64,000 bases of DNA from Halostella limicola. Its GTDB lineage: Archaea > Halobacteriota > Halobacteria > Halobacteriales > Natronoarchaeaceae. Of this stretch, positions 1 through 64,000 are shown one piece after another. The position numbers and the translations under genes are program-made. The notes under the pieces were generated by a model. That model was not told the origin of the DNA. It worked only from the letters and a program-made list of their open reading frames with translations, and ran no database searches. Where the stretch lies: the NCBI RefSeq assembly GCF_003675875.1, contig NZ_RCDI01000003.1, positions 248,001-312,000 of the forward strand, in the 5' to 3' direction. Within the stretch, counting starts at the first letter, position 1. Every line of letters starts with the position of its first letter.

Positions 1-338
1 ATCCGAACTCCGAGAACAAGGAGGCGGCGCTGGAGGTCATGCGGACGGCGATGAAAGACGACACCTACCTCGGTATGCTGGAGCTGTGGGGTTGGCTTCC
101 GCCGAAGCCCGAACTGTTCGAGTCGGAGACGGCCACCAACATCGAACCCATGGGGCAGTACATGGACACGCTGAAGCTCGCCGGCGAGAACGTGATGCCT
201 CGTCCCGTAACCCAGGTGTGGCCGAACGAGGCGAGCGTCATCGCCCAGCAGGCGAACACCACGGTCGCGGGTTCGAAGAGCGCTTCTCAGGCGATGGCGG
301 ACCTGCAAAGTGAGCTCGAGGACATCGAGAGTGGGTAA
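1..338 (+). CDS. Extracellular solute-binding protein of a sugar ABC importer, C-terminal fragment
   Basis: The reading frame is open from base 3 to a stop at 336-338, so only about the last 111 residues are in the window and the start lies upstream. The visible part (GMLELWGWLPPKPELF, then ITQ-like PVTQVWPNEASVIAQQ and a helical tail) looks like the C-terminal lobe of family 1 sugar-binding proteins. These capture a sugar outside the cell and deliver it to the permeases. The stop lies 3 bases before the first permease gene, so it is the first visible gene of the importer operon. The identification rests mostly on this context; the lipobox or Tat signal expected at the N terminus is not visible. 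Confidence 0.8.
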   Translation, partial: PNSENKEAALEVMRTAMKDDTYLGMLELWGWLPPKPELFESETATNIEPMGQYMDTLKLAGENVMPRPVTQVWPNEASVIAQQANTTVAGSKSASQAMADLQSELEDIESG

Positions 339-341
339 CCG

Positions 342-1361
342 ATGAGCGCCGAAGGACCACAGGGGGCTACCGCCCGCGAATCCCGGCAGTCCGGGCCGAT
401 GGCCTCGGCCGTACGCTGGATGGAGAACCTCGGGGAGACGGGGTTCGCGTACCTGCTGTTGACGCCCGTGTTCATCCTGCTGGGCGCGATGGCGCTGTAC
501 CCCCTGTTACGGACGTTCGAACTGTCGCTGTACACGAACATCATCGGCACCGGCGACCCGGAGTGGGTCGGCCTCCAGCACTACGTGAACCTGTTCACCG
601 GCGAGGCCAACCGCTACTTCGGCGGACCGCGTTTCCTCTGGGGCGAGGTGACGCTACAGAGCTCGTTCCCGTTCATCCACGTCCAGGGACTCCTGAGTAG
701 CGCGCTCGCGGTGACGCTCATCTTCGCCGCCGTGAGCGTCTTCTTCGAGACGCTCATCGGTTTCGGACAGGCGCTGGTACTGGATCAGGACTTCTACGGC
801 CGGCGCTGGGTGCGCGTCGCGATCATCATCCCGTGGGCCATCCCCATCGTCATCCAGGGGATGATCTTCTACCTGATGTTCCACCCGAGCGCCGGGTTCG
901 CGACGCAGTTCCTCGCGCCGTACGGCATCGTGGCTGCACGGAACACGCTCAACGACCCGGCGAGCGGCCTGCTCATCGTGATCGTCGCTGACATCTGGAA
1001 GACGTCGGCGTTCATGGCGCTTTTGATCCTGGCGGGGCTGCAGAGCATCGACCGGAGCCTCTACGACGTCGCGCGGGTCGCCGGCGCGACCCGCTGGCAG
1101 CAGTTCAAACTGATCACGTTCCCGCTGATCCTGCCGACGCTCGGCGTCGCCGTGCTGTTCCGGACCATTCAGGCGATGCGGGTCTACGGACTCATCGACG
1201 TCTCGTCGGACTGCACCGTGGTCCCGTCGCTGTCCTGCATCGTCGTGTCGACGTTCACGACACAGCGCGGCCTGGCATCGGCCGTCGCATTCGTCACCGC
1301 CGGCGTCATCGCGATAGCGGTGGCCGGCGTGATCTACCAGCAGTACAGGGAGGGATTCTGA
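342..1361 (+). CDS. Sugar ABC transporter permease (MalF-like)
   Basis: A 339-residue inner-membrane permease with at least six hydrophobic segments. The cytoplasmic coupling (EAA) motif is visible near residue 245 (DVARVAGATRWQQFKLI), where the subunit docks on the ATPase. Such proteins form half of the transmembrane channel for sugar uptake. The first 30 residues are hydrophilic, and a long periplasmic-side insertion (about residues 65-125) follows the first membrane segment, as in MalF-type subunits. The gene begins 3 bases after the binding-protein stop, and the next permease begins 1 base after its stop, so this is a tight operon. The substrate cannot be read from the sequence. Confidence 0.93.
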   Translation: MSAEGPQGATARESRQSGPMASAVRWMENLGETGFAYLLLTPVFILLGAMALYPLLRTFELSLYTNIIGTGDPEWVGLQHYVNLFTGEANRYFGGPRFLWGEVTLQSSFPFIHVQGLLSSALAVTLIFAAVSVFFETLIGFGQALVLDQDFYGRRWVRVAIIIPWAIPIVIQGMIFYLMFHPSAGFATQFLAPYGIVAARNTLNDPASGLLIVIVADIWKTSAFMALLILAGLQSIDRSLYDVARVAGATRWQQFKLITFPLILPTLGVAVLFRTIQAMRVYGLIDVSSDCTVVPSLSCIVVSTFTTQRGLASAVAFVTAGVIAIAVAGVIYQQYREGF

Positions 1362-1362
1362 G

Positions 1363-2319
1363 ATGTCATCAGACACGTCCGACGGACCGCTCGCACGGTG
1401 GACACAGGGAGTCGTCAACGACGCAGACAAGCGCAAGCGGCTGTACCGTGCGCTGTTCTACGTCGTTACCGCCTTCTTCCTCGTGACGACGCTGTTCCCG
1501 TTCTACTGGCTGCTCGTGCTGGCACTGACGCCAAACAGCCTGATCACCAGCGGGAACTGGGACCTGCCGTTCCTCCGTCCGCAGGGGTACAACTGGGAGG
1601 CGTTCATCGAGGTGTTCCAGCAGATCCCGTTCCACCTCTACATCTTCAACAGCTTCGTGCTGGCGATCATCACGACGATCATCGTGCTAGCGATCGCTAG
1701 CCTCGCCGGCTACGTCTTCGGACGGCTCGAGTTCCCGGGCCGCGGGGTGTTGATGCTGGGGATCCTGGCCATCTCCTATTTCCCGCCGGCGGCGTTCCTG
1801 GTGCCGCTGTTCAACGCGTTCACCGGGAACGTCGTCGAGATACCGTTCCTCGGGATAGAGCTGTTCAAGCCCCCGCGACTGGTGAACACGCCGGCGTCGA
1901 TGGTGCTACCGTTCAGCGCGCTGTTCATGCCGCTGTCGATCTTCATCCTCACCACGTTCTACGGGCAGATACCGGACGGACTGGAGGACGCCGCCCGCGT
2001 CGAAGGGACGACGCGGCTCGGCGCGCTGTTCCGGGTGATCATCCCGCTGTCGGCCCCCGGCGTGGCGACGGCGGCGGTGCTGACGTTCATCTCGGTGTAC
2101 AACGAGTACTTCTTCAGTTCGATCATGGCGCTCGGCAACCAGCCTGACCAGTGGTCGCCGCTGGTCGGCGGCATCCTGAGCTACCAGACGCAGTACACCA
2201 CGTCGTTCAATCTGATGGCGGCGGCGAGCATCGTCGGCGTACTCCCGGTCGTCATTCTGGTCGTCGTCGCGCAGGAGCGGATCGTCAGCGGCCTCACCGC
2301 AGGAGCACTCAAGGAGTGA
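1363..2319 (+). CDS. Sugar ABC transporter permease (MalG-like)
   Basis: A 318-residue membrane protein, the second permease of the importer. It has about six membrane segments and an EAA motif near residue 205 (LEDAARVEGTTRLGALFRV). A 40-residue hydrophilic insertion (about 148-180, PLFNAFTGNVVEIPF onward) separates two membrane segments. With the preceding permease it should make the heterodimeric channel for a sugar or oligosaccharide. Its stop is 6 bases before the ATPase start. Family membership is clear; the substrate is unknown. Confidence 0.93.
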   Translation: MSSDTSDGPLARWTQGVVNDADKRKRLYRALFYVVTAFFLVTTLFPFYWLLVLALTPNSLITSGNWDLPFLRPQGYNWEAFIEVFQQIPFHLYIFNSFVLAIITTIIVLAIASLAGYVFGRLEFPGRGVLMLGILAISYFPPAAFLVPLFNAFTGNVVEIPFLGIELFKPPRLVNTPASMVLPFSALFMPLSIFILTTFYGQIPDGLEDAARVEGTTRLGALFRVIIPLSAPGVATAAVLTFISVYNEYFFSSIMALGNQPDQWSPLVGGILSYQTQYTTSFNLMAAASIVGVLPVVILVVVAQERIVSGLTAGALKE

Positions 2320-2325
2320 TACACA

Positions 2326-3519
<1,194 letters not shown>

Positions 3520-3520
3520 G

Positions 3521-3724
3521 ATGGTCGGCACCGCCGAACTCGTCTACTTCGGCGGGGGGACGATCCTGTTTTTCTTCTGGATTTACGGCATCGTGTCGTT
3601 CTTTCTGGACCTGAAAAACAAGGTCGTCCCCGGTATCCGCCAGTACCGGCGAGGTCGGCGGAAACTGAAGCGACAGGCCGAGCAGGAGGAGGAGCGCGAG
3701 GAGCAGGAGCGTCAACTGTACTGA
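3521..3724 (+). CDS. Small single-span membrane protein of the sugar ABC operon
   Basis: A 67-residue protein of unknown function. Residues 6-29 form one hydrophobic segment (FGGGTILFFFWIYGIVSFFL). It is followed by a strongly basic stretch (residues 33-54) and an acidic/glutamine tail that could form a helix. I chose the ATG at 3521, 1 base after the ATPase stop, rather than an in-frame start 24 bases upstream inside the ATPase gene. Its position at the end of the importer operon suggests it accompanies the transporter, perhaps as an accessory or stabilising subunit. That role is inference from context only. Confidence 0.75.
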   Translation: MVGTAELVYFGGGTILFFFWIYGIVSFFLDLKNKVVPGIRQYRRGRRKLKRQAEQEEEREEQERQLY

Positions 3725-3811
3725 GATGCCGACGAAGACCTGTCAGAACCGACGTATGACGCGACGAGACGACGTGAAAGAGTTAAACACGGGTATCGGT
3801 GAAGCATAACT

Positions 3812-4900
3812 ATGAGCGAGAATACGTCGGCCCGGGTCGGGATCATCGGGCTGGGGAACATCGGTCAGTATCACGTCGACCGGCTCCGCGAACTCGGCGC
3901 GAACGTGGTCGGCGGCATGGACATCGACGCCGAGGCCCGCGAGCAGTTCACGGCGACGTACGGTATCGCCGCCTACGACGACCACCACGAGCTGTTCGAG
4001 GTGGCCGACGCGGTCATCATCACCACGCCGAACAAGTTCCACGAGGAGTACGCGACCGACGCGCTCGAGGCCGGGATCGACGTGCTGCTGGAGAAGCCGC
4101 TCGCGCACTCGATGGAGAGCGCCGAGCGCATCGCCGCCGCCGCCGAGGAGGCCGACGCGTTCTGCATGGCCGGGTTCAACAACCGGTTCGCGAGCCCCGT
4201 CGAGGTCATCAAGGGCCACCAGCAGAAGGGCCGGTTCGGCGAGGTCCGCCACGTCGAGGCGAACTACATCCGCCGCCGGGGGATCCCCGGTCGCGGGTCG
4301 TGGTTCACGTCGAAGGAGGTCGCCGGCGGCGGGTCGCTGATCGACATCGGCGTCCACGCGATCGACCTCGCGCTGTACTTCCTCGATTTCCCCGAGGTCG
4401 TCGAGGTCTCGGGCCAGACCCGCGCCCAGTTCGGCGACCGCGAGGAGTACTCCTTCATCGAGATGTGGGGGGAGGACATCGGCCCTGAAGGGTTCGACGT
4501 CGACGACTCCGCCAGCGCGTTCATCCGCTGCGCGAACGGAGCGACGGTCTCGCTCGAGTCCGCGTGGGCGACGAATCGCACGAACAACCAGGACTTCATC
4601 CTCCGGGGCACCGAGGCCGGCGCCAAGTTCGACAAGGCGAACGGCGACCTCACCATCTACGAGTCCAGCGGCGTCGGGACGGACCACCTGACCGACACGC
4701 AGGTCGAGACCCGCCCCAACGACGCGCACAAGGCCGAGCAGGAGGCGTTCCTCGCGGCCGTCAAGGCCGGCGAGGCGCCCGACCGCAACACCATGGACCA
4801 GGCGCTGACCGTCCAGCGCGTCATCGACGCCATCTACCGCTCCAGCGAGGAGAACCGCGCCGTCCAGCTCCGGGCGGCCGACGAAGTACAGGCCGACTGA
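3812..4900 (+). CDS. Gfo/Idh/MocA family NAD(P)-dependent dehydrogenase
   Basis: A 362-residue oxidoreductase with the usual two domains. The N-terminal Rossmann fold shows GLGNIGQYH (residues 13-21) for NAD(P) binding and EKP at 94-96, a conserved lysine motif. The C-terminal sheet domain carries GGGSLIDIGVHAIDLALYF (172-190), where Asp178 and His182 are the usual catalytic pair. Members oxidise sugars, inositols or sugar acids. It lies 87 bases after the ABC importer operon on the same strand, so it probably acts on the imported sugar. The ATG at 3812 follows an AT-rich stretch (gagttaaacacgggtatcgg) that may hold a promoter. Confidence 0.9.
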   Translation: MSENTSARVGIIGLGNIGQYHVDRLRELGANVVGGMDIDAEAREQFTATYGIAAYDDHHELFEVADAVIITTPNKFHEEYATDALEAGIDVLLEKPLAHSMESAERIAAAAEEADAFCMAGFNNRFASPVEVIKGHQQKGRFGEVRHVEANYIRRRGIPGRGSWFTSKEVAGGGSLIDIGVHAIDLALYFLDFPEVVEVSGQTRAQFGDREEYSFIEMWGEDIGPEGFDVDDSASAFIRCANGATVSLESAWATNRTNNQDFILRGTEAGAKFDKANGDLTIYESSGVGTDHLTDTQVETRPNDAHKAEQEAFLAAVKAGEAPDRNTMDQALTVQRVIDAIYRSSEENRAVQLRAADEVQAD

Positions 4901-5067
4901 ACGACTGCGACTGCCTCTGTGAGACCCGGCGTCCGCCTTCTCGGACGCCGTTCGATCGCCCGAGAGTGGCAACGCTGTCCGACGCCGCGGGGTAAGACGC
5001 GGTTACGGCCGAAACGCTACGGAACGATAGACCCGGTTTATCGCCCTTTCGTCCCTGGGTTGTCACT

Positions 5068-6183
5068 ATGTCACGGAAGGCGCTCGGCGTCGCCGTAGCC
5101 GTCGTACTTCTCACCGTCCTCGGCGCTGTCGCTGTGCCTGCGCTGGCGGAGCTGTCGACCGACGAGCGAGTCATCGTACAGAACGAGTCGACGAACGGCT
5201 CCGCTACCTGCAACTACACCGACCTGTACCGCGACACGAGCCCCGGCGTCGTACAGGTAATGACCGACCGCGGGCAGGGGTCAGGGTTCGTGTACGAACT
5301 CGACAACGGCACCGCGTACGTAGTGACGAACCAACACGTCGTCGCCGGCGGGCCCGAGCGAACCGCGTCGGGACAACCCGCCGAGCAGGTCGACGTGCGC
5401 TTCAGCGACGGCGCGACGCGGACGGGCAACCTGACCGGAACCGACGTTTACACCGATCTCGCCGTGGCGCGCGTCGACGATGTGCCCGAGTCGGCCGCCG
5501 CGCTGCCGGTCGCCGACGAGGGGCCGCCCATCGGCGAGCGCGTGGCCGCCATCGGCAGCCCCTTCGGGCTGGAGGGGACGATGACGCACGGCATCATCAG
5601 CGGGGTCAACCGGTCCATGCCGACGGGCGCCGGCTTTTCGATCCCCGACACGGTCCAGACCGACGCGCCGATAAACCCCGGGAACAGCGGCGGACCGCTG
5701 GTGACCTGTGAGGGCGAGGTCGTCGGCGTCAACCGCGCCGGTGGCGGGGACAACGTCGGCTTCGCTATCTCACCCGAACTCGTCGAGCGGGTCGTGCCCG
5801 CTCTCATCGAAGAAGGCAACTACAGCCACCCCTACCTCGGAATCCGCTCCGTCCCCGTGACGTCGACCGTCGCCGAGGCGAACGACCTGAACGCGAGCGA
5901 GGGCGTGATGGTGATCGAGACGACCGAGGGCGGCCCCGCCGACGGCACGCTGCGGGGGATAAACGGCACCACGTCGGTGTCCGGCGAGGAGGCTCCGGTG
6001 GGTGGTGACGTCATCGTCGCCGTCGACGGCCGGGAGATCGCCTCGCAGGAGCAGCTCGGCAGTTACCTGGCTACCGAGACCTCGCCCGGCGACGAGATCG
6101 AACTGACTGTGATCCGCGACGGGGACAGGACGACTGTGACCGTGACCCTCGGCGAACGCCCGGCGCCCGACCGCAGCCGCTGA
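5068..6183 (+). CDS. HtrA/DegP-like trypsin-family serine protease with PDZ domain
   Basis: A 371-residue S1C protease. A hydrophobic N-terminal segment (residues 6-27) anchors or exports it. The catalytic triad is His90 (TNQHVVAG), Asp130 (YTDLAV) and Ser207 (NPGNSGGPL). A C-terminal PDZ domain (about 255-365) includes GGDVIVAVDGREI. These proteases handle misfolded proteins at the cell surface. A TATA-like ggtttatcg lies just before the start, so it is probably transcribed on its own. It sits between the two sugar-metabolism genes, and I see no evident functional link. Confidence 0.92.
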   Translation: MSRKALGVAVAVVLLTVLGAVAVPALAELSTDERVIVQNESTNGSATCNYTDLYRDTSPGVVQVMTDRGQGSGFVYELDNGTAYVVTNQHVVAGGPERTASGQPAEQVDVRFSDGATRTGNLTGTDVYTDLAVARVDDVPESAAALPVADEGPPIGERVAAIGSPFGLEGTMTHGIISGVNRSMPTGAGFSIPDTVQTDAPINPGNSGGPLVTCEGEVVGVNRAGGGDNVGFAISPELVERVVPALIEEGNYSHPYLGIRSVPVTSTVAEANDLNASEGVMVIETTEGGPADGTLRGINGTTSVSGEEAPVGGDVIVAVDGREIASQEQLGSYLATETSPGDEIELTVIRDGDRTTVTVTLGERPAPDRSR

Positions 6184-6237
6184 GAGCGCTGCCGTCACCC
6201 CCCTGCTTTTTGCTGAGCGCGGACGGAACGGGTACAC

Positions 6238-7209
6238 ATGGACATCGGTGTACTGACCGTCCCGCTCGGCGGTCGCGACCTCGACGACGCGCTCGCGTAT
6301 CTGGACGACATCGGCGTCGACGCGGTCGAACTCGGCTGCGGCGGACACCCGGGCGACGACCACCTGCCGCGCGAGGAGTACCTCGGCGACGAGGACGCCC
6401 AGACGGACCTGCACGCGCTGCTCTCCCAGCACGACATGCGGGTCAGCGCGCTCGCGACCCACAACAACCCGATCCACCCCGACGAGGAGACGGCGAGTGA
6501 GGCCGACCGGGAGCTCCGCGAGGCGATCGACCTCGCCGCCGAACTCGACGTGAACACGGTCACGACCTTCTCCGGCCTGCCCGCCGGCGGCCCGAACGAC
6601 GAGGTGCCCAACTGGATCACCGCGCCGTGGCCGAGCGAGCACGCCGACGCCCACGAGTACCAGTGGGAGGAGGTCGCCATCCCCTACTGGGAGGAGATCG
6701 CCGAGTACGCCGCCGACCGCGGGGTCGACGTCGCCATCGAGATGCACCCGAACATGCTGGTGTACGAACCGCACGGCCTGCTCCGCCTGCGGGAGGCGAC
6801 GAACGAGCGCATCGGCGCGAACTTCGACCCCTCGCACCTCTACTGGCAGGGGATCGAGGTGACCGACGCCATCCGCCTACTCGGCGAGGAAGACGCCATC
6901 CATCACTTCCACGCAAAGGACACGAAGGTGTACGACGCGAACGCCCGCGAGAAGGGCGTGCTCGACACGACGTCGTACACCGACGAACCGAATCGCTCGT
7001 GGCTGTTCCGCTCCATCGGCTACGGCCACGGCGAGGGCCACTGGAAGGACGTCGTCTCGACGCTCCGGATGGTCGACTACGACGGCGCGCTCTCGATCGA
7101 GCACGAGGACTCGCTCACCAGTTCGACCGAGGGGTTAGAGAAGGCGGTCGACGTGCTCCGGCGGGCCGTCTTCGAGACACAGCCCGGCGACGCGTACTGG
7201 GCCGAGTGA
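6238..7209 (+). CDS. Sugar phosphate isomerase/epimerase (xylose isomerase-like TIM barrel)
   Basis: A 323-residue TIM-barrel enzyme of the AP endonuclease 2/xylose isomerase-like family. Strand-end motifs that bind the metal and substrate are visible: GVDAVELGCGG, VDVAIEMHPNMLVYEP, IGANFDPSHLYWQG, HFHAKDTKVY and GALSIEHED. Members isomerise or epimerise sugars and polyols such as inosose or keto-sugars. With the ABC importer and two Gfo/Idh/MocA dehydrogenases in this window it probably forms a sugar or inositol-like catabolic route. The exact reaction is not readable. Confidence 0.9.
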   Translation: MDIGVLTVPLGGRDLDDALAYLDDIGVDAVELGCGGHPGDDHLPREEYLGDEDAQTDLHALLSQHDMRVSALATHNNPIHPDEETASEADRELREAIDLAAELDVNTVTTFSGLPAGGPNDEVPNWITAPWPSEHADAHEYQWEEVAIPYWEEIAEYAADRGVDVAIEMHPNMLVYEPHGLLRLREATNERIGANFDPSHLYWQGIEVTDAIRLLGEEDAIHHFHAKDTKVYDANAREKGVLDTTSYTDEPNRSWLFRSIGYGHGEGHWKDVVSTLRMVDYDGALSIEHEDSLTSSTEGLEKAVDVLRRAVFETQPGDAYWAE

Positions 7210-7230
7210 GTCGCGGCCAGCTCCCCGGTT

Positions 7231-8382
7231 TCACACCCGTCCCCACGCGTCCTCGTCGACGGGGAGCCCGTCGTCAGAGTCGTCGTCGGGCGGGTCGCCC
7301 CCCGAGCCGCCGATCCCCTGCGGCCCCTCTCCAGCGCCGGCGACGCCGTCCGTCGCGCCGACGCTGGGCCACGCGATCTCCTCCCACTCGCCGGTCCTGC
7401 AGTAGTAGTACACCACGTCGCCGTCGAAGACGGCGAACAGGTCCCACCGCTCGTCGTGGACGACCCGCCCGTCGCCGTCGATAGCCACGTCCACCACGTC
7501 CTCCAAGGTGTTCAGTCGGACGCGGTCCCGGTCGATCCACATCGGGATGGACCCCGCGGAGATCCACTCCGCGTGACGCTTCCGGTGGATCTCCTGTCGG
7601 ATCGCGTCGACGTCGACCGCCGCCTCGCGGCGCCGCCAGAGGGTCGCGGCGGCGGCGGCCGCGCCCCCGGCGAGCGCGAGGAGCGACAGCACGGTCGGGT
7701 AGTCGGGGGCCGCGTCGGCCCGACGCGAAACCGTCGTCCGGTGGGTTCTGTCGGCCGCGAGGTCGCCGTCGACCCAGTAGGCGCGGTCGGTCACCTGCAG
7801 GGGCGCGCTCGCGGCGAGTTCGCCGACGTAGTCGCCGGTGTCGTACGTCGTCACCACGCGGAGCCGGACCTCCATCGACCCGACGTGCGAGAGCCGGTGT
7901 GCGGTCTCGTTGACGCGCTCGGCGAGCGCCGGCACGTCGACGGTGGCGGTCGCGGTGGCCGTCCCGTTCGTCGCCTCCGTCGTCTCCGAGACGAGCACCC
8001 GCGAACTGTTCCAGTACGGCTCCCCGTCTGCCGTCGCGCGGAGCTCCAGGCGGACCTCGTGAGTCACGCTCGTCCCATCGGGGGCACGCGTCGTCGGCGT
8101 CAGCGTCAGCTCCGGCGCGTCTCGCCGCAGGTATCGCGGGCTGTTCTCCAGTCGCGTCCCCGTCTCCCAGGCGGAGTCCTCGGCCGTGACGACCGCGCTC
8201 GTCTCCACCGACGTCGACACCGTCTGGACGTTCCGTTCCTCCGTCACCGTGGTCGACGAGTTCGCGACCGCCGCGCCGGCGGCGGCGAGCGCTACGAGCG
8301 CGACGACGGCGAGCGCGACCGCCAGCTCCCGCCCGTACCGCGCCGCGAGGAGTCGAACCCGCGGCGGGAGGTCGCCGCTCAT
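7231..8382 (-). CDS. DUF5305-type membrane protein of the signal peptidase/DUF1102 cassette
   Basis: A 383-residue protein with a membrane segment near the N terminus (about residues 18-40). A beta-rich Thr/Val outer domain follows (about 45-215, with three N-x-S/T sequons), then a second membrane segment (about 225-247). The cytoplasmic tail (VDVDAIRQEIHRKRHAEWI onward) ends in Gly/Asp. The organisation matches the haloarchaeal DUF5305 family as I remember it. It is the last gene of the minus-strand cassette. Function is unknown; its position behind a signal peptidase and DUF1102-like proteins suggests an accessory or anchor for assembly at the cell surface. Confidence 0.75.
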   Translation of the reverse strand: MSGDLPPRVRLLAARYGRELAVALAVVALVALAAAGAAVANSSTTVTEERNVQTVSTSVETSAVVTAEDSAWETGTRLENSPRYLRRDAPELTLTPTTRAPDGTSVTHEVRLELRATADGEPYWNSSRVLVSETTEATNGTATATATVDVPALAERVNETAHRLSHVGSMEVRLRVVTTYDTGDYVGELAASAPLQVTDRAYWVDGDLAADRTHRTTVSRRADAAPDYPTVLSLLALAGGAAAAAATLWRRREAAVDVDAIRQEIHRKRHAEWISAGSIPMWIDRDRVRLNTLEDVVDVAIDGDGRVVHDERWDLFAVFDGDVVYYYCRTGEWEEIAWPSVGATDGVAGAGEGPQGIGGSGGDPPDDDSDDGLPVDEDAWGRV

Positions 8383-8450
8383 CGCATCACCACGGCGTCC
8401 GCCGTTCGGCGCGGACTGCGAACCGTCGTGTCGGTGTCGTCCCGTAGCAT
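8379..8450 (-). CDS. Possible 23-residue bridging ORF between signal peptidase and DUF5305 genes
   Basis: An ATG begins 1 base after the signal peptidase stop codon. The frame runs 23 codons (MLRDDTDTTVRSPRRTADAV then VMR) to a TGA that overlaps the ATG of the DUF5305 gene (ATGA). Both junctions suit translational coupling. The peptide is basic in the middle, has no membrane segment and resembles nothing I know. It may be a real peptide, a coupling device that carries ribosomes to the next gene, or chance. Confidence 0.3.
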   Translation of the reverse strand: MLRDDTDTTVRSPRRTADAVVMR

Positions 8451-8451
8451 G

Positions 8452-9573
8452 TTACATCAACCTCCGTCGGAGCCGCGCGACCGCCGACCGAGCCCCGGCT
8501 GTCGACCGGAGTCGCTGGTCCCCCACGCCGACGGCCGCCGCGGCGAGCACGCCCGCGAGCGCCCCGACCACGGCGTCGACCGCGGCGACGGCGAGCAGGG
8601 GGTGGACCCTGTGCAGCGCCGTCAGCGTCGACGCGGGCAGCACCGCCAGGTAACGACGCTCGGACACCGCCCGGCGATACTCGCCCTCGGCGTCGCCACC
8701 GTCCAGCGTGACGGTCGTCGCCGCCGTCCCGCCTGCCGGGACGCCGTGTCGGCGCGTCTCGATCGACACCCCGTCGCTCGCCGGTTCGAGCAGGACGAGG
8801 GTCGGGACCGCGCCGTCGTTGTGCACCTCGTAGGTCACCGTGGCTCGCTCCCCCGGTTCGACGGCCAGCGGGTCCTCCTCGGTCCGGTCGCCGACGACCA
8901 CGCCGTACTCGGTCGCGCCCGAGGGGACCAGCATCGCCGCCGTCGTCGGAACGACCACGACGAGCAGCAGGAGGCCGAACAGCACGCGACGGTCGATCAC
9001 CCCGGGACGGCGCCGCGTCCTGCTCGTGGCGCGCTCCTGCTTTCCGGTGACGCCGGCGATGGCGAACAGCAGGAGACCGACCGCGACGAGCACTCCCCCG
9101 ACGCCGGCGCCGGCGACCGGCCCGGCGACGGTCGCGACGGCCCCCTCGACGGCCATGATCGCGGTTCCGAGGTGCGGTATCGTGACCACGCTGCCGCCGA
9201 CCTGCAGTGCCTTCGCGCGAACCTGTGCGTCGCCGACCGGAGGCTCGTCGGAATCCTGGTCCGTGAACGGGTTCGCGTCGCCGCGAGTGACGTACCCCTC
9301 CGGCGTCTCGTCCACGACGCGGTGGGTCGTCAGGCCGCCGCCGTGGAGGGTCCGTGCCTCGAACACGATCACGTCGCCCTCCTCGACGTCGCCCGCCAGC
9401 GCGGACGGCACGGCGACGAAGCCGTCGCCGGCCTCTATCGTCGGCTCCATGCTGTCGGTCGCCACGTAGCCGAGCAGCATCGGTTGGCCGAGCGCCTGCC
9501 CCACGAGCAGCGAGACGATCACGACGACGGCGACCGCCTCGAACGCCGCGGTCGCGGCCGACCGGAGCGTCAC
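8452..9573 (-). CDS. Signal peptidase I, archaeal Ser-His type, with long C-terminal extension
   Basis: A 373-residue S26 signal peptidase. Membrane anchor at residues 11-30, nucleophile Ser41 in TDSMEPTI, and catalytic His84 in TTHRVV where bacterial LepB has Lys. The Ser-His pair is shared by archaeal, ER (Sec11) and SipW-type enzymes. YVTRGDANPFTD (94-105) is the conserved third box. After the usual catalytic core come further hydrophobic segments, a beta-type domain of about 100 residues (roughly 230-330) and a C-terminal membrane helix. The protein is therefore much longer than ordinary archaeal signal peptidases. Between DUF1102-like substrates and DUF5305, it is probably a dedicated processing enzyme, as SipW is for TasA. 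Confidence 0.88.
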   Translation of the reverse strand: MTLRSAATAAFEAVAVVVIVSLLVGQALGQPMLLGYVATDSMEPTIEAGDGFVAVPSALAGDVEEGDVIVFEARTLHGGGLTTHRVVDETPEGYVTRGDANPFTDQDSDEPPVGDAQVRAKALQVGGSVVTIPHLGTAIMAVEGAVATVAGPVAGAGVGGVLVAVGLLLFAIAGVTGKQERATSRTRRRPGVIDRRVLFGLLLLVVVVPTTAAMLVPSGATEYGVVVGDRTEEDPLAVEPGERATVTYEVHNDGAVPTLVLLEPASDGVSIETRRHGVPAGGTAATTVTLDGGDAEGEYRRAVSERRYLAVLPASTLTALHRVHPLLAVAAVDAVVGALAGVLAAAAVGVGDQRLRSTAGARSAVARLRRRLM

Positions 9574-9586
9574 GGTCGTCCCCCCG

Positions 9587-10744
9587 TCATCGTTTCCGCC
9601 ACCTCACCAGTGCGAAACCGGACGCCGCGAGCGGCACGAGCGCGAGCGCCGACGCCCCGTACCTCGTCGGTCCGTCGGCCGGAAGCAGGGCGTCGTCCCC
9701 GACCGCGACCGTCCCGGCGTCCGTCCCGCTCACGCTCACCGCGAACCGCCCGGACCGCTCGACGCGACGCTCGAAGTCGACGGTGCGGCGCTCGCCGGCC
9801 GGCACGGCGACGCGCTTCGTCTCCACGACGGTCCCGGCGACCGCCAGCTCCGCGGTGAAGACGCCGCTCGCGTTCCCCTCGTTCGCGACCGTCGCCGCGA
9901 CCGCGAGGCGGTCGCCGGGTCGCAGGTCGCGGTCGCTCACCGTGACGTTCGTCACCGAGAACGACGGCGCGGGGTCGCTCGCCGGCGACACCGTGACGAC
10001 AGTCGCGTCTGCGTCGACGACGCCGACCTCGTACTCCCCGGCCCCCTGGAACCGCCGGACGAAGGTCACCTCGCGCGTCTCGCCGGGCGCGACCCACACC
10101 AGGCGTTCGTCGACGACGACGCCGTCGACGCGGAGCCGGACGGGGTGCTGGACGATCCGCTCGCCCACGTTCGAGACCGTCGCCGTCACTTCGACGGCCT
10201 CGCCGGCCCGGACCGCGGTTCGGTTGAACCGCGCGTCAACCGTTATCTCGCGGTCGACCTCGTCCTCGGCGTCGCCCGGGTCGCGCTCTCCGCACCGAGC
10301 GACGACGGTGACCGAATCGAGCGAGAGTTCGTCTCCGTGGCGCGCGTCCGCGCGAACGCCGACGGCTATCGTCTCGCCCGGCGACACCCCAGCGGCGTTC
10401 GAACGGCCGTCGATCGACCGCGACGGGTCGCCGCCGCGGTAGAACGTGACGCCCTCGGCGTCGTGCACGACGGCGATCCGCGCCCTCTCGTCGCAGGTCG
10501 ATGTGACCGTGAACACGTCGTCGACGGTCGTCTCCGCCTCGTCGTTCAGCGACTCAAGCGTGACGGCGATCTCGCCGTCCTCGACGCTGGCGTACTCGCC
10601 GTTCGGCCCGTCGTGCGGGGCGAGGGTGACCGCCTCGTTTCGGTCCTCGCCGACGCTGCTCGCACCGGTGGAAACGGCTCCGCCGACGGCGGCGGCTATC
10701 CCCGCGAGAACCAGGAGTCCGACGATGAGTTGCCGTCGTTTCAT
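9587..10744 (-). CDS. DUF1102-like secreted protein with CARDB repeats and C-terminal anchor
   Basis: A 385-residue surface protein. A signal segment (residues 6-28) is followed by a domain carrying LNDEAETTVDDVFTVT (66-81). This matches the motif LNDNAVTTVAPAFTVT of the next protein upstream, so the two are related. Two CARDB-type beta domains follow (about 165-265 and 268-350, each with VTATVSNVGE or VAATVANEGN). A membrane helix at about 362-380 ends in the basic RWRKR. This suits a membrane-bound adaptor or tip that shares the fibre-subunit fold. It is 13 bases upstream of the signal peptidase gene, in one operon. Confidence 0.8.
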   Translation of the reverse strand: MKRRQLIVGLLVLAGIAAAVGGAVSTGASSVGEDRNEAVTLAPHDGPNGEYASVEDGEIAVTLESLNDEAETTVDDVFTVTSTCDERARIAVVHDAEGVTFYRGGDPSRSIDGRSNAAGVSPGETIAVGVRADARHGDELSLDSVTVVARCGERDPGDAEDEVDREITVDARFNRTAVRAGEAVEVTATVSNVGERIVQHPVRLRVDGVVVDERLVWVAPGETREVTFVRRFQGAGEYEVGVVDADATVVTVSPASDPAPSFSVTNVTVSDRDLRPGDRLAVAATVANEGNASGVFTAELAVAGTVVETKRVAVPAGERRTVDFERRVERSGRFAVSVSGTDAGTVAVGDDALLPADGPTRYGASALALVPLAASGFALVRWRKR

Positions 10745-10777
10745 TGCTCGGGTCGCTGATCGGACGAGTCGGTCCCG

Positions 10778-11314
10778 TCAGGCCTGGTACTTCGACTCGT
10801 CGGCCTCGATCCGGATGACGTTCGCGTTGGTCGGCGTCCCGGTGTCGGAGTCGACTTCCATGTCGACGGTGACGCTTCCACCGGAGGTGAGGTTGTTGTC
10901 GTCGCCCGATGCCGGGTAGGTGGTCATGTCATGGCTGTTCGTGTTCGAGGTGAAGGAGAAAGCCGACACCTCCGAATTATTGTCGGTGTCCATCGCGCGG
11001 ACCCGGACCGCGACGTTCTGGCCGCCGTTGTTGGTGACCGTGAAGGCCGGGGCCACGGTCGTGACGGCGTTGTCGTTCAGGTTGTCGAGATTGAACTTCA
11101 GTTCGCTACTGCTGTTGCCGTCGTTGGTCACGAGGGCGGTGTCCGCGTTCGCGCTGAGCTGGAGCAGGGTGGACGAGTTGTTGTCGTCAGTGACGGAGAT
11201 GTTCACCGTTCGGTCAGCCTCCACTTGGCTGAACGCGCCGGAGCCGAACGCGGCGCCGCCGCCGACCGTTGCCGTTGCCAGTCCGATCAGAAGGTTACGT
11301 CGATTCGTTCTCAT
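10778..11314 (-). CDS. DUF1102-like Asn-rich secreted subunit, candidate TasA/bundling-pilin type fibre protein
   Basis: A 178-residue exported protein, first gene of the minus-strand cassette. The N terminus (RRNLLIGLATATVGGG, then GSGAFSQVEADR at 24-35) resembles SipW-dependent signal regions of TasA/CalY-type proteins. The mature part is beta-type and rich in Asn, Ser and Thr, with several N-glycosylation sequons. That composition is unlike most proteins in the window. Motif LNDNAVTTVAPAFTVT (79-94) is shared with the following gene product. TasA-family subunits polymerise into matrix fibres or bundling pili; that this protein does so is inference from the signal type, fold-like composition and the signal peptidase in the operon. 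Confidence 0.78.
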   Translation of the reverse strand: MRTNRRNLLIGLATATVGGGAAFGSGAFSQVEADRTVNISVTDDNNSSTLLQLSANADTALVTNDGNSSSELKFNLDNLNDNAVTTVAPAFTVTNNGGQNVAVRVRAMDTDNNSEVSAFSFTSNTNSHDMTTYPASGDDNNLTSGGSVTVDMEVDSDTGTPTNANVIRIEADESKYQA

Positions 11315-11332
11315 GATTTCGCCGAGCGGGTA

Positions 11333-11392
11333 AGGTAATATTACCTCGCTCCTGTGTCACTACAGAAACTACTAGCACTTTTTATTTTCCCT
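11333..11392 (-). promoter_or_regulatory. Promoter of the DUF1102 cassette with a 14-base palindrome
   Basis: On the minus strand an A-rich TATA-like element (gaaaataaaaagt, about 11378-11390) lies where a promoter for the gene starting at 11314 would be. A perfect palindrome AGGTAATATTACCT occupies 11333-11346, close to the predicted transcription start and 19 bases before the start codon. That is a good position for a repressor site. The transcription start is inferred, not observed. Confidence 0.5.
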
Positions 11393-11419
11393 TTGAACAG
11401 AACGAGGAATTGATTCTTA

Positions 11420-11438
11420 AGGTATTATTTAGTATCCT
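11420..11438. promoter_or_regulatory. Second, imperfect inverted repeat in the divergent intergenic region
   Basis: AGGTATTATTTAGTATCCT forms an imperfect inverted repeat whose left half begins like the 14-base palindrome 74 bases away (AGGTAAT). It lies between the divergent DUF1102 genes, in the least GC-rich stretch of this part of the window. It may bind the same regulator, or simply be the TATA region for the plus-strand gene at 11542. Confidence 0.35.
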
Positions 11439-11541
11439 CATCTCGAAAGGAATAACGGGAGCGGTACAGAAGATAGTAAAATGACAAGAGCGGAACGACG
11501 CTCACAGGCGCCCTGACGTCGGGAGACACGGAGATAGATCC

Positions 11542-12091
11542 ATGAGAGTTCTCCGAACGATCGGCATGGCGTTTCTGCTCGCCGGTGCTCTCTGCATCGT
11601 CGCGGGGAGCGGCGCGTTCGACGGCGTGGCCGCTGACCGGGGAACGGCAGTGGAGACGGTGCCCGACGAGAGCGCGTACGTGGGCGTCGACTATCCCGCG
11701 GCCGACCAGTCGAGAACCGTCCGACTGCGTAGCGAGAACGCGGACGGCGGCGGGGGGGTGTTTCTTCGGGATTTGCCTCAACTACCGCTACGACGATGTG
11801 GAGGTCGCCCTGTTTTCTGACCAGACGCCGACCGGGAACCTGTCGGTCGACAACGTCGACGTACAGGTAACGGGCGACGACATCACCGGCGGAGACGGCG
11901 TGCGCGCGGAGTCGACGCAAGACGGGCTCCGTGTCGTCCTCGGTGACTTCCGGTGTCCGTCGAGCGGTAGTTTCGGCAGTGGCGACCAGCAATCAGCCGC
12001 CGCTACGGTCGTCATCTCTTTCGAGGCGAGCGACGCGAACGTGGGAGTCGGCCTCGAACGAGAAGTAACGGTAGAGTGCGTCCCCGACTGA
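11542..12091 (+). pseudogene. Frameshifted DUF1102-like secreted protein, divergent from the cassette
   Basis: The first frame begins at ATG 11542 with a signal segment and GSGAFDGVAADR (residues 22-33), matching GSGAF-x2-V-x-ADR in the neighbouring fibre-subunit candidate. It runs into a run of seven G at 11752-11758, after which it ends at 11820 in unrelated sequence. The frame one base over continues sensibly (CFFGICLNYRYDDVEVALF onward) to a stop at 12089-12091. Six G would give one uninterrupted protein of about 182 residues with four Cys. It may be a mutation, a sequencing error in the homopolymer, or an on/off switch by slipped-strand change. I list it as broken in this sequence. Confidence 0.72.
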
Positions 12092-12184
12092 TCGCGTGGC
12101 ACGGCGACTTACACTCGCTGCGTGCGATCCTCACAGATAGCCACCGAGGAAACACTGAAAGACCGCCCCGCCGAACCAACGGCC

Positions 12185-13285
12185 ATGACCCTACAGGTCG
12201 GCGTACTCGGGTACCGGTTCATGGGCAAGGCCCACGCGAACGCGCTGGCGCGCCTGCCGATGTTCTTCCCGGACGCGCCGGACGTCGAGCGCGACGTGAT
12301 CGTCGGCCGCGACGAGGAGGCGCTTGCTGACGCCGCAGACCGCCTCGGCTTCTCCCGCACCGCGACGGACTGGCGCGACGTGATCGAGGAGGTCGACGTC
12401 TTCTACAACCTCGGACCCAACCACGTTCACGCCGAGCCCTCGATCGCCGCGCTCGACACCGGCACGCCCGTGTTCTGCGAGAAGCCGCTCGCGCCGACGC
12501 TGGAGTCGGCCCGCGAGATGCGCGACGCCGCGCGCGAGGCGGGCGTCCCGGCCGGCTGCGCGTTCAACTACCGCTTCGTCCCCGCGATCCAGTACGCGAA
12601 GAACCTGATCGAGGCGGGCGAACTCGGCGAGATACGGCACTTCCGCGGGACGTACCTCCAGGACTGGCTCGTCGACCCCGAAGCGCCGTGGTCGTGGCGC
12701 AACGACGAGGAGATGGCCGGCAGCGGTGCGCTTGGCGACCTCGGCGCCCACACGGTCGACCTCGCGCGCTTCCTCGTGGGCGACGTCGAGCGCGTGAGCG
12801 GACACCTGAAGACGTTCGTCGACGAACGGCCCGTCGAGGGCGAAGACGAGACCCGCCCGGTCACCGTCGACGACGCCTACAGCGCGCAGGCGGCGTTCGA
12901 GAACGGCGCGATGGGGACGTTCGAGGCCTCGCGGTTCGCGACCGGGCACAAGAACGACAACCGGATCGAGATCCACGGTTCGGAGGGGAGCCTCCGCTTC
13001 TCGCTGGAGCGGCTGAACGAACTCGAACTGCTCCGCGAGGGCGACCGCGGGTACGAGACGATCCTCGTCACGGACGAGGACGACCCCTACGTCGACCACT
13101 GGTGGCCGCCGGGCCACGTCATCGGCTGGGAGCACACGTTCGTCCACGAGAACTACGAGTTCCTCTCCGCCGTCGCGAACGACGGCGAGTTCACTCCCGG
13201 TTTCGAGGAGGGCTACGCCGCGCAGACGGTGCTGGACGCCATCGCGCGGAGTGATGAGAGCGGGGAGTGGATCGAGGTCGCCTAA
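12185..13285 (+). CDS. Gfo/Idh/MocA family dehydrogenase (second copy)
   Basis: A 366-residue oxidoreductase with Rossmann motif GVLGYRFMGKAH (6-17), the lysine motif EKPLAP (about 98-103) and the catalytic region GALGDLGAHTVDLARFL. I chose ATG 12185 rather than an in-frame start 63 bases upstream, because the family begins right at the Rossmann strand (MTLQVGVLG). It is only moderately like the first family member at 3812, so the two probably catalyse different steps of the same sugar or polyol route. The cassette of surface genes separates it from the isomerase gene at 6238. A partial copy of its last codons lies just downstream. Confidence 0.9.
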   Translation: MTLQVGVLGYRFMGKAHANALARLPMFFPDAPDVERDVIVGRDEEALADAADRLGFSRTATDWRDVIEEVDVFYNLGPNHVHAEPSIAALDTGTPVFCEKPLAPTLESAREMRDAAREAGVPAGCAFNYRFVPAIQYAKNLIEAGELGEIRHFRGTYLQDWLVDPEAPWSWRNDEEMAGSGALGDLGAHTVDLARFLVGDVERVSGHLKTFVDERPVEGEDETRPVTVDDAYSAQAAFENGAMGTFEASRFATGHKNDNRIEIHGSEGSLRFSLERLNELELLREGDRGYETILVTDEDDPYVDHWWPPGHVIGWEHTFVHENYEFLSAVANDGEFTPGFEEGYAAQTVLDAIARSDESGEWIEVA

Positions 13286-13352
13286 GTGGCGACCGCACCG
13301 GTCCACTCTCGGTAGAGAGCGGGGAGTGGATTGAGGTCGCCTGAACGGCGAC
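13256..13352 (+). repeat. Imperfect direct repeat of the 3' end of the Gfo/Idh gene
   Basis: The gene end at 13256-13293 (gagagcggggagtggatcga onward, through the stop) recurs at 13315-13352 with about four differences. Both copies encode ESGEWIEVA followed by a stop (TAA, then TGA). The second copy has no gene body before it. It looks like the remnant of a tandem paralogue whose body was deleted, or of a short local duplication. Confidence 0.75.
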
Positions 13353-13357
13353 GCTCG

Positions 13358-14302
13358 TCACGCCTCGGCCGCGCCGTCGAGGAACGACAGGAGGTGGTCG
13401 TTCACCTCCGTCGGCGCGTCGTTTTGCACCCAGTGGCTCGCGTCGACCAGCCGCTGGATCCGGACGGTGGGGACCCACTCTTCGATGCCGTCGAGCAGCC
13501 GCGGGGACAGCGCCTCGTCCTCCATGCCCCACAGCACCAGCGACGGCTGATCGACCCGCACCGGCGACAGCGTGGCGTCCGTCACGTCGCTGCCGTCGCC
13601 GCCGTACACGGCCTTCCGGACCCGCTGCCGTATCGTGCCGCGGCCGAGGGCGCGGTAGTAGTTCAGCGCGGCCGTCAGCGCTCCGGGCCGGCCGAGCGCC
13701 CGCTTGTAGCGGCGCACGTCCTCGTCGGTGAACGCGTCGGCGCGGACGGCCCCATCGCGAAACATCGTCTCCAGCACGCGGAAGTCCCCTGCGCGGAACC
13801 CCGCTTCCGGAAGCCGCGGCAGCTGGAAGTACAGCGTGTACCACGACCGCTTCGCCTGGTCGAGGGTGCGGAGTTCGCGCAGGAACGGCCCGGGATGCGG
13901 CGCGTTCATCGCCGTCAGCGAGGCGACCGTCTCCGGGTATCGGATCGCCGTCTCCCAGGCGACGACGCCGCCCCAGTCGTGGCCGACCACGTGGGCTTCG
14001 CCGCCCGCGACCCGATCGACCAGCGCCGCCACGTCGCGCGCCAAGGTCCCGACGCGGTAGGCGCTCACGCCGCGAGGCTTCTCGGAGACGTTGTAGCCGC
14101 GCATGTCCGGCGCGACGACGCGGTAGCCGGCGTCGGCGAGCGCGTCGATCTGGTGGCGCCACGAGTACCAGAACTCCGGGAAACCGTGGAGCAACACGAC
14201 CGGCGTCCCCTCGTCGGGCCCGGCAGCGACGTAGTGCAGGCGAACGCCGTTGACCGCCGCGTGTTCGTGCGTCCAGGCCGTCCGCGCGAGTGCTTCGCTC
14301 AT
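13358..14302 (-). CDS. Alpha/beta hydrolase, epoxide hydrolase-like
   Basis: A 314-residue soluble hydrolase. The oxyanion motif HGFPEFWYSW (39-48) and nucleophile Asp109 in GHDWGG define the epoxide hydrolase/haloalkane dehalogenase group. The catalytic His lies near residue 287 (DASHWVQND). Cap-domain tyrosines around SWYTLYF suit an epoxide hydrolase. It would open an epoxide or hydrolyse a related substrate by an aspartyl-ester intermediate. It is convergent with the preceding dehydrogenase gene, and the neighbourhood gives no substrate. Confidence 0.85.
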   Translation of the reverse strand: MSEALARTAWTHEHAAVNGVRLHYVAAGPDEGTPVVLLHGFPEFWYSWRHQIDALADAGYRVVAPDMRGYNVSEKPRGVSAYRVGTLARDVAALVDRVAGGEAHVVGHDWGGVVAWETAIRYPETVASLTAMNAPHPGPFLRELRTLDQAKRSWYTLYFQLPRLPEAGFRAGDFRVLETMFRDGAVRADAFTDEDVRRYKRALGRPGALTAALNYYRALGRGTIRQRVRKAVYGGDGSDVTDATLSPVRVDQPSLVLWGMEDEALSPRLLDGIEEWVPTVRIQRLVDASHWVQNDAPTEVNDHLLSFLDGAAEA

Positions 14303-14342
14303 CGTTCGAGTGTACGGGCGGCAGGAAGAAAAGGGAGGAGGC

Positions 14343-15194
14343 CTAAAGCTCGCGCCGACCGGTGTCGGTGATCACCACGTCGAGCAGGTCGACCGGCGTC
14401 GCGTCGTAGCTCGGGTTCACCACGTCGAACCCCTCGGTCGGCTCGCGGATCACCTCGCTCGCGGAGCGGAACTCGTTCTCGAAGACGAACCCCTCCTCGA
14501 TGATCTTCGCGCCGGAGCCGACGACGGTCATCGGCACGCCGACCCGCTCCGCCGTCGCCGCGATGGGGAAGGTGCCGACACGGTTGTACAGCTTCTCGTC
14601 CGCGATGCAGGTCATCCCGGTGACGACCCGGTCGACCTTCTCCAGGACGTGCCCGCTTGCGGCGTCGGCGACGAGCGTCGGATCGACGCGGTCCATCTGC
14701 GCCAGCGTCCGCACCGTCTTCCGGCCGAGGTAGCGGGGCCTCGCCTCCGTCACGTACACCTCGAAGTACTTGCCCTCCTGCACGGCGAGTTCGAGCGCTT
14801 CGAGGAACGTCGACGAGTAGGCGTGGGTCAGCAGCGTCGTCCCGTCCTGCAGCATCGACGCGGCGTTGGCCGCCGCCTGTCTCTTGCCCGACTCCACGTC
14901 GTCGACGACCCGCTCGATCACGTCGGCGAGGCGATCTTTCGCCGCGCCGACGGTCTCGTCGTCGGCGTCGAGCACCGACTCTTCGACCTCGCGGAGGGCG
15001 TTCTGAAGCGAGGCGTGCGAGGGGTTCGCCCGGCGGAGCGTGCTGCTGTTTCGCTCCAGGTCGCGGTGGAACTCCTCGACCGTGGCGAACTCCCGGTCGA
15101 GCAGCTCCCCCAGCGCGCGCGTCGCTTTGACGGCGACGACGGAGGAGCTGTGGGTCTGCATCTCCTCGATCTCCTCGACCGTCTCGTCGATCAT
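14343..15194 (-). CDS. eIF-2B alpha/beta/delta-like protein (ribose-1,5-bisphosphate isomerase family)
   Basis: A 283-residue protein of the eIF2B/methylthioribose-1-phosphate isomerase superfamily. Typical C-terminal motifs are visible, such as HAYSSTFLEAL, VTEARPRYLGRKT and VDRVVTGMTCIADE followed by a Rossmann-type end. I used ATG 15194 (MIDETVEEIEEM), because the 40 residues upstream in frame are not conserved-looking and overlap a probable promoter. Archaea use relatives for ribose-1,5-bisphosphate isomerisation in nucleoside salvage. Whether this one is that enzyme or a related protein of unknown role I cannot tell. Confidence 0.82.
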   Translation of the reverse strand: MIDETVEEIEEMQTHSSSVVAVKATRALGELLDREFATVEEFHRDLERNSSTLRRANPSHASLQNALREVEESVLDADDETVGAAKDRLADVIERVVDDVESGKRQAAANAASMLQDGTTLLTHAYSSTFLEALELAVQEGKYFEVYVTEARPRYLGRKTVRTLAQMDRVDPTLVADAASGHVLEKVDRVVTGMTCIADEKLYNRVGTFPIAATAERVGVPMTVVGSGAKIIEEGFVFENEFRSASEVIREPTEGFDVVNPSYDATPVDLLDVVITDTGRREL

Positions 15195-15615
15195 ACCGTG
15201 ATCCTGACCGCGGCCCGACAAAGCCCTTGCGACCCCCTGCCGGGGTTTTCGGTCGGACCACGAGGCACTCGGATAGTCCGGCGTCACTGCCTCCCACCCT
15301 TCGCACTCGAGCACGGCCGTTCGGCTCTTCGAGGGTGCTGGTCACCGAGGGTTTATCAACGAGGCCGGGACCAGACCCGCCGTGATCTGACGAACCGCCG
15401 CGAGGGCGGACGAGGCGGGTGTACGGCGATCCCCCTCGCGGACTCACGAGCCGTCTGTTCGCTATCGTAGAAATTGAAACCAGTTACACATCGAACGGCT
15501 CTCCGGGTGCCGTTCGAGTGTGTCATCGCGTTCAATTTCTACTACAGTCAGGGAGCGGTCTGCGAGCGGCACCCGACCCGTCGGAGATAACTTCGCGCGG
15601 CCCGTACGGGTCGTC
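15195..15615. other. Intergenic region of 421 bases with a hairpin element
   Basis: The divergent region between the eIF-2B-like gene and a zinc-ribbon gene. It holds a TATA-like gggtttatcaac near 15347, the inverted-repeat element at 15467-15542 (own entry) and a TATA-like gagataactt about 27 bases before the GTG at 15616. I see no convincing gene in 15195-15466; the open frames there are short and unlike any family I know. Confidence 0.6.
15467..15542. repeat. 76-base imperfect palindrome (MITE-like or structured RNA)
   Basis: Outer arms gtagaaattgaa (15467-15478) and ttcaatttctac (15531-15542) are a perfect 12-base inverted repeat. Inside, acacatcgaacggc and gccgttcgagtgtgt are nearly complementary around a short loop. 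The whole could fold into one long hairpin. It could be a miniature inverted-repeat element, the terminal remnant of an insertion sequence, or a structured leader RNA. A repeated copy elsewhere in the genome would decide; I see none in this window. Confidence 0.55.
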
Positions 15616-15915
15616 GTGGTCTCCGTCACCTACACCTGCCCGTACTGCGACGCCGTCGTGTCCATCGACCGGGACCCCTACCTGCGGGACAAGTCCGTCA
15701 CGATGGACCCGCAGGGCGACCGCGAGTACGCCGCGACGACCGGCGACTACGAGGACGCCGACGGCATCGAGTTCGTCTGTATCGGTGATCCGGACGATCC
15801 GGACGACGGCTGCGGGCGAACCTTCTACCTGAACTACGTGAAGTACGAGGACGGGCGTGAGGTCGACGACGGTCCGTCGCTCGAAGACACCCCGCGGTTC
15901 GACTTCAACCCATGA
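15616..15915 (+). CDS. Small zinc-ribbon protein, haloarchaeal
   Basis: A protein of about 99 residues with CPYC near the N terminus and a second cysteine pair around FVCIGDPDDPDDGCGRTFYL, so it probably binds one zinc. The rest is acidic. I chose the GTG at 15616 because a TATA-like gataac lies about 27 bases upstream, as in leaderless haloarchaeal genes; an ATG at 15520 falls inside the hairpin element. The last four bases overlap the next gene (ATGA). Function unknown; such small zinc ribbons often bind nucleic acid or proteins. Confidence 0.65.
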   Translation: MVSVTYTCPYCDAVVSIDRDPYLRDKSVTMDPQGDREYAATTGDYEDADGIEFVCIGDPDDPDDGCGRTFYLNYVKYEDGREVDDGPSLEDTPRFDFNP

Positions 15916-16130
15916 ACGACGACGTACTCGACGAACAGCGCGAGCTCGTATCGCTACTGGAAGACGCCGGCTGGGACGTCACCGAGGCCGAGGTGTCCGT
16001 CTACGAGAGCCCCTGGGAGGACGACGACTCGCCGGAGGCGACGGTGTCGCTCACCGCCCGGAAGCTCTTCGAAGAAGAGTCGGACGACGGCGACGGTGAC
16101 GACGACATCAGCGAGTTCCGGATCGGCTAA
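15912..16130 (+). CDS. Small acidic conserved protein, unknown function
   Basis: A 72-residue, strongly acidic protein (ELVSLLEDAGWDVTEAEVSV then a D/E/S-rich end). It has no Cys and no membrane segment. It overlaps the zinc-ribbon gene by four bases (ATGA), so the two are probably translated together. Its stop codon overlaps the end of the convergent rtcB gene. I do not recognise the family. Confidence 0.65.
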   Translation: MNDDVLDEQRELVSLLEDAGWDVTEAEVSVYESPWEDDDSPEATVSLTARKLFEEESDDGDGDDDISEFRIG

Positions 16131-17584
16131 CCCTTGATGTTGCAGACCGGGAACGTCCGGGCGACCTTGTCGCCGATGCCCAGCGCGTCCGAGACGCGGA
16201 CGACCTCGTCCACGTCCTTGTAGACGCCCGGGGCCTCCTCGGCGACCGTCGCGCCGCTCTGGGCCTTCACGTAGACGCCCTGCTGTTCGAGGTCGTCCTG
16301 CACGTCGCCGCCCCAGTAGTCCTGCTTGGCCTGCGTGCGGCTCATCAGGCGACCGGCGCCGTGAGCGGTCGACCCGAACGTGAGGTCCATCGACTCCTCG
16401 CCGCCGCGGAGGACGTAACTGCCCGCGCCCATGCTCCCGGGGATGATGATGGGCTGCCCCACGTCGCGGTACGCTGCCGGCACTTCCGGTCGCCCGGCCG
16501 GGAACGCCCGAGTCGCGCCCTTGCGGTGGACGTACAGCTCCCTGTCTTCGCCGTCGACGCTATGCGTCTCCTTCTTCGCGATGTTGTGCGCCACGTCGTA
16601 CAACAGTTCCATCTCCATCTGCTCCCACGTCCGGTCGAACACGCGCTCGAACACCCGACGGGTGCGGTGCATGATGAGCTGGCGGTTCACCCACGCGAAG
16701 TTGATTGCGGCGCACATCGCGCCGTAGTACTCCTCGGCGAGGTCGGAGCCGGCGGGCGCGGCGGCGAGTTCCTTGTCGGGCAACTGCGCGAGCAGGTCGC
16801 CGTGTTCCTTCTCGATCTTCCGCAGGTAGTCGTTGCACACCTGATGGCCCAGCCCGCGGCTCCCGCAGTGGATCAGCACGACGATCTGGTCCGCTTCGAG
16901 GCCGTACGCCGCGCCGACGTCCTCGCGGAACACGTCGGTGACCCGCTGGACCTCCAGGAAGTGGTTGCCGCTCCCGAGGCTGCCGATCTGGTTGCGGCCG
17001 CGGTCTTTCGCCTTCTGGGAGACCGCCGACGGGTCGGCGTCCGGCCGCCGGCCCTCGTCCTCGCAGGCGCGCAGGTCGTCCTCGACGCCGTACCCCTCCT
17101 CGACGGCCCACTCGACGCCGCGGGCGAGGATCTGCTCGACCGTCTCGGCGTCGCCCTGAACGATGCCGCCGCCGCCGAGACCAGACGGGACGTTGGCGAA
17201 CAGCGAGTCGACGAGCTCCTCCTCCTTGCCCTTCACGTCGTCGTACGTGAGGTTCGTCGTCATCATCCGGACGCCGCAGTTGATGTCGTAGCCCACGGCT
17301 CCGGGCGAGATGCAGCCGTTCTCGGCGTCCAGCGCACCGACGCCGCCGACGGGGAAGCCGTACCCCTGATGGCCGTCGGGCATGCAGATGGCGTACTTGG
17401 TGATTCCGGGCAGGTGGGTCGTGTTCTTGATCTGCTGGAGCGTGTCGTCGTCGCTGATCTCGTCCAGCAGGGCCTCGCTGGCCAGCACGCGCGCCGGCGC
17501 TCGCATGCCTCCCTCCTGCGGGATCTCCCAGACGTAGTCCCGCACCTTGTGCAGGGTGATGCCGTCCGCGTCGTAGGTGGTCAT
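16127..17584 (-). CDS. rtcB: RtcB RNA-splicing ligase
   Basis: A 485-residue RNA ligase that joins 2',3'-cyclic phosphate (or 3'-phosphate) to 5'-OH ends, using GTP and manganese, in tRNA splicing and RNA repair. Metal ligands Asp100 and Cys103 are in GYDINCGVRM. The GMP-accepting His is in STAHGAGRLMSR near the C terminus. I used ATG 17584 because the 17 residues before it in frame are not family-like. The archease gene lies 84 bases upstream on the same strand, as in many genomes. The protein is of normal length. Confidence 0.96.
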   Translation of the reverse strand: MTTYDADGITLHKVRDYVWEIPQEGGMRAPARVLASEALLDEISDDDTLQQIKNTTHLPGITKYAICMPDGHQGYGFPVGGVGALDAENGCISPGAVGYDINCGVRMMTTNLTYDDVKGKEEELVDSLFANVPSGLGGGGIVQGDAETVEQILARGVEWAVEEGYGVEDDLRACEDEGRRPDADPSAVSQKAKDRGRNQIGSLGSGNHFLEVQRVTDVFREDVGAAYGLEADQIVVLIHCGSRGLGHQVCNDYLRKIEKEHGDLLAQLPDKELAAAPAGSDLAEEYYGAMCAAINFAWVNRQLIMHRTRRVFERVFDRTWEQMEMELLYDVAHNIAKKETHSVDGEDRELYVHRKGATRAFPAGRPEVPAAYRDVGQPIIIPGSMGAGSYVLRGGEESMDLTFGSTAHGAGRLMSRTQAKQDYWGGDVQDDLEQQGVYVKAQSGATVAEEAPGVYKDVDEVVRVSDALGIGDKVARTFPVCNIKG

Positions 17585-17668
17585 ACGCGATAGTCGCGCC
17601 GCTGGCCCGGAATAGGTTTCGTCTCGGGCGGTCACGCGGTCCGCGTCACGCGTCGAAGATCCCCTCGC

Positions 17669-18130
17669 TCACACGTCGAAGACGACGTACGCGCGCCAGC
17701 CGTCGTCGGTCCGGGAGAGGTCCATCTCGGAGTAGGTGACGGCTTTGATCTCCCGGGCGTAGATCTCGGAGAGGGGGACGCCGCGGGCGCTCCCGGAGAG
17801 CGTCCACTCGGTGGCGTTTTCGCCGTCGCCGTTCAGCGTCTCGCCGGCTTCACCGCCGGCACCGTCGGCGCGCTCGACGGTCGCCTCGTGGTCGACGGGG
17901 AGGACGCCCCGCACGTCGCGCTGGTAGATCAGGTCGTCGAGGTAGTCGAACAGGAGCGCCTCGCGGCTCTCGGCGGCGACAGTCACGTCGAAGCGCTCCC
18001 CGCTCGCCGGCACCTCGTCGCACATCGCCGCCGCCAGTCCGTCGGCGACGGCCGCGAAGACATCGCCGAGCGTCGCGCCGGTGGCCGCCACGGCGACGTC
18101 GGCGGTGTGGTCACGGAGTTCGTATGGCAT
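17669..18130 (-). CDS. Archease, activator of RtcB
   Basis: A 153-residue protein with the family start YELRDHTADVAVAATG, containing the metal-binding Asp, and a C-terminal GWRAYVVFDV. Archease speeds the guanylylation of RtcB and lets it use more nucleotides. An acidic, Gly/Glu-rich insertion at about residues 80-110 is probably a halophilic loop. It is probably co-transcribed with rtcB. Confidence 0.92.
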   Translation of the reverse strand: MPYELRDHTADVAVAATGATLGDVFAAVADGLAAAMCDEVPASGERFDVTVAAESREALLFDYLDDLIYQRDVRGVLPVDHEATVERADGAGGEAGETLNGDGENATEWTLSGSARGVPLSEIYAREIKAVTYSEMDLSRTDDGWRAYVVFDV

Positions 18131-18257
18131 ACGTCGGGGTTCCCGGGCCGTCCGCTTGTGGGTTCGGGTCTCGCCGCCGACGGTCGAGGGCTGGCTGTCG
18201 CATGACTGCGGGAGGGGGCCGGTGGAATTATATTTGCGAGCCCACTAGTGGCAGGCA

Positions 18258-18734
18258 GTGAGCGTCAAGGTCGACATCCGGGTCGTCGGGGCCGGCAGCG
18301 ACGAGTACGTCGAGGACGCGTGGGACCTGAAAGAGCAGATCCGGACCCGCGACGGCGTGCTCAAGCAGCGCCGCGGCTTCTTCACCGACGCCTACCGCCG
18401 CTCGACCGTCCACGTCGCCTTCGCCGACGACGAACTCGTCGGCTTCGCCGCGGCCCGCCGCGACGGCTACATCCTCTTTCTCGCCGTCGCGCCCGGACAC
18501 CGCGACGAGGGGCTGGGCGAGCAGCTGGTCGCCCGCGTCGCGGACGACCACGCGACCGTCACCTGCCACGCGCGGACGACCAACGAGAACGCCCTGGAGT
18601 TCTACGAGCACCTTGGCTTCGAGATCAAGCGCCGCATCGACAACTACTACGAGGACGGCGGTGACGCGTACTACCTGAAGCTCGGCACCGACGCCGGCAT
18701 CGCGGAGCGCCTCTCGGACATCATCCGCGGGTAG
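18258..18734 (+). CDS. GNAT-family N-acetyltransferase
   Basis: A 158-residue acetyltransferase. The acetyl-CoA loop is seen as VAPGHRDEGLGEQLV (76-90), and the C-terminal NENALEFYEHLGFEIKRRI is the usual motif B. It starts with GTG at 18258. The acceptor (protein N terminus, amine or small molecule) is not readable. Its stop is about 100 bases before the primase gene. Confidence 0.88.
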   Translation: MSVKVDIRVVGAGSDEYVEDAWDLKEQIRTRDGVLKQRRGFFTDAYRRSTVHVAFADDELVGFAAARRDGYILFLAVAPGHRDEGLGEQLVARVADDHATVTCHARTTNENALEFYEHLGFEIKRRIDNYYEDGGDAYYLKLGTDAGIAERLSDIIRG

Positions 18735-18838
18735 CGATTCTCTCGGTGGACTTCCTCGCGGGCGACCACCGAGGACGGCCCCGTTCGACGACCGGTTCGG
18801 CACTGTTTTATCGCCGCACTGTTAACCGAGGTGACGAC

Positions 18839-20047
18839 ATGGAGGAGCACACCCGGGGGTATCTCCGCGGCCGGTTCCGCGACCACTACCGCCGCGCGTC
18901 GATCACCCCGCCGCCGGACGCCCCCGACCGCGAGTGGGGGTTCATCCCCTGGACCGAAGGGCCGGGCACGACGATGGTCCGCCACCGGTCGCTGTTCGAC
19001 GTGGGGTCCCTCGACGACTTCCTCCGGCGCAAGCGCCCGCGGCACGTCTACTTCTCCGCCGGGCGGTACGAGGACCCGAGCGCGAACTCGATGGGCGAGA
19101 AGGGGTGGCGCTCCGCCGACCTCGTCTTCGACCTGGACGCCGACCACCTCCCGAGCGTCGACCCCGAGGAGACCGGTTACCCGGAGATGCTCGCGGCCTG
19201 CAAGGACGCCCTGGTACGCTTGCTCGACTTCCTCGAGAACGACTTCGGCTTCGAGGACCTGACGGTCGTCTTCTCCGGCGGCCGCGGCTACCACGTCCAC
19301 GTCCGCGACGATGGGGTCCGCGGCCTCGACAGCGAGCGCCGCCGCGAGATCGTCGACTACGTCCGCGGCATCGACGTCGAGTTCGAGGACCTCGTCGACA
19401 CGGAAGCGGTCGCGGGGATGGGTCGCGAGACGCCGGCACAGAAGCGGACGCTCGACCCGAGCGGCGGCTGGAGCAGGCGCGTCAACGACCGGATCTGCGC
19501 GTTCGTCGACGACCTGCTCGAACTGGACGAGGGCGAGGCGCTGGAGCGCCTGCAGGAGTTCGACGGCATCGGCGAGGGCCGCGCCGACGCGGTGCTCACG
19601 GCTGCGCAGTCGAACGCCGACGAGATCCGGGCCGGCAACGTCGACGTCCACCCCGCGTTCTTTCAGCTCGCCCGGACGCTCGCCGAGGACGTACTGGAGA
19701 CGGAGAGCGCGCCCATCGACGAGCCGGTCACCACCGACACGAACCGCCTCATCCGCCTGCCCGGGAGCCTCCACGGCGGGAGCGGCCTGGAGGTCCAGCG
19801 GATCGACCGCGACGACCTCGACGACTTCGACCCGCTGGTCCACGCCGTCCCGGAGACGTTCACGGGCAACGCGATCAACGTCGACGTGACGAACGTGACC
19901 GACCTGCCGCCGGTCGGCAACCCCGACTACGGCGACGTCTCTCTGGGCGGCGATACTTTTACGGTTTCGGAGGGTGCACAGACCGTACCAGAACACGTGG
20001 GCGTTTTCCTGATGGCCCGCGGCGCCGCGGAGAAAGGTGAAGAATGA
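18839..20047 (+). CDS. priS: DNA primase small (catalytic) subunit PriS
   Basis: A 402-residue archaeal/eukaryotic-type primase. Motifs include YFSAGRYEDP, LVFDLDADHLP with the paired catalytic Asp, and VVFSGGRGYHVHV; the C-terminal part carries TNRLIRLPGSLHGGSG. It makes RNA/DNA primers for replication with PriL. I chose ATG 18839, since TTTTAT (18806-18811) lies about 30 bases before it and the 31 upstream in-frame residues are not family-like. The gene overlaps the GINS gene by four bases (ATGA). Confidence 0.95.
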   Translation: MEEHTRGYLRGRFRDHYRRASITPPPDAPDREWGFIPWTEGPGTTMVRHRSLFDVGSLDDFLRRKRPRHVYFSAGRYEDPSANSMGEKGWRSADLVFDLDADHLPSVDPEETGYPEMLAACKDALVRLLDFLENDFGFEDLTVVFSGGRGYHVHVRDDGVRGLDSERRREIVDYVRGIDVEFEDLVDTEAVAGMGRETPAQKRTLDPSGGWSRRVNDRICAFVDDLLELDEGEALERLQEFDGIGEGRADAVLTAAQSNADEIRAGNVDVHPAFFQLARTLAEDVLETESAPIDEPVTTDTNRLIRLPGSLHGGSGLEVQRIDRDDLDDFDPLVHAVPETFTGNAINVDVTNVTDLPPVGNPDYGDVSLGGDTFTVSEGAQTVPEHVGVFLMARGAAEKGEE

Positions 20048-21093
20048 ACTTAGACGAACTGCGGTCTGTCCAGAACAAGGAACGCCAGAAGGACAGCCTG
20101 CAGCATCTCCGCGACTCGTTCTACGAGGACGTGGGGCAGTACGTCGCCGACCTCAAGGCCCAGCGCGACCGCGCGGCCGAGGAGGCCGACGACCCGTTCT
20201 CGAACCCCGAGGTCGGTCGCCTCACCGACGAGATCGAGACGGCCGAGGAGGTCGTCGAGGCGGTGTACGAGCGCCGAATGGGCAAGATCGTCAAACGCGC
20301 CAGCCTCGCGGCCGCCGGGATGCCGTCCGACGAGGAGGGCCTGACGACCGAGGAGAAGGAGCTGTTCGCGGACATCGTCGACCGCATCGAGGCGAACAAG
20401 GGCCGCGTCCTCGACGTCCTGGCCGGCGACGGGGATGCGGCGTCCGGCGGCGGTACCGACGACGCCGCACCCCCAACCGACCCCTCTGCGGCGGACGACG
20501 GCGGCGTCAATGCCGCGGACCTGATGGGCGACGGGGCGGACGCGGCGAGCGATCCCGACCCGGCACCGCCGGACCCGACGTCGGACGCCGGGAGCGACGT
20601 GCCGGACCCCGTCGCCGAGGCGGAGCGCCAGCGCGCCGCGGCGGACGACGGGGCGGACGCGACCGGCGCGGAAACGACCGACTCGGCCTCGGACGATCCT
20701 GTCTCGGCTGGTGCCGAACCGCCGACGGACGGCGTGCCGACCGACCCTGACGCACCGTCCGAGGCGCCGCCGGTCTCGGATACGGCGTCCAACGTTGCCG
20801 ACCCCGACAGTTCCGACGGCCCCGCGCCGACGGGACGCGATCCCGCGGCCGACGAGACGGTTGCGGACGGCGAGTGGGACGGCGGCGACGCACCCGGCGG
20901 ATCGGCGGCCGGCGGCGGATCAGGCGTCGCACCGGAGACCGATCGGGCCACCGTCCGGATCACGCAGGACGTCGGCCAGATCCTCGGCGTCGACGAGCGG
21001 GAGTACGACCTCACCGCCGAGGACGTGGTCACGCTCCCCGAGCAGAACGTGGAACCGCTCGTCCAGCGCGACGCCGCCGAGCGCCTCGACTGA
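20044..21093 (+). CDS. GINS complex subunit (Gins51-like) with long acidic linker
   Basis: A 349-residue replication factor, part of the Cdc45-MCM-GINS helicase. The N-terminal alpha-helical A domain spans about residues 1-130. A low-complexity linker of about 160 residues (roughly 135-295), made almost only of Asp, Ala, Pro, Ser, Gly and Thr, leads to a small beta-type B domain (ATVRITQDVGQILGVDERE to the end). Most archaeal GINS subunits are about half this length, and the difference is the linker. It is coupled to priS by a four-base overlap, a widespread archaeal arrangement. Confidence 0.9.
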   Translation: MNLDELRSVQNKERQKDSLQHLRDSFYEDVGQYVADLKAQRDRAAEEADDPFSNPEVGRLTDEIETAEEVVEAVYERRMGKIVKRASLAAAGMPSDEEGLTTEEKELFADIVDRIEANKGRVLDVLAGDGDAASGGGTDDAAPPTDPSAADDGGVNAADLMGDGADAASDPDPAPPDPTSDAGSDVPDPVAEAERQRAAADDGADATGAETTDSASDDPVSAGAEPPTDGVPTDPDAPSEAPPVSDTASNVADPDSSDGPAPTGRDPAADETVADGEWDGGDAPGGSAAGGGSGVAPETDRATVRITQDVGQILGVDEREYDLTAEDVVTLPEQNVEPLVQRDAAERLD

Positions 21094-21102
21094 AAACCGC
21101 AA

Positions 21103-21134
21103 CTCGTTTATAATTTCGAGCGCTGACGGAGGCT
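21103..21134 (+). promoter_or_regulatory. Promoter of the peroxiredoxin gene
   Basis: A TATA-like tttataattt (21107-21116) is centred about 24 bases before the ATG at 21135. The transcript should therefore be leaderless or nearly so. Confidence 0.55.
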
Positions 21135-21614
21135 ATGCTCGACGAAGGCGAACCCGCCCCCGAGTTCGAACTCCCCGACCAGAACGGCGACCTCGTCTCG
21201 CTCTCCGACTTCCGCGGCCGACGCGTCGTGCTGTACTTCTACCCGCGCGCCAACACCGACGGGTGTACGAAACAGGCCTGTAGCTTCCGCGACAACTGGG
21301 CCGCGTTCGAGGACCGCGACGTCGCCGTCCTCGGCGTCAGCGACGACGACGTCGACGACCTGAAGGAGTTCGAGGAGGACCACGACCTCCCGCACACGCT
21401 GCTGTCGGACGAGTACGGCGAGGTGTCGACGCTGTACGAGTCCTACGGCGAGAAGCGGATGTTCGGCAACACGTTCGACGGCGTGTTCCGGAACACGTAC
21501 GTCATCGGCCCGGACGGCACCGTCGAGCGCGCCTATGAGGGCGTCTCGCCCGAGGACCACGCCGAAGACGTCCTCGCGGACCTGGACGTGGCGGCGGCTC
21601 CCAGCGACGACTAG
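21135..21614 (+). CDS. bcp: Peroxiredoxin, Bcp/PrxQ type
   Basis: A 159-residue thioredoxin-fold peroxidase. The peroxidatic Cys44 and probable resolving Cys49 are in DGCTKQACSF (42-51), the one-helix spacing of PrxQ/Bcp. VVLYFYPRANT before it is the usual active-site strand. It reduces hydrogen peroxide and organic peroxides in the cytoplasm. It stands alone behind its own promoter. A negatively charged C-terminal half is normal for a halophile. Confidence 0.93.
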   Translation: MLDEGEPAPEFELPDQNGDLVSLSDFRGRRVVLYFYPRANTDGCTKQACSFRDNWAAFEDRDVAVLGVSDDDVDDLKEFEEDHDLPHTLLSDEYGEVSTLYESYGEKRMFGNTFDGVFRNTYVIGPDGTVERAYEGVSPEDHAEDVLADLDVAAAPSDD

Positions 21615-21647
21615 CGGGCCCGAGCGACGGGCGGTCCCGCGCGGCGG

Positions 21648-22127
21648 CTATCGCTCCCAGTTCCGGTCGCGGCTCCGGGACCGGCCGGAGCCGACGTTTC
21701 GACCAGCGCTGTCGGCGGAATCCCGCTCCAGCAGCCGGTCCATCCGGCGCTCGAACTCGGCCTCGTCGATGTCGCCCGCGACGTAGCGCTCGCGGAGCCG
21801 GTCCGCCGGGTCGGCGCGGCCGGACGCGGTCGAGTCCGTCCTGCCGGGGAGGTGGTCGCGCCATCCCCCAGTCCGGCTCACCGTGTCGTCCCACGGCTCC
21901 CCGCGGTATCCGGTCGACGACCCGGAGTCCTCGGTGAAAAAGGAGATCAGGCCGAGGACGGCCCACGCGATGACCCCGAGGACGATCAGCGACAGGACCA
22001 GCGAGACGACCGTCGCGACCACCCCCATCACGACGGAGACGATGGTCCCCACGACGCTCAGGAGGACCAGCGCGGCCACGACCGCGCCGATAGCTTTCAG
22101 GAGGGCGTCTGTGCTCGTGCTGCTCAT
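21648..22127 (-). CDS. Membrane protein with C-terminal SHOCT domain
   Basis: A 159-residue protein. Two adjacent hydrophobic segments (about residues 10-32 and 36-62, VALVLLSVVGTIVSVVMGVV and LVLSLIVLGVIAWAVLGLIS) are followed by a hydrophilic linker. The linker leads to a short helical SHOCT domain (LRERYVAGDIDEAEFERRMD), found at the ends of many small membrane proteins and thought to mediate contacts. It lies downstream of cdc48 on the same strand. No specific function can be assigned. Confidence 0.8.
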   Translation of the reverse strand: MSSTSTDALLKAIGAVVAALVLLSVVGTIVSVVMGVVATVVSLVLSLIVLGVIAWAVLGLISFFTEDSGSSTGYRGEPWDDTVSRTGGWRDHLPGRTDSTASGRADPADRLRERYVAGDIDEAEFERRMDRLLERDSADSAGRNVGSGRSRSRDRNWER

Positions 22128-22227
22128 GTTCTATGCTCTATGACGCAGACTCAAAAAAGACGCGGGGCGGGTGAAACCGAATCGCCGCCGCGAACTGCGG
22201 AGGTCGCTCGTACGGGGAGAGGTCGGA

Positions 22228-24492
22228 CTACTGGAACGTCCGGCTGACGTTCTCTTCGGGTTCGACCTCCGTCTGGTCGAACTGCTCCTCGATCTCCTCG
22301 TACTGCTCGCGGATCTCCTCGGTGACGCTGGGGGTCACATCGTCGAGCGCCTGCTCGAAGTGCTCGCGGCTGACGCGGACGTTCCCGACGCTCTCGCCGA
22401 TCTCGTCGGGGTCGACCGAGTTGATGAACTCGCGGGACGCGGCCATCGAGGCCTCGCGGACGAGCGCCTCGATGTCGGCGCCGACGAAGCCCTCGGTCTC
22501 GCCGGCCAGCCACTCGAGCTCGACGTCGTCGGCCAGCGGCTTGTTCCGGGTGTGGACCTCGAAGATCTTCTCGCGGCCCTCCTCGTCGGGGACGGGCACG
22601 TGGACGTGACGGTCCAGGCGGCCCGGCCGGAGCAGGGCGTTGTCGATGAGGTCCGGGCGGTTGGTCGTCGCGATGACGACGACGTCCTCCAGCTCTTCGA
22701 GGCCGTCGAGTTCGGTCAGTAGCTGCGAGACGACGCGCTCGCTGACCTCGCTGCCGCCGCCGGAGCCGCGGCCGCGTTCGCCGGCGATGGAGTCGATCTC
22801 GTCGAAGAACACCACCGTCGGGGCGTTCTCGCGGGCCTTGCTGAACACGTCGCGGACGCCCTTCTCGGACTCCCCGACGAACTTGTTGAGCAGCTCGGGC
22901 CCCTTGATGGAGATGAAGTTGCTCTGGCTCTCGTTGGCGACGGCCTTGGCCATGAGCGTCTTCCCGGTGCCGGGCGGGCCGTACATCAGCACGCCCTTGG
23001 CGGCCTCCATGTCCATCTGCTCGAACACCTCGGGGTAGTCGAGCGGCCACTGGACGGTCTCGCGGAGGCGCTCCTTGGTGTCCTCCAGTCCGCCAACCTG
23101 GTCCCACGTGACGTCGGGGACCTCGACGAACACTTCCCGGAGTGCGGAGGGCTCGATCCCCTTCAGCGCCTCCTTCAGGTCCTCCTGGGTGACCTGCAGC
23201 TTGTCGAGGACGTCGGCGTCGATCTCCTCGGACTCCAGGTCGAGTTCCGGCCGGATGCGCCGGAGCGCGTTCATCGCCGCTTCCTTCGTCAGGGACTCCA
23301 GGTCCGCGCCGACGAAGCCGTGGGTGTTCTCGGCGTACTGCTCCAGGTCGATGTCGTCGACCAGGGGCATCCCGCGGGTGTGGACCTGCAGGATCTCCCG
23401 GCGGCCCTCCTTGTCGGGCACGCCGATCTCGATCTCGCGGTCGAAGCGACCGCCGCGGCGGAGCGCCGGGTCGATGGCGTCGACGCGGTTCGTCGCGCCG
23501 ATGACGATGATCTCGCCGCGCTCGTCGAGGCCGTCCATCAGGCTGAGCAGCTGCGCCACGACGCGGCGTTCGACGTCGCCGCCGGCCTCCTCGCGCTTGG
23601 GTGCGATGGAGTCGAGCTCGTCGATGAAGATGATCGCGGGGGCGTTCTCCTCGGCCTCCTCGAACACCTCGCGGAGCTGCTCCTCGCTCTCGCCGTAGTA
23701 CTTCGACATGATCTCCGGGCCGGAGATGGTGTCGAAGTAGGCGTCGATCTCGTTGGCGACGGCCTTGGCCATGAGCGTCTTCCCCGTGCCGGGCGGGCCG
23801 TGCAGGAGGACGCCTTTCGGCGGCTCGATGCCGAGCTGCTGGAACAGCTCGGGGTGGCGCATCGGCAGCTCGATCATCTCGCGGACCTGCTCCAGTTCGT
23901 CGTCGAGGCCGCCGATGTCCTCGTAGGTGACGTTGGGAGTGTCGCCGCCGCCGGCGCCCGCCTCCGCGCCGGTGATCTGCTCGGCAGGCTTCTCGCTGAT
24001 CTGGATGTCGGTCGAGTCGGTGATGACGACCGTGCCGCTGGGCTCGGTCGACGCGATCTTCAGCGGGACGGACTGCCCGCTACTGGACATGGGGCCGAAC
24101 GAGAGGGGGAACGGCACCGTCTGGCCCTCGGTGACGGCCTGTCCGGAGAGCTTGTCCCGGACGAGCGGTCCGATGTTGCCCCGGATGCGGAGGTTCTGGG
24201 GGAGCGCGACCGTCACGCTGGTCGCCGGGTTCACGTCCGCCTTCTCGACGTTCACGCGGTCGTCGATGCCGACGTTCGCCTCCTGCCGGAGGCGCCCGTC
24301 GATTCGGACGATGCCCTTGCCCTCGTCCTCGGGGTAGCCCGGCCAGACGCGCGCGACCGCGCGGTCCTCGCCGGCACCGATGAGGATGTAGTCCCCGTTT
24401 TCGAGGTCGAGTTCCTGCATCGTTCCTCGGTCTATCGCCGCCAGTCCCCGCCCCGCGTCCTTCTGCTTGAGTGGTTTGACAGTGAGTTTCAT
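22228..24492 (-). CDS. Cdc48/VAT-type AAA+ ATPase
   Basis: A 754-residue unfoldase. The N-terminal substrate-binding domain (about 1-185) is followed by two AAA modules: D1 with Walker A GPPGTGKT at 232-239 and DELD at 291-294, and D2 with GPPGTGKT at 505-512 and DEID at 564-567. The C-terminal tail is acidic ([12 protein letters not shown]). In archaea Cdc48 extracts and unfolds proteins for the proteasome. It overlaps the upstream HSP20-like gene by four bases (ATGA), so the two are translationally coupled. Haloarchaea carry several paralogues; this one has the complete two-module form. Confidence 0.95.
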
Positions 24493-24746
24493 GCTTCCTC
24501 CTCCTCCAGTTCGATAGTGAGGACGCCGTTTTTGATAAACACTTCCGCGTTCTCGTCGGGCAGATCCAGTTCGATCTGGGACTCCTCGTCGTCCGCGCCG
24601 GTGACGACGATAGCGGTGTCCGCCAGCACGTCGACGTGGGCGTCGGCAACCGACGGGCCGAGGTCGGCCGCGACGACCACGCCGTCGTCGTAGCGGTACT
24701 CGCGGACGACCCGCCCGTCTTTCTCTGCAAGTTGGTTGATGTTCAT
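24489..24746 (-). CDS. Small HSP20-like (DUF7127-type) protein coupled to Cdc48
   Basis: An 85-residue acidic protein. Its second half ([20 protein letters not shown], then [20 protein letters not shown]) has the strand pattern of the HSP20/p23 alpha-crystallin fold, ending in the typical NGVLTIEL. It is shorter than a true small heat-shock protein. I recall such proteins as haloarchaeal DUF7127. Its four-base overlap with cdc48 suggests that it is a Cdc48 adaptor or a holdase feeding it; that role is inference. Confidence 0.78.
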
Positions 24747-24749
24747 GTG

Positions 24750-24782
24750 ACTAACCCAAAGTTAGTTCTAGTAGTATATAAG
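24750..24782 (-). promoter_or_regulatory. Promoter and operator-like inverted repeat of the HSP20-like/cdc48 operon
   Basis: On the minus strand a TATA box (cttatatac, about 24773-24782) lies about 32 bases before the start codon at 24746. Directly between them, ACTAAC (24750-24755) and GTTAGT (24761-24766) form an inverted repeat with a five-base spacer, at the expected transcription start. That position suits repression, perhaps released on stress. Confidence 0.5.
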
Positions 24783-24903
24783 CCTGTCGCTGAAAACCGC
24801 GTTACGTGGCGGAATATCCGAACAACGGCTGAATTGCGGTTCACACGCGCCCAGGCCGGGCATCCCCGTCGAGATTTAAGGGGTTCCCCGCCGAACTATC
24901 GGT

Positions 24904-25677
24904 ATGGAAACTGTCACGCATCAGGGCCGCGAGACGGCCTACCGGCGCTCCGACAGGGGCGGTGACGGCGTACCGCTTCTCTGTGTTCACGGGAGCGGCG
25001 GCAACAAGGGCGTCTGGAAGTCGCAGTTCCGGCTCGCGGACGACCGCCCCGTCGTCGCGATGGACCTCTCCGGCCACGGCGACTCCGACGACATCGACGC
25101 CGACGAGGGGTACAGTACTCTCTCCGCGTACGCGGACGACGTGATCGCCGTCGCGGAGGAGACCGACGCCGGCGTCCTCGTCGGCAACTCGCTCGGGGGG
25201 GCCGTCGTCATGCACGTCGCGCTGGAGCGCGACTTCGACCCCGACGCGCTCGTCCTCGCGGGGACGGGCGCGCGGCTCTCGGTCAACGAGGACCTGCTCG
25301 GCTGGCTCGCGGACGACTTCGACCGCGCGGTCGAGTTCCTCCACGAACCCGGGAAGCTGTTCGACGACCCCGACGACGACCTGGTCGATCTCTCCGAGGC
25401 CGCCATGCGCGAGTGCGGCCGGGCGGTGACGGCGCGGGACTTCCGGACCTGCCACGGGTTCGACGTCAGGGATCGGGTGGACGAGATAGCGGTCCCCGCG
25501 CTCGCGATCGTCGGCGAGAACGACCGCCTCACGCCACCGTGGTTCCACGAGTTCCTCGCGGACGAACTGCCGGACGCCGCGCTGGCCGTCGTCGACGACG
25601 CGGCGCACCTCGCGATGCTGGAGCAGCCGGGGTCGTTCAACGCCGCGGTGAAGAACTTCCTGAGCGGTCTGGAGTAG
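24904..25677 (+). CDS. Alpha/beta hydrolase (serine nucleophile)
   Basis: A 257-residue hydrolase. Oxyanion region LLCVHGSGGNKGVW, nucleophile elbow GNSLGG (about residues 97-102), acid GENDRLTPP and a histidine in DAAHLAMLEQPG complete the triad. It could be an esterase, lipase or C-C hydrolase. The protein is not closely like the epoxide-hydrolase-type enzyme at 13358. It is convergent with panB; the substrate is unknown. Confidence 0.87.
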   Translation: METVTHQGRETAYRRSDRGGDGVPLLCVHGSGGNKGVWKSQFRLADDRPVVAMDLSGHGDSDDIDADEGYSTLSAYADDVIAVAEETDAGVLVGNSLGGAVVMHVALERDFDPDALVLAGTGARLSVNEDLLGWLADDFDRAVEFLHEPGKLFDDPDDDLVDLSEAAMRECGRAVTARDFRTCHGFDVRDRVDEIAVPALAIVGENDRLTPPWFHEFLADELPDAALAVVDDAAHLAMLEQPGSFNAAVKNFLSGLE

Positions 25678-25697
25678 TCGACGCAGACGATCCGCGG

Positions 25698-26510
25698 TCA
25701 GTAGCCGAGATCGTCGTACTCCGTCTCGTGGCTGTGCTCCTCGGCGGGGTACTCGCCTGAGCGCACGGCCTCCGCGTAGTCGCCGACCGCCCCCTCGATC
25801 TCGCTGCGGACGTCGCCGAACTGCTCCGCGAACGGCGGCGCGCGCTCGCTGAGGCCGATGACGTCGTTGAACACGAGCACCTGTCCGTCCGTCTCGGGCC
25901 CCGCGCCGATGCCGATCGTCGGGATGTCGATCGCCTCGGTGACCTCCGCGGCCAGGTTCGACGGGACGTGTTCGAGGACGAGCGAGAACGCGCCCGCCCT
26001 CTCGTGTTCGACCGCCAGATCGACGATCTCCTGCGCGGCGTCGTCGCTTGTCCCCTGGCGCGTGAAGCCGCCGAGCCGGTTGACGTGCTGGGGCGTGAGC
26101 CCGAGGTGAGCCATCACCGGGACGCCTAACTGGACGAGGCGCTCGGTCAGGTCCACGGTGTGGGGTCCGCACTCCAGTTTCACCGCGTCCGCGCCCTCCT
26201 CTTTGATCATCCGTCCCGCGTTCTCGACGCTCTGCTCGCGGCTCGCGCCGATAGAGAGGAACGGCATGTCGGCGACGACGAGTGCCTCGTCCGTGCCGCG
26301 GACGACCGCGCCGGTCCTGCTGGCCATCTCCTCGACCGTGACCGGGAGCGTCGTCTCGTAGCCCAGCGAGACGTTGCCCATGCTGTCGCCCACCAGAACG
26401 ATATCGATGTCCGCCCGGTCGACCAGCGACGCCGTCGGCGCGTCGTACGCGGTGATCATCGTGATCGGCTCCGACCCGGCCTTCTCTCGGACCTCCGGAA
26501 CGGTTGGCAT
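25698..26510 (-). CDS. panB: 3-methyl-2-oxobutanoate hydroxymethyltransferase (PanB)
   Basis: A 270-residue TIM-barrel enzyme that transfers a hydroxymethyl group from methylene-tetrahydrofolate (or the archaeal pterin) to 3-methyl-2-oxobutanoate. This is the first committed step of pantothenate and CoA synthesis. Motifs include ITMITAYDAPTA, VLVGDSMGNV, DAVKLECG, VMAHLGLTPQ and TIGIGAGPETDGQVLV, with metal-binding Asp and Glu residues. I used ATG 26510 (MPTVPEVREKAG); the in-frame start 45 bases further out is poor. No other pantothenate gene is nearby. Confidence 0.95.
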   Translation of the reverse strand: MPTVPEVREKAGSEPITMITAYDAPTASLVDRADIDIVLVGDSMGNVSLGYETTLPVTVEEMASRTGAVVRGTDEALVVADMPFLSIGASREQSVENAGRMIKEEGADAVKLECGPHTVDLTERLVQLGVPVMAHLGLTPQHVNRLGGFTRQGTSDDAAQEIVDLAVEHERAGAFSLVLEHVPSNLAAEVTEAIDIPTIGIGAGPETDGQVLVFNDVIGLSERAPPFAEQFGDVRSEIEGAVGDYAEAVRSGEYPAEEHSHETEYDDLGY

Positions 26511-26595
26511 ACGTCCACCTTCGCCCCCCTCGCGATAAAAGTCATCGTCTTCCATCGTGGATACCTTTTCAGTGCGGGGGCGCGAGCGCCCGAAT

Positions 26596-26829
26596 ATGTA
26601 CGGCGTTCGCGAGATCCTCGCTATCGTGCTGTCGGTCGGCCTCGGACTGATCCTGATCGGGTTCCCCGAGGCGTTCCTCAGGATGCAGATGGTCGGCCGC
26701 GGGCCGAGAGACCCTGGCGAGTACGGGCGGGATTACGAGCCGCCCGCAACGTACACGCGCGTTATCCGCGCGTTCGGCGCGGCCGCCGTCGTCGTCGGCC
26801 TGTACATCCTCGCCCGCCCGATGCTGTGA
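26596..26829 (+). CDS. Small membrane protein, unknown function
   Basis: A 77-residue protein with two hydrophobic segments: residues 4-24 (ILAIVLSVGLGLILIGFPEA) and 58-75 (FGAAAVVVGLYILARPML). They are joined by a polar loop rich in Gly, Pro and Arg. ATG 26596 is chosen over an in-frame upstream start. Divergent from panB. I do not recognise the family. Confidence 0.65.
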   Translation: MYGVREILAIVLSVGLGLILIGFPEAFLRMQMVGRGPRDPGEYGRDYEPPATYTRVIRAFGAAAVVVGLYILARPML

Positions 26830-26881
26830 GTCCCCGCCGCGAACCGCCACGCATTATACCGCTGGCTCCGAAGCTGTCGGC

Positions 26882-27148
26882 GTGCCAAAACGCGTCGACA
26901 CCGCGGACGCGGACGATGCGGCGTCCGATACGCCCCCCGACGAGGTCGACTACACGCGGGTCATGCAGCTCACCTTCGTCACGACCATCCTCGCGGGCGT
27001 CCCGCTCGTCGTCGCGCTGTCGCTGTTCGTCACGCTCCCCACGTGGGCCGCCCGCGCGGAGTTCGCCGTCCGGGTCGGCGCGTTCGTCTGGCTCGCGACC
27101 GGAATCGGCATGTTCCTGCGCGAGCGCCGGCGGGTTCAGTCCACGTAG
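26882..27148 (+). CDS. Small membrane protein (DUF5822-like, uncertain)
   Basis: An 88-residue protein starting with GTG 26882. An acidic N terminus (about 22 residues) precedes two membrane segments (about 29-52 and 60-80) and a basic end RERRRVQST. It resembles the haloarchaeal DUF5822 family as I remember it, but I am unsure. Its 3' end overlaps the convergent HAD hydrolase gene by 13 bases. Confidence 0.65.
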   Translation: MPKRVDTADADDAASDTPPDEVDYTRVMQLTFVTTILAGVPLVVALSLFVTLPTWAARAEFAVRVGAFVWLATGIGMFLRERRRVQST

Positions 27149-27708
27149 ACGAAGTCGACGCCGGCGCGTTCGGCGGCCCGCGCGTCGCGCTCGGAGTCGC
27201 CGACGAACACCGCGCGCGACGGGTCCGCCCCGGTCGCTTCGACGGCGGCCAGCAGCGATTCGGGGTCGGGCTTCCACGTCGCGACGGTGTCGCGGCCGAC
27301 GACGGCCGCGACGTACTCCTCCAGCCCGTGTTCGGCCAGCGCGACGGTGCAGGCCTCGGCGCAGTTGAGCGAGCAGACCGCCGCGGGCCGGTCCAGCGCC
27401 GCCAGTTCGTCCGCGAGCGGTAGGCGACGCGACTCGCGGGCCCCCTCGCGCTCGTGCGCGGCGATCGCCTCGTTCACCTCGTCGAAGAGGTCGTGCCCGC
27501 GGGCGGCCTCCAGCAGGTCCCAGAGGCTCCGCCGCCCGGGGTCGATCCCCGCCTCCTCGTACACCGCTTCAACGTCAGCGGCGACCACGCCCCAGTCGAC
27601 GACCAGGTCGACGAGCGTTCCGTCCAGGTCGTACACGACGCCGTCGTACTCCTCGTACGGCACGTCCGCCCGTACGCGCCGCCGGCGCAAATGCACTGCG
27701 GTCGACAC
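27136..27708 (-). CDS. HAD-superfamily hydrolase (phosphatase-like)
   Basis: A 190-residue HAD phosphatase. Motif I is VVYDLDGTLVD, with the nucleophile and general acid Asp; motif II is around AAVCSLNCAE, and motif IV is VFVGDSERDARAAERAG. The size and DLDGTLVD start suit a phosphoglycolate-phosphatase-like enzyme. The start is uncertain: GTG 27708 gives a very basic N terminus, and a later GTG (VPYEEYDGVVYDLDG) may be the true one. The substrate is unknown. Confidence 0.82.
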   Translation of the reverse strand: MSTAVHLRRRRVRADVPYEEYDGVVYDLDGTLVDLVVDWGVVAADVEAVYEEAGIDPGRRSLWDLLEAARGHDLFDEVNEAIAAHEREGARESRRLPLADELAALDRPAAVCSLNCAEACTVALAEHGLEEYVAAVVGRDTVATWKPDPESLLAAVEATGADPSRAVFVGDSERDARAAERAGVDFVYVD

Positions 27709-27897
27709 GACGAACCGAACAGGTTTTGGGGCCGAACGGTCGATCGTAACGCATGGTGTCGTTCACCCGCACCGCGAGCACCGTCGTCGACCGCGAGAGC
27801 GCTCGCCGGAAGCGGTGTCGCTGCGGGTGCCAGCCGTCGGGACGGGTCGCGGTCGCCCAGCGCGCCGGAACGCCGTCGCCCCGACGGAGAACCCGAT

Positions 27898-28536
27898 ATG
27901 CTTGAGGGCCCCCAAGAGGACGTGCGGGCCGCGCTTGAGCGCGACCCCGCCGCCAAGAGCAGGCTGGAGGTGGCGCTCTGCTACGCCGGCCTACACGCCG
28001 TCTGGTTCCACCGGATCGCCCACGCGCTGTGGAACCGCGGGTTCCGGCTGACGGCGCGCGTGCTCTCCCAGTTCAGCCGCTTTCTCACGGGCGTCGAGAT
28101 CCACCCGGCCGCCGAGATCGGTCGCCGCCTGTTCATCGACCACGGCGCGGGCGTCGTCATCGGCGAAACCGCCGAGGTCGGCGACGACGTGCACATGCAC
28201 CACGGCTGCACGCTCGGCGGGAACGACCCCCGCCCGGTGAAGCGCCACCCGACCGTCGAGGACGGGGTCGTCATGGGCGCGAACGCGACGCTCGTCGGCG
28301 ACATCATCGTCGGCGAGGACGCGGCGATCGGCGCGGGCGCGGTCGTCGTGGACGACGTCGCCCCCGGCGAGACGATGGTCGGCGTCCCCGCCAGTCCGGT
28401 CGGCGGCGACGAGTCGGCCGAGACGGAGGAAAGCTCGGAATCGGGTGGCGAGTCGTCGGCCGACGACGGCTCCGAGGTGTCCGGTGAGATCGGCACTGGT
28501 CCCGTCGACCCCGACGAATCGCCCGTCTCCGAGTAG
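27898..28536 (+). CDS. cysE: Serine O-acetyltransferase CysE
   Basis: A 212-residue acetyltransferase with the left-handed beta-helix of hexapeptide repeats (IHPAAEIGRRLFIDHGAGVV, then ETAEVGDDVHMHHGCTLGG). It makes O-acetylserine from serine and acetyl-CoA for cysteine synthesis. ATG 27898 (MLEGPQEDV) is preferred to the long in-frame extension. The last 50 residues are an acidic, Ser/Glu/Gly-rich tail, probably disordered. It stands alone; no cysteine synthase gene is adjacent. Confidence 0.92.
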   Translation: MLEGPQEDVRAALERDPAAKSRLEVALCYAGLHAVWFHRIAHALWNRGFRLTARVLSQFSRFLTGVEIHPAAEIGRRLFIDHGAGVVIGETAEVGDDVHMHHGCTLGGNDPRPVKRHPTVEDGVVMGANATLVGDIIVGEDAAIGAGAVVVDDVAPGETMVGVPASPVGGDESAETEESSESGGESSADDGSEVSGEIGTGPVDPDESPVSE

Positions 28537-28569
28537 GCCGCTCTCTCCGAACGGCCCTTCTCCGCCCGA

Positions 28570-29697
28570 CTAGTCCAGCATCTCGCGGGCGATCACGGTC
28601 TTCTGGATCTCGCTCGTCCCCTCGTAGATCGTCGTGATCTTCGCGTCGCGGTAGAGCCGCTCGACGTCGCCCTCGGTGACGTAGCCGTAGCCGCCGTGGA
28701 TCTGGACCGCCTCGTTGGTCACGTCCATCGCGGCCTCGCTGGCGAAGTACTTCGCCATGCTCGCTGCCATACGCACGTCGTCGCCGCGGTCCTCGCGGGC
28801 GGCGGCATCCCGGGTCAGCAGGCGGCTCGCCCGCACCTGCGTCTGCATGTCCGCGAGCTTGTGGCGGATCGTCTGGATGTCGCCGATGGGCTTGCCGAAC
28901 TGCTCGCGCTCGCCCGCGTACTCGACCGCCTCGTCGAGCGCCGACTGTGCGAGGCCCACCGCCTGCGAGGCGATGCCGATACGTCCGCCGGTGAGGATCT
29001 CGAGGGCGGCGCTCAGTCCCTTCCCCTCTTCAGTCAGGCGGTTCTCGGCGGGGATCCGCACGCCGTCGAAGGTGAGCGAGGTCGTGTCGCTCGCACGGAG
29101 GCCGAGTTTGTCCTCCTTCTTGCCGACCTCCAGCCCGTCCGCGTCCTTCGGGACGAGAAACTGCGTGACGCTGTTCGGGTCGTCGCGGTCGGTCTTGGCG
29201 AAGAGGACGACGACGCCGGCGCGCTCCCCGTTCGTGATCCACTGCTTGTCGCCGTCGATGACGTACTCGTCGCCCTCCCTTCGCGCCTCGGTGGTCATCT
29301 CCGCCGGGTTCGACCCGGCTTCCGGCTCCGAGAGCGCGAACGCGCCGACCGGTCGGCCGTCGACCATCTCCGGCAGCCAGCGCTCCTTCTGGTCCTCGCT
29401 CCCGAACGTCGCGATGCAGGAGGTCGCGAGGCAGTGGACCGACAGCGCCGTCGCGACCGACAGCATCCCGTAGGCGACCTGCTCGTTCACCACGCTGTAC
29501 GTCAGGCGGCCGGCGTCGTAGCCGCCGTACTCCTCGGGCACGGTCAGGCCCGTGAGGTCGAGGTCGGCCAGGCCGTCCCACACCTCCTCGGGGAACGTTT
29601 GGGTCTCGTCGGCCTCGCGCGCCAGCGGACGGATCTCCTCCTCTGCGAACTCCCGGACTACGTCCCGGACCGCGCGTTGCTCCTCGGATAGCTCCAT
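28570..29697 (-). CDS. Acyl-CoA dehydrogenase
   Basis: A 375-residue FAD enzyme that introduces a trans double bond between C2 and C3 of an acyl-CoA. Signature FALSEPEAGSNPAEM near residue 125, VQIHGGYGYVTEG in the C-terminal domain and the catalytic Glu in TIYEGTSEIQKTVIAREM are all present. ATG 29697 is chosen (MELSEEQRAVRD). Short- or medium-chain preference cannot be read. It is co-directional with the regulator upstream, 37 bases away, which may control it. Confidence 0.93.
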   Translation of the reverse strand: MELSEEQRAVRDVVREFAEEEIRPLAREADETQTFPEEVWDGLADLDLTGLTVPEEYGGYDAGRLTYSVVNEQVAYGMLSVATALSVHCLATSCIATFGSEDQKERWLPEMVDGRPVGAFALSEPEAGSNPAEMTTEARREGDEYVIDGDKQWITNGERAGVVVLFAKTDRDDPNSVTQFLVPKDADGLEVGKKEDKLGLRASDTTSLTFDGVRIPAENRLTEEGKGLSAALEILTGGRIGIASQAVGLAQSALDEAVEYAGEREQFGKPIGDIQTIRHKLADMQTQVRASRLLTRDAAAREDRGDDVRMAASMAKYFASEAAMDVTNEAVQIHGGYGYVTEGDVERLYRDAKITTIYEGTSEIQKTVIAREMLD

Positions 29698-29734
29698 ACC
29701 ACCCACTTCGATGGTGGATTAAAAAAGGTGAACG

Positions 29735-30532
29735 TTACTCGTCGAGGGCGGCCTCGCCGTAGCGGTCCGCGACGAACCGCTCGGCGTCGGTGGCTCGCTC
29801 CCAGATCCGTTCGAAGAGGCGTTCTCCCCAGTCGATCGCGGCGTCGGTTTCGGCGACGACCTCCGTGTGCGGGTCGTAGGACCCGTCGAGCGTCGGGAGC
29901 GACAACAGGAGCGTATCGTCGGAGACGACCATCGCGAACTCCGCCGCGTACACCCTGCTCTCGACGTGGTCCGCCCCTTCCGGGCCGTCTGGCGCGTCCT
30001 CGACGAGTTGTTCGAGCACGTCCGGCGTGATGACGAGGCGGCGGTCCGCGTCCGGCGACTGGTTCATCGCGTCCGCGTACCGGTCGTGATACACCGGCGC
30101 GACGACGGAGACGCGACCGACCGACGCGATCGTGTCGGCCACGACCCGCGACGCTCGGTAGGGGTCGGTATCGGGCGATCGGACGACCTCGTACCCCTCC
30201 AGCGCGTGGAACTCGGCGCGGAACCGTTCCGGGATATCGGTGGCGTCGTGTTCCTCCCAGTACGCGGCCTCGCTGTCGAGCACGTCCCCCGTCCGCTCGC
30301 ACCGCGTTATCGCGTCCGAGAGCACCTGTCCGGCCGACGTGGTCGCCCAGGTGTCGTCTGCGCGCTGGTGGACGAGACCGTGCTCCTCGAGTTTGTTCAG
30401 CGCGTCGTACACCGACGACTTGCTCGACCGCGCGGCGTCGAGCACCTCGCCGCGGGTCGCCGGGCCGGGGGCGAGCGCGGCCAGCACCTCGCGGCGGGCC
30501 GCGGAACCGACGACGAAACTCAGGCTATCCAT
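29735..30532 (-). CDS. Winged-helix transcriptional regulator with FilR1-like domain
   Basis: A 265-residue regulator. The N-terminal winged helix-turn-helix (about 5-70, RREVLAALAPGPATRGEVLD and KSSVYDALNKLEEHGLV) reads DNA. The rest (about 110-260) resembles the methanogenesis-regulator/FilR1 output domain common in haloarchaea. The gene precedes the acyl-CoA dehydrogenase gene on the same strand, so fatty acid metabolism is one possible target. The ligand is unknown. Confidence 0.82.
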   Translation of the reverse strand: MDSLSFVVGSAARREVLAALAPGPATRGEVLDAARSSKSSVYDALNKLEEHGLVHQRADDTWATTSAGQVLSDAITRCERTGDVLDSEAAYWEEHDATDIPERFRAEFHALEGYEVVRSPDTDPYRASRVVADTIASVGRVSVVAPVYHDRYADAMNQSPDADRRLVITPDVLEQLVEDAPDGPEGADHVESRVYAAEFAMVVSDDTLLLSLPTLDGSYDPHTEVVAETDAAIDWGERLFERIWERATDAERFVADRYGEAALDE

Positions 30533-30774
30533 CGGAGGGACGTTGCACGTTCGTTCGATCGCCCGGGACCATCATCGATGATCGTGTCGTTACTCTGATC
30601 CTCATTGTAACCGGCGCTACCGTTTCTTTCCGATCGCGTTGGACCGTTTTACTGCTCCCGGAATAAAAAAATTTAGAACGGGGGACGAAGAGGTAACAGT
30701 TGCTGTCAGGTCATGCCTCTGCAGTGTGGCGGTGGTGGCGGCACCGATGCCGCCCGACCCTGCCGTAACGGCCC

Positions 30775-31980
30775 TCACCCGTCGGGCATCTCGCCCGACT
30801 TCAGGTAGGCGACCACGGTCTCCGGATCGCCCGTCAGTCCGCCAGCCTGTGCGACGCGGTCCGAACCACCACCGCCTCCGCCGAACGCGGCGGTGACGTC
30901 GTCGACGACGGCGTCAGCGCCCGACGTAGCACCCACTACCACGAACGGAGGGTCGTCCCTCCCGACGAGCGCCACGACGTCCGCGCGGTCGCCCGCCAAC
31001 TGTCTCGCGCGGTCGTCGACGTCGTTCGGACCCACGCCGTCGACCGTACCTACGACCCAGGTCCGTCCCTCCCGTTCTACCGCGTCCTCGCACAGTCGCT
31101 CCAACCGCCTGTCGAGCGCCTCCGCTCGAAGCCGCTCGACCTCGTCCTTCAGGTCGGCGTTCTCCTCCCGCAGGCGCTCGGCCGCCGCCGGGAGGTCGTC
31201 GACGTTCGTCCCCAGCACCGCGCTCGCGTCGAGCGCAGCGGTCTTCTCCGTCGCGCGGCGCTCGATACCGGCGGCCCCGACGGCGAATTCGACGCGAGTG
31301 AGCCCCTCCCCGGGATTCGATCGGTCGAGCAGCGTCACCGGGCCGACCTCCCGCGTGTTCCGGACGTGCGTCCCGCCGCAGGCGGCCACGTCCCAGTCCT
31401 CGATCGTGACGATCCGCACAGTGTCGGCCTCGCCGAACACGCCCTCCTCGGTCTTCGTGTTGAACGCCACGTCGTCGCGGTCGCGCGCCTCCGCGAGCGG
31501 GATCTCCTCCCACGACACGTCGCGGGAGTCCCACACGGCCTCGTTGACCAGTCGCTCCAGTTCCACGAGCGTCTCGTCGGTCACGTCGGACGACGTGCGG
31601 AAGTCGATCCGCACTTTCTCCTCGTCGATACCGAAGCCGCCGTAGCCGAGGTCGTCCAGCAGGCGACGGCCCGCGCCATAGAGCGCGTGGCTCGCCGTGT
31701 GCGCCCGCATGCAGTACATGCGGAACGTCCAGTCTACCTCGCAGAGCGCGCGGTGTCCCGCGCTCCACTCCGGGGCCGTCGCCAGCGTGTGAACGACCGC
31801 CTCGCCGTCTTTGCGGACGTGTTCGACGTCGACGCCGTCGATCTTCCCGCGGTCGGCCGGCTGGCCGCCGCTCTCGGGGTAGAAGTACGTCGTCTCCAGC
31901 GTCACGTCTCTGCCGTCGACTGCCGCGATCTCCGTCTGAAACCGCGTCGTGTACGGTTCCGCGGCGGCTAACGTGGTCAT
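30775..31980 (-). CDS. Alanyl-tRNA editing protein AlaX (long form with DHHA1 domain)
   Basis: A 401-residue trans-editing protein that hydrolyses mischarged Ser- or Gly-tRNA(Ala). Zinc ligands are His94 and His98 in HTASH, Cys201 and His205 in CGGTH. A coiled linker (about 245-290) leads to a C-terminal DHHA1 domain ending in AFGGGGGGSDRVAQAGG. The synthetase core is absent, so it is a free-standing editing enzyme of AlaX-L type. It is upstream of nothing co-transcribed that I can see; 72 bases downstream (about 30662-30676) a poly-T run may end transcription. Confidence 0.92.
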   Translation of the reverse strand: MTTLAAAEPYTTRFQTEIAAVDGRDVTLETTYFYPESGGQPADRGKIDGVDVEHVRKDGEAVVHTLATAPEWSAGHRALCEVDWTFRMYCMRAHTASHALYGAGRRLLDDLGYGGFGIDEEKVRIDFRTSSDVTDETLVELERLVNEAVWDSRDVSWEEIPLAEARDRDDVAFNTKTEEGVFGEADTVRIVTIEDWDVAACGGTHVRNTREVGPVTLLDRSNPGEGLTRVEFAVGAAGIERRATEKTAALDASAVLGTNVDDLPAAAERLREENADLKDEVERLRAEALDRRLERLCEDAVEREGRTWVVGTVDGVGPNDVDDRARQLAGDRADVVALVGRDDPPFVVVGATSGADAVVDDVTAAFGGGGGGSDRVAQAGGLTGDPETVVAYLKSGEMPDG

Positions 31981-32019
31981 CGGACGGGTCCACGCGGCCG
32001 ACGGGCAAAAACCTGACCG

Positions 32020-32532
32020 CTACGTCGACTCGACCAGCGTCACGTCGAGGCGCTGTTCGAGCGCGCGGACGAGGCTCCCCCCAACGCCGGCCTGAGTCGC
32101 GCGCCCCTGTTCGATCGCCAGGAGGTCGGACTCGTCGGCGTCGAGTTCCTCGGCGAGTTCCGACCGCTGCAGCCCGGCGTCCTGCCGGGCCGCCTGAAGC
32201 TCGTCGCCGTAGTTCGAGACGAGGTACGGTAACTGGTCGTCGTCGTAGTTGGTGCCTTCCTCCTCCCAGTGCTCAGAGTCGTCGTTCCAGGCCGGGCTCG
32301 CCTTCGCGGCGTTGCGGACCGCCTCGCGCGTCCGGTCGCCGTCGCTACCGCCCCCGGACCGCTTCTTCTCGTCCTTGTAGGCGTTGTCGTCGTGCGGCGC
32401 ACAGTCGGGACAGACCTGCAGCTGCGCCCCCGCGACGTTCGCCTCGCGGAGCGACCCGCTCTCGGTACCGCAGAGTTCGCAGGCGTCGCCGTCGCCGGAG
32501 CCCGACGATCCGCCCGTCGAGTACTTTGCCAT
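32020..32532 (-). CDS. Multiprotein bridging factor MBF1
   Basis: A 170-residue protein. The N-terminal zinc ribbon (CELCGTE and CPDCAPHD) and a C-terminal XRE-type helix-turn-helix (ELQAARQDAGLQRSELAEEL, about 112-165) are the two parts of archaeal MBF1. It acts as a transcription and, in archaea, ribosome-associated factor. ATG 32532 is supported by a TATA-like cttaaaaac on the minus strand about 26 bases before it, so the message is probably leaderless. A longer in-frame form would run into the tRNA gene and is rejected. Confidence 0.9.
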   Translation of the reverse strand: MAKYSTGGSSGSGDGDACELCGTESGSLREANVAGAQLQVCPDCAPHDDNAYKDEKKRSGGGSDGDRTREAVRNAAKASPAWNDDSEHWEEEGTNYDDDQLPYLVSNYGDELQAARQDAGLQRSELAEELDADESDLLAIEQGRATQAGVGGSLVRALEQRLDVTLVEST

Positions 32533-32643
32533 ACCGGGGATTAACGCCGAGGCGTTTTTAAGTGTCCGCTTTTCCGTGTCAGGTGATACCAGCGACCGAA
32601 ATCCGTCGGCCTCCGCCGCCGACGCCGGGGAGCGAAACGAAAG

Positions 32644-32654
32644 CCCTTTAATTC
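32644..32654 (+). promoter_or_regulatory. Probable promoter of tRNA-Leu
   Basis: A TATA-like ccctttaatt (TTTAAT at 32647-32652) lies about 45 bases before the tRNA, which would give a short 5' leader to be removed by RNase P. Confidence 0.45.
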
Positions 32655-32692
32655 CTTCACCGGATAGGAGAGAATGCAGCAAGACGCCGCGA

Positions 32693-32777
<85 letters not shown>

Positions 32778-33117
32778 TCGCATGGGCGGGCGAAGCCCGC
32801 CAGAACTGAGGCGGCTCTGCCGCCGAAGTCGATGCAGGTGATCTCCCTTCGCGGACATCACCCACGCACAACTTCTGACGGAGCTACTCGATAAGTGACA
32901 ACTGATGGGTCGGCTGTCGTTGTCTGAAAAGCCGACGCGGTGCCGGCCGTCGCGGTACGCCACTCGCGCACGACTGCCGACGGCGGTATCCACGAAACAA
33001 CAACTCGGGGACGGGAGCCGGTCCCGGATCGGCATTACTGATAATTTGTCTTCATGTCTGGAATAGTCTTTTATCGTTGCGCTGCAATAGGAGACGTATC
33101 TGCAGGTACATCGGGCA
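32778..33117. other. Intergenic region of 340 bases between tRNA-Leu and the CHAT gene
   Basis: Right after the tRNA are two GC-rich hairpins, gggcgggcgaagcccgcc (about 32785-32802) and ggcggctctgccgcc (about 32810-32824), which may end or process the tRNA transcript. Further on GC falls, and a TATA-like cttttatcg (33068-33076) about 45 bases before 33118 probably drives the CHAT gene. I see no gene here. Confidence 0.6.
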
Positions 33118-35226
33118 ATGACTATCAATTACTCCGCGACGACCGACCCGACTGGCGTCAAGATCGTCGACCGCGTCGAACAGCGCCAGTTCACCTTCCG
33201 CACCGCGGATCCCGTCGATCCGTCGACGATCGACACGGACGGGTTCCGGTTCCCCGTCACGCACGCCTGTCGGTTCGAAACGGGCGGCCTGTATTTCGAC
33301 AGGCTCGACGGCGTTTGCGTTCGCAACGCGGACGGCGACTTCCTCGCGACGGTAAACTCTCACGAACGGCACGCGTTCGACTCGGGGTCGTACAGCGTCG
33401 ATATCGGCGGCCCCGTCAAAGTGTACTTCCGCGTCGCCGACTCGATGGTCCTCGAAACCGGAGCCAACCACCTCTACATCGACTTCGGCGGGACGCCGAC
33501 GATCGACTTCGGTTCGCGGTCGTACCACAAAACCCCGGCGGCGACGATCACGGTTCCCGACGACCCGTACGACCTGATGGCCGCCGTCAGCGCCCTGTCC
33601 TCGGCACTGAAGACGACCTCCTGCGAGCGGTCGTACCCCACGCTCCGGGGCCATCCCCCGCTTCTCACACCCGGTGAGGAACTCCACGTTCCCGACGAAC
33701 TCGAATCGCCGAACACAGGGATCCGGATCTACGTCCCTCCCGAGTACAGGCACATCTACACCGTCTCGTCGCTGGCGTTTTACCTCGGCGCCGACGTCGT
33801 ACCCGGCGAGGTCCCGCGCATCGAGACCGCCGGCGGGTTCGAGTGGGAACTCGCGAGTAGGCGGTGGTTCGAGGACGAGGTGGCCCGCGTCCTCAAGCAG
33901 ATCTTCTTCCTCGACTGCATCGTTCGCACCGAGGGCCTGTACCAGATCGACCTCCGGGAGCGGCAGATGGTCGAACCCCACCTGCCGTTCGAACTGTCGG
34001 ACCTGTACGGCCGTCCGCTGCGAGAGCAGATCCAGCAGTATCTGAAGGTCCCGTACGACCTCGTGACAGAGTACGTCCCGGACTGGAGTCTCACGGCACA
34101 CATCCCGTCGAGCCCCGACGGCATCCGGCCGCTACCGTTCGTCGTCAACGATCTCGGGATCGTTCGGGAGCCCCGCGGGACGCGGATCTCCCAGCCGAGA
34201 ACGCCCGTGGCGTCGTACTCCCGTTCGCCCGGGAACGCGGCCGGCGCGGGACAGCAGACCGCTTCGAAACCGCTGTTGCGCTCCGACGCTCAGGACGTGA
34301 CCGATTCGAATGTCCTGGTCGAGCCGGAGACGACGAACGAGTCGATCGAACACGCCTGGTTCGGCGACCACGTTCCGCGGGGCGCGACGAAGGCGACGGT
34401 CGAGGCGTTCGAGAACCGCCTGTCCCGGGACGAGCGGACGAACCAGATCGACATCGCGGTCGTCTGCAACGACGAACGGATGCTCGACGAGTACGATTCG
34501 CTCGACGGCGTCTACGGCAGCCGGGAGGAGCTCCCGTTCAACGTCGAATCGCACACCCAGTTGTCGAAAGAGGAGTTGGCCGCAGTGCTTCGGGACGGCG
34601 GTCACGACTTCCTCCACTACATCGGCCACGCGACGCCCGACGGGCTGCGCTGTGCCGACGGAAAGCTCGACGTGAGAGAACTGGACTCCGTCGACGTCGA
34701 GGTGTTCCTGCTCAACGCCTGTCGCTCGTACAATCAGGCGAAGGCGCTGGCAGAACGCGGTGCAACAGGCGGCGTCGGCACGTTGAGCGACATCGTCAAC
34801 GAGCACGCGGTCGAGATCGGAAAGGCGATGGCTCGGCTTCTGCACGTCGGGTTCCCGCTCCGCGTGGCGCTGCAACTCGTTCGAGACCACACGTCGATCG
34901 GCGATCAGTACCTCATCGTTGGGGACGGCAGCGCGGATATGGCCCAATCGGGTGGAGGAGCGACCATCATTTGCGATATCAGCGCGAACGGAAAAGAGAC
35001 GTACGACCTCCAGATCGCGGCGTATCCTACCCAAGAGTATCAGCTGGGATCGTTCGTCACTCCGACGGTAGAAGGCATTGACGAGAATATCTTGTTGCCC
35101 GGGAAAACGAAGACGATCGAACTAACTAAATCGGAACTGAAGGAGTATCTCTCCTCACATCAGTTCCCGATACAGTTCCGTTCAGAACTACACTGGAACG
35201 ACGAGATGTCGGAATTCGACTTTTGA
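33118..35226 (+). CDS. CHAT-domain (caspase-like) protease, haloarchaeal type
   Basis: A 702-residue protein. Its C-terminal third is a CHAT domain, a caspase/separase-like cysteine protease: catalytic His504 in FLHYIGHAT and Cys535 in FLLNACRSY, each after a hydrophobic strand. The first 380 residues are a beta-rich N-terminal region I cannot name, and about 345-400 is a polar linker. A final 100 residues after the protease domain are beta-type. CHAT proteases take part in programmed death and antiviral defence, for example with gasdermins or type III CRISPR effectors; the trigger here is unknown. It follows a tRNA gene and faces a tiny membrane-protein gene. Confidence 0.87.
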   Translation: MTINYSATTDPTGVKIVDRVEQRQFTFRTADPVDPSTIDTDGFRFPVTHACRFETGGLYFDRLDGVCVRNADGDFLATVNSHERHAFDSGSYSVDIGGPVKVYFRVADSMVLETGANHLYIDFGGTPTIDFGSRSYHKTPAATITVPDDPYDLMAAVSALSSALKTTSCERSYPTLRGHPPLLTPGEELHVPDELESPNTGIRIYVPPEYRHIYTVSSLAFYLGADVVPGEVPRIETAGGFEWELASRRWFEDEVARVLKQIFFLDCIVRTEGLYQIDLRERQMVEPHLPFELSDLYGRPLREQIQQYLKVPYDLVTEYVPDWSLTAHIPSSPDGIRPLPFVVNDLGIVREPRGTRISQPRTPVASYSRSPGNAAGAGQQTASKPLLRSDAQDVTDSNVLVEPETTNESIEHAWFGDHVPRGATKATVEAFENRLSRDERTNQIDIAVVCNDERMLDEYDSLDGVYGSREELPFNVESHTQLSKEELAAVLRDGGHDFLHYIGHATPDGLRCADGKLDVRELDSVDVEVFLLNACRSYNQAKALAERGATGGVGTLSDIVNEHAVEIGKAMARLLHVGFPLRVALQLVRDHTSIGDQYLIVGDGSADMAQSGGGATIICDISANGKETYDLQIAAYPTQEYQLGSFVTPTVEGIDENILLPGKTKTIELTKSELKEYLSSHQFPIQFRSELHWNDEMSEFDF

Positions 35227-35229
35227 CCT

Positions 35230-35367
35230 CTACGGTCCGGGCTGTGCCTGAGCGCCGCTGGCCGCAACGGAGCCGGCCTGTGATAACAGCAGCGTGATCG
35301 TGAAGAGCGCGCCGATCATTCGCGGGTGGTCTGCGAGGTACGCCTTGAATGAGTCAGTGGATGACAT
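35230..35367 (-). CDS. 45-residue single-span membrane peptide next to the CHAT gene (DUF7503-like)
   Basis: An ORF of 45 codons begins at the minus-strand ATG (35365-35367) and ends at TAG (35230-35232), 3 bases from the convergent CHAT stop. The peptide starts MSSTDSFKAYLADHPRM, then has one hydrophobic segment (residues 18-36, ALFTITLLLSQAGSVAA) and a short polar tail. The DHPRM...LLLSQAG pattern matches a tiny haloarchaeal family I recall as DUF7503, often seen beside CHAT genes; this needs checking. A TATA-like AT-rich stretch lies just upstream. It may be the membrane-acting partner, the substrate or the inhibitor of the protease. Confidence 0.72.
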   Translation of the reverse strand: MSSTDSFKAYLADHPRMIGALFTITLLLSQAGSVAASGAQAQPGP

Positions 35368-35379
35368 TGCACTTCGTAC

Positions 35380-35460
35380 CTCGGTGGGCGATAATATCAA
35401 TATATCTTAATCTTTCCTATAAATTAATGTATTATGTTACTAATAATTTGGTCGTCGAAA
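35380..35460 (-). promoter_or_regulatory. AT-rich promoter region of the DUF7503-like gene
   Basis: The most AT-rich stretch nearby (ataatatcaatatatcttaa and after). On the minus strand a TATA-like tgatattatc sits about 25-30 bases before the ATG at 35367, giving a nearly leaderless transcript. The AT-rich content contrasts with the flanks, as at horizontally acquired islands. Confidence 0.45.
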
Positions 35461-35471
35461 CTATTGAGTAA

Positions 35472-35756
35472 TTAAGGTTCGTCGGCGTCCTCCTCGTCCG
35501 GTGGTCGGCTAGACAGCCGATCGAACCGGTCCTGGGCGCTCTCTTTCCGATCCTCGGTCTCGTCGGGTCGGTGTGTGAGTTCGACGACGCGGTCGTCCTC
35601 GACGCGCACCGTCAGGACGGCGTCGACGCGTCGGGCGTCCGACGGCAGTCGGTCGCGGTCGAGGACGACGTCGCCGACGACGCTCCCGTCGCGTTCGAGC
35701 AACACGACGGCCTGGTCCTCCTCGAACCGGTCGACGACTCCGGTGTACTCGGTCAT
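35472..35756 (-). CDS. DUF3006-type small protein
   Basis: A 94-residue protein whose core (VDRFEEDQAVVLLERDG, DVVLDRDRLPSDAR) matches DUF3006, a small beta domain often found with metallo-beta-lactamase ComEC-like proteins. It overlaps the upstream MBL gene by four bases (ATGA), so the pair is translated together. The end is acidic and repetitive (PPDEEDADEP). Its exact function is unknown; association with nucleic-acid processing is inference. Confidence 0.8.
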   Translation of the reverse strand: MTEYTGVVDRFEEDQAVVLLERDGSVVGDVVLDRDRLPSDARRVDAVLTVRVEDDRVVELTHRPDETEDRKESAQDRFDRLSSRPPDEEDADEP

Positions 35757-37204
35757 TCGTACGACCTCCGTACCACGCGCTCGCCCTCGTCGTTTCGGAT
35801 CGTCACGGTGTCGCCGCCGTTGTTCCAGACGGGGCGGCCGGCGTCCCAGTAGAGATCCGTCTCGGAGTCGGTCCCGTCGCCGCTGTGGACCGTGACGGTC
35901 TCGCCGGGGTCGAGCGCGACGCCGTCCGGGATCCTGTACGTCTCTCCCGACCCGTCCGATATCGTCCATCCGGAGAGGTCCAGCGTTTCGTCGCCGGCGT
36001 TTTCCAAGACGACGTACTCGTCGTTCAGGTTCTCCCAGTCGTCGCCCGCGGCGTCGGCGTTGATCTCGGCGATCCGCACGTCCGTCCCGCCGTCGGCGGC
36101 AGTGGTCGTGGCGGACTCCGTCGTGGTGGCTGCGTCCGTCGTCGTGGTCTCCGTCGCGGTTCGCTCCCCTCCGCCTCCGTCGACGAGGGTCGCGCGCGTG
36201 ACGAAGTCGCTCTCGTTCCCCGGCGCGACCGCGGGTTCGCCACGGAGGCGGAGGGGTTCGGTCGTCGCCGGCTGTCTCGTCCGCACGGTGATCTCGGCCC
36301 CGTCGCTTTCGGCCACGACGTCGCCGTGGACCGCGGTCCAGAACGTCGGGATCAGCCGCTCGTCGAGCCGTCGGAGCGTCTCGTTGTTCGGATGGCCGTA
36401 TCGCGAGTCGTACGCGCTCGAGATCACGGCCGCCTCCGGGTCGACGGCGTCGAGGAAGGAGCCGCTCGAACTTGTCCGCGATCCGTGGTGGCCGGCGGCC
36501 AGCAGCGTCGCGTTCAGGTCGTCGCCGTAGGTCTCGACGAGGTGTCGCTCCTGGTCGTCCTCGGCGTCGCCCGGCAGGAGCAGGGACGTGTCCCCGTACG
36601 CGACGCGGAGGGCGACGTTGTTCTCGTTGCGCGCGCCGCCGTCGAGGTACGGGTCGGGCGGACCGAGCACGTCGACGACGGCGCCTTCCATCGGTATCGC
36701 GTCGCCCGCTCTGGTCTCGTACAGCCTCACGTCGTGCTCCTCCACGGCGTCGAGATACTCGTCGTACGTGGCGGTACTGGCCGCGATACCGGGGTCGTAG
36801 ACGGCCCCGACGCCGTCGGCCTGCGTCTCGTAGTACTCGATGACCGCCGCGTGCCCGCCGATGTGGTCGGCGTCGGCGTGGGTCGTCACCAGGTAGTCGA
36901 TCCGGTCGATCCCCCGGTCGCGCAGGTAGTCGAGGACGTGTTCCCCGTCGTCGCTGTAGTCGCCGGTGTCGACGAGCATCGTCTCCCCGGTCGGCCCGAC
37001 CACGAGCGTCGCCGACGCCTGCCCGACGTTGATGAAGTGGACCGACAGCGTCCCGTCGGTGCCGTTGCCGCCCGCGCCGTCGTCGGCCGTCGTCGCGCTC
37101 CCGCCGTCGGTCGACCCCGCCCCGATATCGGGGGCCGCGACCCCGGCGCATCCGGCGAACACGAGGAGGAGCGCGGCGAGCACGACACGGTGACCGCGTA
37201 CCAT
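35753..37204 (-). CDS. ComEC/Rec2-like metallo-beta-lactamase lipoprotein with lamin-tail domain
   Basis: A 483-residue surface protein. The signal peptide ends in a lipobox (LVFAGCA, lipid Cys19). The metallo-beta-lactamase domain (about 60-300) has VDTGDY, THADADHIGGH, LLPGDAEDD and AGHHGSRTSS, as in the hydrolase domain of ComEC. A Thr-rich linker (TATETTTTDAATTTESATTT) leads to a C-terminal lamin-tail (LTD) domain (DVRIAEINADAAGDDWENLN onward). It may cleave DNA or another phosphoester outside the cell, with the LTD binding a surface. ATG 37204 is chosen because it gives a normal signal peptide. The gene is coupled to DUF3006. Confidence 0.88.
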   Translation of the reverse strand: MVRGHRVVLAALLLVFAGCAGVAAPDIGAGSTDGGSATTADDGAGGNGTDGTLSVHFINVGQASATLVVGPTGETMLVDTGDYSDDGEHVLDYLRDRGIDRIDYLVTTHADADHIGGHAAVIEYYETQADGVGAVYDPGIAASTATYDEYLDAVEEHDVRLYETRAGDAIPMEGAVVDVLGPPDPYLDGGARNENNVALRVAYGDTSLLLPGDAEDDQERHLVETYGDDLNATLLAAGHHGSRTSSSGSFLDAVDPEAAVISSAYDSRYGHPNNETLRRLDERLIPTFWTAVHGDVVAESDGAEITVRTRQPATTEPLRLRGEPAVAPGNESDFVTRATLVDGGGGERTATETTTTDAATTTESATTTAADGGTDVRIAEINADAAGDDWENLNDEYVVLENAGDETLDLSGWTISDGSGETYRIPDGVALDPGETVTVHSGDGTDSETDLYWDAGRPVWNNGGDTVTIRNDEGERVVRRSYE

Positions 37205-37392
37205 ACCTTGGACGACGATACGGTCGCCCAAATGGGTGCGGTCGTGCCAAATGACGTAGCAGTTTTTCTTCGTATCTTAATCATAGTGCGATGAACGCCT
37301 CGACTATTCAAAATCCGAGGATCCTCCGCCGGGGACCGGCCGCGGCGTCCGCGAAAGGAACGTCTTTGGGGGCACGGTCCCAACTCCCGCCC

Positions 37393-37953
37393 ATGCAACG
37401 CCGAATGAGGGGACACGTCCCCGCGGCCACGGGCCTGCTCACGGTCGTCTCGCTCGCGCTCGTGTTCGGGGCCGCGCTCGGCGCGGTGCCGGGGGCGGCG
37501 CTCCCGCGAGCGCCCGACGCGGTGCTGTCGGCGATCCCGCACGTCAACGCGGTCATCAGCGCGGCGGCGATCGGGACGATCCTGACGGGCGTCCGGGCGA
37601 TCCGGCGCGGCCGGGTCGACCGCCACCGGCGGCTGATGCTCGCCTCGTTCGCCCTGTTTCTCGGCTTCCTCGTGCTGTACCTGTACCGGATCACGCTGGA
37701 GGGGCCGGCGCCGTTCCCCGGACCGGACGGCGTCTACGCGTACGTCTACCTCCCGATACTGGCGATCCACATCTTGCTCGCGATCCTGACGCTGCCGCTC
37801 GTCTACTACGCCCTCCTGCTCGCGTGGACGCGGTCGGTGAGCGAACTCCGGGAGACCCGCCACGCGCGCGTCGGGCGCGCCGCCGCCGCGCTGTGGCTGG
37901 TGTCGTTCGCGCTCGGCGAGGTGGTGTACGCGATGCTCTACGTGATCTACTGA
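37393..37953 (+). CDS. DUF420-type membrane protein
   Basis: A 186-residue protein with five or six membrane segments. It contains HVNAVISAAAIGTILTGV and DRHRRLMLASFALFLGFL, typical of the DUF420 family, which is often linked to haem-copper oxidase assembly. ATG 37393 is preferred to the in-frame ATG 102 bases upstream, whose added residues are not membrane-like. No oxidase gene is nearby. Convergent with the GNAT gene that follows. Confidence 0.82.
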   Translation: MQRRMRGHVPAATGLLTVVSLALVFGAALGAVPGAALPRAPDAVLSAIPHVNAVISAAAIGTILTGVRAIRRGRVDRHRRLMLASFALFLGFLVLYLYRITLEGPAPFPGPDGVYAYVYLPILAIHILLAILTLPLVYYALLLAWTRSVSELRETRHARVGRAAAALWLVSFALGEVVYAMLYVIY

Positions 37954-37969
37954 CCCCGGCGGAGACGGG

Positions 37970-38494
37970 TCACTCGTCGGTCGCGAGGCGGCCGTACCAG
38001 ACGACGTCGCGGTGCTCGCCGTCGACGAACGCCGCCCCGCGGTGGACGCCCTCGCGCTCGAAGCCGGCCTTCTCCAGCACCCGGGCCGAGGCCTCGTTGA
38101 AGTCGACGACGCGGGCCGCAACGCGGTGCAGGCGGCGCTGCGCGAAGGCGTACTCGGTCACCGTCCGCGCCGCGTCGGTCGCGTAGCCGTTCCCCCAGTG
38201 CTCGGGCGCTATCCAGTAGCCGAGTTCCGCGACGCCGTTGCCCTCGTCGAGACCGTTCAGTCCGATCATGCCGACCGGGTCCTCGTCGTCCGCGACGATG
38301 AGGTCGACCGAGCCGTCCTCGCAGACGATTTCCTCGAAGAACTCCCGCTCCTGTTCCGTGTTCTGCGGCTCCGCCATCAGCGTGGTGCGCCACACGTCCG
38401 GATCGTTCACGCCGTCGCGGAGGAACTCCACGTCCTCCTCCTCGACCGTTCGGAGCGTCACTGTCTCGCCCTCCAGAAACGCCGGGCCTGGCAT
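37970..38494 (-). CDS. GNAT acetyltransferase, RimJ/RimL type
   Basis: A 174-residue acetyltransferase. It shows VTLRTVEEEDVEFL, then APEHWGNGYATDAARTVTEY as the acetyl-CoA-binding loop and VVDFNEASARVLEKAGFERE. The form matches RimJ/RimL-like enzymes that acetylate protein N-termini or small amines. ATG 38494 (MPGPAFLEG) gives the usual start. It may not be linked to its neighbours. Confidence 0.88.
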   Translation of the reverse strand: MPGPAFLEGETVTLRTVEEEDVEFLRDGVNDPDVWRTTLMAEPQNTEQEREFFEEIVCEDGSVDLIVADDEDPVGMIGLNGLDEGNGVAELGYWIAPEHWGNGYATDAARTVTEYAFAQRRLHRVAARVVDFNEASARVLEKAGFEREGVHRGAAFVDGEHRDVVWYGRLATDE

Positions 38495-38579
38495 GGAACG
38501 GTGTCGGTCGGCTCGCACTAAATCCGTGTTTGAGGTGTGCTACCGTATCGAGAGAACGGGCGTCGTCGAGAACCGGGGT

Positions 38580-40034
38580 TCAGTCGTCGCTCGGGGCCGT
38601 CGGCCGCGACACGTCGCGATCGGTCTCCTCGCCCTCGATCTCGTAGGGGTACTCGCCGGTGACACAGCCCATGCAGAGGTCGTCGCGTGACTGTTCGAGT
38701 ACCTCGGCGACGGCGTCCTTCGAGAGGTAGGCGAGGCTGTCGGCCCGTATCTCGTCGGCGATCTCCTCGACCGTCCGGTCGGCCGCGATGAGCTCGTCGC
38801 GGCTGGCCATGTCGATGCCCATGTAGCAGGGCGCGACGATCGGCGGCGCGCCGATGCGGACGTGGACCTCCTCCGCGCCGACGTCCTTGAGGAGCTTGAC
38901 GAGCTGGGTCGACGTTGTTCCGCGGACGATGGAGTCGTCGATGATCGTGACGGATTTTCCCTCGACCGTGCTCTTGATGGGGTTGAGCTTCAGGCGCACC
39001 GCGCGCTCGCGCTCGTCCTGCGTCGGCATGATGAACGTCCGGCCGACGTAGCGGTTCTTCATCAGCCCCTCGGCGAACTCCACGCCGTCGGCGGCCTCGG
39101 CGTAACCCGAGGCGAACGCGCGCCCGGAGTCGGGCACCGGCAGGACCACGTCGCTGTCGATGCCGCTCTCCTCCCAGAGCTTGCGGCCGAGGTCGCGGCG
39201 AACCTCGTAGACGCGCTTGCCGTCGATGACGCTGTCCGGGCGGGCGAAGTAGATGTGCTCGAAGAAGCAGTGCGCGGTGTTCTCCTCCTCGACGAGCTGG
39301 TAGGTGTCGAACCCCTGCCCGTCCGTCTGGAGGACGACGAGCTCACCGGGTTTCACGTCGCGGACGAGTTCGCCGTCCAGCGTGTCGATCGCCGCGGACT
39401 CGCTGGCGAGGATGTAGCCGTCGTCGAGCTTCCCGATGCAGAGCGGTCGGTTGCCCTGCGGGTCGCGGACGCCCATCACGGTGTCGTCGTGGGTGATCGT
39501 CAGCGAGTACGACCCGTGGATGCGCCCCATGGTGCGCTTGACCGCGCGGACCAGGTCCTCCTCCAGCAGGTTGCGCGCGAGGTCGTGGGCGATCACCTCG
39601 GTGTCGCCGTCGGAGGTGAACGCGTGGCCGAGTTCGGCCAGCTCGTCCCGTATCTCGTCGGCGTTGACGAGGTTGCCGTTGTGCGAGAGCCCCAGCGACC
39701 CGCTCTTGAACGAGACGGAGAACGGCTGGGCGCAACAGGAGTCGACGCTGCCGGACGTCGGATAGCGGACGTGACCGATGCCGGTCGACCCGTTCAGACC
39801 CGCGATGTCGTCCTCGGAGAAGACGTCGCCGACGAGCCCCATCTCGACGTGGCTGTGCTGCTGGAACCCGTCGTGAGTGACGATCCCCGCCGACTCCTGT
39901 CCGCGGTGCTGGAGCGCGTACAGGGAGTAGTAGAGCGGGCGCGCCGCGTCGCGGTCGGCGAGCGAGATGCCGACCACGCCGCACTTTTCCGTCATTCCGG
40001 TCTGGGACTGCCTCTCGGCATGCCCGTCTGACAT
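38580..40034 (-). CDS. purF: Amidophosphoribosyltransferase PurF
   Basis: A 484-residue enzyme of the first step of purine synthesis: glutamine and phosphoribosyl diphosphate to phosphoribosylamine. The glutamine amidotransferase N-nucleophile is Cys18 (MTEKCGVVGISL) after a short propeptide; YALQHRGQESAGI is the class II signature. The phosphoribosyltransferase loop is VTIIDDSIVRGTTST. The C-terminal cysteines (GCVTGEYPY, CMG) may bind an iron-sulfur cluster as in the Bacillus enzyme. ATG 40034 is chosen; a later ATG (39995) would also work. A palindrome precedes it. Confidence 0.95.
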   Translation of the reverse strand: MSDGHAERQSQTGMTEKCGVVGISLADRDAARPLYYSLYALQHRGQESAGIVTHDGFQQHSHVEMGLVGDVFSEDDIAGLNGSTGIGHVRYPTSGSVDSCCAQPFSVSFKSGSLGLSHNGNLVNADEIRDELAELGHAFTSDGDTEVIAHDLARNLLEEDLVRAVKRTMGRIHGSYSLTITHDDTVMGVRDPQGNRPLCIGKLDDGYILASESAAIDTLDGELVRDVKPGELVVLQTDGQGFDTYQLVEEENTAHCFFEHIYFARPDSVIDGKRVYEVRRDLGRKLWEESGIDSDVVLPVPDSGRAFASGYAEAADGVEFAEGLMKNRYVGRTFIMPTQDERERAVRLKLNPIKSTVEGKSVTIIDDSIVRGTTSTQLVKLLKDVGAEEVHVRIGAPPIVAPCYMGIDMASRDELIAADRTVEEIADEIRADSLAYLSKDAVAEVLEQSRDDLCMGCVTGEYPYEIEGEETDRDVSRPTAPSDD

Positions 40035-40100
40035 AGTCGGTGGTAGAGAGCCACCGGGGATAAATCCTCGCAATCGTGTGCTATCGTCCGTCTCTTCTGG

Positions 40101-40121
40101 TTATAATACGCACGATCGTGC
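40101..40121 (-). promoter_or_regulatory. Promoter and palindromic operator-like site of purF
   Basis: A TATA-like ttataata (40101-40108) lies about 65-70 bases before the purF start on the minus strand. A perfect 12-base palindrome GCACGATCGTGC (40110-40121) sits directly upstream of it. Such a position fits an activator or repressor site for purine synthesis. A weaker relative (gcaatcgtgtgc, about 40070-40081) lies nearby. Confidence 0.45.
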
Positions 40122-40269
40122 AATACCGAGGGGAGGGTTAGCGCGTCTCATACCGCGTGCGGACGGAGAGCCGAGGGACTGAACGAGAACGAGACTGGCC
40201 CCCGGCTCGCGACGGAGCGGTCGCTACGCGGGCAGCGTTCGAGAGAAGGGAGAGCTCGTCAGACGCCGG

Positions 40270-40443
40270 TTACTCGCCGGCCTTCGACTGCCACTCGTAG
40301 CCGCGCCGCTTGCTCGACTTGCCGAATCCGCACGACGAGCACTCCTTTTTCTTGACGTGATACGACTTCTCGCCACACCGACGGCACTTCGTGTGGGTCG
40401 TGGTGTTCTTTTTGCCCTGGCTCGGGGTTCCTGCACCAGTCAT
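40270..40443 (-). CDS. rpl37e: Ribosomal protein L37e
   Basis: A 57-residue large-subunit protein. It has a zinc finger with TKCRRCGEK and KECSSCGFG and a basic end [14 protein letters not shown]. The start [13 protein letters not shown] is typical. It overlaps the Lsm gene by four bases (TCAT read as ATGA on the minus strand), as in most haloarchaea. Confidence 0.96.
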
Positions 40444-40631
40444 GGGATGATCGACACGACGTTATCGCCGCGTATAATCGTTGTGTCTTCGCCCTCGGCG
40501 TCTTCGAGCACGAGGTTCATGTGCTGGTCGTAGCCCGTGAGATGGCCGTCGTACTCCTCGCCATCTTTGAGACGGACGGTCACTTCCTCGCCGACGGACG
40601 CCTCGAGGACGTCGAGCGGACGTTCGCTCAT
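40440..40631 (-). CDS. Lsm (Sm-like, SmAP) RNA-binding protein
   Basis: A 63-residue archaeal Sm protein that forms a heptamer ring on U-rich RNA. It shows the Sm1 motif around [23 protein letters not shown] and the Sm2 [10 protein letters not shown]. It is coupled to rpl37e by a four-base overlap. It is probably involved in RNA turnover or tRNA processing. Confidence 0.96.
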
Positions 40632-40678
40632 ACCCTGAACGGCTTTCGACTCGTGCTTAAACGTACCGGAAAGACCGG

Positions 40679-41737
40679 TCAGATATCCACGGTGAAGGGG
40701 GCGTGATCCCCCGCGTCGGCGAGAAACGCCGCGAGCAGGTCGGCCGCGGCGGCGAGGTCGGCGGCGTCGACGACCTCGACCGGCGTGTGCATGTACCGGT
40801 TCGGGACCCCGAGATACGTCGACGGGATCCCGCTTCTCGACGTGTAGAACGCGTCAGCGTCGGTCCGCGTGGTGGTCGGCGACGACTGCAACTGCACGCC
40901 GACGCCCGTGTCGGCCGCCGTCGCGCGGAGCGCGTCGACGAGCGCGGGGTGGTTCGCGCTCCCGCGCGAGAGGACCGGGCCGTCGCCGAGCGCCACGTCG
41001 CTGGCGCGGTCGTCGGGCGCGTCCGGGTAGTCGAGCGCGTGCGTGACGTCGACGGCGACGACCGCGTCCGGGTCCAGATCGAACCCGACCATCCGCGCGC
41101 CCTGCAGGCCGACCTCCTCCTGCACGGTGCTGACGGCGTACACCGTCGCCTCGGCGTCGGCCGCGACCGCGCGGCGGAACGCTTCGGCCGCTGTCCACAT
41201 CCCGGCGCGGTTGTCCAACCCCGGAGCCGCGACGCGCGAACCCTGCAAGTCGGTCACGCTGCCGTCGATCGTGATCGGGTCGCCCACGGCGACCAGATCG
41301 CCGGCCGCCTCGCCGTCCGCCGCGCCCACGTCGACGTGCTGGTCGGCGACCCCCTCGTCGTCACCGTCCTCGTCCTCGCGGACGTGGATCGCGGTCTGTC
41401 CGATGACGCCGGGGACCGGGCCGTCGTCCGCGTGGACGGTCACCTGCTGGCCGCGGGTCACCGTCGCGTCCATCGACCCCACGGGGGAGACGTGGAGGTG
41501 CCCCTCGTCGTCTATCTCACGGACGAGCAGGCCGATCTGGTCCGCGTGGCCGGCGACGGCTATCTCGGGGCCGCTCCCCTCGCTGACGGCGACCGCGTTG
41601 CCGTAATCGTCGGTGCGGACCTCGTCGGCGAAGTCGCTTACGTAGTCGACCCACACCCGCTGTCCGGGGGCCTCGTAGCCGGACGGAGTGGACGCCGAGA
41701 GCAGGTCGTCGAGAAAGGCGCGTCGGGAATCGTCCAT
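40679..41737 (-). CDS. M42 family aminopeptidase/glutamyl aminopeptidase-like
   Basis: A 352-residue metallopeptidase of the TET/M42 type. Metal ligands and catalytic residues can be seen: AGHADQIGL (His, Asp), APGLDNRAGM (Asp), STVQEEVGLQGA (two Glu), AVDVTH (Asp) and NRYMHTPVE (His). They make large dodecamers that trim peptides from the proteasome. ATG 41737 (MDDSRRAFLDDL) starts at the right place; the 31 residues upstream in frame are arginine-rich and rejected. Confidence 0.92.
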   Translation of the reverse strand: MDDSRRAFLDDLLSASTPSGYEAPGQRVWVDYVSDFADEVRTDDYGNAVAVSEGSGPEIAVAGHADQIGLLVREIDDEGHLHVSPVGSMDATVTRGQQVTVHADDGPVPGVIGQTAIHVREDEDGDDEGVADQHVDVGAADGEAAGDLVAVGDPITIDGSVTDLQGSRVAAPGLDNRAGMWTAAEAFRRAVAADAEATVYAVSTVQEEVGLQGARMVGFDLDPDAVVAVDVTHALDYPDAPDDRASDVALGDGPVLSRGSANHPALVDALRATAADTGVGVQLQSSPTTTRTDADAFYTSRSGIPSTYLGVPNRYMHTPVEVVDAADLAAAADLLAAFLADAGDHAPFTVDI

Positions 41738-41839
41738 GCCGGCGGCTTGCCGCCGCGCGAACGAAACGCTTTCCGTCCGGCGCGCGGGTCGCTCGCGGCG
41801 TCCCCCACGTCTAAGGCCGTGCCCGTTCAAGGTCGGTAC

Positions 41840-42109
41840 ATGGTCGACATTACCCTGCTGAAGGTGGAAGTTGACGGCAATCCGCAGTTCTCACCGCGCT
41901 GGCTGGGCGGCGACGACGACCGGTCCCACGCCGACGGGGGAACGACCGTCGACGTCGAGAGCGAGGACGGGGGCGGCAACGGCGGCAAGGTCCTGATCGG
42001 CCTCGTCGCGCTGATGCTCGTCGCCGCGGTCGTCCGGAAGGTCCGCGGCGGCGACGACGAGGAGGAGTTCGAGACCGAGCCAGAGTACACCGTCGAAGAG
42101 CCGGCGTAA
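41840..42109 (+). CDS. Small membrane-anchored protein, unknown function
   Basis: An 89-residue protein. It has a short beta-type start (VDITLLKVEVDGNPQFS), a Gly/Asp-rich loop, one membrane segment (about 49-65, VLIGLVALMLVAAVV) and an acidic tail. The ATG at 41840 is 102 bases from the divergent peptidase start. I do not recognise the family; the order of features suggests a cytoplasmic or outer N-terminal part on one membrane helix. Confidence 0.7.
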   Translation: MVDITLLKVEVDGNPQFSPRWLGGDDDRSHADGGTTVDVESEDGGGNGGKVLIGLVALMLVAAVVRKVRGGDDEEEFETEPEYTVEEPA

Positions 42110-42184
42110 CCGCCGTCAAGGGCGGCGATCCTCGCCTCCCGCCGGGAGAAGCGTTTTGTCCTCTCGGACGCAATTGAATCTACC

Positions 42185-43141
42185 GTGAATCTCTACCGTA
42201 GCGTCCGGGCCGTCACGTCGGCCTCCGGCGAGGGACCGATAGACTGGAGCGCCGTCGCGGAGGCCGCGAAGGCGTCGACGGAAGCCGGGTCGATCGACGT
42301 CTCGGAGGCCGAGGCCGACGGCTACGCGGACGACGTTCGCGACGCGCGCAACCGCGTCCGCGAGGTGGCCGCCCTCGAGTTCGACGTGCCCCGCGCCGTC
42401 GAGATCCAGAACCGCCACCACTGGATCGACGCCAACGTCGAGACGTTCGGGCGCCTGATGAAGCCTCTGGAGGAGGAGACGGCCGAGATCTTCCCCGGCG
42501 CGGCGCGCGTCGTCAACACCGGGTCGATGAGCTTCATGCTCGGCTTTCTCGCCCGCAACGTCCTCGGGCAGTACGACCCGCTGTTGCTCGCCGAGGAGCC
42601 GGACGACCACGCGCTGTACTTCGTCCGCCCGAACATCCGCCGGACGGCCGACACGCTGAACGTCGAGTACGCCCGGTTCCGCCGCTGGATCGCGTTCCAC
42701 GAGGTGACCCACGCGGCCGAGTTCGGCGCGGCGCCGTGGCTCTCCGACCACCTGGAGGAGCACATGGAACGGGGCATCGGCGCGGTGGCCGACGGGTCGC
42801 TCGACCGCGACGCGTTCAGGGAACTCGACGCGGTGATGACAGTCGTCGAGGGGTACGCCGAACTCCTGATGGACCACGCGTTCGACGACGAGTACGCCGA
42901 CCTCCGGCAGAAGCTCGACCAGCGCCGGCAGGGCCGCGGCCCCCTCGCCCGCCTCGTCCGCCGCGCGCTCGGCCTCGGGCTGAAGCGCCGCCAGTACGAG
43001 CGCGGCAAGGCCTTCTTCGAGACGGTCGCCGACGAGCGCGGCGTCGCCGCCGCCGGCGCGGTGTGGGAGCGTCCGGAGCACCTGCCGACGCCCGACGAGA
43101 TCGACTCGCCGCGAACGTGGATCCGACGCGTCGACCCTTGA
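42185..43141 (+). CDS. Zinc-dependent metalloprotease (DUF2342-like)
   Basis: A 318-residue putative metalloprotease. HEVTH, with zinc ligands His172 and His176, lies in RWIAFHEVTHAAEFG. A Glu further on (VVEGYAELLMDHAF) is the likely third ligand. N-terminal helices and the HHWIDANVETF region match the DUF2342/F420-biosynthesis-associated family of Actinobacteria and haloarchaea as I remember it. It starts with GTG 42185. The substrate is unknown. Confidence 0.85.
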   Translation: MNLYRSVRAVTSASGEGPIDWSAVAEAAKASTEAGSIDVSEAEADGYADDVRDARNRVREVAALEFDVPRAVEIQNRHHWIDANVETFGRLMKPLEEETAEIFPGAARVVNTGSMSFMLGFLARNVLGQYDPLLLAEEPDDHALYFVRPNIRRTADTLNVEYARFRRWIAFHEVTHAAEFGAAPWLSDHLEEHMERGIGAVADGSLDRDAFRELDAVMTVVEGYAELLMDHAFDDEYADLRQKLDQRRQGRGPLARLVRRALGLGLKRRQYERGKAFFETVADERGVAAAGAVWERPEHLPTPDEIDSPRTWIRRVDP

Positions 43142-43295
43142 AACGGCCGTAGACTCTCGTTTTCGTTTCTCTCCGCCCCGGCGGGCGGCCGGCCGTCACC
43201 CGCCGCGGGTTATACATATAGAAGGTGCGGAGACGGGAGCTATATCACTGTAGCCACGGGACCCATACGGGAAGGACCGTAAGTGAAAGCGTACG

Positions 43296-43598
43296 ATGAC
43301 CCCGGACTCCCCCTCCACCGTCGAACGAAGCGCCCGAAACGAAACGCTCACCGAGAGCATCGCGATCGCGGTTGCGGACGCCAAGGGCGTCGACCCGCTC
43401 GATCTGGATCCGCTCTACGAGAGCGTCGACCCCGACGCGCTGGAGCGGTTCGTCGGCGAAACGGGCGACGCCGCCGTCGACCGGGTGACGGTCACCTACG
43501 AAGGGTGCGAGGTCACGGTCCGCGGCGATCGGAGCGTGGTCGTCGCGCCGGCTGAGGCCGTCTCCTCCGCAGCCGAGTCCGTCACCTCCGTCGAGTGA
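43296..43598 (+). CDS. HalOD1 output-domain protein
   Basis: A 100-residue protein with the halobacterial output domain 1 pattern (SIAIAVADAKGVDPLDLDPL, VDPDALERFV, VTVTYEGCEVTV). In haloarchaea it is found alone or at the end of response regulators. A TATA-like ggttatacatata (about 43208-43220) lies upstream. A stand-alone output domain with no receiver implies it is used by other proteins or that it binds DNA or a partner itself. Confidence 0.85.
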   Translation: MTPDSPSTVERSARNETLTESIAIAVADAKGVDPLDLDPLYESVDPDALERFVGETGDAAVDRVTVTYEGCEVTVRGDRSVVVAPAEAVSSAAESVTSVE

Positions 43599-43828
43599 TC
43601 CGGAACCGACGGCGACCGGCGGTCCTCCGGCGCCCCCGCGTGCACGCTACCGACTGCTCGAAGTCCGCGACCGACGCGTCCCTCCCCCCGGTCCCCGCGG
43701 ACGACTGACGGTCGGCGCGGTGCCCGACGCCCCGTCTCCGGAACCGGTCATCTCTCGCGGCGGTCCCCGCGGTACTCGTTCTCGAAGCCCCACAAGATAC
43801 TTGCGCGCTCCCCCGGCAGTCGTCGGAA

Positions 43829-44452
43829 ATGGACGAACGGAACGCCGTGCGCGAAGGGTACGACGCCCTCGCGGAGACGTACGCCGGGCAGCGGTCGGAC
43901 GACGAGACGCTCGGAACGACGCTGCTCGACGACCTGCTCGCCGACCTCCCGGACGACGGGCGACTGCTCGACGCCGGGTGCGGACAGGGGACGCCGGTGC
44001 TCGCCCGCGCCGACGTCGAGGCGGTCGGGCTCGACTTCTCCCCCGCGCAGCTACGGCTGGCGTCGGAGAACGCCCCGGGCGCCGCCCTCCTGCGGGGCGA
44101 CATGGGCCGGCTCCCGTTCGGCGCCGACTCGTTCGACGCCGTCACCGCCTTTCACTCGCTGATCCACGTCCCGCTCGACGACCACCAGACGGTCGTCGAC
44201 GAGTTCGCCCGCGTCCTCCGGCCGGGCGGGCGAGTCCTCGTCTCAGAGGGCCTGACGGAGTGGGAGGGGAGAAACCCGGACTGGCTCGACTCCGGCGCGG
44301 CGATGGAGTGGCACATCGCCGGCGCGGAGGCGACGCGCGAGCACCTGCGGACGGCCGGGTTCGACGTGCTCGACCAGTGGGCCGTCGACGACACGCTCGC
44401 CGACGAGGAGGGGGCGCAGAAGCCGTTCTTCCTGGCAGCACTTGAGAAGTAG
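43829..44452 (+). CDS. SAM-dependent class I methyltransferase
   Basis: A 207-residue methyltransferase. SAM-binding motif I is LLDAGCGQGTP, and motif II/III include GLDFSPAQLRLA and GDMGRLPFGADSFDAVTAFHS. The length and form match ubiE-like or generic small-molecule methyltransferases. It stands on its own after a 230-base intergenic stretch with no clear gene; the substrate is unknown. Confidence 0.87.
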   Translation: MDERNAVREGYDALAETYAGQRSDDETLGTTLLDDLLADLPDDGRLLDAGCGQGTPVLARADVEAVGLDFSPAQLRLASENAPGAALLRGDMGRLPFGADSFDAVTAFHSLIHVPLDDHQTVVDEFARVLRPGGRVLVSEGLTEWEGRNPDWLDSGAAMEWHIAGAEATREHLRTAGFDVLDQWAVDDTLADEEGAQKPFFLAALEK

Positions 44453-44505
44453 GGGTCGGGACGGCGGGGAGCGAGTATCGGCGGGCCGCTCTCCCCGCGG
44501 AACGC

Positions 44506-44793
44506 TCAGCGATCGTCGCGCCGGTCGTCCTCGTCTTTGCCGAAGTCGACCGTCCGGCGTTCCTCCGCCGTCTTTCTGCCGGACTGCGGGTCTGGCGCGA
44601 TGCTCGACAGGTAGTAGATGAGCACCACGCCCAGCAGGAGGCCGGCGAGGGTCACGACCGCGATGCTGACCGGGTCCGCGCCGCCCTGCACCGCGATCAT
44701 CCCGGCTGAGCCGCCGACCAGCAGGACGAACGCCGCCTTCAGGCGGTTTCGCCGCCGCTGCCGTTCCTCGTCGGAGAGCGACGGGCCGACCAT
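44506..44793 (-). CDS. Small two-span membrane protein
   Basis: A 95-residue protein with a basic N terminus (RQRRRNRLKAAFVL), two membrane segments (about 17-35 and 41-62) and a basic/acidic tail (RKTAEERRTVDFGKDEDDR). The start lies 1 base after the stop of the SnoaL-like gene, so the two share a message. I do not recognise the family. Confidence 0.7.
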   Translation of the reverse strand: MVGPSLSDEERQRRRNRLKAAFVLLVGGSAGMIAVQGGADPVSIAVVTLAGLLLGVVLIYYLSSIAPDPQSGRKTAEERRTVDFGKDEDDRRDDR

Positions 44794-44794
44794 C

Positions 44795-45199
44795 TTAGTC
44801 GCCGTCCCCGTTCCCGGCGTTCGCGAGAGTTCGGTCCGGCGCGCTGACGTGCAGTTCGACGAACAGCCACTCGCCGTCGCGGCGCTCCAGCGCCCCGCTC
44901 CAGCGGGTCGCGTAGGCGCGGCGCTGCCCGGTCGTCGCGTCGGTCCAGGCCAGGTCTACCTCGTCGCTGAACCACGCGAAGTCGTCGCGCTCCGTGACGC
45001 TGAGCCGTCGGGTGTCCACCGTCCACTCCTCCGTGGTTCGGCTCTGCTCCCGCAGCCCCTCGGCCACGTCGTCGTAGCCGACCAGCGACTCCGCGATGCC
45101 GAACTTGGTCGTCTGGGCGTCCTCCGCGAAGTAGGTGTACAGCGGTTCCCCCCGTCGCAGGGACTCGTAGTACTCGCGCACGGTGTCGGCGGCGGTCAT
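44795..45199 (-). CDS. SnoaL/NTF2-like domain protein
   Basis: A 134-residue protein of cone-shaped NTF2-like fold: helices ADTVREYYESLRRGEPLY, strands ERDDFAWFSDEVDLAW and the final EWLFVELHVSA. Family members act as ketosteroid-isomerase-like enzymes or as binding partners. ATG 45199 (MTAADTV) is preferred, although ATG 45211 is four codons further out. No catalytic residues can be assigned. Confidence 0.78.
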   Translation of the reverse strand: MTAADTVREYYESLRRGEPLYTYFAEDAQTTKFGIAESLVGYDDVAEGLREQSRTTEEWTVDTRRLSVTERDDFAWFSDEVDLAWTDATTGQRRAYATRWSGALERRDGEWLFVELHVSAPDRTLANAGNGDGD

Positions 45200-45289
45200 A
45201 CGGGTATCCACGCCGCGGGGGCGCTTGAACGCACTGGAACGTCCGGGGGAGACGGAGCGTCCCGAAGCGAGTCACGCCGCGGTGCGCGG

Positions 45290-45841
45290 CTACTGGAACC
45301 CGCGACCGACGCCGTCCTCCTCGACGATGTCCTCGAACTCGGCCTCGAGGAGGTCCTCGGCCTCCTCGAACGTCTCCGAGAGGCCGTCGAGCTCGTCGGG
45401 ACGGTCGAACTGGTCGTACTCCATCGGTCCGAACGCGGGGCTGTCGAGCGCCTCCATCACGTCGTCGAAGAAGTCACCGGGCGTCGTCGGTGCGTCCCTG
45501 TGCGCCTCGACGACGCCTTTCAGGTGCGTCGCCTGCTCCTTCGCTTCGTCCTCGTCCTCCGGCGGCGACTGGACGGCGAAGCGGCCCGTCTCGGACTCCT
45601 CTGGCAGGTACGACCCGATCTCGTCGTCCAGCTTCCGCGCGACGCGCGCGCCGACGCCCCTGACGTCGAATGGGTTCTTGGCGTAGGTCTTCACGTGGAA
45701 CACGCCGCCGCGGGGGTGACCGAGGTAGAGGTCCTCGCCGACGCCGCCGGCCCGGTCGCCGGCGACGGCGCGCCAGCCCTCGGGGTCGACGTCCTGTTCC
45801 ACGACGTCCTCCATGATGTCGTCCCACTCTCGAACCCGCAT
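45290..45841 (-). CDS. Haloarchaeal conserved protein of unknown function
   Basis: A 183-residue acidic protein (MRVREWDDIMEDVVEQDVDP onward). The middle (EDLYLGHPRGGVFHVKTYAK and VRGVGARVARKLDDEI) is basic and beta-like. The last third is helical and acidic. It has no Cys, no signal and no membrane segment. I do not recognise it. The long in-frame extension upstream is rejected because it is arginine-rich and runs through the next gene. Confidence 0.7.
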   Translation of the reverse strand: MRVREWDDIMEDVVEQDVDPEGWRAVAGDRAGGVGEDLYLGHPRGGVFHVKTYAKNPFDVRGVGARVARKLDDEIGSYLPEESETGRFAVQSPPEDEDEAKEQATHLKGVVEAHRDAPTTPGDFFDDVMEALDSPAFGPMEYDQFDRPDELDGLSETFEEAEDLLEAEFEDIVEEDGVGRGFQ

Positions 45842-45891
45842 AGCAGGACGTTGCGAATCGACGGGAAAGAACGTATCGGTCGGAGAGACGC

Positions 45892-46836
45892 TTACGACCC
45901 CGTCCGGACGTCCGAGCGGAGGTCGTCGACCCCGTACACGCCGAGGCAGGCGGCGAACGCGACGGTGCCGAGCTTCCCGCCCGATCCCGGGAACCGCGCG
46001 GCGACGGCCGCGAACAGCACGCCGCAGAGGAGGCCGGCGGTCGCGGCGTGGACGACCGTCGGCAGGCGGCGGACGCTCGACATCCCGGCGAACGTGGCAC
46101 AGAAGGCGGCCGCCGCCAGCGGTCCGCCCCGCGGGGCGGCGGGGAGCAAGAGGCCACCGGCGAGTCCCACCGCGCCCGACGACAGCACGACGCTGTAGCC
46201 GAGTCGGGCGTGCGCGAGGTAGGTCGCGACCGCCGCGAGGGTCGTGACGAGCAGCAGCGGCCAGCCGACGCGCCAGTCGGTCGCGACCTCGGGGTACCCC
46301 GCGCCGGTCGCCGCGACGGCCGCCGTGCACCCGACGAACGCGACGGTGCCGAGCTTGCCGCCGAACCCGCCGAACGCGTCGCCGGAGACGACGTACGCGA
46401 CGCCCGCGACGACGGCCGCGAGCGCCAGTCCCCCGTAGCCGACGAGCGATTCCGAGGCCATCCCGACGAACGCGCCGCAGTACGCCGGCACGTCGTAGTC
46501 GGTGACGAAGGGGGCGACGATGCCGACCAGCGCCGCGGCGACGACCGGTCCGAGGCCCGCGTCGACGCTGAGGGGGTAGGTCACGAGCGCTCCGGCGACG
46601 ACCGCGCCGGCGGTCAACGCGTCGCCGCGGCCGAACCCAGAACGGGTGCCCGTCCGGTACAGTCGGCCCCCCTCCGCGCGAACGACGCGGAGCTGGCCGA
46701 GCACAGCCAGGCCGGCGACGCCGCCGAGGGCGACCGGCGACGCGCCCGTCAGCGCGTCCACTGCCCCGACGGCGGTCAGTCCGACGGCGGCGGTTCCCAG
46801 CAGCGCCAGTCCGAGTGCGACGAGCGAACGCGACAC
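45892..46836 (-). CDS. Polytopic membrane protein with internal repeat
   Basis: A 314-residue protein with about nine to ten hydrophobic segments, starting with GTG 46836. The motif GGKLGTVAFVGC (around 160-171) is repeated as GGKLGTVAFAAC (around 290-301), each after a Gly-rich loop, so the protein looks internally duplicated. It resembles no transporter family I can name with confidence. Such inverted or direct duplications are usual in channels and transporters. Confidence 0.72.
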   Translation of the reverse strand: MSRSLVALGLALLGTAAVGLTAVGAVDALTGASPVALGGVAGLAVLGQLRVVRAEGGRLYRTGTRSGFGRGDALTAGAVVAGALVTYPLSVDAGLGPVVAAALVGIVAPFVTDYDVPAYCGAFVGMASESLVGYGGLALAAVVAGVAYVVSGDAFGGFGGKLGTVAFVGCTAAVAATGAGYPEVATDWRVGWPLLLVTTLAAVATYLAHARLGYSVVLSSGAVGLAGGLLLPAAPRGGPLAAAAFCATFAGMSSVRRLPTVVHAATAGLLCGVLFAAVAARFPGSGGKLGTVAFAACLGVYGVDDLRSDVRTGS

Positions 46837-46962
46837 GACCCGTCGTCAGGCCGGTCGGTCGGAAAAGGATTCCCTTCCGCACTCGTGCGGTTTTGCCGCT
46901 ATCTCGGGCGGCGCTCGCCCCAACCGACAGCGTTTTTCGACCGCCGCGTCTGTATCGGTACT

Positions 46963-49713
46963 GTGAATATACGGGGGACCGCCGTCGGCGAGGCGGAGGT
47001 ACGGACAGTCTCCACGCAGTACGGCGAGAGCGACCTCGCGGAGGTCGACCTGCGGCTCGAGGAGGGCGCCGACCCCGTGCCGGTGACGCTGTGGGGCAAG
47101 TGGACCGAGACGGCCGAACTCGTCGAACCGGGGATGGAGCTCCGCGTCACGGACGCCGAGGAGGACGACTACGACGGCGGCTACGCCACGACGGGCGACT
47201 CCTACGTCGTGCTCGAACCGGACTTCCTCGTGGACGTGACCGACGTCCGCTCGTGGGTGCAGTGCCCGCGGATGTACTACCTGAACAAGCTGTCGGGCAT
47301 TCCGCTGGTCTACCCCGTCGTGAAGGGGACGATCGTCCACGAGGTGTTCGGCGACCTCCTGCGCGGCCGCGACCTCGACGAGTCCATCGCCGACCGCGTC
47401 GAGGAGGTCGGCCTCGAACTCGGCCTGCTCGGGAAGACCCGCGAGGAGGTCGCGGACGAGGTGCGACAGAACGCGATGGCGATCGAGGGATGGCTGAATC
47501 AGGGAGTCCTCACCGACGAGGAGAGGTCGGCCGCCGCCGACGAATCCTCGGAGCGGGCGTTCGCGCCCGCGGAGAGCGAGTGGCGCAGCGAGCAGACGCT
47601 CATCAGCCAGACGTTCGGCATCAAGGGCCGGGCCGACGCCATCCGGCGCGGCATGCCCGTGGAGCTGAAGACCGGGAAGAACACGAAGCGCGACCCGCGG
47701 TTCCACGACAAGATACAGGCGGCCTGCTACGCGCTCATCCTGCGGGAGCGTGGCGTCCCCACGGACACCGGCACTCTGCTGTACACGAAGAACTCCGCGC
47801 TCGACCGCTCGGAGGCGACCGGCGACCTCTCGCCGGCAAAGGAGTTCTCCGTCGGCGACGGCCTGCTGAAGTTCGTCGTCCGTACCCGCAACGAGATCGC
47901 GGCGATGGAGCACGACATGGACGTGCCGACGGGGTACGAGGCGGACGCCACCTGCGACTACTGCTTCGAGCAGGACACCTGCCAGGTGGTGTCGGGCCGC
48001 CTCGACCAGGAGTCGAAGGCCGGCCAGATCGGTCGGCCCATCCCGCAGGAGGAGCGCGACTACTTCGACCGCTTCTACCGGGCTATCGAGGAGGAGCGCC
48101 GGGAGACCCACCGCGAGTACGCGAAGCTGTGGGAGCAGACCGGCGCGGAGCGCGCGGACGACGACCGCGCGCTGATCAACCTCGAACCGACCGACCGCCG
48201 CCAGCTCGACGGGGGCCGGTGGGAGCTCCGCGCCGAGCGCACGGACGACGCGGTCTCGAAGATCCGCGAGGGCGACGTGGTGCTCGCCAGCGACGGCGAC
48301 CCCGTCTCGGGGCACGCCGAACTCGCCCGCGTCGAGCGCCTCGACGAGGAGGTCGTCGTCACCGCGGACGAGCCGGTCGACCTGTGCCGGCTCGACGTTT
48401 ACCCCTCGGAGCTCTCCGCAGACAGGATGCTCACGGCGCTGCACGACGGGCTGCTGAAGGGGAGCGAGCGCCGGAAGGACGTGCTGTTCGACCGCGCCGA
48501 ACCCGAGTTCCGCGACGTGAGCGAGACGTTCATCGACAACAACGCGGCGCAGGACGAGGCCGTGACGAAGTCGGTCGCCGCGGAGGACTTCGCGCTGGTC
48601 CACGGGCCGCCGGGGACGGGGAAGACCTACACCATCGCCCGGACGATCCGGGCGCTCGTCGAGCGCGGCGACCGCGTCCTGCTGTCGGCGTTCACAAACC
48701 GCGCGGTTGACAACGCGCTGGAGGCGGTGCGGGACCAGTGGTTCGAAGACGGCGTCGGTCCGGAGGACCGACGAGACGGAGGCGGTGCGACCGCCGACGT
48801 CCTCCGGGTCGGGACGAAGTCCGGCGTCCGCGAGGACATGCAGGACGTGCGCCTCGAACAGCGCGGCGACCCGGGCGAGCGCGTCCGCGAGCTCCGCGAG
48901 GCTCCCGTGGTCGCCGCCACCACGGCGACCTGCGGGTCCCGGGTGATGCGCGAGCAGTCGTTCGACGTGGCCGTCGTCGACGAGGCGGCCCAGCTCACCG
49001 AGCCGGAGACGCTCGCCGCGATCAACCTCGCCGACCGGTTCGTGCTCGTCGGCGACCACGAGCAACTGCCGCCCGTCGTCCGCGCCGAGAACGACCTCAC
49101 GGAGTCGCTGTTCGAGCGCCTCATCGACGAGCACCCGGACGCGGGCGTGATGCTCGACCGCCAGTACCGCATGGCACAGCGCATTCAGGCGTACGCCTCC
49201 CGGGAGTTCTACGACGGCGAACTCCGGCCCGCGACCGGAGAAGTGGCCGCCCAGCGTCTCGCGGACCTCCCGGACGTGGACGTGAACGCGCTCCCAGACC
49301 ACCTTCGGGACCCCGTCACCATGATCGACGTGCCCGGCGACGGGTCGCGCCACACAGACGCCGTCGAGGCGGACCGCGTCGCAGAGACGGTCGAGGCGTT
49401 CGCCGCGGCGGGGGTCGACCGCGGCGACGTCGGCGTCATCGCGCCGTTCCGCGCGCAGGTCGCCGAGATCTCCCGGCGGGTCCCGGACGCGGTCACCGTC
49501 GACACGGTCGACCGGTTTCAGGGCTCCTCGAAGGAGGTCATCGTCGTCTCCTTCGTCGCCAGCGGCGACCTCGACAGCCCGATCTTCGAGGACTACCGCC
49601 GCGTCAACGTTGCGCTGACCCGGGCGAAGCGGGCGCTCGTGCTCGTCGGCGACGCCGACGCGCTCGCGACCGACGACGTGTACGCCCGCATGGTCGAGTG
49701 GGCCCGCGCGTAG
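46963..49713 (+). CDS. Dna2-like nuclease-helicase (Cas4-like nuclease fused to SF1 helicase)
   Basis: A 916-residue protein. Residues about 90-340 form a PD-(D/E)XK nuclease with four Cys (101 in WVQCPRMYY; 331, 334 and 340 in CDYCFEQDTC) that should bind a 4Fe-4S cluster as in Cas4 and Dna2. The helicase part has Walker A GPPGTGKT at 548-555, VVDEAAQLTEPE, LDRQYRMAQ, DTVDRFQGSSKE and NVALTRAKRALVLVG. It resembles eukaryotic Dna2, which trims flaps and resects ends. GTG 46963 is chosen; the longer frame upstream overlaps the previous gene and is arginine-rich. No cas genes are near. Confidence 0.9.
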   Translation: MNIRGTAVGEAEVRTVSTQYGESDLAEVDLRLEEGADPVPVTLWGKWTETAELVEPGMELRVTDAEEDDYDGGYATTGDSYVVLEPDFLVDVTDVRSWVQCPRMYYLNKLSGIPLVYPVVKGTIVHEVFGDLLRGRDLDESIADRVEEVGLELGLLGKTREEVADEVRQNAMAIEGWLNQGVLTDEERSAAADESSERAFAPAESEWRSEQTLISQTFGIKGRADAIRRGMPVELKTGKNTKRDPRFHDKIQAACYALILRERGVPTDTGTLLYTKNSALDRSEATGDLSPAKEFSVGDGLLKFVVRTRNEIAAMEHDMDVPTGYEADATCDYCFEQDTCQVVSGRLDQESKAGQIGRPIPQEERDYFDRFYRAIEEERRETHREYAKLWEQTGAERADDDRALINLEPTDRRQLDGGRWELRAERTDDAVSKIREGDVVLASDGDPVSGHAELARVERLDEEVVVTADEPVDLCRLDVYPSELSADRMLTALHDGLLKGSERRKDVLFDRAEPEFRDVSETFIDNNAAQDEAVTKSVAAEDFALVHGPPGTGKTYTIARTIRALVERGDRVLLSAFTNRAVDNALEAVRDQWFEDGVGPEDRRDGGGATADVLRVGTKSGVREDMQDVRLEQRGDPGERVRELREAPVVAATTATCGSRVMREQSFDVAVVDEAAQLTEPETLAAINLADRFVLVGDHEQLPPVVRAENDLTESLFERLIDEHPDAGVMLDRQYRMAQRIQAYASREFYDGELRPATGEVAAQRLADLPDVDVNALPDHLRDPVTMIDVPGDGSRHTDAVEADRVAETVEAFAAAGVDRGDVGVIAPFRAQVAEISRRVPDAVTVDTVDRFQGSSKEVIVVSFVASGDLDSPIFEDYRRVNVALTRAKRALVLVGDADALATDDVYARMVEWARA

Positions 49714-50436
49714 TCAGATCCTGACCGGCTCCTGTCGCGGCTCCGCTTCGATCCTGCGTCGCCCGACGTCGCCGAGCGTCACCTCCCGGGCGGGCGCGAC
49801 GTGACAGCGCGGCTCCGCCGCGGGGCGGCCGATGTCGCTCGCGGCGAACAGCGTGTTCTCGTCTATCGTCACCGACGCCGTCCGGAGCGTCCACGGGTCG
49901 TGGTCGACGACCCCTGTGTAGACGGCGTCTCGCCCGGGGAGGTAGAACCGGTAGCGATCGATGGCGAACTCCGCCAGCGTCCCCGAGCGGACGGGTTCCG
50001 GCGGCCCGTCGGGCCCGTAGGTGGCGCGAAATGCTGCGTCAGCCTCGCCCGCGTGGATCCGCTCGCTCTCGAAACGGACCTCCGCGCCACGCCTGCTGAC
50101 GGACGCGTCCGCGAGGAAGTACGGGACGCCGAGCGCGCGGCGACCGGCGGTGACCGCCAGGCGCTCGTCGGCGTCCATGCTGAGGAAGTAGACGCCCGGC
50201 TCCCCGTCTATCGTGACGTACGTGCGGAGGTTGACCTGCGGGAACGTGAGACCCAACGGGGCGAACCGCGGCCGCACGTCGCCCATCGTGAGCGCGACGA
50301 CGCCCAGCCACGCCTGGCCGTCGTAGGTGTCGAGCGAGGCGCCCTCGGGCAGTCGCGCGCGGAGGCGGTCCGGCGCGAGCGGGTAGTGTGCGAACAGGAG
50401 GTCGCGCCACTCCATGGACAGCAGCGACGGTCCCAT
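49714..50436 (-). CDS. DUF2071 (YqjF-like) protein
   Basis: A 240-residue protein with the family pattern MEWRDLLFAHYPLAPDRLRA, YDGQAWLGVVALTMGDVRPR and VYFLSMDADE. The family is found as YqjF and related; function is unknown, perhaps a small-molecule-binding or lipid-linked enzyme. Start at ATG 50436, or possibly 50415 (MEWRDLL). It is convergent with the Dna2-like gene; stop codons are adjacent. Confidence 0.82.
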   Translation of the reverse strand: MGPSLLSMEWRDLLFAHYPLAPDRLRARLPEGASLDTYDGQAWLGVVALTMGDVRPRFAPLGLTFPQVNLRTYVTIDGEPGVYFLSMDADERLAVTAGRRALGVPYFLADASVSRRGAEVRFESERIHAGEADAAFRATYGPDGPPEPVRSGTLAEFAIDRYRFYLPGRDAVYTGVVDHDPWTLRTASVTIDENTLFAASDIGRPAAEPRCHVAPAREVTLGDVGRRRIEAEPRQEPVRI

Positions 50437-50490
50437 ACCGTCACAAGGGCCGCGAGGCATTTAGAGGTCGGTCGGGTGCGGCCGGACCGC

Positions 50491-53247
50491 TCACTCGTCG
50501 CCGGCGAGGACGCTCGTCGTGTCGACCTCCTCGCCGATGGCGTCGACGACGCGCTCGTGGAACGCCTGCAGGGCGGCGCTCTCGTCGTCCGCGAGGACCA
50601 CGTCGCTGGCCATCAGCGTCGCGAGGCCGAACGCGCGCGGCGACGGCGACGCGACCGACCGCTCGGCGACCGTCACGTCGCCCGCGGAGATCGCCGCGAC
50701 GACCTCCTCGATGCCGGCGACGTTCAGCTTGTCCTCCAGTATCTCGCGGTAGGTCTCCTCGATGACGGCGAAGTCGTCGAGGTCCTCCGCGAAGCCGAGC
50801 AGCATCTCGCTGGAGACCTGCTGCTCCTGGGCGGACTTCTCGTACCCCTTGTACCGCTTCAGGATCATCAGCGAGCGCGTCGCGTTGATCCGGAAGTACC
50901 GCTGGAGCAACTCGGTGTCCTCGATGCTCTCGCGCAGGAGCGAGCGCACGTCGTCGGCCTTCAGGTCCCGCAGGATGCCCGCCACGTTCACCTTCCGGTT
51001 GAGCGGCATCGAGAGCGTGAACCCGTTGTCCGCGACGGCGACCGAGACGTTGGCGTTCGCCTCCTGCGCGCACCGGTAGGCGAGGACCCGCGAGAGGCCG
51101 TCGTTGAACCGCCGGCCGTAGTTCGAGTGGACGTAGTAGTGGCGCTCGTACTCGTCGCGGTCTTTCTCCTCCTCGATCGCGATGCGCTCGTCCGTGCTGA
51201 CGCTCTCGCGCCCGGCGTAGCGGGTCTGCTGATCGAACATCCGAGCGACGGCCCGCACGCTGTCGTCGTCCAGCGGGTACTCCCGGAGCCAGCGCCGCAC
51301 GGCGGGCGCGCCACCCGCCTCCAGGCGCTCGACGAGTTCGCCCTGGAACGCCAGGATCTCCTTGCCGAGGTCGTACGACAGTGGCAGGCGCTCGGAGAAC
51401 CACGAGGGGACGGTCGGGCGCGCGCTCGTCCGGTCGACGTACACCTTCGACCCGCGGCGATAGCTGAACTGGAAGTTCTGGCCGCCGAGGACGAACACGT
51501 CGCCTTTCTCCAGCGTGTCGAGGTAGTTCTCGTCCAGGTTGCCGACCCACTCGTTGCTCCCGCGGGTGTACACGTCGCAGGTGAACGAGTCCGGGATGGT
51601 GCCGATGTTCGTCATGTAGATGACGCGGGCGAGGCGGCCGCGCTTGCCGATCAGCGGCTCGCCTACCGGGAAGTCGTCGTAGTGGTGCTCGCCGTCCGGC
51701 GGGTCGTTCTCGTCGCGCCACACCTTCGCGTAGACGTTCTTGTCCTCCAGCCCCTCGTAGTCGGCCGTGAGATAGCGCATGAGCTGTTCCCACCGGTCGT
51801 CGCCGTAGTTCCGATAGGGGTACGCCCGCCGGAGGACGCCGCGGAGTTCGTCCTCGGGCATCACCTCGTTGATCGCCATCCCGTAGACGTGCTGGGCGGC
51901 CACGTCCTGTGCGTTCTCCGGGATCGAGACGCTGTCGACGAACCCCTCCTCGGCCTTCTTCAGCATGACCGCGCACTCGACGAGTTCGTCGCGGTCGAGC
52001 GCGACGACCCGCCCGGTCACGGTCTGGCCGACGCGGTGGCCGGCGCGACCGATCCGCTGGAGCAGGGCGGCGACACTCTTCGGCGAGCCGACCTGCACCA
52101 CCATGTCGACGTGGGGCATGTCGATGCCGAGTTCGAGGCTGGTCGAGGAGGTGACCACGTCGAGGCTCCCGTCTTTCAGCCGCTGTTCGATGTCCTGGCG
52201 GGCCTCCTTCGAGAGGCTCCCGTGGTGACAGCCGGAGTTCCCCTCGTCGTAGGCGTCGTATCGCTCCCGGAGGTTCTGGAGGACGCGCTCCGCCCCCGAC
52301 CGCGTGTTCGTGAACACGAGCGTGTTCGTGTTCGCCTGCACCAAGTCGTGCAGTTCGTCGTAGAACCGGCCCTGCACCACCTCCCGCGGCGTGTTGATGA
52401 GGTCGTCCGTGGGGCAGTGGAGTTCGATGTCGAACTCCCGGGCGAAGCGGGCGTCGACGATCTCGTAGTCGCGGTGATCGCCGCCGGGGTCGCCCTGGCC
52501 GACGAGGAACTCCGCGACGTCCGAGAGCGGTTCGATCGTCGCGGAACAGCCGATGCGGGTCGGCGACGTGTTCGCGATCCGTTCGAGGCGTTCGAGGCTG
52601 ACCGAGAGGTGCGTCCCGCGCTTGCCGTCGGCGATCGAGTGTATCTCGTCGACGACGACGTACTCGACGGTGCGGAGCTTCTCGCGGAACTTCGGCGAGT
52701 TGAGGAGGATGGCGAGCGTCTCCGGCGTCGTGTTGAGGATGTGCGGCGTCTCCGTCAGCATCTTCTGGCGGTCGCTGTCGCTGGTGTCGCCGTGCCGGAT
52801 GGCGTGGCGCACCTCGCCGACCGACTCGTCGCGGCGCTCCATGATCTCGGTGATCCCGTCAAGCGGCACCTCCAGGTTCCGGTGGATGTCGTTGGCCAGC
52901 GACTTCAGCGGCGAGACGTAGAGGCAGTAGACGGAGTTCTCCAGCCCCGCCGTCTTCTCGCGTCGGAACAGCTCGTTGATTATCGACGTGAACGACGCGA
53001 GCGTCTTGCCGCTGCCCGTCGGCGCGGCGATGAGCGCGTTCGTCCCCTCGTGGACGAGGGGGATCGCGCCCTCCTGCGGCGGCGTGAAGAAGCCGTCGTT
53101 CTCGGGGACGAACTCGCCGAACTCCTCGACCCACCACTCCCGCACCGCGGGCTCCAGCAGTTCGAGAACGTCCCCGTCCGTGATCGTCGCGTCGGCGGGG
53201 TCGAACGGCAGATCGCTCTCGTCGACCGGCACCCCGTTCTCGTCCAT
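50491..53247 (-). CDS. Lhr-type SF2 DEAD/DEAH helicase
   Basis: A 918-residue helicase of the large-helicase-related (Lhr) family. Q-like GFFTPPQEGAIP precedes Walker A PTGSGKT (76-82); DEIH is at 200-203, followed by GCSATIEPLSDVA, VFTNTRSGAERV, STSLELGIDMPHVDMVVQ and QRIGRAGHRVGQ. The C-terminal half is the Lhr-specific region. Such enzymes unwind RNA:DNA hybrids and branched DNA in repair. The gene is long but normal for the family. Confidence 0.93.
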   Translation of the reverse strand: MDENGVPVDESDLPFDPADATITDGDVLELLEPAVREWWVEEFGEFVPENDGFFTPPQEGAIPLVHEGTNALIAAPTGSGKTLASFTSIINELFRREKTAGLENSVYCLYVSPLKSLANDIHRNLEVPLDGITEIMERRDESVGEVRHAIRHGDTSDSDRQKMLTETPHILNTTPETLAILLNSPKFREKLRTVEYVVVDEIHSIADGKRGTHLSVSLERLERIANTSPTRIGCSATIEPLSDVAEFLVGQGDPGGDHRDYEIVDARFAREFDIELHCPTDDLINTPREVVQGRFYDELHDLVQANTNTLVFTNTRSGAERVLQNLRERYDAYDEGNSGCHHGSLSKEARQDIEQRLKDGSLDVVTSSTSLELGIDMPHVDMVVQVGSPKSVAALLQRIGRAGHRVGQTVTGRVVALDRDELVECAVMLKKAEEGFVDSVSIPENAQDVAAQHVYGMAINEVMPEDELRGVLRRAYPYRNYGDDRWEQLMRYLTADYEGLEDKNVYAKVWRDENDPPDGEHHYDDFPVGEPLIGKRGRLARVIYMTNIGTIPDSFTCDVYTRGSNEWVGNLDENYLDTLEKGDVFVLGGQNFQFSYRRGSKVYVDRTSARPTVPSWFSERLPLSYDLGKEILAFQGELVERLEAGGAPAVRRWLREYPLDDDSVRAVARMFDQQTRYAGRESVSTDERIAIEEEKDRDEYERHYYVHSNYGRRFNDGLSRVLAYRCAQEANANVSVAVADNGFTLSMPLNRKVNVAGILRDLKADDVRSLLRESIEDTELLQRYFRINATRSLMILKRYKGYEKSAQEQQVSSEMLLGFAEDLDDFAVIEETYREILEDKLNVAGIEEVVAAISAGDVTVAERSVASPSPRAFGLATLMASDVVLADDESAALQAFHERVVDAIGEEVDTTSVLAGDE

Positions 53248-53447
53248 CAGGGGTTACTTGGTCCCGTCAGGCAAGAGGGTTTGGACGGCGGAGTGAAAGT
53301 GAAACGGCGCGGCGACGGACGAGGTCGGCCCTCCGGCGCGATCGCGGCGGACGGCGCTCGCCGGACGACGCTCCGGGTCGGTCGGACGAGACACCCCGTC
53401 GGCCGGACGACGCAACCCTTTTCGCCCGTCTGGCCGCAGGTACGGGC

Positions 53448-54182
53448 ATGCACGTGACCTTTCTCGGAACCGGGAGCGCGATGCCGACCGGCGAGCGGGC
53501 CCAGACCGGCATCCTCCTGGAGGACGGCGACCGGCGGCTGCTGGTCGACTGCGGGAGCGGCGTCCTCAACCGCCTCGCGCGGACCGATGCCGGGTACGAG
53601 GGCGTCTCCACGGTGCTCCTCACGCACCACCACCTCGACCACGTCGCCGACCTACTCCCGCTGCTGAAGGCGCGCTGGCTGGCCGGCGAGGAGCATCTCG
53701 AGGTGGTCGGCCCGACCGGGACGAAGGCGCTTGTCGACGACATGCTCGACGTTCACGACTACCTCAAGGGGAAGGTCGACCTGCAGGTGCGTGAGATCGG
53801 AGCGCAGGAGTTCACCGTCGCCGGGTTCGACGTCGAGGGTTACGAGACCCGTCACTCGATGCCGTGTCTCGCCTACCGGTTCGGCGACGCGTTCGTCTTC
53901 AGCGGGGACTCCGAGGCGTTCGAGGGGCTGGCGAACTTCGCCGACGGCGCTGCGGTGCTCGCCCACGACTGCTCGTTCCCCGACGACGTGGACGTGTCGA
54001 ACCACCCGACGCCAACCCAGCTCGGCGAGGCGCTCGCCGGCGCGGAGATCGGCCGCGTCTACCTCACGCACTTCTACCCGCACGCGGAGGGACACCACGA
54101 GGAGATGATCAATGCCGTCCGCGAGGGGTACGACGGCGACGTGCGGATCGCGTCGGACCTGACGACCCTTCGGATAGAGTAG
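53448..54182 (+). CDS. MBL-fold metallohydrolase (RNase Z/ElaC-like)
   Basis: A 244-residue hydrolase. Metal ligands are in LLTHHHLDHVADL and AYRFGDAFVFSGDSEAFEG, with a later His in LTHFYPHAEG. VDCGSG and the MHVTFLGTGSAMPTG start match the RNase Z/ElaC and related group. It is shorter than tRNase Z and lacks its exosite arm, so I would not call it RNase Z. The substrate is unknown. Confidence 0.87.
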   Translation: MHVTFLGTGSAMPTGERAQTGILLEDGDRRLLVDCGSGVLNRLARTDAGYEGVSTVLLTHHHLDHVADLLPLLKARWLAGEEHLEVVGPTGTKALVDDMLDVHDYLKGKVDLQVREIGAQEFTVAGFDVEGYETRHSMPCLAYRFGDAFVFSGDSEAFEGLANFADGAAVLAHDCSFPDDVDVSNHPTPTQLGEALAGAEIGRVYLTHFYPHAEGHHEEMINAVREGYDGDVRIASDLTTLRIE

Positions 54183-54225
54183 ACGAACGGATAATTCTCC
54201 GTCATCGGTGGCCGAAACCATCACC

Positions 54226-54260
54226 CTTAAGTCCAGCATGCTGTTAGTAGAGCTATAACA
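54226..54260 (+). promoter_or_regulatory. Promoter of the RND/TrmB operon with inverted repeat
   Basis: A TATA-like cccttaagtc (about 54224-54233) is followed at 54242-54260 by TGTTA-N9-TAACA, spanning the expected transcription start. The downstream operon ends in a TrmB-type regulator gene, so an autoregulatory site is likely. Confidence 0.5.
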
Positions 54261-54273
54261 ACAGAACTGTCGT

Positions 54274-54330
54274 ATGAGAGAAACAACGATTCAGTCGACG
54301 ACGGAGGTGTCGCGTCGTGAGCGTTACTGA
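54274..54330 (+). other. Possible 18-codon upstream ORF overlapping the RND gene start
   Basis: ATG 54274 opens an 18-codon frame (MRETTIQSTTEVSRRERY) that ends at TGA 54328-54330, 14 bases past the GTG start of the RND gene in another frame. It may be a leader peptide, an alternative upstream signal that shifts reading, or chance. It has no visible structure. Confidence 0.25.
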
Positions 54331-57325
54331 CCGCCTCACCGCGGCGATCACGGGCCACACGAAGTCCCTGATCGCGGTGATGCTCGTTCTCACGGTGATC
54401 GTGGGTAGCGGCGCCGGGATGGTCGAACAGTCGTCCTCGCTGGACCAGTTCGAGACCGGGTCGGTCGAGGAGGAGAAGCAGGACTACGTCGAGGAGAACT
54501 TCACGTCCGGACGCGAGAACACGACGACGGTACAGGTGATCGTCCGGAACGAGAGCGGCAACGTCCTCTCGAAGGCGTCGCTGCTGCGTTCGCTTCGCCT
54601 CCAGGAGTCCTTCCGGGAGAACGAGTCGATAAACGCCTCCCTCGCCGAGGAGAACCCCATCGTCGGCGTCTCGAACTACGTCGCCGCGTTCGGGATGCTC
54701 CAGGAGGAACGGCGGGAGTTCGAGTCGATGAACGAGAGCCTCCGGGAGGACTACGCGGCCCTGCAGGCACGGCAAGAGGCGCTGAACGAGACGTCCGACC
54801 GCCTGCAGCGCGGGCTCGGTCGGGTCGAACAGGACCCCGACGCCGACCCGCAGGCGGTGTTCGAACAGGTGCGAAGTGACGCGCCGGCGAACCTCTCCGA
54901 CGACGACGCGGCGACGTTCGAGCGGGCGGCCGAGATGGTCCGCGACGCCGAGTCCGAACGGGAGCGGCGGGCGGCGTACGCCCTCGCGACCTACGCCGAA
55001 CCGGGCAACGAGAGCGTCCTCAGCGAGGAGTACGCGGCGCTGCAGGAGCGCTCCGCGGAACTCGAAGACAGACAGGAGGAGGTTCAGGCGCAGGGCGAAG
55101 AGCTCCGCGACCTGAATCAGGCGATCCAGTCCGGCGATCTGCCGCCGCTCGACGAGCAGACGAGCCAGCTGGAGGAGATGAACGCCTCGGAGGTCGAGTC
55201 GGTGGTCGAGACGCTCCTCTCCGACGGTGAGGGCGGTGGTGACGGCCCGCTCGGCTTCATGTCGGCGAGCTACGATCCGGGGTCGACGACCGCCGACGCC
55301 CGGCTGATGGTCGTGTTCCAGTCGACCGATTCGGCCGCCGCGGCGCCCGGAGCCGTCTCCGAGGACCTGACGAACTCGCAGCTACATATCCAGGATCAGG
55401 CCGGGGCGGCGGCCGGCGACGAGGAGTACATCGTCTTCGGCTTCGGCATCATCAGCGAGGAGACCGATCAGTCGATGAGCGACAGCCTGGCCATCGTCGG
55501 CCCGCTGGCGCTGCTTTTCGTCCTCGTGACGCTGCTCGTCGCCTACCGCGACCTGCTCGACATCGTCCTCGGGTTCGTCGGCATCTTCACCGTGCTGATC
55601 TGGACGTTCGGCTTCATGGGCTGGTTCGACATCACCTTCAACCAGATCATGATCGCGGTGCCCGTCCTGCTCATCGGGCTCTCCATCGACTACGCGATCC
55701 ACATCTTCATGCGCCACCGCGAGCAGCGCCAGGAGAACGTCGCCGTCGAGGGCGAGAGCGTCCGCGGGTCGATGCGGGCCGCGCTCGCCGGCGTCGGCAT
55801 CGCCCTGGTGTGGGTGACCGCGACGACCGTCATCGGGTTCCTGTCGAACCTCACCAGCCCCCTCGGTCCGATCCAGGACTTCGGGATCGTGAGCTCCTTC
55901 GGCATCGCCGTCGCCCTGCTCGTGTTCGGGGCGTTCATCCCCGCGCTGAAGGTGGAACTCGACGGCTTCCTCGAGCGCCGCGGCTTCGACCGGAAGAAGC
56001 GAGCGTTCGGTACCGGCGGCGGCCGCTTCAGCCAGGTCCTCGCCGTCGGGTCGTCCGCCGCGAAGGTCGCTCCCGTCGTCGTCATCGCGCTGGCGCTCGC
56101 GGTCAGCGTCGCCGGCGCGTACGGCGCGACGCAGGTCGACACCAGCTTCTCGAACGAGGACTTCATCGCGGACGACCCGCCGGACTACATGTACGACCTG
56201 CCGGAGCCGTTCCGGCCCGGCGAGTACTCCGTGAAGCAGAACCTGGAGTACATCAACGACAACTTCCAGCGGGAGGACCAGACCGCCAACCTGTTGGTGG
56301 AAGGCGACGTCACCGACCCGGAGACGCTCGAACGCGTCGACCGCGCGGAGGAGAGCGTGAAGGAGAACGAGGTGGCGTTCGTCACCTCCGGCGGCAACCC
56401 GGCTGTGACGAGCCCCAACACCGTCATCAGCGACGTGGCCGCCCAGAACGACACGATGGCGGCGGTCGTGAACCGGACCGACGCCGACGGCGACGGGCTC
56501 CCCGACGAGAACCTGACCGCCGTGTACGACACGCTGTACGAGGTGGCGCCGGAGCAAGCGTCGACCGTGATCTACCGCGACGGCGGCGAGTACCGGGCTG
56601 TGCAGATAGAGGTCTCGGTCAGGGGCGGTCTCACCACGGCGGAGACCACCGACCGGATGCGCACGGCCGCGGCCGCTGTCGACGACGACGGCGAGAGCGA
56701 CGCCTGGACCGCGACCGCGACCGGGAGCCCCATCATCAACGAGATCGTGCAGGAACAGCTGCTGAACACCGTCATCGAGAGCCTGATCATCACGCTCATC
56801 GCGGTGTTCGGGTTCCTGATGGTCGCCTACCGGATCACCGAGGGCAGCGCGACGCTCGGCGTCGTGACGCTGCTGCCGGTCGCGCTGTCCGTCTCGTGGA
56901 TCCTCGGCACGATGTACCTGATCGGGATGCCCTTCAACGTCCTGACGGGGATGATCACCAGCCTGACGATCGGGCTGGGGGTCGCCTACAGCATCCACCT
57001 GAGCGAGCGGTTCAACCTCGAACTCGACCGCTCCGGATCGGTGTGGGAGGCGATGGACAGGAGCGTCACGGGGACCGGCGGGGCGCTGCTCGGCAGCGCC
57101 GCGACGACCGTCGGCGGGTTCGGCGTGCTCTCGCTCGCCATCTTCCCGGCGCTCCAGCAGTTCGGCGTCATCACCGGGCTGACGATCATCTACGCGTTCG
57201 TCGCGAGCGTCGTCGTCCTGCCGAGCCTGCTCGTCGTGTGGCTGCGCTATCTCGCGCCCGACGGGGTCGGCGCCGAGGAGCGGGACGCCGACGCGACGGT
57301 GCAAGCCGACGGTGGTGAGAACTGA
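54317..57325 (+). CDS. RND-superfamily transporter (MMPL/SSD type)
   Basis: A 1002-residue membrane exporter with two copies of the RND fold. After a first helix (about 15-37) is a large external domain (about 40-380) with helical, coiled-coil-like stretches. Then come a six-helix bundle (380-560, including LLIGLSIDYAIHIFMRH), a second external domain (about 590-800) and the second bundle (from TVIESLIITLIAVFGF). Related archaeal proteins export lipids, hopanoids or similar. GTG start at 54317. Its last base is the first of the TrmB gene, so both are on one message. Confidence 0.9.
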   Translation: MSVTDRLTAAITGHTKSLIAVMLVLTVIVGSGAGMVEQSSSLDQFETGSVEEEKQDYVEENFTSGRENTTTVQVIVRNESGNVLSKASLLRSLRLQESFRENESINASLAEENPIVGVSNYVAAFGMLQEERREFESMNESLREDYAALQARQEALNETSDRLQRGLGRVEQDPDADPQAVFEQVRSDAPANLSDDDAATFERAAEMVRDAESERERRAAYALATYAEPGNESVLSEEYAALQERSAELEDRQEEVQAQGEELRDLNQAIQSGDLPPLDEQTSQLEEMNASEVESVVETLLSDGEGGGDGPLGFMSASYDPGSTTADARLMVVFQSTDSAAAAPGAVSEDLTNSQLHIQDQAGAAAGDEEYIVFGFGIISEETDQSMSDSLAIVGPLALLFVLVTLLVAYRDLLDIVLGFVGIFTVLIWTFGFMGWFDITFNQIMIAVPVLLIGLSIDYAIHIFMRHREQRQENVAVEGESVRGSMRAALAGVGIALVWVTATTVIGFLSNLTSPLGPIQDFGIVSSFGIAVALLVFGAFIPALKVELDGFLERRGFDRKKRAFGTGGGRFSQVLAVGSSAAKVAPVVVIALALAVSVAGAYGATQVDTSFSNEDFIADDPPDYMYDLPEPFRPGEYSVKQNLEYINDNFQREDQTANLLVEGDVTDPETLERVDRAEESVKENEVAFVTSGGNPAVTSPNTVISDVAAQNDTMAAVVNRTDADGDGLPDENLTAVYDTLYEVAPEQASTVIYRDGGEYRAVQIEVSVRGGLTTAETTDRMRTAAAAVDDDGESDAWTATATGSPIINEIVQEQLLNTVIESLIITLIAVFGFLMVAYRITEGSATLGVVTLLPVALSVSWILGTMYLIGMPFNVLTGMITSLTIGLGVAYSIHLSERFNLELDRSGSVWEAMDRSVTGTGGALLGSAATTVGGFGVLSLAIFPALQQFGVITGLTIIYAFVASVVVLPSLLVVWLRYLAPDGVGAEERDADATVQADGGEN

Positions 57326-58122
57326 TGGACGAGAGCGACGCCGTCGAGTCGCTCGAACGCCTCGGCCTCACCGGCTACGAGGCGAAGGTGTTCATCGCGC
57401 TGCAGAAACTCGGCGCGGGCACGGCCCGCGAGGTCCACCGCGTCGCCGAGGTCCCGCGCTCGCAGGTGTACAGCGCAGCCGAGAGCCTGGAGCAGCGCGG
57501 GCTCGTCGAGGTACAGCAGTCGAACCCGATGCGGTACCGCCCCGTCAGCATCGACGCGGCCCGTTCGACGCTGCGCGATCGCTTCGAGCGGGAACAGGAG
57601 CAGGCGTTCGACTACGTCGAGACCGTCCGCGAGCAACACAGCGACGGCGGCGAGGAGCAGGAGGACATCTGGACGATCCGCGGCCGCGACCAGGTCGAGG
57701 ACCGGATCGTCGAACTGATCGGCGACGCCGAGGAGTCGGTCGTCTTCGGCACCCCCCACGCCGACCTGCTCACCGACGACATCGCGGCGGCGCTGCGCGA
57801 CCGGGCCGCCGACGGGATCCCGACGACGGTCGTCAGCGTCGACGACGAGGTCCGCGGCGCGTTCGCCGGCGACGAGAACGTCGTCGTCACCACGCCGCCG
57901 GCGATGTTCGAGAAAGACGGGTCGAGCACGGGTCGGATCGTCCGCGTCGACGGCGACGGCGTCCTCCTCTCCGTGCTCGGCGAAGGTGAGATCCCCGGCA
58001 TCGACAGCGAGACGGCGTTCTGGAGCGTCGGCACGAACTTCGCGTCGGTCCTCATCGAGCTGATGGAAAACAGCGTCGGGTCGCTCGAGCGGTCCTGTGC
58101 GGAGACGCTCACGGACCGGTAA
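57325..58122 (+). CDS. TrmB-family transcriptional regulator
   Basis: A 265-residue regulator. An N-terminal winged helix (LGLTGYEAKVFIALQKLGAG and EVPRSQVYSAAESLEQRGLV) is followed by a coiled coil (about 80-105) and a C-terminal domain (about 110-260, WTIRGRDQVEDRIVELIGDA) of the TrmB type. TrmB proteins usually bind sugars, but some haloarchaeal ones do not. The one-base overlap (TGATG) with the RND gene suggests it controls the transporter and itself. Confidence 0.9.
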   Translation: MDESDAVESLERLGLTGYEAKVFIALQKLGAGTAREVHRVAEVPRSQVYSAAESLEQRGLVEVQQSNPMRYRPVSIDAARSTLRDRFEREQEQAFDYVETVREQHSDGGEEQEDIWTIRGRDQVEDRIVELIGDAEESVVFGTPHADLLTDDIAAALRDRAADGIPTTVVSVDDEVRGAFAGDENVVVTTPPAMFEKDGSSTGRIVRVDGDGVLLSVLGEGEIPGIDSETAFWSVGTNFASVLIELMENSVGSLERSCAETLTDR

Positions 58123-58146
58123 CCGGCGCGTTCGCCCCCTGCCGGT

Positions 58147-59232
58147 CTACTCCATCCGGTAGCGCAGCAGCGCCGCGATGCCGCCGAGGTTGGCGAGCTG
58201 ATCCCCCGGCGCGAAGTCCGAGGAGAAGACCGTGACGTCGCCGCCCTGCTGTTCGACGTTCGTCACGATCTCGTTCACGTCGACGTCCCACTCCCGGCCC
58301 TCCTCGTCCTCGCTCACCGCGCCGCGCTCCTTCCTGAGGCGCTCGTCGAGGACGAGTAGCGTCTCCACCGCGCCGAAGTCCGCCGCCTTCGCGACCTCCA
58401 CGGGGCCGTACGCGGCCTTCGCGCCCTCGCCGATTCGGCGGGTGAGCTCGTCGATGAGCTCCGCCTCCTCGGCGATGCGGGTCTCCTGTTGCACGTCCTC
58501 GACCGCGCCGCGCTTGAGCACCTCGTGGACGCCGCGGTCGCCGACGGCGCTGGTGTCGACGGTCGTGATCTTCTCGGCCAGTTCGGGGGCCTCGTCCTCG
58601 ATGAAGTCGAGGGCGTCCTGCTTCGTGAAACCGGGGCCGGCGAGGATGATCGCGTCGACGTCCATGCGGCCGAGCGCCGCGGTGACTTCGCCGAACAGCT
58701 CGTCGCGGGAGCGGGCGTACTCGCCCTTCCCGGTCGTGCCCGTGAACGACCCGTACTCGTCGGTGCCGTACTGGGCGACGGTGTGGATGTGAGCCTCGCC
58801 CTCCTCGACGGTCGCGATGGCGACGTCCGGCGCGTCGGTCGCCTCAGCGGCCTCCTCCAGTCGCTCCATCTGGTCCGGCTTGAACCGCTTCGTGACGGTG
58901 ATCTCGTCGCGCTCCTCCACGTTGATCGTGTGGTGGAAACCGAGCTGGTCCTCGCGGGAGGCGTCGACGATCTCGCCGCCGACCCGGAGCCGGTTGGCGA
59001 ACTTGGCGAACTCGACCGTGTCGACGTCGATGGTGACGTGCATGTGCTCGCGCTGGCCGCCCGTGTCGCGCATCTTGTCGTCGTCGCGCTGAATCCGCCG
59101 TGTCGTGTCGCCCGCGACGAGGTCGCCGGGCTCCAGCACGTACTGCAGGTGCCAGAGGTCGTCGAGGCTCTCGGGGACCAGGGAGACCCGCTCCTTGCCC
59201 TCCTCGGCGGGGCTCCGGCTCTGTATCTTCAT
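58147..59232 (-). CDS. pelA: Pelota (Dom34), ribosome rescue factor
   Basis: A 361-residue eRF1-related protein. The N-terminal Sm-like domain ([20 protein letters not shown]) replaces the stop-codon-reading domain. The middle and C-terminal eRF1 domains ([19 protein letters not shown] and later [19 protein letters not shown]) are present, and the GGQ of release factors is absent as it should be. With aABCE1 and aEF1a it splits stalled ribosomes. The RqcH gene is 2.3 kb downstream in this window. Confidence 0.95.
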
Positions 59233-59649
59233 GTCCTCACCTCCGGCCTACCCGGATAAGTGCCCTGCCATTCCGCGCGGGCGGTTCCGTCCGGGGTCGC
59301 TCCGACCGTCCGCGGAATAGCGTGGACTTTCCCGCCGGCCGCGCGTTCGCGCTCCGGTTAGCGCCCCGTTTCCTGTAATCCGCGTTTCACCAATTCGCCC
59401 CGCTTTCGGCAGTGCCCCGTCTCAGAAACGAAACTCACCGCCGCTCTGGACTTCATCGATCGAAGCGAACTGTGGCGACTTCGCGTCCGAAACAGCCCTA
59501 TACTCCGGCGAAATTCATGATTGTCACGTCACCCGATCACACCGGCCCGGGGGCAAGTCGCCCCCCGTCGCCGCCGCCCGCTAACCACGAATTTCATGCG
59601 AATAGTTAGCACATACCTATTCATGTGAACGTTCTAAGGAATCGACGCA
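59233..59649. other. Intergenic region of 417 bases upstream of the cupredoxin gene
   Basis: A less GC-rich stretch with no convincing gene. It contains an inverted repeat GAATAG-N11-CTATTC (59600-59622) about 28-50 bases before the cupredoxin start, and two near-identical copies of cgaaattcatg and cgaatttcatg (59509 and 59588). The first may be an operator over the promoter. The 65-codon open frame at 59412-59609 is arginine/proline-rich and not believed. Confidence 0.55.
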
Positions 59650-60726
59650 ATGTCCCGCGACGACAGCGGCGACCGGCGGCGTATCGGCAGCGTAAACAGG
59701 CGGAAGATGCTGATGGCGCTCGGCGGCGGGGCTGCCATCGGGCTCGCGGGCCAGGGGATGGTCGGTGCGCAGGACGACGGCGAGGGCGACGGCGGAGGCG
59801 GCGGACCGGTCGCGGAACGGTGCGACCCGTGCATCGACGCGTACTCGGGCTACCTGCTGCCCGCACCGATGGAGGCTGGCCCCGGAGCCGACGCGGAAAC
59901 GGCAGACGGCGGGAACGTCACCGAGAACCAGACGACAACGAATCAGACCGCCGAGAACCAGACCGGGGCCGACAACGAGACGGACACGAACGGGCAGATG
60001 CAAGAGGTCCCGTTCGACGTCGCGCAGACGGTCGACCTCCGGGTGACCGACGCGGACGTGGTGTTCGTCGAAGAGGAGGGGGAGCAACCGGGCGGGCCGA
60101 TGGGCAACCAGACGGAGGGGAACCAGACCGTCCCCAACGAGACCGCGAACGGGAACGAGACTCCGGCCGGCAACGAAACCGTCGACGACGGGCCGGGCGG
60201 CGGCAACGAAACCGCGGGCAACGAGACGGCGGGCGAAGGGCCAGAGGGGCCGCTCGCCGGCCCCGGCGGCTTCCCCGACTTCTACTTCGATCCGGTCGGC
60301 GTCAGCCTCCAGTCGGGGGACGTCGTCGAGTTCGTCACCGTGGAGGACTTCCACACCGTCACCGCGTACCACCCGCGGTTCTTCGGCGTGCAACAGCGCG
60401 TTCCCGAGGGCGTCCCGGGCTTCACGTCCCCGCCCTTCGTGGAGAACGACGCCTGGTACTACCGGTTCGACGAACCGGGCGTGTACGACCTCCAGTGCCT
60501 CCCGCACGAGACCCTGGGGATGGTGATGCGTGTCGTCGTCGACGACGGGAGCGGCGAGGCACCGGAAGCGCCGGCCGCCCCCGGCGAGGGCGAGATGGGG
60601 CCGTCGGAGATCGCCCAGACGGTCCTCGACGCCCCGGAGCTCGAGCCGGGGAACGTCCTCGATCAGGGTACGGTCGCCTGGGAGGACCTGACGGGCGTCG
60701 AGTCAGAACCGCCGTTCGGTCCGTAG
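59650..60726 (+). CDS. Secreted cupredoxin (halocyanin/plastocyanin-like) with sequon-rich linker
   Basis: A 358-residue protein. The N terminus (VNRRKMLMALGGGAAIG, residues 14-30) resembles a Tat signal. After it come about 150 residues rich in Asn, Glu, Thr and Gly with many N-x-T/S sequons (NQT, NET repeated), then a plastocyanin-fold domain with copper ligands His235, Cys283, His286 and Met291 (C-x2-H-x4-M). It probably carries electrons at the cell surface. A C-terminal acidic/Pro tail follows. The linker length and density of glycosylation sites are unusual. Confidence 0.85.
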   Translation: MSRDDSGDRRRIGSVNRRKMLMALGGGAAIGLAGQGMVGAQDDGEGDGGGGGPVAERCDPCIDAYSGYLLPAPMEAGPGADAETADGGNVTENQTTTNQTAENQTGADNETDTNGQMQEVPFDVAQTVDLRVTDADVVFVEEEGEQPGGPMGNQTEGNQTVPNETANGNETPAGNETVDDGPGGGNETAGNETAGEGPEGPLAGPGGFPDFYFDPVGVSLQSGDVVEFVTVEDFHTVTAYHPRFFGVQQRVPEGVPGFTSPPFVENDAWYYRFDEPGVYDLQCLPHETLGMVMRVVVDDGSGEAPEAPAAPGEGEMGPSEIAQTVLDAPELEPGNVLDQGTVAWEDLTGVESEPPFGP

Positions 60727-60781
60727 GCATCCGTCGCCGCGGTTTTTTTCGCGCGGTACCGTGTTCGAGGCCGGCGGTCGG

Positions 60782-61516
60782 TCACAGCGGCCCGCCGTCC
60801 CTGCCGACCGCCCGCGCGTAGGCGAGACCGACGTACCGCGCGGCGACGAGGTGGAAGTAGAACGCGGCGAAGACGGCGATAACGCCGCCCAGACTGTGGC
60901 TCCGGAGCGCGCTGAGCGTGAGCCCCCAGCCGAGCACGCCCGCGACGAACGCCGCCATCCAGGCGGCGAAGTAGGCGCCGCTGGAGAGCAGCGGCTTGAC
61001 CCGGCGCGGGTCGAGGCTCGCGACCGGGCTTCCGCCGCGCGCGACATTGAGCAGGGCCGCCGGGAACACGTACGCGACGGCGAGCGCGAGAAACAGCGTC
61101 ATCGTCGACCCGACGAGGAGAGCGGTCCGCTGACCGGTGCCGGCGTCGGGACCGATCCCCGATCCGAGCACTCCCTGCACCGTCACCAGCAGTATGAGCA
61201 GAGGCAGACCGAGGTAGACGGCCGCCACGGCCCAGGCACGGAGACCGCTCCGGAAAAGGTCACCTGGACTCCCGAACTCAGGCACCGACTCGTCACCGCG
61301 CACCGTGGCGTCGCCGACCCTGAGCAGGTAGCCGAACAACGCCGTCGCGGGGACTGCGGCGAGCGCCGCCGCGACGAGCGTGGGCCACGTCGGGTAGAGG
61401 CTGGCGGCGACGCGAAGCAGGAGCAGCGTCGCGATCCCGAGGACGCCGCCGACGGCGAACGTGTCCGCCGTCCGGTCGCCGCGGAACGGGAACTTGAGGG
61501 CGTCTTCGGCCATCAT
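60782..61516 (-). CDS. Polytopic membrane protein, unknown function
   Basis: A 244-residue protein with about six membrane segments; the first follows a short basic start (MMAEDALKFPFRGDRTADTF). It shares features with proteins annotated as DUF4013-like in haloarchaea (FPFRGD start, AAWMAAFVAGVLGWGLTL), but I am unsure. Its start is 22 bases after the rqcH stop, so it is probably in the same operon. Function unknown. Confidence 0.75.
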   Translation of the reverse strand: MMAEDALKFPFRGDRTADTFAVGGVLGIATLLLLRVAASLYPTWPTLVAAALAAVPATALFGYLLRVGDATVRGDESVPEFGSPGDLFRSGLRAWAVAAVYLGLPLLILLVTVQGVLGSGIGPDAGTGQRTALLVGSTMTLFLALAVAYVFPAALLNVARGGSPVASLDPRRVKPLLSSGAYFAAWMAAFVAGVLGWGLTLSALRSHSLGGVIAVFAAFYFHLVAARYVGLAYARAVGRDGGPL

Positions 61517-61538
61517 CGGGCCTCACCTCCGTCCGCCA

Positions 61539-63644
61539 TCAGTCCTCCTTGATCCGGCTACCGCCCGGCGGCAGGAAGTGCTGGATGCGGTCGGGGCTCG
61601 CCACCTTCCGGACGAAGGAGGTGTCGGCGAAACGCTCCCGGAACTCGCGGTAGAGCTTCTTGCCGACGTCGGCCTGGGCGTACTGGCCGGGTTCGACCTC
61701 GACGTGCGTCTCGGCCTGGTCGCGGACGGCCGACGGCGGGCCGCCGACGACGCGGGTGGACGGCTCGCAGGTGATGCCGACGGCGACGCCGGCGGCCACG
61801 TCCCGGAAGTACGTCCGGTCGCCGCGGATGGCGAAGCCGCCCTTCTCCAGGAACTCGCCGCTCTCGGGCGTCTTGCTCACCTGGTCAGGGGTCACCATGT
61901 ACGCGTCGCCGGCGAAGCGGCCGTCCTTCCACACCGAGGAGTACGACACCGCGAACTGCGCCGCCTCCTCCTTGCTCCGCTGAGGGATGTCGACGTCCTT
62001 CGCCGCCTCCGACGGGTCCGTCGCCTTGAGGACCGTGACCGGACCGCCGTGGGCCTGCGCGTGGAAGAACAGGTCGCCGGGTTCGAGGTACTTCTTGACG
62101 AGTTCCTCGTTCTGGTCGGCGTCGCGCCCGCCGATCACGAGGAAGTCGTCGCTCGTGTAGAACCAGCGGAACCGCTCGAACCACTGTTCGGACCGGCGGA
62201 CCGGGATCGACGGACGGGAGAGCCAGTCGACGTCTTCCGTCTCCCCGTCCTCGTCATCGTCGTTCCCGCTTTCGGGACCGTCCTCTTCCCACTGGCGCTT
62301 GCGCTCTTTCACCTCCTCCAGTTCCTCGCGGGTGTCCTCGATGGCCGCCAGCGCGCCCTCCTTTTTCTCCTCGACGCGCTTGGCCTCGGTGTAGAGGCGG
62401 TCGGCGTTGTGCTCGACGCCCTCGCTCGCGTCGAGTTCGACGTCCGTGCCGTCGAGCCGAACCGTCACGGTCCCCTCGTCGCCGTTCACGCCGACGACGG
62501 CCTCCGCAGCCTCGATGCCGCGCTCGGCGCCCTCCTCGAAGCGCTCCTCGATCTCGTCCCACGGCGTGTCCCGCTCGCGGGCGTCCTGGATCGTCGAGAG
62601 CACGTCGTCGACCAGCTCGTAGCGCTCGTACAGCAGTTCCGCGCGCTCGCGCTCCTGCTCGGCCTGCCGCTCGAACCCCTCGATGGCCTGCTCCTGCTGC
62701 TCGATGATGCGCTCTTTCTTCTCGATCTCGCCCGCGAAGTCCGGCGAGTCGTCGGTGACCGCGTCGTCCTCGTCGTCGGAGCGGTCGAGCTCGTGGAAGT
62801 ACTCGTCCAGCGCGGCGTTGAACGTGTCGTAGGACTCGCTCTCCAGGTCCTCGTGCTCCGAAAGCGGGAACGGCGTCACGTCGACGTACCGGTCGCCCTC
62901 GACGTAGATCCGGGGGTCGAGTTCGGCGTTCTCCATCTCGTCGCGGAGGCGCTCTAGCGCGTCGAACACGACCTCGTACTGCTCCTCGGTGGCGTCGGCG
63001 ATGTCGGTCGCCTTCTCGACGCCGGCGCGGGTGCAGACCTCCTCCGCGTAGAGGCCGCCGAGGTTCAGCTGGGTCGCCAGCGTCCGCACGATGTCGGTGT
63101 CGGAGTCGTCCATCAGCGCCGCGAACCCCTCGTAGTCGACGTCGAGGGGGTTCACGCGCGTGTCCGGGAACTCGTACTGCGACCCCGGCGCCACGGTGCG
63201 GGACTTCAGCCGGACGGTGTCCAGCGAGTCAACCACCTCGTCGTTGCCGTCGAGGACGGCGATGTTGCCCGGGCCGAACAGCTCCGCGATGATCGTCGTG
63301 TCCTCGTCCTCGCGTTCGAAGTGGAACTGGAGGATCCGGTCGAACTCGAACTGCTCCACGCCCGCGAAGTCGGCCCCCGACAGGCGGTTCCGGAGCATCA
63401 TCGCGAAGTTCGGCGGCCGCCCCGGCGCGTCCGGGACGTTCTCGGGGGCCGCCACGTGCGCGCGTTTCACGTCGCCGACTTCCACCAACAGCTCCACCCG
63501 CCCGCGGTCGAAGTCGCGCATCTTGAGCCGCAGGAAATCGTCGCCGTAGAGGTAGGCCTTGTCGAGTTTGGCCCCCTCGTAACTGCCGAGTTCGCCGACG
63601 AGCGCCGCGAGGTCGACGCTCGTCAGTTCCCGCTTCTGGTCCAT
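61539..63644 (-). CDS. rqcH: RqcH (NEMF/Rqc2-like), ribosome-associated quality control factor
   Basis: A 701-residue protein of the NEMF/fibronectin-binding-A N-terminal family. It begins MDQKRELTSVDLAALVGEL, has the NFACT-N domain (to about 240, with MMLRNRLSGADF) and a long coiled-coil region (about 270-430). The C-terminal NFACT-R domain has DLFFHAQAHGGPVTVL and SSVWKDGRFAGDAY. It binds 60S/50S subunits with stalled peptides and recruits tRNA to add a C-terminal tail. The ATG at 63644 is chosen over the long frame upstream. It works in the same process as pelota. Confidence 0.94.
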   Translation of the reverse strand: MDQKRELTSVDLAALVGELGSYEGAKLDKAYLYGDDFLRLKMRDFDRGRVELLVEVGDVKRAHVAAPENVPDAPGRPPNFAMMLRNRLSGADFAGVEQFEFDRILQFHFEREDEDTTIIAELFGPGNIAVLDGNDEVVDSLDTVRLKSRTVAPGSQYEFPDTRVNPLDVDYEGFAALMDDSDTDIVRTLATQLNLGGLYAEEVCTRAGVEKATDIADATEEQYEVVFDALERLRDEMENAELDPRIYVEGDRYVDVTPFPLSEHEDLESESYDTFNAALDEYFHELDRSDDEDDAVTDDSPDFAGEIEKKERIIEQQEQAIEGFERQAEQERERAELLYERYELVDDVLSTIQDARERDTPWDEIEERFEEGAERGIEAAEAVVGVNGDEGTVTVRLDGTDVELDASEGVEHNADRLYTEAKRVEEKKEGALAAIEDTREELEEVKERKRQWEEDGPESGNDDDEDGETEDVDWLSRPSIPVRRSEQWFERFRWFYTSDDFLVIGGRDADQNEELVKKYLEPGDLFFHAQAHGGPVTVLKATDPSEAAKDVDIPQRSKEEAAQFAVSYSSVWKDGRFAGDAYMVTPDQVSKTPESGEFLEKGGFAIRGDRTYFRDVAAGVAVGITCEPSTRVVGGPPSAVRDQAETHVEVEPGQYAQADVGKKLYREFRERFADTSFVRKVASPDRIQHFLPPGGSRIKED

Positions 63645-63712
63645 ACGGGATCGGTCTGCTCGCCGGCAGAAAGGCGTGTCGCTACGCCTCGCTGGCGGTC
63701 GCCGGCGCGGAT

Positions 63713-64000
63713 CTACAGTTCGTCGAGCGAGTTCGCAGCGTTGATCCTGCCCGCGCCGAGGTCCGGGTCGCTCTGGCCGTCCACCAGTTCCGCCCCATCC
63801 TTGATCGCCTGCTCCACCTGATTCGCGTTCAGGCCCGAGTCCGCGGCGCGGATCAGACCCGCGAGGCCTGTCACCTGCGGCGCGGCCATCGACGTGCCGG
63901 CGAAGTAGGCGTAGTAGTCGCCATCGTACAGTTCGGGCGGCACCGACGACAGCACGAGATTCGTGGGGAACGGCCACTCGGTATCGTCCGCGAGCGTCTT
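63713..64000 (-). CDS. Subtilisin-family serine protease, C-terminal part
   Basis: The frame is open from the window edge to a stop at 63713-63715; about 95 residues are visible. AYFAGTSMAAPQVTGLAGLI contains the catalytic Ser of subtilases (GTSMAAP). It is followed by a helix that ends the catalytic domain (LNANQVEQAIKDGAELV and GRINAANSLDEL). The His, Asp and signal are outside the window. Haloarchaeal relatives are exported halolysin-like enzymes. The last residue is close to the domain end, so no long tail follows. Confidence 0.9.
   Translation of the reverse strand, partial: KTLADDTEWPFPTNLVLSSVPPELYDGDYYAYFAGTSMAAPQVTGLAGLIRAADSGLNANQVEQAIKDGAELVDGQSDPDLGAGRINAANSLDEL

Follow-up and report, generated by a model that had tools for sequence, protein, structure and literature searches.

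A probable TafA-less Tat-fimbria (Tafi) locus of the CARDB type in Halostella, related to the solved Natrinema Tafi pilus

The stretch of DNA analyzed (the window; 64,000 nucleotides from Halostella limicola, which has a 4.1 Mb genome) contains four minus-strand genes that together span positions 7231-11314. These genes, which an earlier note on this DNA had listed from the sequence and which were recovered as open reading frames at the same positions, encode a DUF5305 membrane protein of 383 aa (7231-8382), the conserved last gene of the module; a Ser-His type I signal peptidase of 373 aa, extended by an additional region at its C terminus (8452-9573); a CARDB protein of 385 aa (9587-10744); and a TafE-family pilin of 178 aa (10778-11314). 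The four genes are intact and share 49-63% identity with the genes of relatives, the values for the DUF5305 protein, the peptidase and the CARDB protein being 50-63%. A divergent TafC-like gene of the minor pilin or tip type lies on the plus strand (11542-12091) and is interrupted, with a G7 homopolymer (11752-11758) at its change of frame. In three loci of the same genus, the cassette is flanked by the same Gfo/Idh-type, serine-protease-type and TIM-barrel-type genes (names read from the sequences).

The pilin matched the NCBIfam TafE model with 106 bits (E 1.7e-30), and all 27 aligned pilins match this model. Its score is below the 155-bit cut-off of the TafE equivalog (NF052522), and it is also below the NCBI equivalog cut-off for TafA, so its assignment to a subunit type is tentative. 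The missed TafE cut-off is not an argument against Tafi, because the solved Natrinema Tafi pilin scores 77 bits on the same model; the 155-bit cut-off is specific to TafE of the Haloarcula type and does not delimit Tafi in general. No family was found by a Pfam search of the pilin. The name "DUF1102-like", under which the earlier note had placed these proteins, was dropped since the window proteins had no match to DUF1102 (PF06510) at E<=1 and one of the 27 pilin relatives matched it, weakly (0.044); the families matched instead were the NCBIfam families TafE, TafA and TafC.

A twin-arginine (Tat) signal is located at the N terminus of the pilin (MRTNRRNLLIGL), and both of its arginines are invariant in 27 of 27 aligned pilins, as are G26, A27, F28, A33 and R35. 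The mature protein is predicted to start at F28 (FSQVEADR). The GSGAF-x2-V-x-ADR motif at this position is common to the pilin and the divergent TafC-like gene, as had been noticed earlier. The Tat signal, which is defining for the system, and the frameshift of the plus-strand gene were both missed in the earlier note.

With the window pilin alone as query, the nearest sequence relative in the PDB is 9P0A (E 2.6e-13), entitled 'Structure of Natrinema sp. J7-2 Tafi pilus'. In a pairwise BLAST, only the first 116 residues were aligned, with 41% identity, and comparison of 9P0A with the profile of the 27 pilins (E 4.9e-34) extended the homology over the length of the mature protein. The Natrinema sp. 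J7-2 pilin is of the same family and likewise has a Tat signal and a mature start of the form AF-S-x-VEADRTV. Tat-fimbriae were described by Galeva et al. (2025, iScience 28:111793, doi 10.1016/j.isci.2025.111793), as cited in PMC12687288, and with 9P0A a Tafi pilus has been solved, so the statement that no characterized haloarchaeal example was known does not hold.

The AlphaFold2 model of the pilin, computed as a single chain, had a pLDDT of 71, with most of the N-terminal 41 residues below 50, and no donor strand could be seen in it. Foldseek searches with this model returned 9P0A at rank 1 (prob 0.98, E 0.013) and the archaeal bundling pilus AbpA of Pyrobaculum calidifontis (7UEG) at rank 2 (prob 0.87, E 0.022); the fold matches had a large rmsd (21 A), and none was at E<=0.001. 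The earlier note had proposed a comparison with AbpA and TasA, and of these two AbpA was found, whereas the 50 best matches listed did not include TasA. AbpA differs from the pilin in having 12% sequence identity to it and a thermophilic crenarchaeote as host. By way of 7UEG, the modeled fold fits the beta-sandwich that characterizes the TasA/AbpA superfamily of donor-strand fibres. The window also resembles the Bacillus TasA-TapA-SipW system in that a dedicated Ser-type peptidase and a fibre subunit are encoded in one operon. To our knowledge, Bacillus TasA has no Tat signal and no CARDB or DUF5305 partner.

The pilin had been called Asn-rich, and the asparagine content of the mature protein is indeed 13.9%, but three pilins from the same genus have 4-11%. 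The idea that this richness reflects N-glycosylation was tested and rejected: the window pilin has 6 sequons, compared with 5.1 in shuffled sequences, and the 27 relatives have 60, compared with 64.8, which is no enrichment.

The signal peptidase scored 58.1 bits on TIGR02228 (cut-off 51.85) and matched the SipW model weakly (33.7 bits). The serine in GYVATDSMEP and the histidine in LTTHRVV confirm that it is of the Ser-His type, and the THR[VI] motif is present in 80 of 80 members of the peptidase family. Its start codon is GTG and lies close to the end of the upstream gene.

The CARDB protein exceeded the Pfam cut-off for CARDB (49.9 bits, cut-off 22.7), with two matching stretches. It consists of a signal, an N-terminal domain that resembles the pilin, a pair of Ig-like CARDB domains and, at the C terminus, a hydrophobic helix with RWRKR after it. 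In an hhalign comparison (probability 97.6, E=3.8e-12), the pilin profile matched the CARDB-protein profile at residues 1-144, and therefore the LNDxAxTTVxxxFTVT sequence that the pilin and the CARDB protein had been seen to share goes beyond a chance resemblance. For the CARDB protein, AlphaFold2 gave a model (pLDDT 82.5) with an all-beta body, made up of a beta domain and a pair of Ig-like domains, and with a C-terminal helix at residues 370-384; a fold search with this model returned generic Ig-like matches only. These features suggest that the CARDB protein may be the base of the fibre: a pilin-like domain on a stalk, with the C terminus fixed in the membrane.

The DUF5305 protein scored 153.6 bits on PF17231 (cut-off 29), and its sequence gives a topology of an N-terminal hydrophobic segment, an outside domain, a second hydrophobic segment and a cytoplasmic tail. 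A further DUF5305 gene of the genome, outside the locus, was considered as a lost part of it and was rejected, as it sits in a separate mini-cluster that is non-Tat.

Gene order was compared among 46 haloarchaeal loci with 10 kb on each side, which were drawn from 84,980 species genomes by means of one peptide pattern that lies in the pilin alone. These loci included the signal peptidase in 44, DUF5305 in 41, a DUF7344 (HTH) regulator in 44, a TafC-like gene in 45 and an adaptor gene in 36 of the 46 cases, and the peptidase and DUF5305 genes were adjacent on one strand in 33. As the genomes, of 3-4 Mb, contain one to four DUF5305 genes each, the chance presence of such a gene within 20 kb is estimated at approximately 1% of loci. 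The same gene order, for which a search in haloarchaea had been suggested, is thus conserved in most relatives, and the genes are not found apart in the majority of them.

The gene order of the window (pilin, CARDB protein, signal peptidase, DUF5305) is also that of a Natrinema gari locus (L125), whose pilin is 100% identical to the 9P0A pilin over the 213 residues compared. At the Natrinema gari locus, the DUF7344 regulator and a TafC-like gene are located on the other strand; the window differs from the Natrinema Tafi locus in lacking a DUF7344 gene and in the frameshift of its TafC-like gene. The roles of main subunit and membrane-bound adaptor that had been proposed for the pilin and the CARDB protein agree with the Natrinema locus and are plausible. 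The earlier view of the genes as a fibre or pilus cassette with its own signal peptidase is borne out by the relation to the 9P0A Tafi pilus and to the 7UEG bundling pilus.

The TafA-TafE-TafC clusters of Haloarcula, Haloferax and Halorubrum (NF052520-22) resemble the window in having a TafE-family protein, a related peptidase, DUF5305, a divergent arrangement and a TafC-like partner. They differ in that TafA is present and that the adaptor has a low-complexity linker where the window protein has CARDB domains; furthermore, the TafC of the Haloarcula cluster carries a lectin-like Laminin_G_3 domain. A tree of 75 signal peptidases separated 17 loci with a linker-type adaptor, almost all of them with TafA, together with two metagenome-assembled loci by a branch with 100/99 support; the Haloarcula, Haloferax and Halorubrum peptidases are on the opposite side of this branch from that of the window, which groups with its genus at 100/100. 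To be counted as TafA, a protein had to pass the NCBIfam cut-off or score highly, because custom profiles proved unreliable in Natrinema loci, where they flagged the solved pilin itself as TafA. A genome-wide search found TafA absent from the organism of the window, a signal region alone giving a match (46.6 bits, against the 190-bit cut-off of NF052520). Tafi loci are thus of two layouts: those of Haloarcula, Haloferax and Halorubrum have TafA together with a linker-type adaptor, and in those of Natrialbaceae, Halostella and their kin the adaptor is of the CARDB type and TafA is usually missing.

The divergent gene had been taken as a plus-strand relative of the fibre proteins, and this relationship is real by homology, but the gene is not one open frame. 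Downstream of the G7 run the first frame (11542-11820) comes to a stop, and the rest of the homologous sequence is in another frame (11585-12091). At the same place in a locus of the same genus (L056, 13834-14577), an intact homologue shares 52% and 50% identity with the two pieces. The NCBIfam TafC model matched the window gene read across the break with E 1.2e-4 and the L056 homologue with E 1.5e-6. No full match was found when the DNA of the divergent gene was compared with four other genomes of the genus. The frame change may be due to a sequencing error, a broken gene or a slippage switch. TafC-like proteins share the AF motif, which, together with the lectin-like domain in Haloarcula, suggests that they may be tip or minor subunits.

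The broken TafC-like gene and the missing regulator leave room for a decaying Tafi cluster, in which the DUF7344 regulator and the TafC-like subunit have been lost and fibres are no longer made. The regulator gene is absent between the pilin and the divergent gene, no remnant of it was found in 10900-12400, and the nearest homologue elsewhere in the genome has 45% identity, compared with 73-88% among same-genus orthologues. However, the catalytic and Tat motifs of the four intact main genes are retained, another locus of the same genus (L055) has no recognizable TafC-like gene and still retains the rest, and an error in the homopolymer may account for the frameshift. Decay is therefore considered unlikely, although it deserves more weight than the alternatives that follow.

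Another explanation is that slippage at the G7 run switches the production of a TafC-like tip subunit. The run is located exactly at the frame change, runs of at least 7 are rare (four in the window, compared with approximately 48 in mononucleotide shuffles), and both halves of the gene still resemble intact relatives. In contrast, the run is not conserved, L056 carrying GGAGGCGGA at that site, another G7 run at 25195 sits within an intact hydrolase gene, and the frameshift is explained more simply by a homopolymer error in sequencing or assembly; a switch is thus very improbable. It is similarly hard to credit that the proteins are secreted without polymerizing, as part of a matrix or in association with the S-layer, and that they resemble pilins only through a shared signal and beta fold: the organism is known here from its genes and not from fibres, and the pilin model is of modest confidence, but the homology to the solved Tafi pilus spans the mature protein and the type of locus is the same. 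Also very improbable is the proposal of a single-pilin Tafi system that, having neither TafA nor a locus regulator, makes fibres constitutively and varies its TafC-like tip by slippage at the G7 run.

The locus is very probably a Tafi locus of Halostella, of the TafA-less CARDB type and thus of the same type as that of the solved Natrinema pilus, and working as proposed below. Homology, the Tat motif, the catalytic motifs and the conservation of gene order were all shown, as was the identity of the solved pilin with the product of a gene in an equivalent locus. As expected of the Tafi, the locus has a subunit with a Tat signal, homology of this subunit to a proven Tafi pilin and the gene neighborhood of a proven Tafi pilin gene.

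The pilin would be exported in a folded state through the Tat pathway, and its signal would be cut at GSGA|F, before F28, presumably by the dedicated Ser-His signal peptidase. The position of this cut was inferred with the help of 9P0A, in which 188 of 215 residues are modeled, which fits the removal of 27. By analogy with TasA, the N-terminal strand freed in this way (FSQVEADRTV) may insert into the beta sandwich of the neighboring subunit, so that a fibre is built. The donor strand of TasA is formed by residues 28-38, at the mature N terminus (PMC9674648). The CARDB protein would tie this fibre to the cell as its base by means of the C-terminal membrane helix, the DUF5305 protein could be a membrane partner of assembly, and the TafC-like protein, frameshifted in this copy, would serve as a tip or minor subunit.

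In conclusion, the analysis adds the genus Halostella to the range of a surface structure that was described only recently. The kind of system is already known and has a solved relative, so that what the window adds are small local differences; apart from the absent regulator gene and the out-of-frame accessory gene, this copy is ordinary. As far as was found, no individual role for the CARDB protein, DUF5305, the TafC-like protein or the DUF7344 regulator could be located in the literature, and the locus counts make each conserved companion gene a concrete target. The pilin-like domain of the CARDB protein provides a testable idea of how the fibre may be anchored.

The window lacks a DUF7344-type regulator gene at 11315-11541, the interval between the TafE-family pilin gene and the divergent TafC-like gene; in nearly all relatives, such a regulator sits between, or adjoins, these two genes. 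Homopolymer runs of at least 7 nt were strongly avoided across the whole window, with 4 observed versus about 48 in mononucleotide shuffles.

The Tafi locus of another Halostella genome (L056 in G128) carries a membrane protein-like gene of 613 aa (L056 10875-12716) between the genes encoding the CARDB protein and the pilin, the only insertion of such kind seen within the genus.

A second cluster, separate from the Tafi locus of the window, was located on another contig of the same genome (L152 6174-9729, about G000:C2:968170-971730), with all genes on the same strand. It encodes a pilin-like protein whose signal (MQRKAVLVIGT...GSAAF) is not of the Tat type, together with a Ser-His signal peptidase and proteins of the TafC-like and DUF5305 kinds. 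The cluster appears to be a paralogue of the Tafi locus that depends on Sec. Six TafE-family pilin genes were arranged in tandem within a single locus of genome G075 (L072 6732-11569, G075:C3), which suggests diversification of subunits.
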